Shown here piece by piece: positions 1 to 44,374 of a DNA stretch of 44,374 nucleotides (positions are counted from its first letter, which is position 1; the number at the start of each line of letters is the position of its first letter). Source of the DNA: an uncultured Variovorax sp. GTDB lineage: Bacteria; Pseudomonadota; Gammaproteobacteria; Burkholderiales; Burkholderiaceae_C. Location: assembly GCA_913776885.1 (NCBI GenBank), contig CAJYQC010000043.1:1-44374 (forward strand), given 5' to 3'. The translations under genes and the position numbers were made by a program. Under the pieces are notes generated by a model. The model made no database searches and was not told the DNA's origin. It saw nothing but the letters and a program-made list of their open reading frames with translations.

Positions 1-234
1 CGGGGGGTGGGCGGGGGGGGGGGCAGGCGGCGTCGGAATGGGCACGCCGCCGTGCCCTCATCCCGGCCTTTCCCCAGAGGGGGAAGGAGGAAGACCACGC
101 GCACCCGGGTCGATTGATCTCGGCTCGCTCCCTCCCCCGCTGGGGGAGGGCTGGGGTGGGGGCAAGCGGCGTCGGAATGGTCGCGCTGCCGTGCCCCCAC
201 CCCGACCTTCACCCAGAGGGGGAAGGAGGAAGAA
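1..234. repeat. Imperfect 139-nt tandem repeat with internal inverted arms
   Basis: Two copies of the same unit lie about 139 nt apart: the block GGCAGGCGGCGTCGGAATGG at 22-41 returns as GGCAAGCGGCGTCGGAATGG at 161-180, and each is followed by a similar C-rich then AGAGGGGGAAGGAGGAAGA tail (ending near 95 and 234). The G-rich arm at 130-162 is an approximate reverse complement of the C-rich arm at 53-85, so the unit can fold into a hairpin. This is typical of REP/BIME-like intergenic elements. It sits just downstream of the dmeF stop and holds no gene. Confidence 0.7.
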
Positions 235-235
235 C

Positions 236-1180
236 CTAATCCGCGCAGCGCTGGATTTCCACCGTCGAGTGGCGGATCTCCTCGTGCATCGAGAAGCAGG
301 CCCGCACCTGGTCGGCGGTGAGTGTCCGCGAGTGAGTCACCACGGTGAGCGCGCAGGCGTAGGCGTCGCGGCCCACGCGCCACACGTGCAGGTCGGCCAC
401 GCGGGTTTCGGAATCGGCCAGCAGGGTCTCGACGCCTTCCTTGATCTCCGCAGTGACGGGGTGGTCCATCTCGCGGTCGAGCAGCACCTTGCCGGTCTCC
501 TTCAACAGCGCCTTGGCCCAGACCGCCACCAGCACCGCGCCGACGATGCCCATCGCCGGGTCGAGCCAGGCCCAGCCGTAGAACCAGCCGCCCAGCAGCG
601 CCGCGATGGCGAGCACCGAAGTGGCGGCGTCGGCCACGACGTGCAGGTAGGCCGAGCGCAGGTTCAGGTCGTGGCCGTGGTGATCGTGCGCATGGCCGTG
701 GCCGTGATCGTGCCCGTGATGGTGATGCGCCCCGCCCAGCAGCCGCGCACAGACCAGGTTGACCAGCAGCCCCAGCACCGCCACGGCGATGGCCTCGGGG
801 TAGTGGATGGCCGAGGGCGACCACAGCCGCTCCAGCGAGCCCACCACCATCAACGCCGCCACGCCCAGCAGCGCCAGCGCGCTCGCGAAGCCGCCGAGAA
901 CCTCGATCTTCCAGGTGCCGAAGGCGAAGCGCGGGTCGCGTGCATAGCGGCGCGCAGCAGCATAGGCGAAGGCGCTCAGGCCGATCGCCAGCGCGTGCGA
1001 GCTCATGTGCCAGCCGTCGGCCAAGAGCGCCATCGAGTTGAACCACCAGCCGGCGCCGATCTCGACGACCATCATCGCGAAGGTGATCCACATCACCAGG
1101 CGCGTGCTGCGCTCGGCGGAGGAGGTGTCGGCGCCGAAATGGTGGTCATGCTGCCAGGCGCTCAGGTCATGGGTGTGCAT
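236..1180 (-). CDS. dmeF: Cation diffusion facilitator DmeF, Co(II)/Ni(II) efflux
   Basis: A 314-residue inner-membrane antiporter of the CDF family, expected to export Co2+/Ni2+ from the cytoplasm. The N-terminus begins MHTHDLSAWQHDHHF, the His-rich start typical of DmeF. The metal site in TM2 is H58-x3-H62 (WHMSSHA) rather than the H-x3-D or D-x3-D of zinc and iron CDFs, and TM5 carries HVVAD (H-x3-D). A cytosolic loop at about residues 148-171 is almost entirely His, Asp and Gly. A C-terminal cytoplasmic domain follows (VADLHVWRVG). The start lies 5 bp downstream of the ruvB stop, so the two are probably cotranscribed; no separate promoter or DmeR-type repressor gene is visible. The family call is firm; Co/Ni specificity is inferred from the family. 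Confidence 0.9.
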   Translation of the reverse strand: MHTHDLSAWQHDHHFGADTSSAERSTRLVMWITFAMMVVEIGAGWWFNSMALLADGWHMSSHALAIGLSAFAYAAARRYARDPRFAFGTWKIEVLGGFASALALLGVAALMVVGSLERLWSPSAIHYPEAIAVAVLGLLVNLVCARLLGGAHHHHGHDHGHGHAHDHHGHDLNLRSAYLHVVADAATSVLAIAALLGGWFYGWAWLDPAMGIVGAVLVAVWAKALLKETGKVLLDREMDHPVTAEIKEGVETLLADSETRVADLHVWRVGRDAYACALTVVTHSRTLTADQVRACFSMHEEIRHSTVEIQRCAD

Positions 1181-1185
1181 GGGAA

Positions 1186-2250
1186 TCAGGCTCCAAAGAG
1201 ATCGGGTCCGTCGTTGCGGCCGGAAGGGGGCGCTACGCCGAGATGGCGGTACGCCGCCAGCGTGGCGATGCGCCCGCGCGGCGTGCGCTGCAGGTAGCCC
1301 TGCTGGATGAGGTAGGGCTCGATCACGTCCTCGATGGTGTCTCGCTCCTCGCCGATGCTGGCGGCCACGTTGTCCAGCCCGACAGGCCCGCCATCGAAGC
1401 GGTGGATGACAGCCTCCAGCAGCTTGCGGTCCATCAGGTCGAAGCCCTGCGGATCGACGTCGAGCATGGCCAGCGCACGGTGCGCGATGTCTTCGGTGAT
1501 GCGGCCGTTGCCCTTGACCTCGGCGTAGTCGCGCACGCGGCGCAGCAGGCGGTTGGCGATGCGGGGCGTGCCGCGCGAGCGGCGGGCGATCTCGAAGCCG
1601 CCGGCCGCATCGGCCTCCACCTTGAGCAGCCCGGCGCTGCGGTGCACGATCAGCGCGAGCTCCTCGGGCGTGTAGAACTCCAGCCGCGCGACGATGCCGA
1701 AGCGGTCGCGCAGCGGGTTGGTCAGCATCCCGGCGCGGGTGGTGGCGCCCACCAGCGTGAAGGGCTGCAGGTCGAGCTTGATGCTGCGCGCCGCGGGGCC
1801 CTCGCCGATCATGATGTCGATCTGGTAGTCCTCCAGCGCCGGATACAGGATTTCCTCGACGACCGGGCTCAGCCGGTGGATCTCGTCGATGAAGAGCACG
1901 TCGTTCGGCTCCAGGTTGGTCAGCAGCGCCGCCAGATCCTTGGGTTTTTCGAGCACGGGGCCGGAGGTCTGGCGCAGATTGACGCCCAGCTCGGCCGCGA
2001 TGATGTGCGACAGCGTGGTCTTGCCCAGGCCCGGCGGGCCGAAGAGCAGCACGTGGTCGAGGGCTTCCTGACGCTTGCGCGCGGCGCCGATGAAGATCTC
2101 GAGCTGCTCGCGCACCTTGGCCTGGCCGACGTACTCGTCGAGCAGCTTGGGGCGCAGGGCCCGTTCGATCGCCTCCTCGTTGGGCGAGGCCGGGGCCGCG
2201 GACACCACGCGTTGGGGGGCGGGCGCGAAGTCGTCTGTCTGGATGGTCAT
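1186..2250 (-). CDS. ruvB: Holliday junction branch migration ATPase RuvB
   Basis: RuvB is the AAA+ hexameric motor that, with RuvA, drives branch migration of Holliday junctions. The 354-residue length is normal. Visible are the RuvB N-terminal signature ([20 protein letters not shown]), Walker A GPPGLGKT at about 69-76, Walker B FIDEIHRL at about 115-122, sensor region [18 protein letters not shown], and the C-terminal winged helix ([14 protein letters not shown]). The frame is open far upstream, but the ATG at 2250 begins [10 protein letters not shown] as in related RuvB proteins and is preferred. Unusually, ruvA is not adjacent: it lies on the same strand at 19369-19941, with about 17 kb of other genes between. 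Confidence 0.97.
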
Positions 2251-2282
2251 TTGCTGGAAGTGTGCGCCGACGAGTTTAGTCC

Positions 2283-2376
2283 CGAGCGCCGCGCCGGGCC
2301 GCCCCAAGCAAGCGAGCGCCCCCTCGGGGCCAGCGAGGACACGCAGTGCCGAGCGTGGGGGCCCGTCCTTCACTGG
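2283..2376 (-). repeat. Dispersed intergenic repeat (CACTGCGTG type)
   Basis: Read on the minus strand this stretch runs CCCCCACGCTCGGCACTGCG ... GGCCCCGAGGGGGC ... GCTTGCTTGGGGCGGCCCGG. It contains a short hairpin (GCCCCGAGGGGGC) and resembles, in its CACTGCGTG core and GGCGGCCCGG end, the elements at 6767-6862 and 19944-20045. It separates ruvB from the ynb-like operon, at one edge of the DNA that splits ruvA from ruvB. It carries no credible reading frame. Confidence 0.55.
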
Positions 2377-2398
2377 CAGAATGCTTCGGCCACATAAC
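2369..2398 (+). promoter_or_regulatory. Possible sigma-70 promoter of the ynb-like operon
   Basis: TTCACT (2369-2374) and CATAAC (2393-2398) are separated by 18 bp and match the sigma-70 consensus at 4 of 6 positions each. They lie just upstream of the ribosome-binding site GAGGGGA (2403-2409) and the GTG start at 2419, which would leave only a short leader. Weak evidence; the only other cue is that nothing else upstream is oriented into this operon. Confidence 0.3.
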
Positions 2399-2418
2399 GA
2401 ACGAGGGGAAGCCAGCAC

Positions 2419-3045
2419 GTGTCGATCTACGAACTGAAGCCGCGTTTCCAGGCCCTGCTGCGGCCGCTGGTGGTCCGCCTGCATGCGATGGGCGTCACCG
2501 CCAACCAGGTCACGCTGGCGGCATGCGCGGTATCGGTGGCACTCGGACTCTGGCTCTTCTTCGCGGCGCCCTCGCCGGCGGCCTTCGGCCTCATCCCGCT
2601 GTGGATGTTCCTGCGCATGGCCTTCAACGCCATCGACGGCATGCTGGCACGCGAGCACAACCAGCAGAGCAAGCTGGGCGCCTTCCTCAACGAACTGACC
2701 GACGTGGTCTCCGACGCGGCGCTGTACCTGCCCTTCGCGCTGGTGCCGCCTTTCAGTGGCTTCTGGGTCGGCACCGTCATCGTGCTGTCCGGGCTGAGCG
2801 AATTCGCCGGCGCGCTGGGCCCCACGGTCGGCGCCTCGCGCCGCTACGACGGCCCGCTGGGCAAGAGCGACCGGGCCTTCGTGTTCGGCGCGCTCGGCCT
2901 GTACGTGGCGCTGGGCTGGCCGCTGCCGGGCTGGACGGCCTGGCTGATGCCGCTGCTGGCCGCGCTCGTGGCCTGGACCACCATCAACCGCATCCGCCGG
3001 GCACTGGCGGAGGCAGACGACAAGAATTCAACAGGGACTCAATGA
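2419..3045 (+). CDS. ynbA: YnbA-type CDP-alcohol phosphatidyltransferase
   Basis: A 208-residue integral inner-membrane protein of the CDP-alcohol phosphatidyltransferase superfamily, which joins a CDP-linked lipid to an alcohol head group. The superfamily motif DxxDGxxAR-x8-GxxxDxxxD is recognisable but altered: N70-xx-D73-G74-xx-A77-R78-x8-G87-xxx-N91-xxx-D95, so the first and third aspartates are asparagines. From memory the E. coli YnbA family shows the same change, so this is a subfamily trait rather than damage. Start is GTG at 2419, behind GAGGGGA. The stop overlaps the next ATG by 4 bp (ATGA), showing translational coupling to the ynbC homologue. The alcohol acceptor cannot be told from sequence. 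Confidence 0.85.
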
Positions 3046-4808
3046 CAACCACGACTCCTCGCATCGCCGAAGAAATCCACTTCCAGACGCACGACGGCGA
3101 ATCGCTCTTCTACCGCCGCTGGCCCGCCACCGGTGCCGCGCGGCGCGGCGCCGTGCTGCTGTTCCACCGCGGCCACGAGCACGGGGCGCGCATGGCGCAC
3201 CTGGTCGACGAGCTCGACCTGCCCGACTTCGACTTCTACGCCTGGGACGCCCGCGGCCACGGCCGCTCGCCGGGCCAGCGCGGCTACAGCCCCAGCTTCG
3301 GCACCTCGGTGCGCGACGTGCAGACCTTCGTGCAGCACATCGGCGCGGTGCACGGCGTGCCCGAGCACGACATCCACGTGGTCGCGCAGAGCGTGGGCGC
3401 GGTGCTGATCGCCACCTGGGCGCACGACTACGCACCCAAGGTGCGCGGCCTCACGCTCGCCTCGCCGGCCTTCAAGGTCAAGCTCTACGTGCCCTTCGCG
3501 CGGCCGGGCCTGGCGCTGATGCACAAGCTGCGCGGGCTCTTCTTCGTCAACAGCTACGTGAAGGCGAAGTTCCTCACGCACGACCCGGAGCGCATTGCCA
3601 GCTACGAGAGCGATCCGCTCATCAGCCGGCCGATCGCGGTCAACATCCTGCTGGGGCTGTACGAAGCGGCCGAGCGCGTGGTGGCCGACGCCAACGCGAT
3701 CACGCTGCCGGTGCAGCTGCTCATCTCCGGCGCCGACTGGGTGGTGCACCACAAGCCGCAGCACCAGTTCTTCGAGCGGCTCGGCAGCGTGGTCAAGACC
3801 AAGGTCGAGCTGCCGGGCTTCTTCCACGACACGCTGGGCGAGAAAGACCGCGCGCCGGCAGTGGCGCAGATCCGCGAATTCATCCTGCAGCGATTCGACG
3901 AGCCCGCCGTGCCGGTCGACCGCCGCGACGCGCACCTCAGCGGCGAGACGGCCGAGGAGTCGCGCGCGCTGGCCGAGCCGCTTTCGCCCCTGTCGCCGCG
4001 CGGCGCCTACTGGGCCATCACCCGCGCCGGGCTGAAGCTGGGCGGCACGATGTCCGAAGGCATCAAGCTGGGCCACGAGACCGGCTTCGACTCCGGCAGC
4101 ACGCTCGACTACGTCTACCGCAACCATCCGCAGGGCAGCTCGTTCATAGGCCGCTCCATCGACAAGACCTACCTGGAGTCGATCGGCTGGCGCGGCATCC
4201 GCCAGCGCAAGATCCACGTCGAGGAGCTGCTGCGCATCGCGATGGAGCGGCTGGCCGAGATGCACCGCGAGGTGCGCGTGATGGACATCGCCGCCGGCCA
4301 CGGCCGCTACGTGCTCGACGCGGTGCTGGCGAGCCCCGTCAAGGCGAGCTCGATCCTGCTGCGCGACTACAGCGACATCAACGTGCGCGACGGCCGTGCG
4401 CTCATCGCCGAGAAGGGCCTGGAAGACATCGCCCAGTTCGTGCAGGCCGACGCCTTCGACCGCATGAGCCTGGCCAGCGTGACGCCGCGGCCCACGCTGG
4501 CCGTGGTGTCGGGCCTCTACGAGCTCTTTCCCGACAACGAGATGGTGCGCCGCTCGCTCGCGGGCGTGGGCGACGCGGTGGAAGACCGCGGCTACCTCGT
4601 CTACACCGGGCAGCCCTGGCATCCGCAGCTGGAGATGATCGCGCGCGCCCTCACCAGCCACCGCCAGGGCGAGGCCTGGGTGATGCGCCGCCGCACCCAG
4701 TACGAGATGGACCAGCTGGTGGAGGAAGCGGGCTTCCGCAAGATCGACCAGCGGGTGGACGAGTGGGGCATCTTCACGGTGTCGCTGGCTGTGCGTACGG
4801 AGCGGTGA
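3042..4808 (+). CDS. ynbC: YnbC-like fused alpha/beta hydrolase and SAM-dependent methyltransferase
   Basis: A 588-residue, probably cytosolic or membrane-peripheral two-domain enzyme. Residues about 10-290 form an alpha/beta hydrolase of the monoacylglycerol lipase (serine aminopeptidase) type: LLFHRGHEHG oxyanion region, YAWDARGHGRSPGQRG, nucleophile S117 in VAQSVGAV, late acid in ISGADWVVH and His in GFFHDTLGE. A linker follows, then a class I methyltransferase at about 390-588 with SAM motif I MDIAAGHGRY (D415). Length and domain order match E. coli YnbC (about 585 aa). The ATG overlaps the ynbA stop, so the longer open frame upstream is not used. A role in hydrolysing or methylating a lipid made by the neighbours is an inference from context. 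Confidence 0.85.
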   Translation: MTTTTPRIAEEIHFQTHDGESLFYRRWPATGAARRGAVLLFHRGHEHGARMAHLVDELDLPDFDFYAWDARGHGRSPGQRGYSPSFGTSVRDVQTFVQHIGAVHGVPEHDIHVVAQSVGAVLIATWAHDYAPKVRGLTLASPAFKVKLYVPFARPGLALMHKLRGLFFVNSYVKAKFLTHDPERIASYESDPLISRPIAVNILLGLYEAAERVVADANAITLPVQLLISGADWVVHHKPQHQFFERLGSVVKTKVELPGFFHDTLGEKDRAPAVAQIREFILQRFDEPAVPVDRRDAHLSGETAEESRALAEPLSPLSPRGAYWAITRAGLKLGGTMSEGIKLGHETGFDSGSTLDYVYRNHPQGSSFIGRSIDKTYLESIGWRGIRQRKIHVEELLRIAMERLAEMHREVRVMDIAAGHGRYVLDAVLASPVKASSILLRDYSDINVRDGRALIAEKGLEDIAQFVQADAFDRMSLASVTPRPTLAVVSGLYELFPDNEMVRRSLAGVGDAVEDRGYLVYTGQPWHPQLEMIARALTSHRQGEAWVMRRRTQYEMDQLVEEAGFRKIDQRVDEWGIFTVSLAVRTER

Positions 4809-4814
4809 TGAATC

Positions 4815-4975
4815 CGGGAGCGGGCAGCCGGACGCAGAGGACGCGAAGGTTGCGCAGAGGGCGCGAAAGGGAATACCGAAAGGATTTCTTTCTTCTTCTG
4901 CGGCCTCTGCGTGGTTCTTGTGTTCGTTCTGCTTTCGGGTGTGCGGTGCTCTCACTGAAGAGCGCGGGGGTTTCG
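4815..4975 (+). repeat. Dispersed GACGCAGAGGACGCGAAGG-type repeat inside the operon
   Basis: The gap between the ynbC and ynbD homologues holds GGGCAGCCGGACGCAGAGGA followed by CGCAGAG/GCGCGAAAG words on the left and the partly complementary TGCGGCCTCTGCG on the right, a loose inverted repeat. The left arm closely resembles the element at 41569-41719 (GGGCAACCGAACGCAGAAGG). I know this word set as a dispersed intergenic repeat of Comamonadaceae. It interrupts what would otherwise be a tightly packed operon and may form a transcribed stem. Confidence 0.6.
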
Positions 4976-4977
4976 GC

Positions 4978-6321
4978 ATGAGCTCCGGCCGCCGCCCCTG
5001 GAAGCGTGCTGCTGCGTGGCTGGTGCTGCTGGGACCGCTGTTCTATGCGACCTACGGCTTCGCCAACTGGTGGGCGACCACGCGCGCCGAGGTACCGTCG
5101 ATGGCCTTCGATTGGGAGCGGCATGTGCCGTTCTGGCCCTGGACGATCTTCCCGTACTGGACGATCAACGCCTTCTACGCGCTGTCGCTGTTCCTCGCGC
5201 GCAGCAGGCACGCGCTCGACCGGCATGCGCTGCGGCTGCTGACGGCCACGCTGGTGGCCTGCACCTGCTTCGTGCTGTGGCCGCTGCACTTCAGCTTCGG
5301 GCAGCCGCCGGTCGACGGCGCGCCGGCCTTCTTGTTCAACGCGCTGCGCGGCTTCGACCAGCCCTTCAACCAGGCGCCCTCGCTGCACATCGCGCTGGCG
5401 GTGATCCTGTGGGACTGGTACCGGCAGTTCATCCGGCCGCTGTGGGCACGGCTGGTGCTGCATGCGTGGGCCTTCGCCATCTGCGCCTCGGTGCTCACGA
5501 CCTGGCAGCACCATTTCATCGACATTCCGACCGGCGCGCTGCTGGGCCTGTTCTGCGTGTGGCTGTGGCCGCTGGAGCGCGTGGTGTCGATGCCGCGCGC
5601 ATGGCGCACCACGCGCGACCCGCAGCGCTGGAAGCTGGCGGGCTTCTACGCGGTGGGTGCCGCGCTGTTCCTGGCGGCGGCGCTCTACGGTGGCGGCATC
5701 GCGCTGTGGCTCGCATGGCCGGCCGCCGCGCTGGCGCTGGTGGCGCTGAACTACGCAGGCTTCGGCGCGCGCGGCTTCCAGATGGATGGCCGCGGGCGCA
5801 TGGGCTGGGCGGCGCGCTGGATGTTCGCGCCCTACCGGCTCGGCGCCGCCGTCAATGCCTGGCTCTGGACACGCAGCCTGCCGGCCTCGGTCGAAGTGGT
5901 GCCGGGCCTGCGGCTGGGCCGGCGACCCACGCATGCCGAATGGCTGGCGGCCGGCCGACCCCGGCTGGTGAGCCTGTGCGCCGAACTGCAGATGCCCGCA
6001 GGCGTGCCGCACGCGCGCTGCGTGCCGATCCTCGACCTGACGGTGCCGCCCGCGGTGCGCCTGCAGCGCGCGGCGGCGGTCATCGAAGGCCAGCGCCGCC
6101 ACGCCGACGGCGCGCCGGTGTGGGTCTGCTGCGCGCTCGGCTTCTCGCGCAGCGCGGCGGCGGTGATCGCGTGGCTGGGCCGCTACGGCGCGGCCGGTGG
6201 CGTCGCCCAGGCCGAACAGGCAGTGCGCCGGGCACGGCCGCAGATCGTGCTGCGGGATGCGTGGCGGGCCGCCCTGGAGCAGTTCGAACCCTTGCCGGAG
6301 GTGCCGCGCCATGACCGATGA
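4978..6321 (+). CDS. ynbD: YnbD-like PAP2 phosphatase fused to a dual-specificity phosphatase
   Basis: A 447-residue inner-membrane protein. The N-terminal half (about 1-290) has several hydrophobic helices and a PAP2-type core: QAPSLHIAL (P134-S135-L136-H137, in place of PSGH) and HHFID (H178-x3-D182). The C-terminal part (about 300-440) is a cysteine phosphatase of the dual-specificity type, with active site C385-x5-R391 in VCCALGFSRSAAAVIAWL. E. coli YnbD has the same architecture as I recall it. The enzyme could remove phosphate from a lipid phosphate made by the neighbours, as PgpP/PTPMT1-like or PAP2 enzymes do; the substrate is unknown. Start ATG 4978 gives a normal N-terminus with a first TM at about 10-30; the stop overlaps the next gene by 11 bp. 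Confidence 0.82.
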   Translation: MSSGRRPWKRAAAWLVLLGPLFYATYGFANWWATTRAEVPSMAFDWERHVPFWPWTIFPYWTINAFYALSLFLARSRHALDRHALRLLTATLVACTCFVLWPLHFSFGQPPVDGAPAFLFNALRGFDQPFNQAPSLHIALAVILWDWYRQFIRPLWARLVLHAWAFAICASVLTTWQHHFIDIPTGALLGLFCVWLWPLERVVSMPRAWRTTRDPQRWKLAGFYAVGAALFLAAALYGGGIALWLAWPAAALALVALNYAGFGARGFQMDGRGRMGWAARWMFAPYRLGAAVNAWLWTRSLPASVEVVPGLRLGRRPTHAEWLAAGRPRLVSLCAELQMPAGVPHARCVPILDLTVPPAVRLQRAAAVIEGQRRHADGAPVWVCCALGFSRSAAAVIAWLGRYGAAGGVAQAEQAVRRARPQIVLRDAWRAALEQFEPLPEVPRHDR

Positions 6322-6766
6322 CAACGACCGGGCCACCTGCGCCGCGCTCGCGGCGCTGCTGCGCGCCATGGCGCTGCCGGCCGTCTGGGGCTTCGCGCTC
6401 ACCTGCATCTCGGCGCTGGTGCTCGCGCTGACGCTGCGCTCGCTCTCGACCACCGCCACCATGGCCTTCGGCGCGGTCGTCATCCTCGGCGCGCTGGAGC
6501 GCTACTTCGCGTTCCGCCTGCGTTTCGACGAGGCGCTGTTCGACGGCCTCGCGCGCAACACCGTCGCCTCGCTCGACGCGCTCGACCGCGCGCTCTCGTC
6601 CCTCGGGCTGCGCGAGCCGCCGCCTTCGCAGCCTTCACTGCACACGCCCCGCCCGCTCGACGACCGCGTGCAGGGCACCCGCCAGCTCATGCAGCGCCAC
6701 GCCATCGTGGTGGCCTGCCAGAGCGCGATGTTCCTCCTTGCCTTGATGACACAGGACTTGTCATGA
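6311..6766 (+). CDS. Small membrane protein of the ynb-like operon, unknown function
   Basis: A 151-residue protein I do not recognise. It starts at ATG 6311 inside the end of the ynbD homologue (11-bp overlap in another frame). Hydrophobic stretches lie at about residues 20-40 (PAVWGFALTCISALVLALTL), 46-62 and 130-147, so two or three membrane helices are likely; between them is a soluble segment of about 60 residues with a Pro-rich patch (REPPPSQPSLHTPRP). It has no known catalytic motif. Tight coupling to ynbD suggests an accessory membrane subunit of the lipid pathway. Its codon and base use resemble its neighbours. Confidence 0.75.
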   Translation: MTDDNDRATCAALAALLRAMALPAVWGFALTCISALVLALTLRSLSTTATMAFGAVVILGALERYFAFRLRFDEALFDGLARNTVASLDALDRALSSLGLREPPPSQPSLHTPRPLDDRVQGTRQLMQRHAIVVACQSAMFLLALMTQDLS

Positions 6767-6862
6767 CTCTCCCCCAGGCTTGCCCACTGCGCGTGGCCTG
6801 CTCCCCTCTCGCCGGGGTCCGCTCCAGCGGCCCGTCGAAGCCGGCTTCGCGGTGCGCACCGA
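6767..6862 (+). repeat. Dispersed intergenic repeat (CACTGCGCGTGG type) inside the operon
   Basis: Immediately after the stop at 6764-6766 comes CTCTCCCCCAGGCTTGCCCA followed by CTGCGCGTGGCC, then a C-rich stem and AAGCCGGCTTCGCGGTG. The same order of words (CCCCC..GCTTGC.CACT.CGTG..GCC ... GGCGGCCCG..AAGCCGG.T.CGCGGTG) is found at 19944-20045, in front of phoH. It pushes the acyltransferase start about 125 bp from the preceding gene, in an operon otherwise joined by overlaps. Confidence 0.65.
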
Positions 6863-6890
6863 ACAAGCCGTTCACACCGGAGGCGACACC

Positions 6891-7610
6891 TTGAGCGACG
6901 GCACGGACAAGCCCGAAACCACCGTGCTGCGGCGCGGCCTCGCCATCGTGGCGGGCAAGCTCATCATCGGCGCGGCCGGGCTGCTGACCGGCGTGCGTGC
7001 CATCTGGTCGGGCTCCACGCCCAAGGCCGAGCAGACGCTGTACTTCGCCAATCACACGAGCCACGGCGACTTCGTGCTGCTGTGGGCCACGCTGCCGCCC
7101 GACCTGCGCGCGCTGACGCGGCCGGTGGCCGGACAGGACTACTGGATGGCCTCGAAGCTGCGGCAGTTCATCGGCATCGACGTGTTCAACGCGCTGATGA
7201 TCCGCCGCGACGGCTCGGGCCAGGGCGAGAACCCGGTCGAGCAGATGAAGCAGGCGCTGGACGCCGGCGACTCGCTCATCATGTTCCCGGAAGGCACGCG
7301 CAACACCGGCGACGAGATCCTGCTGCCGCTCAAGAGCGGCCTCTTCCATCTGGCGCGCGCCTGCCCCAACGTGCGGCTGGTGCCCGTATGGATCGAGAAC
7401 CTCAAGCGCGTGCTGCCCAAGGGCACGCTGGTGCCGATCCCGCTGGCCTGCACGGTGCGCTTCGGCGCGCCGATCTCGCTGGCCGAGGGCGAGGACAAGA
7501 ACAGCTTCATCGCCCGGGCCCGCACGGCGATGCTGGACCTGCGGCCCGAGTACGACCGCATCGAGGAGAACGGACAAGCCGGCCAGAACAACACGGGGGC
7601 ATCGGCATGA
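6891..7610 (+). CDS. PlsC-type 1-acyl-glycerol-3-phosphate acyltransferase family protein
   Basis: A 239-residue membrane-associated acyltransferase of the PlsC superfamily, which transfers an acyl chain to lysophosphatidic acid or a similar acceptor. Motif I is NHTSHGDF (H55-x4-D60), motif III is FPEGTR (132-137), and a conserved LVPVWIEN segment follows. A hydrophobic N-terminal helix (GLAIVAGKLIIGAAGLLTG) would anchor it. The start chosen is TTG at 6891, because GGAGG (6879-6883) lies 7 nt upstream and the upstream ATG at 6780 would place the N-terminus inside the dispersed repeat. Its stop overlaps the next ATG by 4 bp. In this operon it could supply phosphatidic acid for the CdsA-like enzyme encoded next; that is inference. 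Confidence 0.85.
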   Translation: MSDGTDKPETTVLRRGLAIVAGKLIIGAAGLLTGVRAIWSGSTPKAEQTLYFANHTSHGDFVLLWATLPPDLRALTRPVAGQDYWMASKLRQFIGIDVFNALMIRRDGSGQGENPVEQMKQALDAGDSLIMFPEGTRNTGDEILLPLKSGLFHLARACPNVRLVPVWIENLKRVLPKGTLVPIPLACTVRFGAPISLAEGEDKNSFIARARTAMLDLRPEYDRIEENGQAGQNNTGASA

Positions 7611-8563
7611 TCGAACTCTCTCCCTTCGCCTGGACCACGCTCAAGCTCTTCGGCGGCGTGGCCGGCGTGCTGGTGCTTGCATCGGCCATCGGCGCGCTGC
7701 TCAAGTGGAAGGTGGCGCACGGCCAGCCGCACTCGGTGATCGACAACCTCAACTCGCGCGTGAACGCCTGGTGGGTGATGGTGGCGGTGATCGGCATCGC
7801 CTTCGCCTTCGGCAAGGGCGGCGTGATCATCCTGTTCTACCTGATCTCGTTCTACGCGCTGCGCGAGTTCATCAGCCTCGCCTACACGCGCCGCGGCGAC
7901 CATGCGCCCATCGCGCTGGCCTTCTATCTCGCGCTGCCGGGGCAGTACTTCCTCATCTGGATCGACTGGTACGGGCTCTACGCCATCTACATCCCGGTGT
8001 ATGCCTTCCTGCTGCTGCCGATCCTGGCGGCGGTGGGGGGCGACACGCGGCGCTTCCTGGAACGCACCTCGAAGATCCAGTGGGGCCTGATGGTGTGCGT
8101 GTTCTGCATCAGCCATGTGCCCGCGCTGCTCACGCTGCAGATCCCGGGCTTCGAGGGCCGCAATCTGCTGCTGATCGCCTTCCTGGTGATCGTGGTGCAG
8201 GGCAGCGACGTGCTGCAGTACGTGTGGGGCAAGCTCTTCGGCAAGCGCAAGGTGGCGCCCGAGCTCTCGCCCTCCAAGACCTGGGAAGGCCTGGTCGGCG
8301 GCGTCGCGAGCGCCACCGCGCTCGGTGCCGCGCTCTACTGGGCCACGCCCTTCAACCCATGGCAGGCGGCGCTGATGTCGCTGACCATCTGCCTCATGGG
8401 CTTCTTCGGCGGGCTGGTGATGTCGGCCATCAAGCGTGACCGCGGCGTGAAGGACTGGGGTTCGATGATCGAGGGCCATGGCGGCATGCTCGACCGGCTC
8501 GATTCGGTGATCTTCGCGGCGCCGATCTACTTCCACGCGCTGCGCTACTGGTGGGTGCCTTGA
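7607..8563 (+). CDS. ynbB: YnbB-like CDP-diacylglycerol synthase (phosphatidate cytidylyltransferase)
   Basis: A 318-residue polytopic inner-membrane enzyme of the CdsA family, which makes CDP-diacylglycerol from CTP and phosphatidic acid. The family signature S-x-x-K-R-x4-K-D ... H-G-G-x-x-D-R-x-D is complete: S273, K276-R277, K282-D283, H291-G292-G293, D296-R297, D299. A second conserved element KVAPELSPSKTWEG lies at about 219-232. ATG 7607 overlaps the stop of the acyltransferase gene. It is not the housekeeping cdsA, which in proteobacteria normally lies in the frr-uppS-dxr-bamA region. Together with the YnbA homologue it gives a private CDP-lipid branch. Confidence 0.88.
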   Translation: MIELSPFAWTTLKLFGGVAGVLVLASAIGALLKWKVAHGQPHSVIDNLNSRVNAWWVMVAVIGIAFAFGKGGVIILFYLISFYALREFISLAYTRRGDHAPIALAFYLALPGQYFLIWIDWYGLYAIYIPVYAFLLLPILAAVGGDTRRFLERTSKIQWGLMVCVFCISHVPALLTLQIPGFEGRNLLLIAFLVIVVQGSDVLQYVWGKLFGKRKVAPELSPSKTWEGLVGGVASATALGAALYWATPFNPWQAALMSLTICLMGFFGGLVMSAIKRDRGVKDWGSMIEGHGGMLDRLDSVIFAAPIYFHALRYWWVP

Positions 8564-9159
8564 GCAAGGCGCAAGCGCAGGAGCGCGTCGTGCACGAGGC
8601 ACCCCTCGAGTGCGCCGACGCTGCTGCATGGGCACGCTGGCTCGAGCGCCACCACGCGAGCGCCGCCGGCGTGTGGCTTCGCATCGCAAAGAAAGACAGC
8701 GGCATCGCCTCCGTCGACTATCCCGCCGCGGTGCAGGAAGCCCTGTGCTGGGGCTGGATCGACGGCCAGCGCAAGAGCCAGGACGAGCAATATTTCCAGC
8801 AGCGCTTTACGCCGCGCACCAGGCGCAGCATCTGGTCGCAGGTCAACCGCGACAAGGTGACGAAGCTCATCGACGAAGGCCGCATGCAGCCGGCCGGCCA
8901 TGCCGAGATCGAACGCGCGAAGGCCGACGGCCGCTGGGACGCGGCCTACGAGGGGGTCGCCAAGGCCACCGTGCCGCCCGACCTGCAGGCCGCGCTCGAT
9001 GCCGACAGGAAGGCCGCGAAGTTCTTCGCCACGCTCGATTCGCGCAACCGCTTCGCCGTGCTGTTCCGCACCCAGGGCGCGAAGAAGCCCGAGACCCGTG
9101 CGCGCCGCATCTCACAGTTCGTGGAGATGCTGGCCAGGGGCGAGAAGATCTACCCCTGA
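8551..9159 (+). CDS. YdeI/OmpD-associated family protein
   Basis: A 202-residue soluble protein of the YdeI/OmdA family (bacteriocin-protection, YdeI or OmpD-associated). The typical N-terminal motif WLERHHASAAGVWLRIAKKDSG and ALCWGWIDGQRKSQDEQYFQQRFTPR is present, with the C-terminal LDSRNRFAVLFR...KKPETRARRISQFVEMLARGEKIYP. The start is GTG 8551, which overlaps the end of the CdsA-like gene by 13 bp; TTG 8560 is an alternative. No enzymatic activity is established for the family. Overlap suggests cotranscription with the lipid operon, but a functional link is not evident. The gene converges on the Crp/Fnr-type regulator; a weak CTGAG/CTCAG hairpin lies in the 20-bp gap. Confidence 0.85.
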   Translation: MGALSKAQAQERVVHEAPLECADAAAWARWLERHHASAAGVWLRIAKKDSGIASVDYPAAVQEALCWGWIDGQRKSQDEQYFQQRFTPRTRRSIWSQVNRDKVTKLIDEGRMQPAGHAEIERAKADGRWDAAYEGVAKATVPPDLQAALDADRKAAKFFATLDSRNRFAVLFRTQGAKKPETRARRISQFVEMLARGEKIYP

Positions 9160-9179
9160 GCCCCTGCTGAGTTTTCCGC

Positions 9180-9806
9180 TCAGGTGCCGGCCGCGATGCG
9201 CGCCAGCCGTTCGGCATCGACGATGCGGATGCGCTTGTAGCGCATGTCGATGGCGCCCTCTTCCACCAGGCGCCCCAGTTCCTTGTTGATGGTCTGGCGC
9301 GAGAGGCCGAGCATGGCCGCCAGGTCGTTCTGCGACAGGCGCACCAGCGGGCCGCCGTCGCTCTCGCCCGTTCCAGGTCCCTGCCCGTTGTAGAAGTGGA
9401 CCAGGCTCATCAGCGTCGCGGCCACGCGCCCGTGGATGGAGTTGAGCATCTGGTTCTGCAGCAGCACGATGCTCAGCCGCTGGCGCTGCAGGCCGAGCTT
9501 GGCCACGTCGCGCCACAGCACCGGTTCGGCGTCGAGCACCGCGATCACGGCATCGCTGGGCAGATGGATGATCACCGAGTCCTCGTGCGCGTGGTAGTCG
9601 TAGGGCAGCGGCACGTCCTCGAGCAGGCGCACCAGCGGCGCCACCTGGCCCGGTCCCAGCAGCGCATTGACGTACTTGCGCCCGTGGGTGCTCATGCTGC
9701 TGATCTCGAGGCAGCCCGACACCACCACCAGCAGCTCGCGCCGATGGCGGTCGTGCGCGAGCACCTGCGTGCGGCGGCTGTAGCGCTCCATGCGCGCGGA
9801 CTTCAT
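9180..9806 (-). CDS. Crp/Fnr-family transcriptional regulator
   Basis: A regulator with an N-terminal cyclic-nucleotide-binding-like domain and a C-terminal winged helix-turn-helix (about 135-200: LSQNDLAAMLGLSRQTINKELGRLVEEGAI). No FNR-type cysteine cluster is seen, and the effector is unknown. Coordinates use the first conventional start (ATG 9806, 208 aa), but this cuts the sensor domain: the frame stays open upstream and encodes RNAEESAALIERALRWNELF directly before MKSARM, the usual beginning of the domain. No ATG, GTG or TTG occurs in that stretch; CTG at 9926, 6 nt after AGGGAG, would give 248 aa. It is divergent from the porin-led operon, with a perfect palindrome between, and is the likely regulator of that operon and of itself. 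Confidence 0.88.
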   Translation of the reverse strand: MKSARMERYSRRTQVLAHDRHRRELLVVVSGCLEISSMSTHGRKYVNALLGPGQVAPLVRLLEDVPLPYDYHAHEDSVIIHLPSDAVIAVLDAEPVLWRDVAKLGLQRQRLSIVLLQNQMLNSIHGRVAATLMSLVHFYNGQGPGTGESDGGPLVRLSQNDLAAMLGLSRQTINKELGRLVEEGAIDMRYKRIRIVDAERLARIAAGT

Positions 9807-9952
9807 GAGCTCGGCGCGGCGCGCGTCGGGCCAGCGCGAGAACAGCTCGTTCCAGCGCAGCGCGCGCTCGATGAGCGCGGCGCTCTCTTCGGCGTTCCTG
9901 GGGGTCGAGCGAGGCGATCGGGTCAGCGGGTTCTCCCTGCCGTGATGTTCAT

Positions 9953-9978
9953 GAATCTGTCAAAGCGTTGACAGATTC
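9953..9978. promoter_or_regulatory. Perfect palindromic operator between regulator and porin operon
   Basis: GAATCTGTCAA (9953-9963), spacer AGCG, TTGACAGATTC (9968-9978): a perfect 11-bp inverted repeat. Its inner part TGTCA-N6-TGACA has the spacing of a CRP site (TGTGA-N6-TCACA) with one changed base per half-site. It is the natural candidate site for the divergently encoded Crp/Fnr-type protein. The right arm supplies a perfect TTGACA -35 hexamer (9968-9973), followed after 18 bp by a weak TTCTAT (9992-9997) toward the porin gene, so binding would overlap the -35 element. Confidence 0.8.
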
Positions 9979-10080
9979 GGGAGGGCGTCATTTCTATCGT
10001 AAGCACCGGACATCCACAAGCACACAAGCGGCACCGCCATGCACCCGCATGCGGCAAGCCCTACCGGAGACAAGCAGCAC

Positions 10081-11145
10081 ATGAAGAAGACAGCAGCCGC
10101 CGGCCTCGCGCTGGCGGCCTATTCATCGCTCACGCCGGCGCAGAGCAGCGTGACCATCTACGGCACGGTCGACCTCTATATGGCCTTCGCCAAGTCGGGC
10201 ATCACCTCGTCGAAACGGCTCGAAGACGGCGGCCAGACCGCCTCGCGCCTGGGCTTTCGCGGCACCGAAGACCTCGGCGGCGGACTCAGCGCGCACTTCA
10301 CGCTCGAAAGCGGCTTCGCGCCCGACACCGGCAACGGCACGCTGCCCGGGCCGGCCATGTCGTTCAGCCGGCAGTCCTTCGTCGGCCTGTCGGGGCCGTG
10401 GGGGCAGATCGACGCGGGCCGCATGTATACGCCGATGTTCTACACGCTGTTCAAGGCCGACCCGTACGGCGTGAACTCGGTGTTCTCGCCGATCAACCTG
10501 GTGGCCGCCACCGACGCGCAGCCGGGCCTCACACCCTTCGCGGCCCGCGCGAGCAACATGGTGCGCTACCGCACGCCGGCCAGCAGCGACTTCTTCGCCG
10601 ACATCGCCTACGCACCCGGGGAATCGAGCGCGCCCAGCCACCAGAGCGGCAACTTCTACGGCGGCAGCCTCGGCTGGTCGCGCAAGCCCTACTACATCGC
10701 CTATGCGTTCCAGCGCGCGCGCTCCGGCTCGGCCGCCGCGCCCGTGGCCCAGCCGGCCGCCACCACCTACCAGGCGCTGAGCGGCGCCTACGAGCTGCCG
10801 GACATCGGGCTGCAGTTCTACGCCAACTACGTGCGCAACAGCTCGAACCTGCCGCGCGTACCCACGGCGAAGCTCGCGAGCCTGGGCGTCACCTACAACG
10901 TGACGCCCGCCTCGAACCTGATGTTCGAGGCCATGCAGCGCAAGGTGGACGACTCCAGCCGCTCGCAGCTGGCCTGGACGCTGGGCTACGACTACTACCT
11001 GAGCAAGCGCACCGTGCTCTACGCGCGCTGGCTGCGCCTGCTCAACCGCAACGGCGCCTCGGCCTCGCTCGCGACCATCACCGTCGCGCCCGACAGCGGC
11101 AACGGCGTGCGCGTGCTCGCCGCCGGCATCCGCCACAACTTCTGA
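10081..11145 (+). CDS. Gram-negative porin (OmpC-like, Burkholderiales type)
   Basis: A 354-residue outer-membrane trimeric beta-barrel porin. A signal peptide MKKTAAAGLALAAYSSLTPAQS is followed by the typical mature start SVTIYGTVDLYM, loop-3-like SFVGLSGPWGQIDAGRMYTP, and a C-terminal GIRHNF ending in the terminal Phe needed for BAM assembly. The ATG at 10081 is preferred over 10039 because it begins the signal peptide directly. It is the first gene of the operon downstream of the palindrome, so it probably provides outer-membrane entry for the substrate bound by the Bug receptors further on. Confidence 0.92.
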   Translation: MKKTAAAGLALAAYSSLTPAQSSVTIYGTVDLYMAFAKSGITSSKRLEDGGQTASRLGFRGTEDLGGGLSAHFTLESGFAPDTGNGTLPGPAMSFSRQSFVGLSGPWGQIDAGRMYTPMFYTLFKADPYGVNSVFSPINLVAATDAQPGLTPFAARASNMVRYRTPASSDFFADIAYAPGESSAPSHQSGNFYGGSLGWSRKPYYIAYAFQRARSGSAAAPVAQPAATTYQALSGAYELPDIGLQFYANYVRNSSNLPRVPTAKLASLGVTYNVTPASNLMFEAMQRKVDDSSRSQLAWTLGYDYYLSKRTVLYARWLRLLNRNGASASLATITVAPDSGNGVRVLAAGIRHNF

Positions 11146-11168
11146 ACCCGCTCTTCCCGCATCGACCC

Positions 11169-13280
11169 ATGGATTTCTTCAGCTCCCAGGCCGAATCGCT
11201 CTCGGCCCTGTTCGCGCCGCGCTCCATCGCGGTGGTCGGCGCCTCTTCCAGCCCGCAGAAGATCGGCGGCATACCGGTCGACTACCAGCGCCGCTTCGGC
11301 TTCGACGGCGCGCTCTATCCGGTCAACCCCAAGGCCGACCGCATCCAGGACCTGCAGGCCTGGCCCACCCTGAGCGCCATCGGCCGACCGGTGGACCTGG
11401 CCATCCTCGCCGTGCCGGCCGCGCTGGTCGACGGCGCGCTCGACGATGCCATCGCCGCGAAGGTGAAGGGCGTGGTGCTGTTTACTTCTGGCTTCGCCGA
11501 GACCGGCGCCGATGGCATGGCCGCGCAGGCCCGGCTCGGCGACAAGGCGCGCGCGGCCGGCGTGCGGCTCGTCGGCCCGAACTGCCTGGGCTTCATGAAC
11601 ATCGCGCGCAATGTCTACGCGACCTTCTCGCCGGCGCCCGGCGTGGGCCGCGTGAGCGCGGGGCGCATCGGGCTGGTGAGCCAGTCGGGCGCGTTCGGCG
11701 CGTACGCCTACTCGATGGCGCGGGCGCGCGGCGTGGGCCTGTCGCTGTGGGCCACCACCGGCAACGAGGCCGACGTGCAGTTCGCCGACTGCCTGGCCTG
11801 GCTCGCGCAGGACCCGGCCACCGACGTGATCATGGGCTACATGGAAGGCTGCCGCGACGGTCCGCGGCTGCGCGCCGCGCTGGCCCTCGCGCAGGCGAAC
11901 GGCAAGCCGGTGGTGATGGTCAAGGTCGGCAGCACTGCGCTGGGCGCGCAGGCCGCGGCCTCGCACACCGCGGCACTGGCCGGCGACGACGCGGTGTACG
12001 ACGCGGTGTTCCGGCAGTACGGCGTGCTGCGGGCGCGCAACCTCACCGAGTTCTTCGACCTGGCCCACAGCGCGGCCGTGGCCGGCCGCCCGCGCGACCG
12101 CTCGATCGGCCTGTTCACGCTCTCGGGCGGCGTGGGCGCGCTGATGGCCGACGAGGCCTCGGCGCAGGGCTTGGACGTGCAGCCGCTGAGCGATGCCGCG
12201 CAGGACACGCTGCGCAGCTGGGTGCCTTTCGCGGCGCCGCGCAATCCGGTCGACATCACAGGCCAGGTCACGAACGACATGAGCCTGCTGGAGCGCAGCG
12301 CACGCGTGATGCTCGACGACCGCGGCTTCGCGTCGTGGATGGGCTTCCTTGCGGCTGCCGGCGCGTCGGACGCGTTCTGGCCCGTGCTGCGCCAACTGGT
12401 GGGCTCGCTGCGCGCGGCCTATCCCGACACGCTGCTCGCCATCAGCACGCTGCTGGCGCCGGAGCGCCGCGCCGAGCTGGAAGCGATGCGCTGCCTGGTG
12501 TTCGCCGATCCGTCGGACGGCATCCGCACGATCGCCGCGCTGGCCGGATTGAAGACCGGTGCGCCGCCTTCGGCGGTCCCGGCTCTCGCCTCGAATCCGC
12601 TGAAGCTGTCCCCCGGCACCATGTCCGAGCCCGACGCGCTGTCGCTGCTCGCCGAAGCCGGCGTGCCTGTCGTCGAGCACCGCGTGGTGCGCAGCGCCGA
12701 CGAGGCGGCAGCCGCCGCCGAGGCCATCGGCGACGCGGTGGTGGTGAAGATCGTGAGCGCGGACATCCCGCACAAGTCGGACGTCGGCGGCGTGGCGCTC
12801 GGGCTGCGCGGCGCGGCGCAGGCAGAGGCGGCCTTCGAGCGCACGCGCGATCGGGCACTCACCGCACGGCCCGACGCACGGCTCGACGGCGCACTGGTGG
12901 CGCGCATGCTGGCAGGCGGAGTCGAATGCATCGCGGGTGTGCACCGCGACCCGGTGTTCGGCCCGGTGCTGATGTTCGGCCTGGGCGGCATCCACGTCGA
13001 GACGCTGCGCGACGTGTCGCTGCGCGCGCTGCCGATCACGCGCGGCGACGCGCTGGCCATGGTGCGCGAGCTGCGCGCCTTCGCGATCCTCGACGGCGCG
13101 CGCGGCCGTGCGCCGGTGGATCTCGACTCGATCGCCGATGCGCTGTGCGCGCTGGCCGGCTTCGCTCTGCGCGCCGGCGACTCGCTCGACAGCGCGGAGA
13201 TCAACCCGCTGATCGCGCGGCCCCGGGCCGATGGCGGCTGCGTGGCGGTCGATGCGCTGGTGGTCGGGCGCGCCGCATGA
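11169..13280 (+). CDS. NDP-forming acyl-CoA ligase (acetate--CoA ligase family)
   Basis: A 703-residue cytosolic enzyme that joins a carboxylic acid to CoA with NTP hydrolysis through a phosphohistidine. Domains in order: CoA-binding Rossmann domain (about 10-105; SIAVVGASSSPQKIGG), succinyl-CoA-synthetase-like domains (about 155-440; SQSGAFGAYAYSMA, and the probable phosphoacceptor H266 in ASHTAALAGDD), and an ATP-grasp domain (about 480-700; VKIVSADIPHKSDVGG with H535, then GVHRDPVFGPVLMFGLGG). Both alpha- and beta-like parts are fused, as in ADP-forming acetyl-CoA synthetases. It starts 23 bp after the porin stop. In this operon it would activate the imported acid or one of its breakdown products; the substrate is unknown. 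Confidence 0.88.
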   Translation: MDFFSSQAESLSALFAPRSIAVVGASSSPQKIGGIPVDYQRRFGFDGALYPVNPKADRIQDLQAWPTLSAIGRPVDLAILAVPAALVDGALDDAIAAKVKGVVLFTSGFAETGADGMAAQARLGDKARAAGVRLVGPNCLGFMNIARNVYATFSPAPGVGRVSAGRIGLVSQSGAFGAYAYSMARARGVGLSLWATTGNEADVQFADCLAWLAQDPATDVIMGYMEGCRDGPRLRAALALAQANGKPVVMVKVGSTALGAQAAASHTAALAGDDAVYDAVFRQYGVLRARNLTEFFDLAHSAAVAGRPRDRSIGLFTLSGGVGALMADEASAQGLDVQPLSDAAQDTLRSWVPFAAPRNPVDITGQVTNDMSLLERSARVMLDDRGFASWMGFLAAAGASDAFWPVLRQLVGSLRAAYPDTLLAISTLLAPERRAELEAMRCLVFADPSDGIRTIAALAGLKTGAPPSAVPALASNPLKLSPGTMSEPDALSLLAEAGVPVVEHRVVRSADEAAAAAEAIGDAVVVKIVSADIPHKSDVGGVALGLRGAAQAEAAFERTRDRALTARPDARLDGALVARMLAGGVECIAGVHRDPVFGPVLMFGLGGIHVETLRDVSLRALPITRGDALAMVRELRAFAILDGARGRAPVDLDSIADALCALAGFALRAGDSLDSAEINPLIARPRADGGCVAVDALVVGRAA

Positions 13281-13302
13281 ACAACCACGGGAGACACACC
13301 GC

Positions 13303-14286
13303 ATGACGACATCGAAGAGACAACTTGCCATGCTCGGCGCAGCCATCGCACTCGCGGCCGGCGGTGCGCAGGCCGAGGCGCCCTTTCCGTCGAAGCCGCT
13401 GCGCATCGTGGTGCAGTACCAGGCGGGCGGCTCCACCGACATCCTCGCGCGCATCGTGGCAGAGGGGCTGTCGAAGCGGCTGGGCCAGCCGGTTGTGGTC
13501 GAGAACCGCAGCGGCGCGGGCGGGATCATCGGCACCGACTACGTCGCCAAGAGCGTGCCCGACGGCTACACGCTGCTGCTGACGGTGCCGGGCCCCGTCA
13601 CCGCGAACATGGTGCTCTACAGCAAGCTGCCCTACGACCCGCGCACCGACCTGCGCATGGTCTCGGACATCGCCACCACGCGCACCGTGCTGGCGGTGCA
13701 CCCCTCGGTGCCGGCGAAGGACTTCAAGAGCCTGATCGCCGCGGTGAAGGCCGCGCCCGGCAAGTACACCATGGGCTCGTGGGGCCCGGGCACGCAGCCG
13801 CACCAGATCCAGGTCTACATGGACAAGACCTACGGCCTGCAGACGCTGCACGTGCCCTACAAGGGCGAGAGCCCGATGGCGGTGGACCTGATCAGCGGCG
13901 TCATCAACATGACCGTGGGCTCGGTCACCACGCTGCAGCCGTACATCGCGGCCGGCAAGCTGCGCGCACTGGCCGTTGCCGGCCCGCGCCGCGCCAAGGC
14001 AATGCCCGACGTGCCGACCTTCGCCGAGCAGGGCTACGCCGACGAGGTCTATGCGCTCACCGGCCCGACCTCGCTGATGGCGCCCGCGAAGACGCCCGAT
14101 GCGATCGTCGAACGGCTGGGACGCGAAGTGAGCGCGGTGATCCGCCAGCCCGAGGTCAGCCGCCGCATCGAGGAGCTGGGCGCCGAACCGGTTGGCAACC
14201 TGCCGGCCGAGGCCACCGCTGCCTACAAGGCATTCCTCCCCGTGACGCTGCGCCTGACGCAGGCCACGGGCGTGAAGCTCGATTGA
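13303..14286 (+). CDS. Bug/TctC-family periplasmic substrate-binding protein (first copy)
   Basis: A 327-residue periplasmic binding protein of the Bug (TctC) family, which in Burkholderiales binds carboxylated or aromatic small molecules. Signal peptide MTTSKRQLAMLGAAIALAAGGAQA; mature part starts EAPFPSKPLRIVVQYQAGGSTD, with the family words GAGGIIGTDYVAKSVPDGYTLL, LHVPYKGESPMAVDLISG and GKLRALAVAGPRRAKAMPDVPTFAEQG. The start ATG 13303 follows GGGAG by about 10 nt. No TctA/TctB membrane partners are present here, as is usual for orphan Bug genes. The second copy at 18346 is divergent in sequence, so the two may bind different ligands or act in sensing. Confidence 0.93.
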   Translation: MTTSKRQLAMLGAAIALAAGGAQAEAPFPSKPLRIVVQYQAGGSTDILARIVAEGLSKRLGQPVVVENRSGAGGIIGTDYVAKSVPDGYTLLLTVPGPVTANMVLYSKLPYDPRTDLRMVSDIATTRTVLAVHPSVPAKDFKSLIAAVKAAPGKYTMGSWGPGTQPHQIQVYMDKTYGLQTLHVPYKGESPMAVDLISGVINMTVGSVTTLQPYIAAGKLRALAVAGPRRAKAMPDVPTFAEQGYADEVYALTGPTSLMAPAKTPDAIVERLGREVSAVIRQPEVSRRIEELGAEPVGNLPAEATAAYKAFLPVTLRLTQATGVKLD

Positions 14287-14321
14287 ACCGATCCATGAAC
14301 TCCAGCAAAGAGACATCCGAC

Positions 14322-15710
14322 ATGAACGCTCCCGATCCCAATCTCGCCGTTGTCCTCGCGCGCAAGGCGCTGGCCCGCTCCATCGGCCTGGCCGCCTTCG
14401 TCTACGGCTACCCGCTCACCGAGACCTACCGCACCTGCGCCATGCAGACCGCGCCGCAGGCCGAGCGCCGCGCCGGCGCCTCGCACGGCTCGGACGTGCG
14501 TGCGCCGCTGAACACGCTGCATCACGCGCCGCGCCCCTCCACCCATGAAGACCGCGACGTGGTGACGCCGGCCAACGACCTGCTCTACACCATCGCGTGG
14601 GTGCACCTGGCCCATGGGCCGATGCTGCTGACGGTGCCCGCATCGTCGCGCCATCCGGGCCGCTACTTCGTGCTGCCGCTGTACGACGCCTACACCGAGA
14701 ACTTCGAGAACCTGGGGCCGCGCAACTGCAACCCGGAGGGCGAGACGGTGGTGCTCGTCGGGCCGGGCGGCACTGTGCCGGAATCGCTCGCGGGCCACCG
14801 CGTGGTGCGTTGCCCGACCGATCTCGTCTGGCTGATCGGCCGCATCCTCGTGGGCGACGAAAGCGACTGGCCCGCCGCACGCACTCTGCAGTCTGAGATC
14901 AGGCTGGCGCCCGCGCCCGGCACTGTGCTGCAGGGTCGGCCATCCGCCGTCGAGCACTGGGACGGCCCTGCGGTGGACGCGATGGCCGCGGCCTTCGAGA
15001 ACGGCGAGCCGGCCGCGCAGGTGGCGCCGCGCTTCTTCACCAACATGTGCCGGGAGCTCGCCGAGGCGCCGGGCCGCGTGGAAGACCGTGCGCTGGTCGC
15101 GTGGTTCGGCCAGGCCGGGCTGCGGCCGGACGCCGCGTTCTCATGGGACACGCTGGACGAGCCCACGCGCGAAGGCCTGATCGAGGGCTTCGCCGAAGGC
15201 GTGCAGCTGGTCGGCGCCGTGGGCCGCAACCGCCGGCCCAAGCCATGGTCGATGACGCCTTCCACCGGCCGCTACGGCAACGAGCTCCTCGGCCGTGCCC
15301 GCACCGCCTACCTGGGGCTGGGCGCGCTGGCCACCAGCGAGGCGGTGTACGCCGCCGCGCACTACGACGAGAAGCAGGAGCCGCTGGATGGCCAGCGCAG
15401 CTACACGATGCGCTTCGAGGCCGACGACATGCCGCCCGCGGACGCCTTCTGGTCGGTGACGCTCTACGACGCCGACCGCTTCCTCTACCCCAACGAGATC
15501 AGGCGCCACGCCATCGGCGACCGCACGCCCGGCCTGAAGCGCGCAGCCGACGGCAGCCTGGAGATCGAGTTCGGCCATGTGCGCCCGGCCGACGCGTCCA
15601 ACTGGCTGCCCGCGCCGGCCGGCCGCTTCTATCTGATCCTTCGCATGTACTACCCGCGCGAGGGCGTGCAGAGCTGGCGAATTCCCGCCCTGCGGGCACG
15701 GGAGGCCTGA
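14322..15710 (+). CDS. DUF1254/DUF1214 protein (first copy)
   Basis: A 462-residue protein with an N-terminal DUF1254 (about 20-150; FVYGYPLTETYRTCAM, DVVTPANDLLYTIAWVHL, RYFVLPLYDAYTENFENLG) and a C-terminal DUF1214 (about 345-455; MRFEADDMPPADAFWSVTLYD, AIGDRTPGLKR, NWLPAPAGRFYLILRMYYP). No signal peptide is visible, so it is probably cytosolic, unlike many family members. ATG 14322 is preferred for its AAAGAGA upstream; ATG 14295 in the same frame is possible. Biochemical function of the family is not established. A paralogue follows 2 bp downstream. Confidence 0.85.
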   Translation: MNAPDPNLAVVLARKALARSIGLAAFVYGYPLTETYRTCAMQTAPQAERRAGASHGSDVRAPLNTLHHAPRPSTHEDRDVVTPANDLLYTIAWVHLAHGPMLLTVPASSRHPGRYFVLPLYDAYTENFENLGPRNCNPEGETVVLVGPGGTVPESLAGHRVVRCPTDLVWLIGRILVGDESDWPAARTLQSEIRLAPAPGTVLQGRPSAVEHWDGPAVDAMAAAFENGEPAAQVAPRFFTNMCRELAEAPGRVEDRALVAWFGQAGLRPDAAFSWDTLDEPTREGLIEGFAEGVQLVGAVGRNRRPKPWSMTPSTGRYGNELLGRARTAYLGLGALATSEAVYAAAHYDEKQEPLDGQRSYTMRFEADDMPPADAFWSVTLYDADRFLYPNEIRRHAIGDRTPGLKRAADGSLEIEFGHVRPADASNWLPAPAGRFYLILRMYYPREGVQSWRIPALRAREA

Positions 15711-15712
15711 GG

Positions 15713-17056
15713 ATGCAGACCACGACCATCGACGACGGACTGCGCACGCTGGCCGAGGAGGCCGTCGTCTACGCCTTCCCGCTCTACGAGATGAGCCGCA
15801 TGCGCGCGGCCACCTCGCCGCAGCGCACCGACACCGCCGGAGAAGCACCCAGGCCGCATCGCTGGTGCAACGTGTTCACGCACGCGCGCCAGCTGCTGGG
15901 CGCAGGCAAGAGCCGCGTGGTGACGCCGAACAACGACACGCTCTACACCAACGCCTGGCTCGACCTGGGCGAAGGCCCGCTGGTGATCGACGTGCCCGAC
16001 ACGGCCGGGCGCTACTACGTGCTGGGCCTGCTGGACTTCTACACGAACCCCTTCGCGCACATCGGCCAGCGGCTCACCGGAACGGCGGCGCGCTCCTTCC
16101 TCGTCACGCCGCCGGGCTGGCGCGGGGAAGTGCCGGCCGCATTCGCGCAGCCCGGCTCGCACATCGAGGCGCCGACACGCTGGCTGTGGGTGATCGGCCG
16201 CATCCTGGTCGACGGACCCGGCGACGTGCAGGCCGTGAATGCGCTGCAGGACGGCTTCGTCGTGCGCACGCTCGGCGACTGGCGGGCCGGCAAGGCCTCG
16301 TCGATGCCGAAGCATTTCGACCCGGCCTGCGATCCGAAGGCGCCGCTGAGCGCCGAACACTTCGCGGCGCAGGTGACCCGCGCACTGCGCGAGAACCCGC
16401 CGCCGGCGCGCGATGCCGGGCTGCTGGCACGCTTCACGCGGCTCGGGCTGGGCCTCGGTACCGGCGAACCCGACGAGGCGCAGCTCGCCGTGCTGCAGGA
16501 CGCGCTCGATGCCGTGCTGCCGCGCCTGCGCCATGCGCAGTCGGGCGCCACCTCTTCCACCGGCTGGGTGCAGATGCCGCTGGTCGAAGGCAGCTTCGGC
16601 GACGACCACCTGGCGCGCGCGCTGGTGGCGCTCAAGTACATCGGCATGCTCGAGAGCCGCGAGGCGACCTACCCGCTGGCGTGGCACGACGCGTCCGGGC
16701 GCAAGCTCGACGGCAGCGGCCGCTACACGCTGCGCTTCGCGCCGGGCGCGCTGCCGCCGGTCGATGCCTTCTGGTCGCTCACGATGTACGACAGCCGCGA
16801 CTACATGCTGGTGGACAACCCCATCGACCGCTACGCCATCGGCGACCGCACGCCCGGGCTGCGCCGCGATTCGGACGGCGGGCTCACGCTGCACATCCAG
16901 CATGCGCGCCCTGACGATGAAGCCGCGCAGGCGAACTGGCTGCCGGCGCCCGCGGGCGAGTTCTATCTGTGCCTGCGCGCCTACGTGCCGCGCGAGGAAA
17001 TGCTGGACGGCCTCTATGCGCTGCCGGCGCTGGTGCGTACCGGGGAGGCCGCATGA
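15713..17056 (+). CDS. DUF1254/DUF1214 protein (second copy)
   Basis: A 447-residue paralogue of the preceding protein with the same domain order: DUF1254 (about 12-140; YAFPLYEMSRMRA, RVVTPNNDTLYTNAWLDL, YYVLGLLDFYTNPFAHIG) and DUF1214 (about 330-445; LRFAPGALPPVDAFWSLTMYDSRDYM, AIGDRTPGLRR, NWLPAPAGEFYLCLRAYVPRE). Here the NxDTLY core is intact, whereas the first copy has NDLLY. No signal peptide. ATG 15713 has GGAGG 7 nt upstream, and the stop overlaps the next ATG by 4 bp. Adjacent, diverged paralogues may form a hetero-oligomer or act on successive intermediates; this is inference. Confidence 0.87.
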   Translation: MQTTTIDDGLRTLAEEAVVYAFPLYEMSRMRAATSPQRTDTAGEAPRPHRWCNVFTHARQLLGAGKSRVVTPNNDTLYTNAWLDLGEGPLVIDVPDTAGRYYVLGLLDFYTNPFAHIGQRLTGTAARSFLVTPPGWRGEVPAAFAQPGSHIEAPTRWLWVIGRILVDGPGDVQAVNALQDGFVVRTLGDWRAGKASSMPKHFDPACDPKAPLSAEHFAAQVTRALRENPPPARDAGLLARFTRLGLGLGTGEPDEAQLAVLQDALDAVLPRLRHAQSGATSSTGWVQMPLVEGSFGDDHLARALVALKYIGMLESREATYPLAWHDASGRKLDGSGRYTLRFAPGALPPVDAFWSLTMYDSRDYMLVDNPIDRYAIGDRTPGLRRDSDGGLTLHIQHARPDDEAAQANWLPAPAGEFYLCLRAYVPREEMLDGLYALPALVRTGEAA

Positions 17057-18321
17057 ACACGAACGACACGAACGGCGCCGGACAGGAGAAGCCTTTCCTC
17101 ATCGTCGGCACCGGCACCGAGACGGTGGCGCCGGGCCTGCACATCCTGCGCGGCCAGGGGCAGTCCTTCGTGGCCGAGACGGACGCCGGCCTCGTGGTGA
17201 TCGATGCCGGGCCTGGCGGCCCGGTGACGCAGGGAATGATCGACGCGGTGCGCAAGCTCAGCAACGCGCCGCTGCATGCGCTCTGCTACAGCCACGGGCA
17301 CGTGGGCTACAACTCCGGCGTGCCGATGTGGCTCGCGCATGCCGAGCAGCGCGGTGATGCGCCGCCGCGCGTCATCGCGCACCGCAACGTGCTGCGGCGC
17401 CAGGCCCGCTACCGCGAGACCGAGGCGCTGCAGCACCGCATGGCGGAGATCCAGTTCAACCGGCCGGCGGGCTTCTTCGACCGGCGGCTCACCATGCACG
17501 CGCCCACGGAAACTTTCGACGACCGGCTGCAGATCGGCCAGGGCGACAGCCATGTCGAGCTGCGCTGGGCGCCATCGGAAACCGACGACGCGATCGCGCT
17601 GTGGAGCCCGTCGCAGCGCGTGCTTTACGGCGGCGCGGCGCTGATCGATTCGATTCCCAACATCGGCACGCCCTTTCGCACGATGCGCGACACGGTGCGC
17701 TGGGCCGACACGCTCGAAGCGCTCGCGGCGCTCGGCGCGCGCAAGGCGGTGCGCGAGTTCGGCGCCACGCTCGAAGGCGAGGAGCAGGTGCGGCACGTGC
17801 TCACCCACACCGCGCGTGCGCTGCGCTGGCTGCGCGCCGAGGTCGTGCGGCTGATGAACGAGGGGCACAACGAGCGCGGCGTGCTCGCGCGCATCCGCTT
17901 TCCCGACGAGCTGTTCGGCGTCGAGTGGATGAAGCCGACGTACGGCGACCCCGGCTACATCGTGCGCGACATCTACCGCTCGGAGAACGGCTGGTGGGAC
18001 CGCAACCCGACCTCGCTGCACCCCGAGGCACCCGAGACCGTCGGCCGGGCCGTGGCCGAGGCCATCACCGACAAGCGCGGCGTGATCGCGCGTGCATGCG
18101 CCCTCGCAAAGGAACGCCGCTGGCAGCTCGCGCTGCACGTCATCGACCTGCTGGCCACCGCCGAGGGTAACGCGCCCGAGATCGCGGAGGCCCGATCGCT
18201 CAAGGCCGAATGGCTGCGCGAGCGTGCACGGCAGGTGCCGAGTTACGTCTCGCGCAACCTGTATCGCGTGGGCGCGGACATGATCGAGCAGGGAACGCAG
18301 GCGCGCTTCGGCATCCACTGA
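17053..18321 (+). CDS. Alkyl-sulfatase-like metallo-beta-lactamase-fold protein with altered metal motif
   Basis: A 422-residue protein with an N-terminal metallo-beta-lactamase fold (about 15-250; GLVVIDAGPGGPVTQG, LHALCYSHGHVGYNSG) and a C-terminal alkyl-sulfatase dimerisation-type helical region (about 275-400; NERGVLARIRFPDELFGVEWMKPTYGDPGYIVRDIYRSENGWWDRNPTSL). The overall order resembles SdsA1/BDS1 sulfatases, but the zinc motif HxHxDH reads H81-G-H83-V-G85-Y86, so Asp and the third His are gone. The stretch where sulfatases carry further acidic ligands reads VLYGGAAL. No signal peptide is visible. It may have one metal, a different chemistry, or no hydrolase activity. It overlaps the preceding gene by 4 bp. 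Confidence 0.82.
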   Translation: MNTNDTNGAGQEKPFLIVGTGTETVAPGLHILRGQGQSFVAETDAGLVVIDAGPGGPVTQGMIDAVRKLSNAPLHALCYSHGHVGYNSGVPMWLAHAEQRGDAPPRVIAHRNVLRRQARYRETEALQHRMAEIQFNRPAGFFDRRLTMHAPTETFDDRLQIGQGDSHVELRWAPSETDDAIALWSPSQRVLYGGAALIDSIPNIGTPFRTMRDTVRWADTLEALAALGARKAVREFGATLEGEEQVRHVLTHTARALRWLRAEVVRLMNEGHNERGVLARIRFPDELFGVEWMKPTYGDPGYIVRDIYRSENGWWDRNPTSLHPEAPETVGRAVAEAITDKRGVIARACALAKERRWQLALHVIDLLATAEGNAPEIAEARSLKAEWLRERARQVPSYVSRNLYRVGADMIEQGTQARFGIH

Positions 18322-18345
18322 AAAACAGACGACAGGAGACAACAC

Positions 18346-19344
18346 ATGACAACCACACTCCTCCGGCACCGCCTGCGCTCGCTGGCCGTGGGCGCGCTCG
18401 CGGCTTGGGCGGCGATGGCCGTCCATGCACAGGGCAATGCCGATGCCTACCCCGACAAGCCGGTGACGCTGATCGTGCCCACGGCGGCGGCGGGCGGCAC
18501 CGACACCATATCGCGGCTGATCGCCGACGCGCTCTCCAAGTCGATGAAGCAGCCCTTCATCATCGACAACCGCCCGGGCGCCAACGGCATCCTCGGCACC
18601 GAGCTCGCGGCGCGCGCCGCGCCCGACGGCTACAAGCTGCTGTTCACCTACGCCGCGGCGATGGTGGTGAACCCCAGCCTCTACAGGAAGCTGCCCTACG
18701 ACCCGGTGAAGGACTTCGCGCCCGTGGCGCAGATCGGGCGCGGCGGCAACCTGCTGCTGGTGCGGCCGGACCTGCCGGTGAAGACGCTCAAGGAATTCGT
18801 TGCCTACGCCAAGGCACGCCCCGGCAAGCTCAACTACTGCTCGTGGGGCAACGGCTCGGGCGGCCACCTCGCGATGGAGAGCCTCAGGAAGCAGGCGGGC
18901 CTGTCGATGACGCATGTGCCCTACAAGGGCAGCGGTCCGTGCGTGCAGGACCTGATGGGCGGGCAGGTGGATGCGGCCTTCGCCGACATGTCGTCCACGG
19001 TGGAGCTGGTGCGCGCGGGCCGGCTGAAGGCGCTGGCCAACAGCGGACCCTCGCGCATCCCGATGCTGCCCGACGTGCCGACGATGACGGAGGCCGGCTA
19101 CCCCTTCGCTAACTATTCGTGGTACGGCCTGCTGGCGCCCGCGAAGACGCCGCCGGCCATCGTCAAGAAGCTCAACCTCGCGGTGAACCAGGTGCTGAAG
19201 GACCCGGCGGTGGTGCAGCGCCTGCGCGAACTCAACTTCACCGACCTGCCGCAGAACACGCCCGAGCAGTTCGCCTCCACCATCCAGAAGGACCTGCACG
19301 ACTGGAACGTGCTGGTGAAGGACATCGGACTGACGCTGGAGTGA
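18346..19344 (+). CDS. Bug/TctC-family periplasmic substrate-binding protein (second copy)
   Basis: A 332-residue periplasmic Bug-family receptor with a signal peptide (MTTTLLRHRLRSLAVGALAA ... AVHAQ) and mature start NADAYPDKPVTLIVPTAAAGGTDTISR. Family words include GANGILGTELAARAAPDGYKLL, MTHVPYKGSGPCVQDLMGGQVDAAF and GRLKALANSGPSRIPMLPDVPTM. AGGAGA lies about 8 nt before ATG 18346. It is the last gene of the operon and converges on ruvA, 24 bp away. It differs from the first copy in the ligand-facing segments (AAAGGTD against QAGGSTD), so a different ligand is plausible. Confidence 0.93.
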   Translation: MTTTLLRHRLRSLAVGALAAWAAMAVHAQGNADAYPDKPVTLIVPTAAAGGTDTISRLIADALSKSMKQPFIIDNRPGANGILGTELAARAAPDGYKLLFTYAAAMVVNPSLYRKLPYDPVKDFAPVAQIGRGGNLLLVRPDLPVKTLKEFVAYAKARPGKLNYCSWGNGSGGHLAMESLRKQAGLSMTHVPYKGSGPCVQDLMGGQVDAAFADMSSTVELVRAGRLKALANSGPSRIPMLPDVPTMTEAGYPFANYSWYGLLAPAKTPPAIVKKLNLAVNQVLKDPAVVQRLRELNFTDLPQNTPEQFASTIQKDLHDWNVLVKDIGLTLE

Positions 19345-19368
19345 AGAGAAGCGACGGCGCCGCCTGCC

Positions 19369-19941
19369 TCACTTGGCCAGCGACTTCAGCGCCAGCTTGA
19401 TGCCCTCGCTCACCGTCGCATCCTTGGGCAGCACCTTGAGCGCGAGCGCGGCTTCCTTGTCGCTGTAGCCCAGGGCGACCAGCGCCTGCAGGATGTCGGC
19501 CTGCGCGTCGGAGGCGGCGTGCGCCGGCAGGCCGATGTCGGCGCCGAGCTTGCCCTTGAGCTCCAGCAGCAGCCGCTCGGCCGTCTTCTTGCCGATGCCG
19601 GGGATCTTCACCAGCCGGCCCAGCTCCTGCGTGGTGATCGCCTGCGAGAGCTCGCCCACGCTCATGCCCGAGAGCAGGCCCAGCGCGGTGCGCGGGCCCA
19701 CGCCGGTGATCTTGATGAGCTGGCGGAAGGCTGCGCGCTCCTCGGCGGTGCCGAAGCCGTAGAGAATCTGCGCGTCCTCGCGCACGACGAAGTGCGTGAG
19801 AAGCGACACCTTGGTGCCGACGTTCGGCAGGTTGTAGAACGTGCTCATCGGCACGTCGACCTCGTAGCCGACGCCGTTGCAGTCGACAACGACCTGCGGC
19901 GGATTGCGCTCGGCCAGGGTGCCGGTCAGTTTGCCTATCAT
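19369..19941 (-). CDS. ruvA: Holliday junction DNA-binding protein RuvA
   Basis: RuvA tetramers bind Holliday junctions and load RuvB. The 190-residue product has the OB-fold N-terminus ([20 protein letters not shown]), two helix-hairpin-helix motifs ([10 protein letters not shown] at about 76-87 and [10 protein letters not shown] at about 110-120), and the C-terminal RuvB-contacting domain ([24 protein letters not shown]). It has the same orientation as ruvB but lies about 17 kb away, instead of directly upstream as in most proteobacteria. phoH starts divergently on the other side. Confidence 0.97.
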
Positions 19942-19943
19942 TG

Positions 19944-20045
19944 GCTTCCCCCCGTTGCTTGCTCACTCCGTGTAGCCGCTTTCCCCCTCAAGAGGGCAAC
20001 ACCGGCGGCCCGGCAAAGCCGGTTCCGCGGTGTTCCCCGCCCTGG
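19944..20045 (+). repeat. Dispersed intergenic repeat upstream of phoH
   Basis: The ruvA-phoH divergent gap holds CCCCCCGTTGCTTGCTCACT followed by CCGTGTAGCCGCTTTCCCCC, a CCCTCAAGAGGG hairpin, then CCGGCGGCCCGGCAAAGCCG and GTTCCGCGGTG. The word order matches the element at 6767-6862 and its core resembles 2283-2376. Any promoter for ruvA or phoH must lie in or beside it. Confidence 0.65.
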
Positions 20046-20109
20046 ATTGCGTTTTTTCGAGCGTGGCTGGTCTTGCATGGGCTGCCGATTAGATGGAAAT
20101 GGATACCGC

Positions 20110-21057
20110 GTGATTCTGCGACACACCTTCACCCCACTGAACAACTCGCGCCTGAGCCACCTGTGCGGGCCGCTGGACGCCCACCTGCGCCGCATCGAGG
20201 AGGCGCTGGACGTGAAGATCGCTCACCGCCACGAGCAGTTCAAGGTGGATGGCCACAAGGCCGCCGCCCAGCGCGCGATGGACGTACTGCAGGCGCTCTA
20301 CGAGATCGCGCAGCGGCCCATCGACGCGGCCGTGGTGCAGCTCACGCTGGCCGGCGACGGCGGGATGCTCGAGGGCGACGAGGACGCGGCGATGCTCGTC
20401 ACCCGCCGCGGCGACCTGCGGCCGCGCACGCCCACGCAGGCGATCTATCTCGACAACATCGCCAGGCACGACATCACCTTCGGCATCGGCCCGGCCGGCA
20501 CCGGCAAGACGTATCTGGCAGTGGCCTGCGCGGTAGACGCGCTGGAGCGCGCCGCCGTGCAGCGCATCGTGCTCACGCGCCCGGCCGTGGAAGCGGGCGA
20601 GCGCCTGGGCTTCCTGCCGGGCGACCTGACGCAGAAGGTCGACCCGTACCTGCGCCCGCTGTACGACGCGCTCTACGACCTGATGGGCTTCGAGAAGGTG
20701 CATAAGGCCTTCGAGCGAAACGCGCTGGAGATCGCGCCGCTGGCCTTCATGCGCGGGCGCACGCTGAACAACGCCTTCGTGATCCTCGACGAGGCGCAGA
20801 ACACCACGCCCGAGCAGATGAAGATGTTCCTCACGCGCATCGGCTTCGGCGCGCGCGCGGTGGTGACGGGCGACGTGAGCCAGATCGACCTGCCCAAGAG
20901 CCAGCTAAGCGGCCTGATCGACGCGGAGCGCGTGCTCAAGCGCGTGAGCGGCATCGCGATGACGCACTTCACCAGCGCCGACGTGGTGCGCCACCCGCTG
21001 GTGGCGAAGATCGTCGATGCCTACGACGGCCAGCGCAAGCGCGCGGGGAGCCACTGA
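20110..21057 (+). CDS. PhoH family ATPase (YbeZ type)
   Basis: A 315-residue cytosolic P-loop ATPase of the PhoH/YbeZ family, linked to RNA metabolism and ribosome quality control together with YbeY. Walker [12 protein letters not shown] begins at residue 127 and Walker B VILDEAQN has D227; [10 protein letters not shown] is the next conserved motif. The N-terminal part ([20 protein letters not shown] ... FKVDG) carries the KH-like region. GTG 20110 is preferred because homologues begin at (M/V)ILRHTF; ATG 20077 would add 11 residues. ybeY follows 1 bp after the stop, the usual pair. Confidence 0.9.
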
Positions 21058-21058
21058 G

Positions 21059-21526
21059 ATGGCGGCATCGAAGCTCCCGGCGCTTTCGCTGTCGCTGCAG
21101 TTCGGCCGCTTCAAGGGCGTGGAGCGCCATCGCGCCGCGCTGCCGCGCCACAGGGTGGCGCGCTGGATACGCCACGCGCTGGACATCGACGGCGAGATCA
21201 CGGTGCGCATCGTCGACGCCGACGAGGGCCAACGCCTGAACCGCGAGTTCCGCGGCAAGGACTACGCGACCAACGTGCTCACCTTCGACTACGCGCAGGG
21301 CCCTGTCGTGATGGCCGACCTGGTGCTGTGCGCGCCGGTGGTCGCGCGCGAGGCCAGGGAGAACCGCAAGACGCTGGCCGACCACTACGCCCACCTGCTG
21401 GTGCACGGCACGCTGCACGCCCAGGGCTGGGACCACGAGACCAGCGAGGCCGACGCCGACGAGATGGAGGCGTATGAGATCGAGATCCTCGCGGGGCTGG
21501 GCATCCGCAGCCCCTACGGCAAGTAG
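21059..21526 (+). CDS. ybeY: Endoribonuclease YbeY, rRNA maturation factor
   Basis: A 155-residue zinc-dependent single-strand endoribonuclease needed for 16S rRNA 3' end maturation and 70S quality control. The metal motif HGxLHxxGxDH is complete: H116-G-T-L-H120-AQGW-D-H126. [29 protein letters not shown] is the characteristic central block. The start ATG 21059 follows the phoH stop directly, with GGGGAG 8 nt upstream lying inside the end of phoH. The N-terminal 40 residues ([19 protein letters not shown]) match a betaproteobacterial extension relative to E. coli. Confidence 0.94.
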
Positions 21527-21540
21527 CAGCGCGGCCGCCG

Positions 21541-21980
<440 letters not shown>

Positions 21981-21984
<4 letters not shown>

Positions 21985-22898
21985 AGGGGTTGATGTTCGC
22001 CGGCCTGGGTGGCGCGGGCTTCCATGGTGAGGGGCAGCAGCTGGATGGTGACGCGCAGGCCGGGCACGGCGTCCATGAGCGCCTGCTCGAGTTCGTCGCG
22101 CATGCCGGCGGCGTGCTGCAGCGTCCAGTCGCCGGGCACGTGCATGTGCAGGTCGGCGAAGCGGCGCTGGCCGGCGCTGCGGGTGACCATGTCGTCGAAG
22201 CGCAGGCGGGCGCCTTCGGGCACGCGCGCCGCGAAGGCATCGATGGTGGCGCGCACGGTGGCGAGGGTTTCGGAGTCGACCGCCTCGTCCATCAGCCCCT
22301 GCGAAGAGCGCCACACCAGCTTGGCGCCTTCGCGCGCGATGTTCAGGGCGACGCCGATGGCCAGCACCGGGTCGAGCCAGAGCCAGCCGGTGGCCATCAC
22401 GCCGACGATGCCGACCAGCACGGCGGCCGACGTCCAGACGTCGGCCATCAGGTGGCGGCCGTCGGCCTCCAGTGCGATCGAGCGGTGGGCGCGCGCAGCG
22501 CGGAACAGCAGCAGCGCCAGCCCCGCGTTGAAGCCCGAGCTGATCACCGACAGCGCCAGGCCCCAGCCCAGTTGCTCCAGCGGCTGCGGAGACAGCAGGC
22601 GATGCACCGACACCCAGAGGATGGCGATGGCGGCGCCCATGATCAGGATGCCCTCGAAGCCCGAGGAGAAATACTCGGCCTTGTGGTGGCCGTAGGGGTG
22701 GTCGTCATCGGCCGGGCGCTCGGCGATGGTCACCATGGCCAGCGCGAAGACCGCGCTCGCGAGGTTCACGAAGGACTCCATGGCGTCCGAGATCAGACCC
22801 ATGGAGTTCGTCATGTAGCCGGCCAGGCCCTTGAGCACGATCGTGATCAAAGCCACGGCAACCGACGCACGAAGCAGCGTCCTAGGGGTAAACGTCAT
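21981..22898 (-). CDS. Cation diffusion facilitator transporter with E-N/H-D metal site
   Basis: A 305-residue inner-membrane CDF antiporter. The family words [15 protein letters not shown] (TM2), [16 protein letters not shown] (TM2-3 loop) and [12 protein letters not shown] (TM5) are clear, with a C-terminal cytoplasmic domain ending [27 protein letters not shown]. By alignment to FieF the metal site would be E41 and N45 in TM2 with H149 and D153 in TM5, not the D-D-H-D of FieF. The cation is therefore uncertain. It is unrelated in site chemistry to DmeF at 236-1180. The gene leads an operon with dtd. Confidence 0.88.
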
Positions 22899-23050
22899 TC
22901 GAAACTCACCGTGAACAGTGCAGGAAGCAATGCGAAAAGCGGTAAAAGGCCGCAGAAACGCCGTGAATTATCGGGCTCGTGTCCATATGTAACTCCTTCG
23001 CATTAATAATGCTTGGCAAACATTGCGCAACTGTTATCACAGAGAGCCAA

Positions 23051-23593
23051 ATGATGAAAAACCTCGTGACCGTCTTCGGCGGCCTCGCCGTCGCGGGATA
23101 TGCGGCACTGGCCCAGGCCCAGACCCCGCCGGCCGCTCCAGCCGCCGCTGCAGCCCCCGTTCCGGCAGCCGCCGCCGGTGCGACGCCGGCTCCCGCTGCC
23201 AAGCCGGAGCTCCAGGCGGGGTTCCTGAAGTCGGTGCGCGGCAACGTCCAGCTGCTCAACGGCGCCGGCGCCACCCGCGCAGCCAGTCCGGGGGACGCAG
23301 TGGGCGCGGTCGACCGCATCGTGACCGGCCCCGATTCCTCGGCCTCTCTGGTGCTGCGCGACGACACGACGCTGGTGGTCGGACCCTCCTCGCGGCTCGA
23401 TCTCAAGGAATTCCATTTCGACGGCACCACGCGCGACGGCGGCATCCTGGTTTCGCTGCTGCGCGGCTCGATGCGCATGATCACCGGCCTCATCGGCAAG
23501 ACCAATCCCGACGCGGTCCGGGTCGAGACGCAGACTGCCACCATCGGCATCCGCGGCACCGACTTCATCGTGCAAGCCAACGGCCAGCCATGA
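23051..23593 (+). CDS. FecR-domain periplasmic protein
   Basis: A 180-residue exported protein. Signal peptide MMKNLVTVFGGLAVAGYAALAQA, then an Ala/Pro-rich linker (about 24-56), then a FecR domain (about 60-175; GNVQLLNGAGATRAASPGDAVGAVDRIVTGPDSSASLVLRDDTTLVVGPSS ... TATIGIRGTDFIV). It has no transmembrane anti-sigma region and no sigma-factor neighbour, so it is not a FecR-type anti-sigma regulator; such stand-alone FecR-domain proteins occur with OmpA-like proteins. ATG 23051 or 23054 may both be used. A short AT-rich region precedes it (TTGGCA at 23013, TATCAC at 23035, weak). Its stop overlaps the OmpA-family gene by 4 bp. Confidence 0.85.
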   Translation: MMKNLVTVFGGLAVAGYAALAQAQTPPAAPAAAAAPVPAAAAGATPAPAAKPELQAGFLKSVRGNVQLLNGAGATRAASPGDAVGAVDRIVTGPDSSASLVLRDDTTLVVGPSSRLDLKEFHFDGTTRDGGILVSLLRGSMRMITGLIGKTNPDAVRVETQTATIGIRGTDFIVQANGQP

Positions 23594-24222
23594 TCAAGAT
23601 GCTGAAGAAACTCCAATCCCCCCGTTTCACGTCCCTTCTCACGGCCGCATCGGCCGCCGCCCTGCTGGCCGCATGCTCCACGCCCGGCACGCGGGTGGTG
23701 CTGCTGCCGCAGGCGGACGGCAAGCCCTCGGCGGTGGTGGTTCGCGCCAAGGACGGCGAGGAAGTGCTCTCCACGCCCTACCAGCGCGCCACGGCCGCTA
23801 TCGGCGCCAAGGGCGCACCGGTGGTCGACAGCGTCGATCCGGCCAAGGTGCAGGCGGAGAACAAGCCGCTGTTCGACATGCGCCCGCCCCCGCCGCAGCG
23901 CTACACGGTCTATTTCGAGCTCGGCGGAACCACGCTGACGCCGGCCTCGCAGCAGATCATGAGCGAGGCTCTGGCGGCGGCGCTGGCGCGCAGCGGCGGC
24001 GACATCGTGGTCACCGGCCACACCGACACCAAGGGCAGCGGTCCGCAGAACGACGATCTCTCGCGCCGCCGGGCGCAGGAAGTGGCCCAGCTCTTCGTCG
24101 AGCGCCAGTTCCCGGCCAACCGCATCGAGGCCGTGGGCCGCGGCGAACGCGACCTGGCCGTGCAGACCGCCGACGAAGTGGACGAGCCGCGCAACCGGCG
24201 CGTGACCATCGAGGTCCGCTGA
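23590..24222 (+). CDS. OmpA-family lipoprotein
   Basis: A 210-residue lipoprotein. The signal sequence ends in lipobox LLAAC with C29 as lipidation site; residue +2 is Ser, so outer-membrane delivery is expected. An uncharacterised segment of about 85 residues precedes the peptidoglycan-binding OmpA C-terminal domain (about 105-208: YTVYFELGGTTLTPASQQI, VTGHTDTKGSGPQNDDLSRRRA, ERDLAVQTADEVDEPRNRRVTIEV). It is translationally coupled to the FecR-domain gene, and both products meet in the periplasm, so a complex anchored to the cell wall is plausible. Confidence 0.9.
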   Translation: MIKMLKKLQSPRFTSLLTAASAAALLAACSTPGTRVVLLPQADGKPSAVVVRAKDGEEVLSTPYQRATAAIGAKGAPVVDSVDPAKVQAENKPLFDMRPPPPQRYTVYFELGGTTLTPASQQIMSEALAAALARSGGDIVVTGHTDTKGSGPQNDDLSRRRAQEVAQLFVERQFPANRIEAVGRGERDLAVQTADEVDEPRNRRVTIEVR

Positions 24223-24239
24223 TAGATAGATCATTGAAC

Positions 24240-24261
24240 GGGGCCGCCCCTGCGCGGCCCC
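24240..24261. terminator. Hairpin between convergent OmpA-family gene and tyrS
   Basis: GGGGCCGC (24240-24247), loop CCCTGC, GCGGCCCC (24254-24261): a perfect 8-bp GC stem in the 46-bp gap between two convergent genes. No U-tract follows on either strand, so it may be a weak intrinsic terminator or only an RNA 3' end stabiliser. Confidence 0.6.
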
Positions 24262-24268
24262 GCCAGGT

Positions 24269-25477
24269 TCAGCTCAGCGTCACGCGCGCGAACTTGCGCT
24301 TGCCGACCTGCACCACGTAGCTGCCTGCGGGCAGCTTCAGCGCCTTGTCGCTGACCACCGCGGAATCGATGCGCACACCGCCGCCGTCGATCAGGCGGTT
24401 GCCTTCCGAAGTAGAGGGCGCGAGGTTCGCCTGCTTGAGCACTTGGGCGATACCCAGCGGCGCACCCGACAGCGACACTTCCGCAATCTCGTCCGGCACG
24501 CCGCCCTTGCTGCGGTTGATGAAGTCCTGCTCGGCCGCATCGGCCGCCGCTGCGCTGTGGAAGCGGGTGGTGATTTCCTTGGCCAGCGCGACCTTGGCGT
24601 CCTTCGGGTTGCGACCGCCCTCGATCTCGGCCTTCAGCGCCGCGATCTGCTCGAGCGACTGGAAGCTCAAGAGCGTGTACCAGCGCCACATCAGGTCGTC
24701 GGAAATCGACAGCACCTTGGCGAACATGGTGTTGGCGTCCTCGCTGATGCCGATGTAGTTGTTCTTGCTCTTGGACATCTTCTCGACGCCGTCGAGCCCT
24801 TCCAGCAGCGGCATGGTGAGGATGCACTGCGGTTCCTGGCCGTATTCCTGCTGGAGATGGCGGCCGACGAGCAGGTTGAACTTCTGGTCGGTGCCGCCCA
24901 GTTCCAGGTCGCTCTTGAGGGCGACCGAGTCGTAGCCCTGCATCAGCGGGTAAAGGAATTCGTGCACCGAAATCGACTGGCCGGCCTTGAAGCGCTTGTT
25001 GAAGTCGTCGCGCTCCATCATGCGGGCCACCGTGTACTTGGCGGCCAACTGGATCATGCCGCGGGCGCCCAGCGGGTCGCTCCATTCGGAGTTGTAGCGG
25101 ATCTCGGTCTTCTCGGGGTCGAGCACCAGGCTGGCCTGCTTGTAGTAGGTCTGGGCGTTGGCCTCGATCTGCTCGCGGGTCAGCGGCGGCCGGGTGCTGT
25201 TGCGGCCCGAGGGGTCACCGATGGTGGTGGTGAAGTCGCCGATCAGGAAGATCACCCGGTGGCCCAGGTCCTGCAACTGGCGCATCTTGTTGAGCACCAC
25301 GGTGTGGCCGATGTGGATGTCCGGCGCGGTCGGGTCCAGGCCCAGCTTGATGCGAAGCGGGGTGCCGGTGGCTTCGGAGCGCTGGAGCTTGCGCACCCAT
25401 TCGTCCTGCGGCAGTAGCTCGTCAGCGCCCCGGAGGGAGATTTCGAGCGCGCGTCCTACACTATTCGAGAGGCTCAT
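24269..25477 (-). CDS. tyrS: Tyrosyl-tRNA synthetase (TyrZ-like subtype)
   Basis: A 402-residue class I aminoacyl-tRNA synthetase charging tRNA-Tyr. HIGH motif in [16 protein letters not shown] at about 54-57, KMSKS in [13 protein letters not shown] at about 230, and a C-terminal S4-like domain ([21 protein letters not shown]). The classical HIGH/KMSKS pair and length put it in the TyrZ-like branch rather than the E. coli TyrS branch (KFGKT). ATG 25477 begins [13 protein letters not shown]. It is divergent from the M23 peptidase gene. Confidence 0.95.
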
Positions 25478-25510
25478 GGATGTAACAGAATCGGCCTTTA
25501 CGGGCTTTTT

Positions 25511-25541
25511 TTGCTGATTTTTGGGGTGCCGAAGCTATACT
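25511..25541 (+). promoter_or_regulatory. Possible promoter of the M23 peptidase gene
   Basis: TATACT (25536-25541) is a good -10 hexamer in a T-rich patch. TTGCTG (25511-25516) lies 19 bp upstream, a long spacer, so the -35 is doubtful. The leader to the TTG start at 25663 would be about 115 nt. Confidence 0.3.
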
Positions 25542-25662
25542 CAGCCCGACTTTTCAAGCGCCGGATTCTAAGCGGCGCTTCTTTCCGCACCGTCTCCTGC
25601 CGCCCTGAACGTGACTGGGCCTTGCAGCACGGACCTGCAGAACCTGAGCTGGAATTCATAGT

Positions 25663-27009
25663 TTGATCAACGGCATTCTTGCCGCCGAGGAGCTTCTCGC
25701 TTCTCGCGTGGCCTATACATTCCGGACGTACCCCAGGCAGATCACCGCGATCATCGCGGGCGCCCTGCTGAGCGCCGGCACTCTCGCGGTGGCATCGCTC
25801 GGTCCGGACGCATCCGACCTTCCCGTCCACCAGATTCTCGAAGCCACGGCGCCGGTCTCGTTCGCGGACCAGAGCCAATCGCTCGAGAACTTCAGCTTCA
25901 CCCTCTTCCGCACCGACGTCACCCGCTCCAGCGACACGGCCGATGCGCTCATGAAGCGCCTGGGCATCTCCGACCCGGCCGCCACCGCCTTCGTGCGCGG
26001 CAGCGTCGAGGCCCGCAATGCGCTGTTCTCGCGCGCCGGCCGCACCGTGACGGCCGAGGCCACGCAGGAGAACCAGCTCAAGAAGCTCAGCGCCCGCTGG
26101 ATTCCCGACGGCGACGGCGGCTTCAAGCGCTTCGTCATCGAGCGCACGCCCACCGGCTTCTCGGGCGTGACCGAGCGCGATTCGCTCACCCCGGGCACAC
26201 GCCTGGCCAGCGGCACCATCCGCACCTCGCTGTTCGCCGCCACCGACGACTCGCGCATTCCCGACGCAGTGGCCAGCCAGCTCGCGGACATCTTCTCGGG
26301 CGACGTCGACGTGCGCAACCTGCGCAAGGGCGACCGCTTCGCCGTGGTCTACGAGACTTTCGAAGCCGACGGGCAGGCGCTGCGCAGCGGCCGCGTGCTG
26401 TCGGCCGAATTCGAGAACAACGGCAAGATCCACCAGGCCGTCTGGTTCCAGCCCCCGGGCGCGGGCCAGAAGGGCAGCTACTACCGCCCGAACGGCGACA
26501 GCCTGCGCAAGGCCTACCTGACGACGCCGGTCGAGTTCTCGCGCGTGTCCAGCGGCTTCGCGATGCGCATGCACCCGATCCTGAACAGCTGGCGCCAGCA
26601 CAACGGCATCGACTACGCAGCGCCCACCGGCACTTCGGTGCGCACCGTGGGCGACGGCACGGTCGACTTCGCCGGCACGCAGAACGGCTACGGCAACATC
26701 GTCATCATCAACCACCGCAACAACCAGCAGACGGCATATGCGCACCTCAGCCGCATCGACGTCAAGGCCGGCCAGGCGGTGAGCCAGGGCCAGGCCATCG
26801 GCGCGGTGGGCTCCACCGGCTGGGCGACCGGTCCGCACCTGCACTTCGAATTCCGCGTGGGCGGCGTCTACCAGGACCCGACCTCCATCGCGCAGGAAGG
26901 CGGCGCACCGATCACCGCCGCCATGCGCCCTGCCTTCGAGCGAGTCGCCGTCTGCGCGCGCACCGAGCTGGCCGCAGCCTTCTCCGTCATCCAGGCCAGC
27001 GCCGACTGA
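25663..27009 (+). CDS. M23-family peptidoglycan endopeptidase (MepM-like)
   Basis: A 448-residue membrane-anchored periplasmic protein of the MepM/YebA type. One N-terminal helix (ITAIIAGALLSAGTLAVASL, about 27-46) anchors it; a LysM/OapA-like central region (about 85-290) precedes the LytM/M23 domain (about 300-415). Zinc ligands are visible in HPILNSWRQHNGIDYAAPTGT (H-x3-D) and GPHLHFEFR (HxH), so it should cleave peptidoglycan cross-links. The start is TTG 25663; no ATG fits the anchor-containing N-terminus. anmK follows after 10 bp, so cell-wall turnover and recycling genes are probably cotranscribed. Confidence 0.9.
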   Translation: MINGILAAEELLASRVAYTFRTYPRQITAIIAGALLSAGTLAVASLGPDASDLPVHQILEATAPVSFADQSQSLENFSFTLFRTDVTRSSDTADALMKRLGISDPAATAFVRGSVEARNALFSRAGRTVTAEATQENQLKKLSARWIPDGDGGFKRFVIERTPTGFSGVTERDSLTPGTRLASGTIRTSLFAATDDSRIPDAVASQLADIFSGDVDVRNLRKGDRFAVVYETFEADGQALRSGRVLSAEFENNGKIHQAVWFQPPGAGQKGSYYRPNGDSLRKAYLTTPVEFSRVSSGFAMRMHPILNSWRQHNGIDYAAPTGTSVRTVGDGTVDFAGTQNGYGNIVIINHRNNQQTAYAHLSRIDVKAGQAVSQGQAIGAVGSTGWATGPHLHFEFRVGGVYQDPTSIAQEGGAPITAAMRPAFERVAVCARTELAAAFSVIQASAD

Positions 27010-27019
27010 TTCCACGGCG

Positions 27020-28150
27020 ATGGCGGCCGAGCTTTTCATCGGCCTCATGTCGGGCACCTCGCTCGACGGCGTCGATGGCGTGCTCGCCGACTTCTCCGAC
27101 GGCCGGCTCGCGGTGCGGTCCTACGCGACCGCCCCGTTTCCCGTGGCACTCCGCGCCGAGCTTCTGGCGCTGAACACGCCCGGCGACAACGAACTCCATC
27201 GCGCCGCACTGGCCGGAAACGGACTGGCGCGCGCCTACGCGGGCGTCGTCGCCCAGCTGCTGGCCGACAGCGGCACCGACGCCGGCGCGGTCACCGCCAT
27301 CGGCGCGCACGGCCAGACGGTGCGGCATCGGCCGCTCGAATTCGACGAAGTCGGCTACACGCTCCAGATCAACAACCCCTCGCTGCTGGCCGAGCTGACC
27401 GGCATCGACGTGGTGGCCGACTTCCGCAGCCGCGACCTCGCGGCCGGCGGCCAGGGCGCGCCGCTGGTGCCCGCCTTCCACCGCGCGCTGTTCGCCAGGC
27501 CCGGCGAGGCGGTCGCGGTACTGAACATTGGCGGGATCTCCAACCTGAGCCTGCTGCCGGCCACCGATCGGCCGCAGGACGCAGACGCCGTCGTGCTGGG
27601 CTTCGACTGCGGCCCCGGCAATGCACTGATGGACCACTGGTGCCAGGCCCACCGAGGCGAGCCCTTCGACCGCGGCGGCCGGTGGGCAGCCAGCGGCAAG
27701 GTGGTGCCCGGCCTGCTCGCGCAGTTGCTGGCAGACCCCTATTTCGCCCGGATGCCGCCCAAGAGCACCGGCCGCGACCTGTTCAACCCCGCCTGGCTGG
27801 CTGCGCAGCTCGGCGCGTCGGCCATGGCGCCGGAAGACGTGCAGGCGACGCTGGCCGAGCTGACCGCGCACGCCTGCGCGGCGGATCTCCGAAGGCACGG
27901 AAAAGACACCAGGCTGCTGATCGTCTGCGGTGGCGGCGCACTGAACGGCCACCTGCTCGACCGGCTGCGCGCCCTGCTGCCGGGCGTTGCGGTCGAGACC
28001 TCCACAGACCACGGCCTGCCGCCGCTGCAGGTCGAGGCCGCCGCCTTCGCCTGGCTTGCCCGCGCCACCGTGCGCCGCGAGCCCGGCAATCTCGCCAGCG
28101 TGACCGGCGCGCGCGGCGCGCGGGTGCTGGGCGCGATCTACCCCGCCTGA
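27020..28150 (+). CDS. anmK: Anhydro-N-acetylmuramic acid kinase
   Basis: AnmK phosphorylates and opens 1,6-anhydro-MurNAc released from the cell wall, feeding it back as MurNAc-6-P. The 376-residue length is normal. The N-terminal ATP-binding signature IGLMSGTSLDGVDGVLADF, AIGAHGQTVRHRP, LNIGGISNLSLLP, FDCGPGNALMD and the C-terminal CGGGALNGHLLDRL are all present. It probably shares an mRNA with the M23 endopeptidase, and converges on the MFS gene across 7 bp. Confidence 0.95.
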   Translation: MAAELFIGLMSGTSLDGVDGVLADFSDGRLAVRSYATAPFPVALRAELLALNTPGDNELHRAALAGNGLARAYAGVVAQLLADSGTDAGAVTAIGAHGQTVRHRPLEFDEVGYTLQINNPSLLAELTGIDVVADFRSRDLAAGGQGAPLVPAFHRALFARPGEAVAVLNIGGISNLSLLPATDRPQDADAVVLGFDCGPGNALMDHWCQAHRGEPFDRGGRWAASGKVVPGLLAQLLADPYFARMPPKSTGRDLFNPAWLAAQLGASAMAPEDVQATLAELTAHACAADLRRHGKDTRLLIVCGGGALNGHLLDRLRALLPGVAVETSTDHGLPPLQVEAAAFAWLARATVRREPGNLASVTGARGARVLGAIYPA

Positions 28151-28157
28151 GGCCGAG

Positions 28158-29585
28158 TCAGCCCTGGCCGGAAACCTCCGGCTGCGCCAGGTGCGGCGCG
28201 CGCACTTCCGACGGCAGATGCCAGAAGATCAAGGCAGAAGCGATCGTGATGAGCCCCATGGTCGCAAAGGTCGCCTGGAACGCGTCCAGCGTGTGGGCCG
28301 GCGTGTCGGTGCCGAAGACGCCGTTGTAGCCCGCCAGCACCGCGCCCGCGGCAGCCACGCCCATGCTCATCGCCAGCATCTGCACCATCGACAGCAGGCT
28401 GTTGCCGCTGCTGGCCATGCTGCCGTCCATGTCCTTCAGCGTGATGGTGTTCATGGCGGTGAACTGCAGCGAATTGACCGCGCCGAAGGCCAGCAGCTGC
28501 AGCACGTGCAATGCCATCGGCTGGCCCGGCGCCGTGAGCCCGAAGCTGGCCATGGTGCAGCCCACGAGGATGGTGTTGATCACCAGCACCTTGCGATAGC
28601 CGTGGCGCGTGATCAGCGGCGTGGCGAAGCGCTTCATGGCCATGCCGGCCAGTGCGATCGGCAGCATCATCAGCCCGGCGTGCACGGGCGAGTAGCCCAT
28701 CGACACCTGCAGCAGCAGCGGCACCAGGAAGGGCATGCAGCTGCTGCCCAGCCGCGAGAACAGGTTGCCGATCAGCCCGATGCTGAGCGTGGGCACGCGG
28801 AAGAGCGAAGGCGCGAAAAGCGGCTCGGGCGTACGCGAGGCGCGCAGCCAGTAGCCGGCGATGCTCGCGAAGCCGAAGATCAGCACGACCAGCACGCCAC
28901 CCTGGCGCAGGCCCACGCCGTCGAGCGCGAGCGAGATCGCCACCATGCCGAAGGCGAGCATCGCGTAGCCCACGCTGTCGAAGCGCTTGAACGCCGCGCC
29001 GCGCAGGTCGGGCATGTACTTGAGGGTGGCGATGCACCCGGCCAGGCCCACGGGCACGTTGATCAGGAAGATCCAGTGCCAGGAGGCGTACTGAACCAGC
29101 CAGCCGCCCAGCGTGGGGCCCAGCAGGGGCCCGATGAGCCCCGGGATGGCCACGAAGCTCATCGCCTGGAGGAACTCCCCGCGCGGCACCGTGCGCAGCA
29201 GCGACAGCCGCCCCACGGGCAGCAGCAGCGCCCCGCCGAGCCCCTGCACCACCCGCGCCGCCACCAGTTGGCCCAGGCTGTGCGAGAGCGCGCACAGCAC
29301 CGAGCCCAGTGCGAACAGCACGATCGCCGAGAAGAACACGCGCCGCGTGCCGAAGCGGTCGGCGATCCAGCCCGAGGCGGGAATCAGCATCGCCATGGTG
29401 AGCGCATAGGCCACCACCACCGACTGCATGCGCAGCGGGCTTTCGCCGAGGCTTGCGGCCATCGCCGGCAACGCCGTGTTGATGATGGTCGCGTCCAGCG
29501 TCTGCATGAAGAAGCCGACGGCGACGAGCCACAGCAGGCTCTTGCGGACGGGACTGGCGGCGGCGGCTTCGGCCTCGGATGTCAT
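28158..29585 (-). CDS. MFS exporter, DHA2 (14-TMS drug:H+ antiporter) family
   Basis: A 475-residue inner-membrane major facilitator of the DHA2/EmrB-MdtD type. Motif D1 (FFMQTLDATIINTALPAMA), motif A (GWIADRFGTRRVFF), and motif C (GLIGPLLGPTLGGWLV) are seen in order, with many further hydrophobic helices. E. coli MdtD (about 471 aa) is the closest named relative I can suggest. No TetR/MarR/LysR regulator or HlyD-type adaptor gene is adjacent, so the substrate cannot be told. ATG 29585 gives MTSEAEAAAASPVRKSLLWL. Confidence 0.9.
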   Translation of the reverse strand: MTSEAEAAAASPVRKSLLWLVAVGFFMQTLDATIINTALPAMAASLGESPLRMQSVVVAYALTMAMLIPASGWIADRFGTRRVFFSAIVLFALGSVLCALSHSLGQLVAARVVQGLGGALLLPVGRLSLLRTVPRGEFLQAMSFVAIPGLIGPLLGPTLGGWLVQYASWHWIFLINVPVGLAGCIATLKYMPDLRGAAFKRFDSVGYAMLAFGMVAISLALDGVGLRQGGVLVVLIFGFASIAGYWLRASRTPEPLFAPSLFRVPTLSIGLIGNLFSRLGSSCMPFLVPLLLQVSMGYSPVHAGLMMLPIALAGMAMKRFATPLITRHGYRKVLVINTILVGCTMASFGLTAPGQPMALHVLQLLAFGAVNSLQFTAMNTITLKDMDGSMASSGNSLLSMVQMLAMSMGVAAAGAVLAGYNGVFGTDTPAHTLDAFQATFATMGLITIASALIFWHLPSEVRAPHLAQPEVSGQG

Positions 29586-29617
29586 GGGTGGGAGCGCGGG
29601 AAAAACGGCGGAGAACG

Positions 29618-29644
29618 AAAAAGCCGCCCGGAGGCGGCTTTTTT
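29618..29644 (-). terminator. Intrinsic terminator after erpA
   Basis: AAAAAGCCGCC (29618-29628), loop CGGA, GGCGGCTTTTT (29633-29643) plus one more T. The stem is perfect and has a U-tract on either strand; it ends erpA transcription (minus strand), whose stop is at 29679, and could also insulate in the other direction. Confidence 0.88.
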
Positions 29645-29678
29645 CAGAGGGGCTGGGTGAGCAGCATGCGGCTGGAGA

Positions 29679-30044
29679 TCAGGCCGAGAAGCTGGAGCCG
29701 CAGCCGCAGGTGCTGGTGGCGTTCGGGTTCTTGATCACAAACTGGGCACCCTGCAGGTCTTCCTTGTAGTCGATCTCGGCGCCGACCAGGTACTGGTAGC
29801 TCATCGCGTCGATCAGCAGCGACACACCGTTCTTGGTCATGGTGGTGTCGTCTTCGTTGGTGATCTCGTCGAAGGTGAAGCCGTACTGGAAGCCGGAGCA
29901 GCCGCCGCCCTGCACGAACACGCGCAGCTTGAGGTCGGGGTTGCCTTCTTCGGCGATCAGGTCGGCTACCTTGGCTGCCGCGCTGTCGGTGAAGATGATC
30001 GGCTCGGGCATCTGGGTCTGGATGTTTTCGGCTACGGCGCTCAT
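29679..30044 (-). CDS. erpA: Iron-sulfur cluster insertion protein ErpA
   Basis: A 121-residue A-type carrier that delivers Fe-S clusters to apo-enzymes such as IspG/IspH. The three cluster-binding cysteines are present: C in [13 protein letters not shown] and the pair in [14 protein letters not shown] 30044 is preceded by AAGGAGTTAT. It is a single-gene unit between two terminators, with a possible promoter at 30094-30122. A longer in-frame reading from 30185 is rejected because it has no family homology. Confidence 0.95.
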
Positions 30045-30093
30045 GGACTGATAACTCCTTGGGAGGGGGCCGGATGTGCGGCCAATGGAACGA

Positions 30094-30122
30094 ATCCTAC
30101 TGCAATGAGGCGATCTCGGCAG
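30094..30122 (-). promoter_or_regulatory. Possible promoter of erpA
   Basis: On the minus strand CTGCCG (30122-30117), 17-bp spacer, TAGGAT (30099-30094). The -10 is fair and the -35 weak. It lies about 50 bp upstream of the erpA start. No IscR-like site was recognised. Confidence 0.35.
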
Positions 30123-30186
30123 GCCATGGCCGGCTCGCACCCCATTGCAAGTGGGGTCGGAGCACCCCGCCACCAGGGCCTCCAAC

Positions 30187-30213
30187 GAAAAAGCCGCCCG
30201 AAGGCGGCTTCTT
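30187..30213 (-). terminator. Intrinsic terminator after rpsI
   Basis: AAGCCGCC (30191-30198), loop CGAA, GGCGGCTT (30203-30210). On the minus strand it is followed by TTTCG, so it ends the rplM-rpsI transcript; the rpsI stop is about 20 bp upstream. The stem is almost the same as that at 29618, a common terminator design in this genome. Confidence 0.85.
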
Positions 30214-30233
30214 GTTCGCTTGCAGGAAGCGGA

Positions 30234-30626
30234 TCAGCGCTTGCTGAACTGCTTGCGGCGACGGGCGGAGTGCAGACCGACCTTCTTACGCTCGACTTCA
30301 CGAGCGTCGCGGGTCACGTAACCAGCCTGGCTCAGCACCGACTTCAGACCTGCGTCGTAGTCGATCAGCGCACGGGTGATGCCGTGGCGGGTAGCGCCGG
30401 CCTGGCCGGATTCGCCGCCGCCGTGCACGTTGACCATCACGTCGAAGGCTTCGAGGTTGTTGGTCAGCGCCAGGGGTTGCTTCGCGATCATGATCGAGGT
30501 CTCACGGCCGAAGAAATCCTGGATGTCCTTGCCGTTGACCGTGATCTTGCCCGAGCCCTTTTTCAGAAACACGCGGGCGACGCTCGATTTGCGACGGCCG
30601 GTGCCGTTGTTCCATTCACCAATCAT
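30234..30626 (-). CDS. rpsI: 30S ribosomal protein S9
   Basis: A 130-residue small-subunit protein near the P site. The sequence [20 protein letters not shown] and the C-terminal tail [14 protein letters not shown], which contacts P-site tRNA, are typical. ATG 30626 is chosen over TTG 30632 because AAGGAG is 8 nt upstream of the ATG and homologues begin [15 protein letters not shown]. It follows rplM by 12 bp in the conserved L13-S9 operon. Confidence 0.97.
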
Positions 30627-30638
30627 TCTCAAGGCTCC

Positions 30639-31070
30639 TTACAGTTCCAGCACTTTGGGCTGTTGGGCGGTATGCGGGTGCTCAGCGCCACCGTACACCT
30701 TGAGTTTCTTGATCATTGCGTAACCGAGCGGGCCCTTGGGCAGCATGCCCTTGACAGCCTTTTCCAGGGCGCGGCCCGGGTGCTTCGATTGCATGTCGCG
30801 GAAGTTCGTCGCCGTGATACCGCCCGGGTAGCCCGAGTGACGGTAGTACACCTTGTCGATCGACTTGGCGCCGGTGACGCGCAGTTGCGATGCGTTGATG
30901 ATGACGATGAAGTCACCGGTATCGACGTGAGGCGTGTAAATGGCCTTGTGTTTGCCGCGCAAACGGAGAGCAACTTCGCTGGCTACTCGTCCGAGGACCT
31001 TGTCGGTCGCGTCAATCACAAACCACTCGTGCGTCACGTCAGCGGGCTTGGCGCTGAACGTTTTGGTCAT
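30639..31070 (-). CDS. rplM: 50S ribosomal protein L13
   Basis: A 143-residue large-subunit assembly protein. [49 protein letters not shown] and [23 protein letters not shown] are typical. ATG 31070 has only a weak ribosome-binding site (AAGAGA). In E. coli L13 represses its own operon at the leader; the leader of about 120 nt here could serve the same purpose, but that is inference. Confidence 0.97.
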
Positions 31071-31196
31071 GAGTTTTTCTCTTGAAAAGAGGGTTTGGCG
31101 GGCCCTTTTCCACGGTCGGCGTTCCTCTGATGGGAATCTCTTAGGTGGGTTTCGAAACCTTCGCCGCGGGGCCACAAAAACGCTGCGAAGCCCACG

Positions 31197-31226
31197 ATTA
31201 TACGAAGAATGCCCATGGGTGGGCAA
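31197..31226 (-). promoter_or_regulatory. Sigma-70 promoter of rplM-rpsI
   Basis: On the minus strand TTGCCC (31226-31221), 18-bp spacer, perfect TATAAT (31202-31197). Start of transcription is expected near 31190, giving a leader of about 120 nt before ATG 31070. The leader contains the self-complementary GGTTTCGAAACC (about 31147-31162) and a CTCTT/AAGAG stem close to the start codon. Confidence 0.8.
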
Positions 31227-31269
31227 ATTCGCATGCATCCGGCCCCAACACCGTTACCATCCTCCCCCT

Positions 31270-32223
31270 ATGTTCAGTTACCGCCACGCCTTCCATGCCG
31301 GCAACCACGCCGACGTGCTCAAGCACACGGTGCTGATTGCCACGCTCGACCACCTGCTCGAAAAAGAGGCAGCGCTGACAGTGGTCGACACCCACGCCGG
31401 CGCCGGCCTCTACCGCTTGGACGGCGACTACGCCGGCACGAGCGGCGAGGCTGCCGAAGGCGTGCTGCGTCTTCTTTCGGACGGCAAGGCGCCAGCTTCT
31501 CCCGCAGGACCGGCAAAGCCTGCTATCAAAAAAGCAGCGCCCGAAGCAGAAGCCCCCTTGGCCGACGCCATCGCTCGCTATCTGAGCGTGATCGGCGACT
31601 TCAATCCCAAGGGCGGCACCCGCGTCTACCCCGGCTCGCCGTTCATCGTGCAGCACCTGCTGCGCGACCACGACAAGCTCAAGCTCTTCGAGCTGCACCC
31701 CACCGACGCGCGCACGCTGGACGCCAACATCGCCCAGCTCGAGGCCGGCCGCCAGATCGCCGTGCTGCGCGAGGACGGCTTCGGCAGCGCCACCAAGTTC
31801 CTGCCGCCGCCGTCGCGCCGCGCGCTGGTGCTGATGGACCCCAGCTACGAGATGAAGACCGACTACGGCCGCGTGCTCGACTTCATGGCCGAGGCGCTCA
31901 AGCGCTTCGCCACCGGCACCTACGCGGTCTGGTATCCGATCATTCCGCGCCCCGAGGCGCATGACCTGCCGCGGCGGCTCAAGACGATGGCGACCAAGGC
32001 CGGCAAGTCGTGGCTGCACGCCACGCTGACGGTCAAGTCCAGCAAGATCACGAAGGACGCCGCCTCGGGCGCGACGCACCGGCCGGGACTGCCGGCCAGC
32101 GGCATGTTCCTGATCAACCCGCCCTACACGCTGAAGCCGTTGCTGGCGGCCGCGCTGCCGCAGCTGGTGCAGCGCCTGGGGCAGGACCGCAACGCCGCGT
32201 TCTCGCTCGATTCGGACGGCTGA
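31270..32223 (+). CDS. rlmJ: 23S rRNA (adenine(2030)-N6)-methyltransferase RlmJ
   Basis: RlmJ methylates A2030 of 23S rRNA with SAM. MFSYRHAFHAGNHADVLKHTVL is the canonical N-terminus; VVDTHAGAGLYRL is SAM motif I; MDPSYEMKTDYGRV is the catalytic motif IV (DPPYE in E. coli, here with Ser). At 317 residues it is about 35 longer than E. coli RlmJ (280). Part of the excess is an Ala/Pro/Lys-rich segment at about 74-97 (KAPASPAGPAKPAIKKAAPE), probably a surface loop. ATG 31270 agrees with the conserved N-terminus. It is divergent from rplM and converges on rlpA. Confidence 0.94.
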   Translation: MFSYRHAFHAGNHADVLKHTVLIATLDHLLEKEAALTVVDTHAGAGLYRLDGDYAGTSGEAAEGVLRLLSDGKAPASPAGPAKPAIKKAAPEAEAPLADAIARYLSVIGDFNPKGGTRVYPGSPFIVQHLLRDHDKLKLFELHPTDARTLDANIAQLEAGRQIAVLREDGFGSATKFLPPPSRRALVLMDPSYEMKTDYGRVLDFMAEALKRFATGTYAVWYPIIPRPEAHDLPRRLKTMATKAGKSWLHATLTVKSSKITKDAASGATHRPGLPASGMFLINPPYTLKPLLAAALPQLVQRLGQDRNAAFSLDSDG

Positions 32224-32244
32224 GCCGCCCATTCTTCAATCAGC

Positions 32245-32943
32245 CTACTTGCGGCGACGGGGCTGTACGGCCGCCTTGCGCCGTTCCGGGGCCGGCGCTC
32301 GCACGCGCTGCACCGGCTCGCTCGAAGCCACCGGCGCCGCCGCGTCGCCGGGTTCGACCGGCAGGCCGCCGCAGCGCATGCCGTCGCGGTCGATCACCGT
32401 CAGGGCCACCTGCTTGATGCCCAGGCCCGTCAGGCCGATCCGGTCGGCCGCCGCGCGGCGCAGGTCGATGACGCGGCCGGCCGAATAGGGTCCGCGGTCG
32501 TTGATGCGCACCAGCACCTCGCTGCCGTTGACCAGGCTGCGCACGCACACGCGCGTGTTGAAGGGAAGCGTCTTGTGGGCGGCCGTCATGGCGCTCATGT
32601 CGAAGCGCTCGCCGCTGGCCGTCTTGCGCTGGTGGAACTGGATGCCGTACCACGAGGCGCCGCCACGCTCGAAGATCTCGCGCGGTCCGTCGTCGGGCAC
32701 GCCGTCGTCGGGCACCTGCTCGCCCGTGCCGGAGACCGCCAGGTCATAGCGCACCGAAGGCACGCTCGATCGCGCCTCGGCGCCCGGCGGCACCGCGATG
32801 GCGCGCGGCAGGGGCAGCAGCTGGCCCGTTGCCGCCCCGCCTTCGGCATCCGTGGCCGGTGGCATGGCGCACCCTGCAAGCACGCAGGTCGCCGCGATCA
32901 GCGCCGCGCGGGTGGCACGCAGCCCTCCGCGCAGCGAATCCAT
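32245..32943 (-). CDS. RlpA-family septal ring lipoprotein without SPOR domain
   Basis: A 232-residue lipoprotein with lipobox VLAGC near residue 25 and a double-psi beta-barrel domain (about 95-185): GGASWYGIQFHQRKTASGERFDMSAMTAAHKTLPFNTRVCVRSLVNGSEVLVRINDRGPYSAGRVIDLRRAAADRIG. These are the signature blocks of RlpA, a lytic transglycosylase acting on denuded septal glycan in Pseudomonas. The C-terminal SPOR domain is absent; instead there is an Ala/Pro/Arg-rich basic tail. ATG 32943 is assumed from the signal peptide. It follows metF by 23 bp, so it may be the last gene of the ahcY operon. Confidence 0.87.
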   Translation of the reverse strand: MDSLRGGLRATRAALIAATCVLAGCAMPPATDAEGGAATGQLLPLPRAIAVPPGAEARSSVPSVRYDLAVSGTGEQVPDDGVPDDGPREIFERGGASWYGIQFHQRKTASGERFDMSAMTAAHKTLPFNTRVCVRSLVNGSEVLVRINDRGPYSAGRVIDLRRAAADRIGLTGLGIKQVALTVIDRDGMRCGGLPVEPGDAAAPVASSEPVQRVRAPAPERRKAAVQPRRRK

Positions 32944-32966
32944 CGCTCCTGCGGCCAGGCGCCCTC

Positions 32967-33791
32967 TCAATCGAGGCGCTCCAGCACAGCCAGCGTGGCC
33001 GCCGCCTGGTTCATCGTGTAGAAGTGCAGCGCGGGCGCGCCGCCTTCCTGCAGGCGCGCGCACAGGTCGGTGACCACGTCGAGGCCGAAGGACTTGATCG
33101 AGGCCGTGTCGTCGCCGAAGCCCTGCAGGCGCAGGCGGATCCAGCGCGGGATCTCGGCGCCGCAGGCGTCGGAGAAGCGCATGAGCTGCGTCGAGCTCGT
33201 GATCGGCATGATGCCCGGCACGATCGGCGTGTCGAGCCCGAGCCTGCGCGCGTCGTCGACGAAGCGGAAATACGCCTCGGGGCTGAAGAAGTACTGCGTG
33301 ATCGCCGAGTCGGCGCCCGCCTTCACCTTGGCAGCGAAGGCCTGCAGGTCGGCCTCGGGCGAGCGGGCCTGCGGGTGGATCTCGGGGTAGCAGGCCACCT
33401 CGATATGGAAGTCGCGGCCGGTCTCCTCGCGGATGAAGCCCACGAGGTCGCTCGCGTACTGGAACTCGCCGCCGATGCCGTAGCCGCTGGGCAGGTCGCC
33501 GCGCAGCGCCACCAGCCGCTTGACGCCCATGGCCTTCAGCTCGGCGAGCTGCTCGCGCACGGTGGCGCGCGTGGCGCCGATGCACGAGAAGTGGCTCGCG
33601 GCGTCCACGCCCTCCGACAGGATCTCCTGCACCGCACCGAAGGTGCCCTGGTGCGTGGAACCGCCCGCGCCGTAGGTGACCGAGCAGAACTGCGGCTTGC
33701 GCGCGTACAACTGCTGGCGCACCGCGCGGAGCTTGACCGCGCCTTCGGGCGTCTTGGTCGGGAAGAATTCGAAACTCAACGGAAGGCGCAC
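32967..33791 (-). CDS. metF: 5,10-methylenetetrahydrofolate reductase
   Basis: MetF reduces 5,10-methylene-THF to 5-methyl-THF, the methyl donor for methionine synthesis; FAD enzyme, cytosolic. The 274-residue length is normal. LSFEFFPTKTPEG, VTYGAGGSTHQGT, LVALRGDLP, VACYPEIHPQA and ITQYFF are the family blocks. The start is GTG 33791, six nt after AAGGAG; this site overlaps the tlyA stop codon (TAAGGAG), which points to coupling. It completes the methyl cycle together with ahcY under one SAH riboswitch. Confidence 0.95.
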   Translation of the reverse strand: MRLPLSFEFFPTKTPEGAVKLRAVRQQLYARKPQFCSVTYGAGGSTHQGTFGAVQEILSEGVDAASHFSCIGATRATVREQLAELKAMGVKRLVALRGDLPSGYGIGGEFQYASDLVGFIREETGRDFHIEVACYPEIHPQARSPEADLQAFAAKVKAGADSAITQYFFSPEAYFRFVDDARRLGLDTPIVPGIMPITSSTQLMRFSDACGAEIPRWIRLRLQGFGDDTASIKSFGLDVVTDLCARLQEGGAPALHFYTMNQAAATLAVLERLD

Positions 33792-33801
33792 CTGCGTCTC
33801 C

Positions 33802-34578
33802 TTAGGAACCGTTCGTCTGAACAGCGCGAACGGCGTGAATGAAAAACTCGCGGTTGCCGTCGCCCCCGGCGATCGGGCTGTCGAACCACTGCACCACCCG
33901 CAGGCCGAGCGCCTCGCAGGCATCGCGCAGGCGCTGCTCGACCACCGCGTACAGCGCGTCGTCGCGCACGATGCCGCCCTTGCCGATCTGGCCCGGCTGC
34001 AGCTCGAACTGCGGCTTGACCAGCATCAGCAGGCGGCCGTTGTCTGCCATGAACTCGACGACCGCCGGCAGCACCAGCGTGAGCGAGATGAACGACAGGT
34101 CGCCCACGATGAGGTCGAAGCGCGAACTACCTTCTTCACCCAGATCGTCGGCCGAGAGCGCACGCGCATTGACGCCCTCCATGGCCGCCACGCGCTCGTC
34201 CCCGCGCAGCCGCGCATGCAGCTGCCCGTGGCCGACGTCGACGCCCACCACCCTGGCGGCACCGCGCTGCAGCAGGCAGTCGGTGAAGCCGCCGGTCGAC
34301 TGGCCCACGTCGAGGCACAGGCTGCCGGCCGGGTCGATGCCGCTCGCGGCCAGCGCGCCCTCGAGCTTGAGCCCGCCGCGCGACACGTAGCGCGCTTCTG
34401 CCGCGTCGAGCAGTTCGAGCTCGGCCGATTCGGGCACGTCGTCCTTGTTCTTGGCGACGTTGCGCCAGGCGTCGCTCGAGCCCGCGTCACGCCAGCGCAA
34501 GCCGCCGGCGATGAGCCGCACGGCCTGCGAACGCGACGCGGCCAGGCCGCGCTCCACCAGCAACTGATCGGCGCGCAT
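33802..34578 (-). CDS. TlyA-family rRNA 2'-O-methyltransferase
   Basis: A 258-residue protein with an N-terminal S4 RNA-binding domain (MRADQLLVERGLAASRSQAVRLIAGG) and an FtsJ/RrmJ-type methyltransferase domain (VSRGGLKLEGAL, LDVGQSTGGFTDCLLQRGAARVVGVDVG, LIVGDLSFISLTLVLP, LVKPQFE). In mycobacteria TlyA 2'-O-methylates 16S and 23S rRNA; the betaproteobacterial enzyme's target is less certain. It lies between ahcY and metF, which makes an SAM-using, SAH-producing enzyme part of the SAH-controlled operon. Confidence 0.92.
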   Translation of the reverse strand: MRADQLLVERGLAASRSQAVRLIAGGLRWRDAGSSDAWRNVAKNKDDVPESAELELLDAAEARYVSRGGLKLEGALAASGIDPAGSLCLDVGQSTGGFTDCLLQRGAARVVGVDVGHGQLHARLRGDERVAAMEGVNARALSADDLGEEGSSRFDLIVGDLSFISLTLVLPAVVEFMADNGRLLMLVKPQFELQPGQIGKGGIVRDDALYAVVEQRLRDACEALGLRVVQWFDSPIAGGDGNREFFIHAVRAVQTNGS

Positions 34579-34609
34579 GCGCTGCTGCGGCTGTCGCTGC
34601 TGCTACCGC

Positions 34610-36049
<1,440 letters not shown>

Positions 36050-36099
36050 GGGAACTCCAACAAAACTGGTTTGAAAGATGCCGCCGGATACGGGAATGG

Positions 36100-36125
36100 G
36101 CTCACCGCAAGAACAGCGGGTGAGC
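36100..36125 (-). promoter_or_regulatory. Hairpin beside the SAH riboswitch (probable expression platform)
   Basis: GCTCACCCGC (36125-36116), loop, GCGGTGAGC (36108-36100) on the minus strand. The left arm shares GCTCACC with the 3' strand of the riboswitch pseudoknot, so this stem and the ligand-bound fold appear mutually exclusive. It has no U-tract, so how it affects ahcY is unclear: Rho access, RNA stability and long-range effects on translation are all possible. Confidence 0.6.
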
Positions 36126-36183
36126 GTCGTTGCGATATGTGGTCCGAGCCTCACGCCTGACGGCGCTGCAACGCTCCTCGGAA
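36117..36183 (-). ncRNA. S-adenosylhomocysteine (SAH) riboswitch
   Basis: The minus strand carries the conserved SAH riboswitch order: CCGAGGAGCG at 36181-36172, then TTGCAGCGCC, CAGGCGTGAGGCTCGG, and GCAACGACGCTCACC ending near 36118. CCGAG pairs with CTCGG (P1), and GAGCG/TTGC pair with CGCTC/GCAA (the pseudoknot helix). The element begins at the predicted transcription start and precedes ahcY, the classical SAH-induced gene of Burkholderiales. Class is known to activate expression when SAH binds. Confidence 0.93.
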
Positions 36184-36191
36184 GGAGGCGG

Positions 36192-36220
36192 ATTGTAGTC
36201 GCGGGCAAAGGCGACGCCAA
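36192..36220 (-). promoter_or_regulatory. Sigma-70 promoter of the ahcY operon
   Basis: On the minus strand TTGGCG (36220-36215), 17-bp spacer, TACAAT (36197-36192): 4/6 and 5/6 matches with ideal spacing. Transcription would start near 36185, a few bases before the first riboswitch stem. Confidence 0.78.
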
Positions 36221-36304
36221 TCGCGGGACATCCCACATCACGGAACGCAGGACTCGCGACTGAGGCATAAATTGATATTCAACCAAACCATGGAGTTCGT
36301 GTTC

Positions 36305-36937
36305 ATGTCGAAGAGACTTACCTCCGTCCTGTTCGTCGCAAGTTTGCTCGCTGGCGCAATCGTCCAGCCGATTGCCGCCTCCGCCCAGAACGCCGACACC
36401 GTCCGCATCCGCGGCACCCTAGTGCGCGTCGACGCGAACACCCTGGTCGTGCAGGACCGCAGCGGCGAGGTCGTCTCGCTCGCGCGGCCCGCGGGCCTGC
36501 CCGTGTCGGAGGTCTATCCGATCAAGCTCTCGGACATCAAGCGCGGCAGCTTCATCGGCACCGCCGCCATGCCGCAGCCCGACGGCACGCAGAAGGCGCT
36601 CGAAGTGGTCGTGTTCCCCGAGGCCGCGCGCGGCACGGGCGAAGGCCATCGCCCCTGGGACCTGCTGCCCGAAAGCACCATGACCAACGCCACCGTCGCG
36701 GACCTGGCGGCAGCGCCGAAGTCGGTGCGCGGCGGCCAGCAGCTGCACCTGACCTACAAGGGCGGCGAGAAGACCGTCGTGGTGCCACCCGACGTGCCGG
36801 TGGTCACCTTCCGTCCGGGCACCGACGCGCTGCTGGTGCCCGGCGCACGCGTGCTGGTGAACGCGCAGGACAAGAACGGCACGCCCACCGCGCTGCGCGT
36901 GACCGCCGGGCGCAACGGCTTCGCGCCGCCGATGTAG
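36305..36937 (+). CDS. Exported protein of unknown function (OB-like, DUF5666-type fold possible)
   Basis: A 210-residue protein with a signal peptide ([28 protein letters not shown]) and a mature part rich in beta-strand pattern: [60 protein letters not shown] and [24 protein letters not shown]. The repeated valine-rich strands recall DUF5666/OB-fold exported proteins, but I do not recognise the family with certainty. A glycine/His segment [24 protein letters not shown] lies at the centre. ATG 36305 begins the signal peptide; ATG 36290 is an alternative. It is divergent from ahcY. Confidence 0.78.
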
Positions 36938-37105
36938 GAGCGAAGGGCGGGCCACGAAGGCGGCACGCACCAAGGGAAATCCCGCAGGCATTTTTGCGGC
37001 CGCGGTGAGCTCCGGCGCATCGGCGCGGCGTATCGTGGCGAGGTTTTCCGGCCGCCGGGCCGGCCCCTTCCTACCAACGTCCACCGTCACAGGAGATCCC
37101 GCACC

Positions 37106-37600
37106 ATGGCAACTGCCAAGAAAGCCGCCGCCAAGAAGACCACCGCCAGCAGCAGCACCGCCAGCGCGAAGAAGGCGGCGCCCGACGTCGCGGACATGCT
37201 CAATCCGCTGAAGGGCATGGCCGAGCGGCTGCAGGGCATGAACCTGACCGGCGGCGCCGGCAAGCTGCTGGATGCGGGGCGCAAGGACCTCGCGGCGCTG
37301 ATGGAGGCCAACGAGAAGTCCTACCAGGGCCTGCAGACCGTCGTGCAGCGCCAGACCGAGATGATCAAGAGCGCGATCTCCGAATGGCAGGCCGCTGCCA
37401 AGGAAATGCCCGGCAAGGACCCGAAGGAAAACCTCGCCAAGCTCGACGAACTGGGCCGCCAGTCGTTCCAGCGCGCCATCGACGACATCAAGGAACTGGC
37501 CAACCTGGCGGCCAAGTCGCAGGCCGACGCCTTCGACGTGGTGCGCCAGCGCATCCAGGCGAACGTCGACGAAGTGACGAAGATGCTGCAGCGCAAGTAA
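37106..37600 (+). CDS. Phasin family protein (PHA granule-associated)
   Basis: A 164-residue amphipathic helical protein of the phasin family, which coats polyhydroxyalkanoate granules. An Ala/Lys-rich N-terminal tail (MATAKKAAAKKTTASSSTAS) resembles PhaF/histone-like tails. The helical body (LDAGRKDLAALMEANEKSYQGLQTVVQRQTEMIKSAISEWQAAAKEM ... AAKSQADAFDVVRQRIQANVDEVTKMLQ) is the phasin domain. AGGAGA precedes ATG 37106. It is the first gene of a PHA cluster with PhaE- and PhaC-like genes. Confidence 0.9.
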   Translation: MATAKKAAAKKTTASSSTASAKKAAPDVADMLNPLKGMAERLQGMNLTGGAGKLLDAGRKDLAALMEANEKSYQGLQTVVQRQTEMIKSAISEWQAAAKEMPGKDPKENLAKLDELGRQSFQRAIDDIKELANLAAKSQADAFDVVRQRIQANVDEVTKMLQRK

Positions 37601-37709
37601 GTAGCACGCTGCTGCGCCCCGCCATGACCGCGGCCCTGCGCGCATCGAGCACCGCACGCGCGCTGGGCATCGCGTGGGCGAGAAGCAAAGCGACAAGGGA
37701 GCATCCGCC

Positions 37710-38153
37710 ATGACGAACAAGTTCTCGCCCCTCGACCCGATGGCCATGTGGCGCGAGCTCGCCGCCCAGTGGGAGAAGAGCACCAACGAGTTCGCCAACG
37801 AGACCATGGCCTCGGACCCGTTCCGGCAGGGCATGCATGGCGGCATGAACGCCTCGCTCGACGCGCAGAAGGCGCTGGGCGAGCTGATGGCGCGCTACCT
37901 CGCCATGCTGAACCTGCCGACGCGCGCCGACCTGCAGGCGCTTGGCGAGCAGCTGCAGCGCATCGACGACCACCTGGCGCGCATCGCGCGTGCGATGGAA
38001 GGCGAGGCTACCGCGGCGCCTGCATCGGCCAGGGCAGCGCCTGGACCGCGCCGTACCCGGCAGCCGCCTGCGGCCTCCATGACCCCGACATCGCCGCCAG
38101 TGCCGAAGGCGCCGGCCCGCACACGCAAGCCCGCAGGAAAGCGCTCGCCATGA
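37710..38153 (+). CDS. Short PhaE-like PHA synthase subunit
   Basis: A 147-residue protein with the words FRQGMHGGMNASLDAQKALGELMARYLAMLNLPTRADLQALGEQLQRIDDHLARIARAME, which recall the conserved C-terminal region of class III PHA synthase subunit PhaE (and PhaM/phasin-like proteins). It is much shorter than Allochromatium-type PhaE (about 350 aa) and ends in a Pro/Lys/Arg-rich tail that could bind DNA or polymer. ATG 37710 follows AAGGGA. The stop overlaps phaC by 4 bp, which supports partnership with that synthase. The PhaE call is moderate and rests on both sequence and position. Confidence 0.75.
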   Translation: MTNKFSPLDPMAMWRELAAQWEKSTNEFANETMASDPFRQGMHGGMNASLDAQKALGELMARYLAMLNLPTRADLQALGEQLQRIDDHLARIARAMEGEATAAPASARAAPGPRRTRQPPAASMTPTSPPVPKAPARTRKPAGKRSP

Positions 38154-39238
38154 CCGCCGGGGCAGACCACACCTTCGCCCTGCCCGGCATCGCGGTCGAC
38201 ATCGCCGCCGAGATCGAGCGCACGATCCAGCGCAACTTCAAGGGCCTGGATTTCCTCACCACCGCCGCGCCCGCCGTCGGCCAGACGCCCAAGGACGAGA
38301 TCCACCGTCGCGGCACGCTCAGCCTCTACCACTACCGGCCGATGGCCGACGAGATCTACCGCGTGCCGCTGCTGATCGTGATGGCGACCACCAACCGCGG
38401 CTACATCCTCGACCTCGCGCCGGGCCAGAGCATGGTCGAGCACCTGCTGCTGCAGGGCTACGACGTCTACATGATGGACTGGAACGCCCCGCGTCCGCAG
38501 GAGAAGTACCTGCGCATCGAGGACTACGTGCTCGACTTCATTCCCGATTCCATCCGCCGCGTGCAGGAGCGCTCGGGCGAGGAAGACGTCACGCTCGTGG
38601 GCTACTGCATGGGCGGCGTGCTCTCCACGCTCTACGCCGCGCTGCACCCCGGTGGGCCGATGAAGAACCTCGCGCTCTTCACCACGCCCATCGACTTCAG
38701 CCGCATGAAGCTCTTCCATGCGTGGTCGGACCGCCGCTACTTCGATGTGGACCGGCTCATCGACACCGTGGGCAACGTGCCGCCCGAGATGCTCTTCACC
38801 TCCTTCGACATGCTGCGCCCCGCCGGCCGAAGCGCCGGCATGGTGCAGCTGTGGGACAACATGGACAACGACGAATTCGTCAAGTCGTACCGCATGTTCG
38901 ACCGCTGGGGCAACGACATGCTGCCGCTGGCCGGCGAGTACTTCCGCCAGACCGTCAAGGAGCTGATGTGGGGCAACAAGCTGCACAAGGGCGAGTTGGT
39001 GATCGGCGGGCAGAGGGTGCGGCTGAAGAACATCCGGGTGCCGGTGCTGCATGCGCTCGCGCAGCACGACCACATCGTTCCGTACGAGGCCGGGCAGCCG
39101 CTCGTGGCCGGCATCGGCTCCGCCGACAGGGAGGAAGTGGTGCTCAAGGGCGGCCACGTCAGCCTCGCCGCCGGGCCCAACGCGGTGCGCCGGCTGTGGC
39201 CCAAACTGGACGAATGGCTTGGAGTGCGATCGACATGA
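38150..39238 (+). CDS. phaC: Class III-type polyhydroxyalkanoate synthase PhaC
   Basis: A 362-residue alpha/beta-hydrolase-fold enzyme that polymerises hydroxyacyl-CoA. The lipase-like box is GYCMGG with nucleophile C153; D307 (AQHDHIVPYE) and H336 (KGGHVSLAAGP) complete the triad. These numbers lie close to C149/D302/H331 of the Allochromatium vinosum class III enzyme, and the size matches class III (about 355) rather than class I (about 590) which is normal in Burkholderiales. MDWNAPRPQEKYLRIEDYV and FDRWGNDMLPLAGEYFRQ are further PHA synthase blocks. It overlaps the PhaE-like gene by 4 bp and the GNAT gene by 4 bp. Confidence 0.9.
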   Translation: MTAGADHTFALPGIAVDIAAEIERTIQRNFKGLDFLTTAAPAVGQTPKDEIHRRGTLSLYHYRPMADEIYRVPLLIVMATTNRGYILDLAPGQSMVEHLLLQGYDVYMMDWNAPRPQEKYLRIEDYVLDFIPDSIRRVQERSGEEDVTLVGYCMGGVLSTLYAALHPGGPMKNLALFTTPIDFSRMKLFHAWSDRRYFDVDRLIDTVGNVPPEMLFTSFDMLRPAGRSAGMVQLWDNMDNDEFVKSYRMFDRWGNDMLPLAGEYFRQTVKELMWGNKLHKGELVIGGQRVRLKNIRVPVLHALAQHDHIVPYEAGQPLVAGIGSADREEVVLKGGHVSLAAGPNAVRRLWPKLDEWLGVRST

Positions 39239-39849
39239 GCATCACCACCGTGACCGACTCCTTCTCGCGGACCTACCCGCGCACCGTGACCAGCAGCGAG
39301 GGCAGCATCGTCCTGCGCCTGATGGCCGCCGAAGACGCCGATGCCGTGCTCGCCTTCGCACAGGCATTGCCGGCGCACGACCTGCTCTTTCTGCCGCGCG
39401 ACATCACCCAGCCCAAGGTGATGAACGCCTGGGTGCGCGCCATCGAGCGCGGCGACATCGACAGCGTGCTCGCGGTACGCGAGAAGGCCGTGCTCGGCTG
39501 CGCGGCGGTGATCCGCGATCCGCACTCCTGGTCGAGCCACGTCGCCGAGCTGCGCGTGCTCGCCGCGCCCGAGCTGCGCGGCAGCGGCCTGGGCCACAAG
39601 CTCGCGCGCGAGGCCTGCGCCCTGGCCATCGAGCGCGGCGCCGAAAAGCTCGTGGCCCGCATGACCGTCGACCAGCGCGGCGCCATTGCCGTCTTCCAGG
39701 CCCTGGGCTTCAAGCCCGAGGCGCTGCTGGGCAAGCACGTGAAGGACCGCCAGGGCATCGCGCACGACATCGTGTTGCTGAGCCAGGACGTGGCGCGGTT
39801 CGAGGCGCAGATGCGGGCGTATGGGATGAACGAGGCGCTCGGGGGCTGA
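39235..39849 (+). CDS. GNAT-family N-acetyltransferase
   Basis: A 204-residue cytosolic acetyltransferase. The acetyl-CoA pyrophosphate-binding motif A is seen as VAELRVLAAPELRGSGLGHKLAREACALAIERGAEKLVARM, followed by the motif-B-like QRGAIAVFQALGFKPEALLGKHVKD. ATG 39235 overlaps the phaC stop by 4 bp, so it is read from the same mRNA. Substrate is unknown. A link with PHA metabolism is only positional. Confidence 0.87.
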   Translation: MSITTVTDSFSRTYPRTVTSSEGSIVLRLMAAEDADAVLAFAQALPAHDLLFLPRDITQPKVMNAWVRAIERGDIDSVLAVREKAVLGCAAVIRDPHSWSSHVAELRVLAAPELRGSGLGHKLAREACALAIERGAEKLVARMTVDQRGAIAVFQALGFKPEALLGKHVKDRQGIAHDIVLLSQDVARFEAQMRAYGMNEALGG

Positions 39850-39930
39850 AATGCCCCTGCCAAGGGGGCGGCGGGGGGCGGAAACCGCCGGCCTTTTAAA
39901 ATCGCGGATTCCCCCCGCAGATTGCCCACC

Positions 39931-41559
39931 TTGTCTTTCGTAGCCGAAACCCGCCGCCGCCGCACCTTCGCGATCATTTCCCACCCTGACGCCGGCAAGA
40001 CCACGCTGACCGAAAAGCTGCTGCTTTTCTCCGGCGCGATCCAGATCGCCGGCTCGGTGAAGGCGCGCAAGGCCTCGCGCCATGCCACCTCCGACTGGAT
40101 GGAGATCGAGAAGCAGCGCGGCATTTCCGTGGCCTCGTCGGTGATGCAGATGGTCTACCGCGACCACGTCATCAACCTGCTCGACACGCCCGGCCACAAG
40201 GACTTCTCGGAAGACACCTACCGCGTGCTCACCGCCGTCGACTCGGCGCTGATGGTGATCGACGCGGCCAACGGCGTGGAAGCCCAGACGCGGCGGCTGA
40301 TCGAGGTCTGCCGCCAGCGCGACACGCCCATCATCACCTTCGTCAACAAGATGGACCGCGAAGTGCGCGAGCCGCTGGACATCCTCGACGAGGTGGAGCG
40401 CGAGCTGGGCATGCCGTGCGTACCCATGACCTGGCCCGTGGGCCAGGGCAAGAGCTTCCGCGGGATCATGAACCTGCGCACGCAGGCGATGACGGTGTTC
40501 GAGTCGGGCAGCGAGCGCCTGCCGCAGGACTTCGAGACCATCCCGCTTGCCGAGCGCGACACGCTGGTCGAGCGCTTCGGCGCCGACTTCGAGACCGCCA
40601 TGGAGAGCATGGAACTCGCCACCGGCGCCTCGCCCGCCTGGGACCGCGAGGCCTTCCTGGCCGGCAAGCAGACCCCCGTGTTCTTCGGCTCCGGCGTGAA
40701 CAACTTCGGCGTGATGGAGGTGCTCGACGCGCTGGTCGACCTGGCGCCCTCGCCGCGCTCGCGCATCAGCACCACGCTGGTCAACCGCCAGCCGGTGACC
40801 AAGGAGATCCAGCCCGAGGACAAGGACTTCGCGGGCGTGGTCTTCAAGGTGCAGGCCAACATGGACGCCAACCACCGCGACCGCATCGCCTTCGTGCGCA
40901 TGGCCTCGGGCAAGTACACGCCGGGCATGAAGCTGAAGGTGCAGCGCACCGCCAAGGAACTGCGCCCCACCAGCGTGGTGACCTTCATGAGCCAGCGCCG
41001 CGAGGCGGTGGAAGAGGCCTACGCGGGCGACATCGTGGGCTTCACCACGCACGGTGGCGTGCAGCTGGGCGACACCATCACCGATGGCGCCAGCCTGCAG
41101 TTCACCGGCCTGCCCTTCTTCGCGCCCGAGCTCTTCATGACCGTGATCCTGAAGAACCCGCTGCGCACCAAGCAGTTGCAGCAGGGCCTGGCCCAGCTCG
41201 GCGAGGAAGGCGCGATCCAGGTGTTCCGCCCCGAGATCGGCGGCCCGATGCTTCTGGGCGCGGTCGGCCAGCTGCAGTTCGAAGTGGTGCAACACCGCCT
41301 GAAGGCCGAGTACGACGCCGACGTGCGCCTAGAAGGCTGCCAGTACACCGGCGCGCGCTGGATCACGGCCGACACGCCGGCCGAGCTGCGCGAGTTCGTC
41401 AATGCCTACCCGCAGCGCATGGCGAAGGACGCGGCGGATACGCTGGCCTTTTTGTGCACATCGCCCTACGACGTGCGGCTGGCGCAGGAACGGTTTCCGA
41501 AGATCCACTTCCATCCGCTGCGCGAGCACGCTGGGCTGGCGCTGCAGAGCGCGGGGTAA
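39931..41559 (+). CDS. prfC: Peptide chain release factor 3
   Basis: RF3 is the translational GTPase that recycles RF1/RF2 after peptide release. The 542-residue product has G1 SHPDAGKTTLTEK, switch-I block GSVKARKASRHATSDWMEIEKQRGISV, G3 DTPGHKDFSEDTYR, and G4 NKMDRE, then domains II and III (LPFFAPELFMTVILKNPLRTKQLQQGL). The start is taken as TTG 39931 (SFVAETRRRRTFAIISHPDAGK), since homologues begin about here; TTG 39922 would add three residues. No ATG is available near. Confidence 0.95.
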   Translation: MSFVAETRRRRTFAIISHPDAGKTTLTEKLLLFSGAIQIAGSVKARKASRHATSDWMEIEKQRGISVASSVMQMVYRDHVINLLDTPGHKDFSEDTYRVLTAVDSALMVIDAANGVEAQTRRLIEVCRQRDTPIITFVNKMDREVREPLDILDEVERELGMPCVPMTWPVGQGKSFRGIMNLRTQAMTVFESGSERLPQDFETIPLAERDTLVERFGADFETAMESMELATGASPAWDREAFLAGKQTPVFFGSGVNNFGVMEVLDALVDLAPSPRSRISTTLVNRQPVTKEIQPEDKDFAGVVFKVQANMDANHRDRIAFVRMASGKYTPGMKLKVQRTAKELRPTSVVTFMSQRREAVEEAYAGDIVGFTTHGGVQLGDTITDGASLQFTGLPFFAPELFMTVILKNPLRTKQLQQGLAQLGEEGAIQVFRPEIGGPMLLGAVGQLQFEVVQHRLKAEYDADVRLEGCQYTGARWITADTPAELREFVNAYPQRMAKDAADTLAFLCTSPYDVRLAQERFPKIHFHPLREHAGLALQSAG

Positions 41560-41568
41560 AGAGTCGGG

Positions 41569-41719
41569 ATCGGGCAACCGAACGCAGAAGGAAGACAAAA
41601 ACTACGCAGAAGTCGCAGAAGAGAACCTAACCGGAGCAGTTCCGGGTTTGCCCTTCCAGGACTTTTGCGGCTTCTGCGAAACCTTCGCGACTTCTGCGTT
41701 CGGCTGTCCTGCCCGGTTC
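41569..41719. repeat. Palindromic dispersed repeat downstream of prfC
   Basis: The 167-bp convergent gap contains left arm GGGCAACCGAACGCAGAAGG (about 41569) and, at its right end (about 41680-41715), the near reverse complement CTTCGCGACTTCTGCGTTCG followed by GCTGTCCTGCCC, with further CGCAGAAGTCGCAGAAG words between. The arms can fold into a long imperfect stem. Related to the element at 4815-4975. No open frame or tRNA is present; it may serve as a bidirectional transcription end. Confidence 0.65.
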
Positions 41720-41726
41720 GCAGTCC

Positions 41727-42548
41727 TCAACTGCCCGTCGACGCATAGCGGCGCAACCCGAAGCGCCACACCCCGAACGCCGCCGCCAGGAACACGAACC
41801 CCGCGAGCGGCGACACCAGCCCCACCCACGCCGGCGCCCCCAGCGGATCGGTCTTCCCCAGGATCGCCAGCACGGGGTAGTACGCCACGCAGGCCAGCGG
41901 CACGATGAAGGTCAGCACGCGCCGGAACCAGCGCGCATAGAGCGCCAGCGGGTACTGCGCGGCCTGCACGCCGCCGTAGGTCAGCACGTTCGCGATCTCG
42001 AGGCTTTCGACGGTCCAGAAGGCCAGGGTGCCCTGCAGCACCAGGATGCCAAGGAACAGCGCCACGCCGCCCGCGATGGCGAGCAGCGCGATGGCGATGG
42101 CGCCCGGCGTCCACGCGATGCCCGTCTGCTGCGTCGCGAAAGCCACCATTGCCAGCCCCTGCAGCAGCCGGCCCAGTCGGCTGATGCGGAAGTCGTTGCC
42201 CATCAGCTGCAGCGCGAGCGGACGCGGGCGCAGCAGCAGGCGGTCGAAGGCGCCGGTGCGCAGGAACTCGGTGCCGAGCACATCGAAGCCGCGGCCCAGC
42301 GCATCGGCCAGCGCGAACATGCAGTTCACCAGGCCGTAGAAAAGCGCCACCTCGCCGATGCGCCAGCCCTGCACGTCGCCGAACCGATGGAACAGCGCCC
42401 ATACCGCGATCACTTCGATGCCGGTGCCGAGGAACTGGCCGATGGTCAGCATCAGCGCCGAGGCGGGGTAGCGCGCCTGGCCGCCGAGGGAAGCGCCCAC
42501 CAGCCGGAAGAAGAGCGGAAGCGATCCCATCTCCCTCACTACCTTCAT
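41727..42548 (-). CDS. ABC-2-type exporter permease (second subunit)
   Basis: A 273-residue polytopic inner-membrane protein with about six helices, of the DUF990/ABC-2 permease type. LGRGFDVLGTEFLRTGAFDRLLLRPRPLALQLMG resembles the cytoplasmic coupling region found in these permeases. ATG 42548 overlaps the stop of the first permease by 4 bp. It should form a heterodimeric channel with that protein, powered by the ATPase encoded upstream. Substrate unknown. Confidence 0.87.
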   Translation of the reverse strand: MKVVREMGSLPLFFRLVGASLGGQARYPASALMLTIGQFLGTGIEVIAVWALFHRFGDVQGWRIGEVALFYGLVNCMFALADALGRGFDVLGTEFLRTGAFDRLLLRPRPLALQLMGNDFRISRLGRLLQGLAMVAFATQQTGIAWTPGAIAIALLAIAGGVALFLGILVLQGTLAFWTVESLEIANVLTYGGVQAAQYPLALYARWFRRVLTFIVPLACVAYYPVLAILGKTDPLGAPAWVGLVSPLAGFVFLAAAFGVWRFGLRRYASTGS

Positions 42549-43396
42549 CCGCCCTGCACCTGCAGGCCGCGCATCGTGCGGCCCATCGCGAGGCGCCCCA
42601 GCGCCACGAGCGCCGCGATCCACAAAGCCTGGAGGCCCAGCCCGCCCACCGCCTGCCAGCCCTGCAGCTGCCCGAAGTACAGCCGCGCCGGAATGTCCAT
42701 CAGCCCGGCCAGCGGCTGCAGCAGCAGCGCGGTCTGCCAGCCGTCGGGCAGCATCGCCAGCGGCAGCAGGTTGCCCGAGAACACGATGACCACCGGCGTG
42801 GCGACCGCGCTGATGCCGCGTTCGTTGAGCGCGGCGGTGGCGGCCACGTTAAGCAGCATCACCATCGACGTCGACAGCAGCAGCGCCAGCACGGCCGACA
42901 GCACGAACGCGAGCCCCGCCGCCACGCCCGCCGGGAGCTGCCAGGCCCACTCGCCCAGCCCGAGCAGCGGCAGCGCGGCCATCGCGAAGGCCGCCATCAG
43001 CGCAACGCGCGGCAGCACACGCGCGGCGATCCAGCCGGCGCTGCGCGCGAACCACAGCGCGTAGGCGTCGACTGGCCGCAGGCGGTCGTACGCGACGGAG
43101 CCGGTGCGCACCGCCTGTGCCACTTCCGGGTCACCCAGCCAGGGCAGCAGCACGAGCAGCCCCTGCGCGAGCCAGGTGTAGGTGATGGCCTGGGCGAGCG
43201 ACATCGAGCTGCTCGCACCCGTGACTGCCGCATGGCCGTAGAAGGCCGCGAACACCATCACCTTGATGCCGCCCCACCAGCACTGCGTCGCGAAGCCGGC
43301 GAGCGCGGCGGTGCGGTACTGCAGCATCTGCAGGAAGCGCGATGCGAAGGCCGCGAAGTACGGGCGCGCAAGATCGCGCGGGCTGGCCGCCGTCAT
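42545..43396 (-). CDS. ABC-2-type exporter permease (first subunit)
   Basis: A 283-residue polytopic inner-membrane protein with about six hydrophobic segments, of the ABC-2/DUF990 type. The coupling-helix word DPEVAQAVRTGSVAYDRLRPVDAYALWFAR is analogous to that of its partner permease. The ATG (43396) overlaps the ATPase stop by 4 bp, and its own stop overlaps the next permease by 4 bp, giving a fully coupled three-gene operon. Confidence 0.87.
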   Translation of the reverse strand: MTAASPRDLARPYFAAFASRFLQMLQYRTAALAGFATQCWWGGIKVMVFAAFYGHAAVTGASSSMSLAQAITYTWLAQGLLVLLPWLGDPEVAQAVRTGSVAYDRLRPVDAYALWFARSAGWIAARVLPRVALMAAFAMAALPLLGLGEWAWQLPAGVAAGLAFVLSAVLALLLSTSMVMLLNVAATAALNERGISAVATPVVIVFSGNLLPLAMLPDGWQTALLLQPLAGLMDIPARLYFGQLQGWQAVGGLGLQALWIAALVALGRLAMGRTMRGLQVQGG

Positions 43397-44374
43397 GCCT
43401 CTGCCGCCCCGTACATGGCGTCGAAGCGCGCGATGACGGCTTCGATCGCCAGCCCTTCGAGGCGGATGTCCTCCACCGGGTGCGCGGCGGCGATGCGCGC
43501 TATGAGCGCCGGCGCCGCGGTCTGCGATGGATCAAAGTCGAGCACCAGCGTCTGGCCGTCGCGCGAGTGCACCCTGGCGCCGGCCACTTCCACAGGCAGT
43601 TCGGCACCCTGCGCGAAATCGACGACGAGGCGGCGCTCGGCCATCACCTGCGCGCGCAGCGCCTCGACCGGGCTGTCGGCCAGCACGCGGCCGTGGCCGA
43701 TGATGATCACCCGCCGGGCCAGCGCCTCGCTGTCGTGCATGTCGTGCGTGGTCAGCAGCACCGTGGTGCCGCGCTCGCGATTGGCGCGGCGCACGAAGTC
43801 GCGCACTGCGAGTTTCGAGGGCGCGTCGAGACCGATGGTGGGCTCGTCGAGAAAGAGGATGTCGGGCTCGTGCAGCAGCGCCGCCGCGATCTCCGCGCGC
43901 ATACGCTGGCCCAGCGAGAGCTGCCGCACCGGCTGCGCGAGCACGCGCTCCAGGTTCAGCAGCGCCACCAGTTCGTCGCGCGTGCGGCGGTAGCGCGCGG
44001 GCTCCACGCGGTAGATGTCGCGCAGCAGGTCGAAGCCGTCGCCCACGGGCAGGTCCCACCACAGCTGCGTGCGCTGGCCGAAGACCACGCCGATGCGCGC
44101 CACGTGGCGCTCGCGGTCGGCGAAGGGGTCGCGCCCGTCGATCTCCACGCGCCCGCCGTCGGGCCGCAGGATGCCCGAGAGGATCTTGATGGTGGTCGAC
44201 TTGCCCGCGCCATTCGGCCCGATGAAGCCCAGCAGCTCGCCTCGCTCCAGCGCGAACGACACGCCCGACAGCGCCTCCACCGTGCGATGGCGGCGCTGCA
44301 CGAGGCCGCGCAGCGCACCGATCACGCCAGGGTCGCGTTCGGAGATGCGGTAGGTCTTGCGGAGGTCGTCGACG
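43393..44374 (-). CDS. ABC transporter ATP-binding protein (5' end outside window)
   Basis: At least 327 residues of an ABC-2 exporter ATPase. Walker A GPNGAGKSTT, Q-loop region VVFGQRTQLWWDLP, signature LSLGQRMRAEIAAALLHEP, Walker B ILFLDEPTIGLD and switch His TTHDMHD are all present, followed by an accessory C-terminal domain of about 80 residues. A GTG at 44325 is not the true start, because the frame remains open to the window edge and encodes DDLRKTYRISERDPGVIGAL, the ordinary N-terminal strand of such ATPases. The first residues are therefore cut off at 44374. Energises the two permeases downstream. Confidence 0.92.
   Translation of the reverse strand, partial: VDDLRKTYRISERDPGVIGALRGLVQRRHRTVEALSGVSFALERGELLGFIGPNGAGKSTTIKILSGILRPDGGRVEIDGRDPFADRERHVARIGVVFGQRTQLWWDLPVGDGFDLLRDIYRVEPARYRRTRDELVALLNLERVLAQPVRQLSLGQRMRAEIAAALLHEPDILFLDEPTIGLDAPSKLAVRDFVRRANRERGTTVLLTTHDMHDSEALARRVIIIGHGRVLADSPVEALRAQVMAERRLVVDFAQGAELPVEVAGARVHSRDGQTLVLDFDPSQTAAPALIARIAAAHPVEDIRLEGLAIEAVIARFDAMYGAAEA

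Follow-up and report, generated by a model that had tools for sequence, protein, structure and literature searches.

Class I CDP-alcohol phosphotransferases are described by the motif DxxDGxxAR(x8)GxxxDxxxD (PMC8633023), and its four aspartates define and power this enzyme family, as stated in the accessible parts of the literature (PMC8633023, PMC6506517). For MjPSS, the same source reports that any change of a motif aspartate cut or abolished the activity, and that the change of the third aspartate (D3) to Asn was not rescued (PMC8633023). A further described system is CdsA with the MPIase pathway of E. coli. According to the available sections of the two relevant papers, YnbB synthesizes CDP-DAG in vitro and restores MPIase, but does not rescue bulk phospholipid, and a lipid transfer to sugar phosphate by CdsA and YnbB was proposed in MPIase formation (PMC6362211, PMC7018664). 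The available text of PMC6362211 also states that YnbB could not replace CdsA (given as data not shown) and that E. coli deleted for ynbB showed no visible change in growth or MPIase level. For the other genes of the operon, no link to MPIase was seen in these sections of PMC6362211 and PMC7018664.

In literature searches, with most subscription papers outside their coverage, no functional work on ynbABCD beyond ynbB was found. Likewise, among the papers listed, none dealt with the six-gene set described below, and there were no papers on PA2536-PA2541 of P. aeruginosa (at least three of the six required) or on PF12147. The statement of a sequence-only reading of this DNA that the E. coli operon has no settled function must be qualified for ynbB, for which published data exist (accessible parts of PMC6362211 and PMC7018664).

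The window, i.e. the whole analysed stretch of 44,374 nucleotides, comprises positions 1-44,374 of the forward strand of contig CAJYQC010000043.1 from an uncultured Variovorax sp. (GCA_913776885.1). At 2419-8563, six genes lie on one strand in the order A-C-D-S-P-B, their start codons being our choice from the sequence. Homologues of all four ynbABCD products in this order had been proposed beforehand, together with the likeness to ynb; gene positions, Pfam and BLASTP confirmed the former, and BLASTP against E. coli K-12 (NC_000913) the latter, with one-to-one best matches of the adjoining homologues to YnbA, YnbB, YnbC and YnbD. The gap between C and D (4809-4977) consists of a dispersed repeat with 39 matching places in its own genome, this copy included, while the gap between S and P (6767-6890) holds a different dispersed repeat with at least 45 places, this copy included, from the 40 of 179 candidates that were scored. 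Clustering of neighbouring ORFs, with the 40 largest clusters judged by eye, revealed no convincing recurring neighbours outside the six genes. Several of these clusters looked antisense to real genes, also judged by eye. A defence system was rejected as an assignment: the methyltransferase half of C had one weak PADLOC match to mad2 (E 0.0012), and the remaining five proteins had no match.

Compared to E. coli ynbABCD (b1408-b1411), the four homologous products show identities of 38-58%, but the E. coli order is A-B-C-D without P and S. A Citrobacter plasmid carries A-B-P-C-D and an S-like gene, the latter missed by the S profile at E 0.01 and resting on hhalign, so that the E. coli set is most simply explained as a reduced form of a wider set. 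This agrees with the earlier view of the Variovorax operon as the more complete version. In another locus (L147), A-B-P adjoin azoR and hrpA homologues. Of 5426 E. coli genomes, 4242 have a match that spans 80% or more of the ynb operon, and one genome that was opened keeps a fragment only; the ynb operon is dispensable.

Gene B (7607-8563, + strand, 318 aa) encodes a YnbB-type CdsA paralogue, which matched PF01148 (CTP_transf_1) with 239.5 bits and showed 39% identity to E. coli YnbB over 298 columns. Its C-terminal stretch SAIKRD...KD...GHGG..DR.D, a pattern of the CdsA-type signature, is present in the window protein and largely conserved in the family alignment. Gene P (6891-7610, + strand, TTG start, 239 aa) encodes a PlsC-like acyltransferase with 68 bits for PF01553 (Acyltransferase). 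The window protein comprises NHTSHGD (H-X4-D) and FPEGTRN, and NH.SHGD and FPEGTRN are conserved in the family; H-X4-D and FPEGTR are the PlsC-type motifs. Catalytic residues are kept in both proteins. Outside the operon, the genome encodes three more CDP-alcohol phosphotransferases and a further three acyltransferases of PF01553. Furthermore, B was found at 300 bits or more in 35 of the 37 sampled genomes with A, and all 35 hold another, lower-scoring CdsA-type match elsewhere. These paralogues indicate that the operon genes are extra copies. B is of the type of YnbB, for which CDP-DAG synthesis in vitro and restoration of MPIase are reported (available parts of PMC7018664). Beyond the CdsA/MPIase pathway, the operon comprises the acyltransferase P, A as an unusual CDP-alcohol phosphotransferase, the lipase-methyltransferase C and D with its two phosphatase domains.

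Gene A (2419-3045, + strand, GTG start) encodes a protein of 208 aa, which was identified as a YnbA-type CDP-alcohol phosphotransferase homologue by Pfam, BLASTP, motif and clade. It matched PF01066 (CDP-OH_P_transf) with 42 bits, above the cut-off of 22, and showed 49% identity to E. coli YnbA over 199 columns. With class I enzymes (PgsA, PssA, PIP synthase) it has PF01066, D2, G and D4 in common, as well as AR in the ynbA clade, but Asn replaces D1 and D3, and the motif of the window protein reads N70..D73 G74..A77 R78 ... G87...N91 E92..D95. In an alignment of 107 rows (the window, E. coli and 105 loci, a set different from the 107 gene-order loci below), 106 rows deviate from the class I motif by Asn at D1 and D3. 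The exception is a locus in which A is split over two ORFs (L008). In the family, D2, D4 and the residues around them are conserved, and position 92 has acquired an acid (Glu or Asp). The N-D-N-D motif is also carried by E. coli YnbA. An internal stop suggested for A of one locus (L109) was dropped, since this TAG terminates the gene.

Unlike A, 25 canonical relatives comprise Asp at both D1 and D3, as selected with a regular expression in which D2, G, A, G and D4 are set in advance. The canonical set goes back to 10 genomes with 45 listed matches to CDP-alcohol phosphotransferases, of which 31 had loci and were read; L179 lies outside the expression and was left unclassified. In a tree of 71 rows (27 C-linked loci, 8 A-B-P loci, 11 of a second clade and 25 canonical), the N-D-N-D proteins form one clade with a support of 0.997. 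The expression that chose these rows has the same set positions, leaves only Asp or Asn open for D1 and D3, and favours N-D-N-D in loci with more than one candidate. L004 and four ynbA loci (L180, L186-L188) are omitted from the tree. The 107-row alignment and the scan for the second clade are free of this choice of Asn. In the second clade, AR of the class I enzymes is replaced by A[IVM]E. Since D1 and D3 are absent and changes there cut or abolished the activity of MjPSS (PMC8633023, accessible parts), A could be inactive as a transferase. Accordingly, the transfer of the lipid to an alcohol, which the sequence-only reading had included, is unsafe to assume.

Gene C (3042-4808, + strand, 588 aa) encodes a YnbC homologue with 58% identity over 582 columns, in which a hydrolase of the monoacylglycerol lipase type (Hydrolase_4, 231.5 bits) is fused to a Methyltransf_20 domain (502.3 bits). 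Ser117, Asp232 and His262 of the triad and Asp415 of the SAM site, positions that we assigned from the alignments, are identical in 108 of 108 rows, and both domains with these sites kept characterize C as YnbC-type. A PDB profile matched monoacylglycerol lipase (7e-23), and the AlphaFold2 model (mean pLDDT 85.8) had its best PDB matches among monoglyceride lipases. The similarity of the hydrolase to lysophospholipase L2 is weak (31.6 bits, far below the cut-off of 362). For the substrate of the methyltransferase, only weak matches to entries named without substrate were obtained (9sls, E 0.0015), and the list of the fold search was occupied by the lipase half.

Gene D (4978-6321, + strand, 447 aa) encodes the YnbD homologue (38% identity, 441 columns) with a PAP2_3-type membrane domain and a dual-specificity phosphatase domain. 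In the whole protein, PAP2, PAP2_3 and DSPc each lie just below the Pfam cut-off, while the N-terminal half alone reached 28.8 bits for PAP2_3 (cut-off 27). The motifs PSLH ... TTxQHHxxD and C-X5-R were found; the CX5R residues are invariant in 26 of 26 rows and in 100 of 100 covering rows (5 further rows are cut), and PSLH, HHxxD and CX5R are kept in every covering row except for one L-to-M. The model (mean pLDDT 90.8) was most similar in the PDB to protein-tyrosine and dual-specificity phosphatases. The CX5R domain is similar to archaeal Tk-PTP and to PTPMT1 (4.8e-10 for the latter), but in contrast to PTPMT1-type and PAP2_3 lipid phosphatases, D unites both domains in one protein, like E. 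coli YnbD. Gene S (6311-6766, + strand, 151 aa) encodes a small membrane protein with hydropathic segments outside known families, with no match in Pfam, NCBIfam or PADLOC and none better than E 0.38 in the PDB. In an alignment of 31 members, D73, D92 and R119 are invariant and R69 nearly so.

The order A-C-D-S-P-B was observed in 94 of 107 related loci, which indicates that the six-gene set is not due to chance. These loci (E. coli, 80 named and 26 further ones) are not independent, as most of the named ones are Comamonadaceae, two (L033 and L034) share a strain name (E41), and L019 and L122, on contigs of equal length, are probably the same genome. In five loci (L008, L041, L049, L054 and L061), D lies at the sequence end and S-P-B are out of view. 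An even draw across the phylum showed the same order in 21 of 26 loci. Within 8 kb of C, P was found in 99 and S in 97 of the 107 loci; the neighbourhood search that had been suggested before thus places both genes beside ynb genes far beyond the genus, contrary to the lack of conservation that would have spoken against the sequence-only reading. Among 398 proteobacterial genomes sampled, C occurs in 27 and A in 37, and no genome has C without A.

Where A occurs without C, 8 of 10 genomes have a locus of A, B and P only, lacking C, D and S. In the more distant N-D-N-D clade, covered by its 11 matches of 52-68 bits, 10 of the 11 loci have B and P close to A. Single loci differ: A runs in the reverse direction to B and P (L160), a C-like hydrolase match of 80 bits (L154) or a second, weak P match of 29 bits (L141) occurs, A and C are present with B only on other contigs (L139, L133 and L134), or A stands alone (L150 and L155), without the first Asn in L150. 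The A-B unit extends beyond Proteobacteria, with P to Cyanobacteriota and without P to Fusobacteriota. A Pseudanabaena (cyanobacterial) plasmid carries A-B-P and only the methyltransferase half of C, the hydrolase half being missing, and Fusobacterium shows C-A-B, with P not found in the 12.6 kb read. An annotated patatin in place of the hydrolase on a Moraxella plasmid was discarded, as the start of C is present in another frame. Altogether, the lasting core is mostly A-B-P, while C, D and S are removable. The dedicated lipid pathway that had been suggested beforehand fits the enzyme families, but does not consist of one fixed set.

Based on these families, the operon could represent a second, dedicated pathway of phospholipid synthesis that runs beside the organism's own PlsC-CdsA-PgsA/PssA line, a proposal that we regard as evenly balanced. 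It is favoured by the recurring gene order, the persistence of A-B-P without C, the extra copies and the kept catalytic residues, while the loss of D1 and D3 in A, the loci with an incomplete core, the ynbB deletion without visible effect and the dispensable operon speak against it. In this pathway, P would acylate an acceptor of the lysophosphatidate type to a phosphatidate-type lipid, which B would convert with CTP to a CDP-lipid. A, with its remodelled N-D-N-D site, would consume the CDP-lipid and attach a head group. The methyltransferase half of C may methylate the product and the lipase half trim an acyl chain, the two domains of D (PAP2_3 and dual-specificity) would take off phosphate, and S may serve as a small membrane partner. 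We infer the order of all reactions, the acceptor and the product.

The Asn at two of the four catalytic aspartates in nearly all members could instead mean that A is no transferase but binds CDP-lipid as a partner of B or regulates B, with B passing the lipid to a sugar phosphate and C and D acting on the glycolipid. The restoration of MPIase, but not of phospholipid, by YnbB is in line with this (PMC7018664, PMC6362211, accessible parts). Nonetheless, such a role appears rather unlikely, since the retained D2, D4 and neighbouring residues together with the acid at position 92 suggest a kept catalytic role, CdsA suffices in E. coli, and MPIase is reported to be essential, yet C and A were found in only 27 and 37 of the 398 genomes. 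Another explanation would be the recycling or repair of phospholipid, in which C (by its lipase half) and D (by its phosphatases) would break existing lipid down and P, B and A would restore it. The hydrolase of C, closest to monoacylglycerol lipases and weakly similar to lysophospholipase L2, and the PlsC-type P would suit this cycle. It is unlikely, because A-B-P stays without C, D and S in 8 of 10 loci lacking C, and the Pseudanabaena plasmid keeps the methyltransferase half without the hydrolase.

That the genes are backup copies of central phospholipid synthesis without a special product would agree with the further copies of each core family in the genome and with the dispensable operon. 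This is improbable, since methyltransferase, lipase and phosphatase domains are foreign to central phospholipid synthesis and A, the site of which is altered, falls into a clade of its own. The failure of YnbB to replace CdsA (PMC6362211, data not shown there, accessible parts) also argues against it. A phosphatidylinositol pathway, in which A joins CDP-lipid and inositol phosphate and D removes the phosphate, is very improbable. Although the solved structures nearest to A are those of phosphatidylinositol-phosphate synthases (9e-10), archaetidylinositol-phosphate synthase ranks first among its NCBIfam matches (73 bits, under the cut-off of 180) and D matches PTPMT1, A does not have the D-D-D-D motif of these synthases. 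Inositol-1-phosphate synthase (PF01658) was detected in only 4 of the 37 A-containing genomes, and the genome of the window (89% complete) gave no match, which disfavours an inositol lipid as the general case.

Returning to the second phospholipid pathway, it is a tentative possibility that A-B-P stands for an unrecognised class of bacterial phospholipid made by a CDP-alcohol phosphotransferase with a rebuilt two-metal site (two Asp to Asn, one new acid), which would perhaps take a phosphorylated, anionic acceptor and yield an MPIase-type pyrophosphate-linked lipid, and with C, D and S as a removable tailoring cassette.

For E. coli, the wider gene set explains ynbABCD as a shortened form with P and S as the missing partners, and places YnbA in a clade with an altered catalytic site, in which two of the four aspartates are gone. 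Furthermore, a lasting A-B-P core can be told apart from the optional tailoring genes C, D and S. A vague annotation is thereby turned into precise questions on the head group, the acceptor and the mechanism of A without two aspartates. If a new lipid is made by these genes, the usual account of proteobacterial membranes does not include it.

The six genes at 2419-8563 are all encoded on one strand in the order A-C-D-S-P-B, where A, B, C and D are homologues of E. coli YnbA, YnbB, YnbC and YnbD, S is a small membrane protein and P a PlsC-like acyltransferase. The sequence-only reading had described this stretch as an expanded ynb-type operon with a possible dedicated lipid pathway; the six-gene operon was confirmed, and its interpretation is supported in part and extended below. 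The gene families named there agree with the family searches for all genes but the unassigned S, and the likeness to the E. coli products (NC_000913) holds with identities of 49% for YnbA, 39% for YnbB, 58% for YnbC and 38% for YnbD. As a phospholipid-type operon, this kind of system is already known from ynb; literature searches found no published account of the six-gene form, of A-B-P as a core or of the clade of A with Asn in its motif.

A overlaps with the start of C, D with S, and P with B, leaving just two intergenic gaps of 169 bases (C-D) and 124 bases (S-P). In the own genome (5.48 Mb assembly, 89% complete, the window being contig C43), the operon is split at both points by dispersed intergenic repeats, at 4809-4977 with 39 matching places in this genome and at 6767-6890 with at least 45. 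Directly after B lies a YdeI/OmpD-associated (OmdA) gene (8551-9159), homologues of which occur in 26 of the loci compared, all 26 titled Variovorax (BLASTP, 1e-3). Upstream, ruvB and a cation efflux gene (236-2250, minus strand) diverge from the operon.

The gene order was compared in 107 loci, comprising E. coli, the best 80 of 564 related stretches found when named bacterial genomes were searched for C, and 26 loci from 398 evenly drawn Pseudomonadota, 27 of which, own genome included, contain Methyltransf_20. Among the best 80, the closest relatives of C were from Variovorax, with best identities of 97-99%. Ordered by stop codon, A-C-D-S-P-B was determined in 94 of the 107 loci, which are not mutually independent and do not amount to 107 separate pieces of evidence; carriers, going by their record titles, include Herbaspirillum, Azoarcus, Zoogloea, Pseudomonas, Lysobacteraceae and Reyranella. 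The even-draw loci alone showed the full order in 21 of 26. Among the 13 exceptions, the sequence ends within D in five (L008, L041, L049, L054, L061). The others are E. coli (A-B-C-D), L133 and L134 (A inverted, neither B nor P nearby), L076 (B-P-C-D, no match to A), L082 (no match to S), L138 (B and P inverted), L139 (A-C) and L140 (A-C-P-B).

E. coli ynbABCD is most simply explained as a reduced form of this wider set. On plasmid NZ_CP053574 of Citrobacter sp. TSA-1, A-B-P-C-D is followed by a 136-aa gene where S would be expected; this gene aligned with S at an hhalign probability of 70% (E 4e-5), and the S profile search gave no match to it. An E. coli IncK2/Z plasmid carries A-B-P-C and the start of D, and in L147 the neighbours of A-B-P are homologues of azoR (89% identity to the E. 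coli gene) and hrpA (92%), which flank ynbABCD in K-12. Among 5426 complete E. coli genomes, 4579 showed any ynbABCD match and 4242 at least 80% coverage at one place, the remaining 1184 having no such place. In one genome inspected, just the end of ynbD is left, with a truncated pdxI running straight into it.

The lasting core is mostly A-B-P. An A profile over the 398 Pseudomonadota yielded 37 genomes with at least 172 bits, followed by a gap down to 67 bits, and all 27 genomes with C fall among these 37. Of the ten without C, eight (L141-L148) have A adjoining B and P, with no match to C, D or S within the stretches examined; L150 is a lone, altered A, and L149 comprises only short A and B fragments in a 1.9 Mb genome, a decaying copy. 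B reached at least 300 bits in 35 of the 37 genomes, was a fragment in G110 and gave no match in G287. All 35 contain a further, lower-scoring CdsA-type match elsewhere in the genome. In addition to the YnbB-type match in its operon, G379, which is related to this genus, has another that scores 309 bits (G379:C14:126011-126967).

Of the next 11 matches to A, more distant relatives scoring 52 to 68 bits, ten have B and P nearby (in L160 on the opposite strand), and L155 is A alone. C-linked and A-B-P-only A genes interleave in the tree, with L141 next to L086 and L119, both with the full operon. This is most plainly read as loss or gain of C, D and S around the lasting core, either all at once or partially (L139, L140). 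L139, L133 and L134 speak against a strict core, as A and C are present there and B lies only on other contigs. Outside Pseudomonadota, a Pseudanabaena plasmid carries A-B-P together with only the methyltransferase half of C, and Fusobacterium vincentii (L194, NZ_CP084075) carries C-A-B, with no P within the 12.6 kb examined; the latter record, 2.1 Mb, is labelled plasmid and chromosome-like in size.

Several further arrangements were observed. G043 contains both an A-C-D-S operon (L134), with A inverted and neither B nor P near, and a separate distant A with P and B (L151). After P of the A-B-P operon in L146 follows a VTT-domain-like gene, a possible lipid scramblase (858-1397, minus strand; 29 bits, under the cut-off of 33.9), and L144 has a gene resembling it without a Pfam match. 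In the Moraxella osloensis plasmid L195, C is divided between two frames: its start shares a frame with A, and the remainder lies in a second one. Next come genes for a patatin-like phospholipase and an SDR protein, then B, which is encoded on the opposite strand.

According to excerpts of PMC6506517 and PMC8633023, the defining motif of class I CDP-alcohol phosphotransferases is DxxDGxxAR(x8)GxxxDxxxD, whose four Asp (D1-D4) bind two metals holding CDP-DAG. In MjPSS, activity was lowered or lost when any of these four Asp was exchanged for Ser or Asn, and extra Mg restored that of the D3-to-Asn variant not at all or negligibly (PMC8633023, in part). Judged by its sequence, the putative active site of YnbA is rebuilt: Asn stands at both D1 and D3 (N-D-N-D) in 106 of 107 rows, the lone exception, L008, having its A gene split between two ORFs, and likewise in the 11 distant relatives and the eight A-B-P loci. 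As a control, 31 of 45 PF01066 matches from 10 genomes were examined, comprising 25 D-D-D-D, five ynbA with N-D-N-D and one not fitting the motif expression. In the tree, the 25 canonical sequences are separated, with support 0.997, from a single group of 46 N-D-N-D sequences, within which the distant relatives, with AR changed to A[IVM]E, form a clade of their own (0.992). Position 92 is acidic in all 46 (44 Glu, 2 Asp) and position 79 is Glu, compared to none of the 25 in either case; all 46 also have Asp at position 99, where one canonical sequence has Glu. Acids corresponding to positions 79 and 99 also occur in an aligned PIP synthase, so that the features which seem peculiar to the group are limited to position 92 and the two Asn. 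Such strict conservation argues for a functional role of A, which would not necessarily be ordinary transfer.

In the enzymes other than A, the predicted catalytic residues are kept. The hydrolase of C is of the monoacylglycerol-lipase type (PDB profile 7e-23; Foldseek 1.5e-17; mean pLDDT of the predicted model 85.8), has S117, D232 and H262 in 108 of 108 rows and is fused to a Methyltransf_20 domain carrying the SAM-site motif. D is predicted to combine a PAP2_3-type membrane half with a dual-specificity phosphatase half. The solved structures closest to the latter include archaeal Tk-PTP, with PTPMT1 further down the list. Family signatures are also conserved in P and B. S is conserved within the six-gene set and matched no known family in Pfam, NCBIfam, PADLOC and PDB profile searches.

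The solved structures nearest to A are inositol-phosphate enzymes, which would fit an operon for an inositol lipid; this reading is disfavoured because inositol-1-phosphate synthase was found in only 4 of the 37 A genomes and not in the own genome. Experimental support for a pathway concerns B only, via E. coli YnbB. As far as excerpts of PMC6362211 and PMC7018664 report, YnbB synthesizes CDP-DAG in vitro, its overproduction raises the glycolipid MPIase, it is unable to substitute for CdsA in bulk phospholipid, and it is dispensable. A transposon screen linked ynbB to enterobacterial common antigen, which the same authors describe as made without need for ynbB (PMC8609368, in part). Altogether, it is most likely that P, B and A act in sequence, P forming a phosphatidate-type lipid that B would convert to a CDP-lipid and A would consume, and that C, D and S would then alter the resulting lipid.
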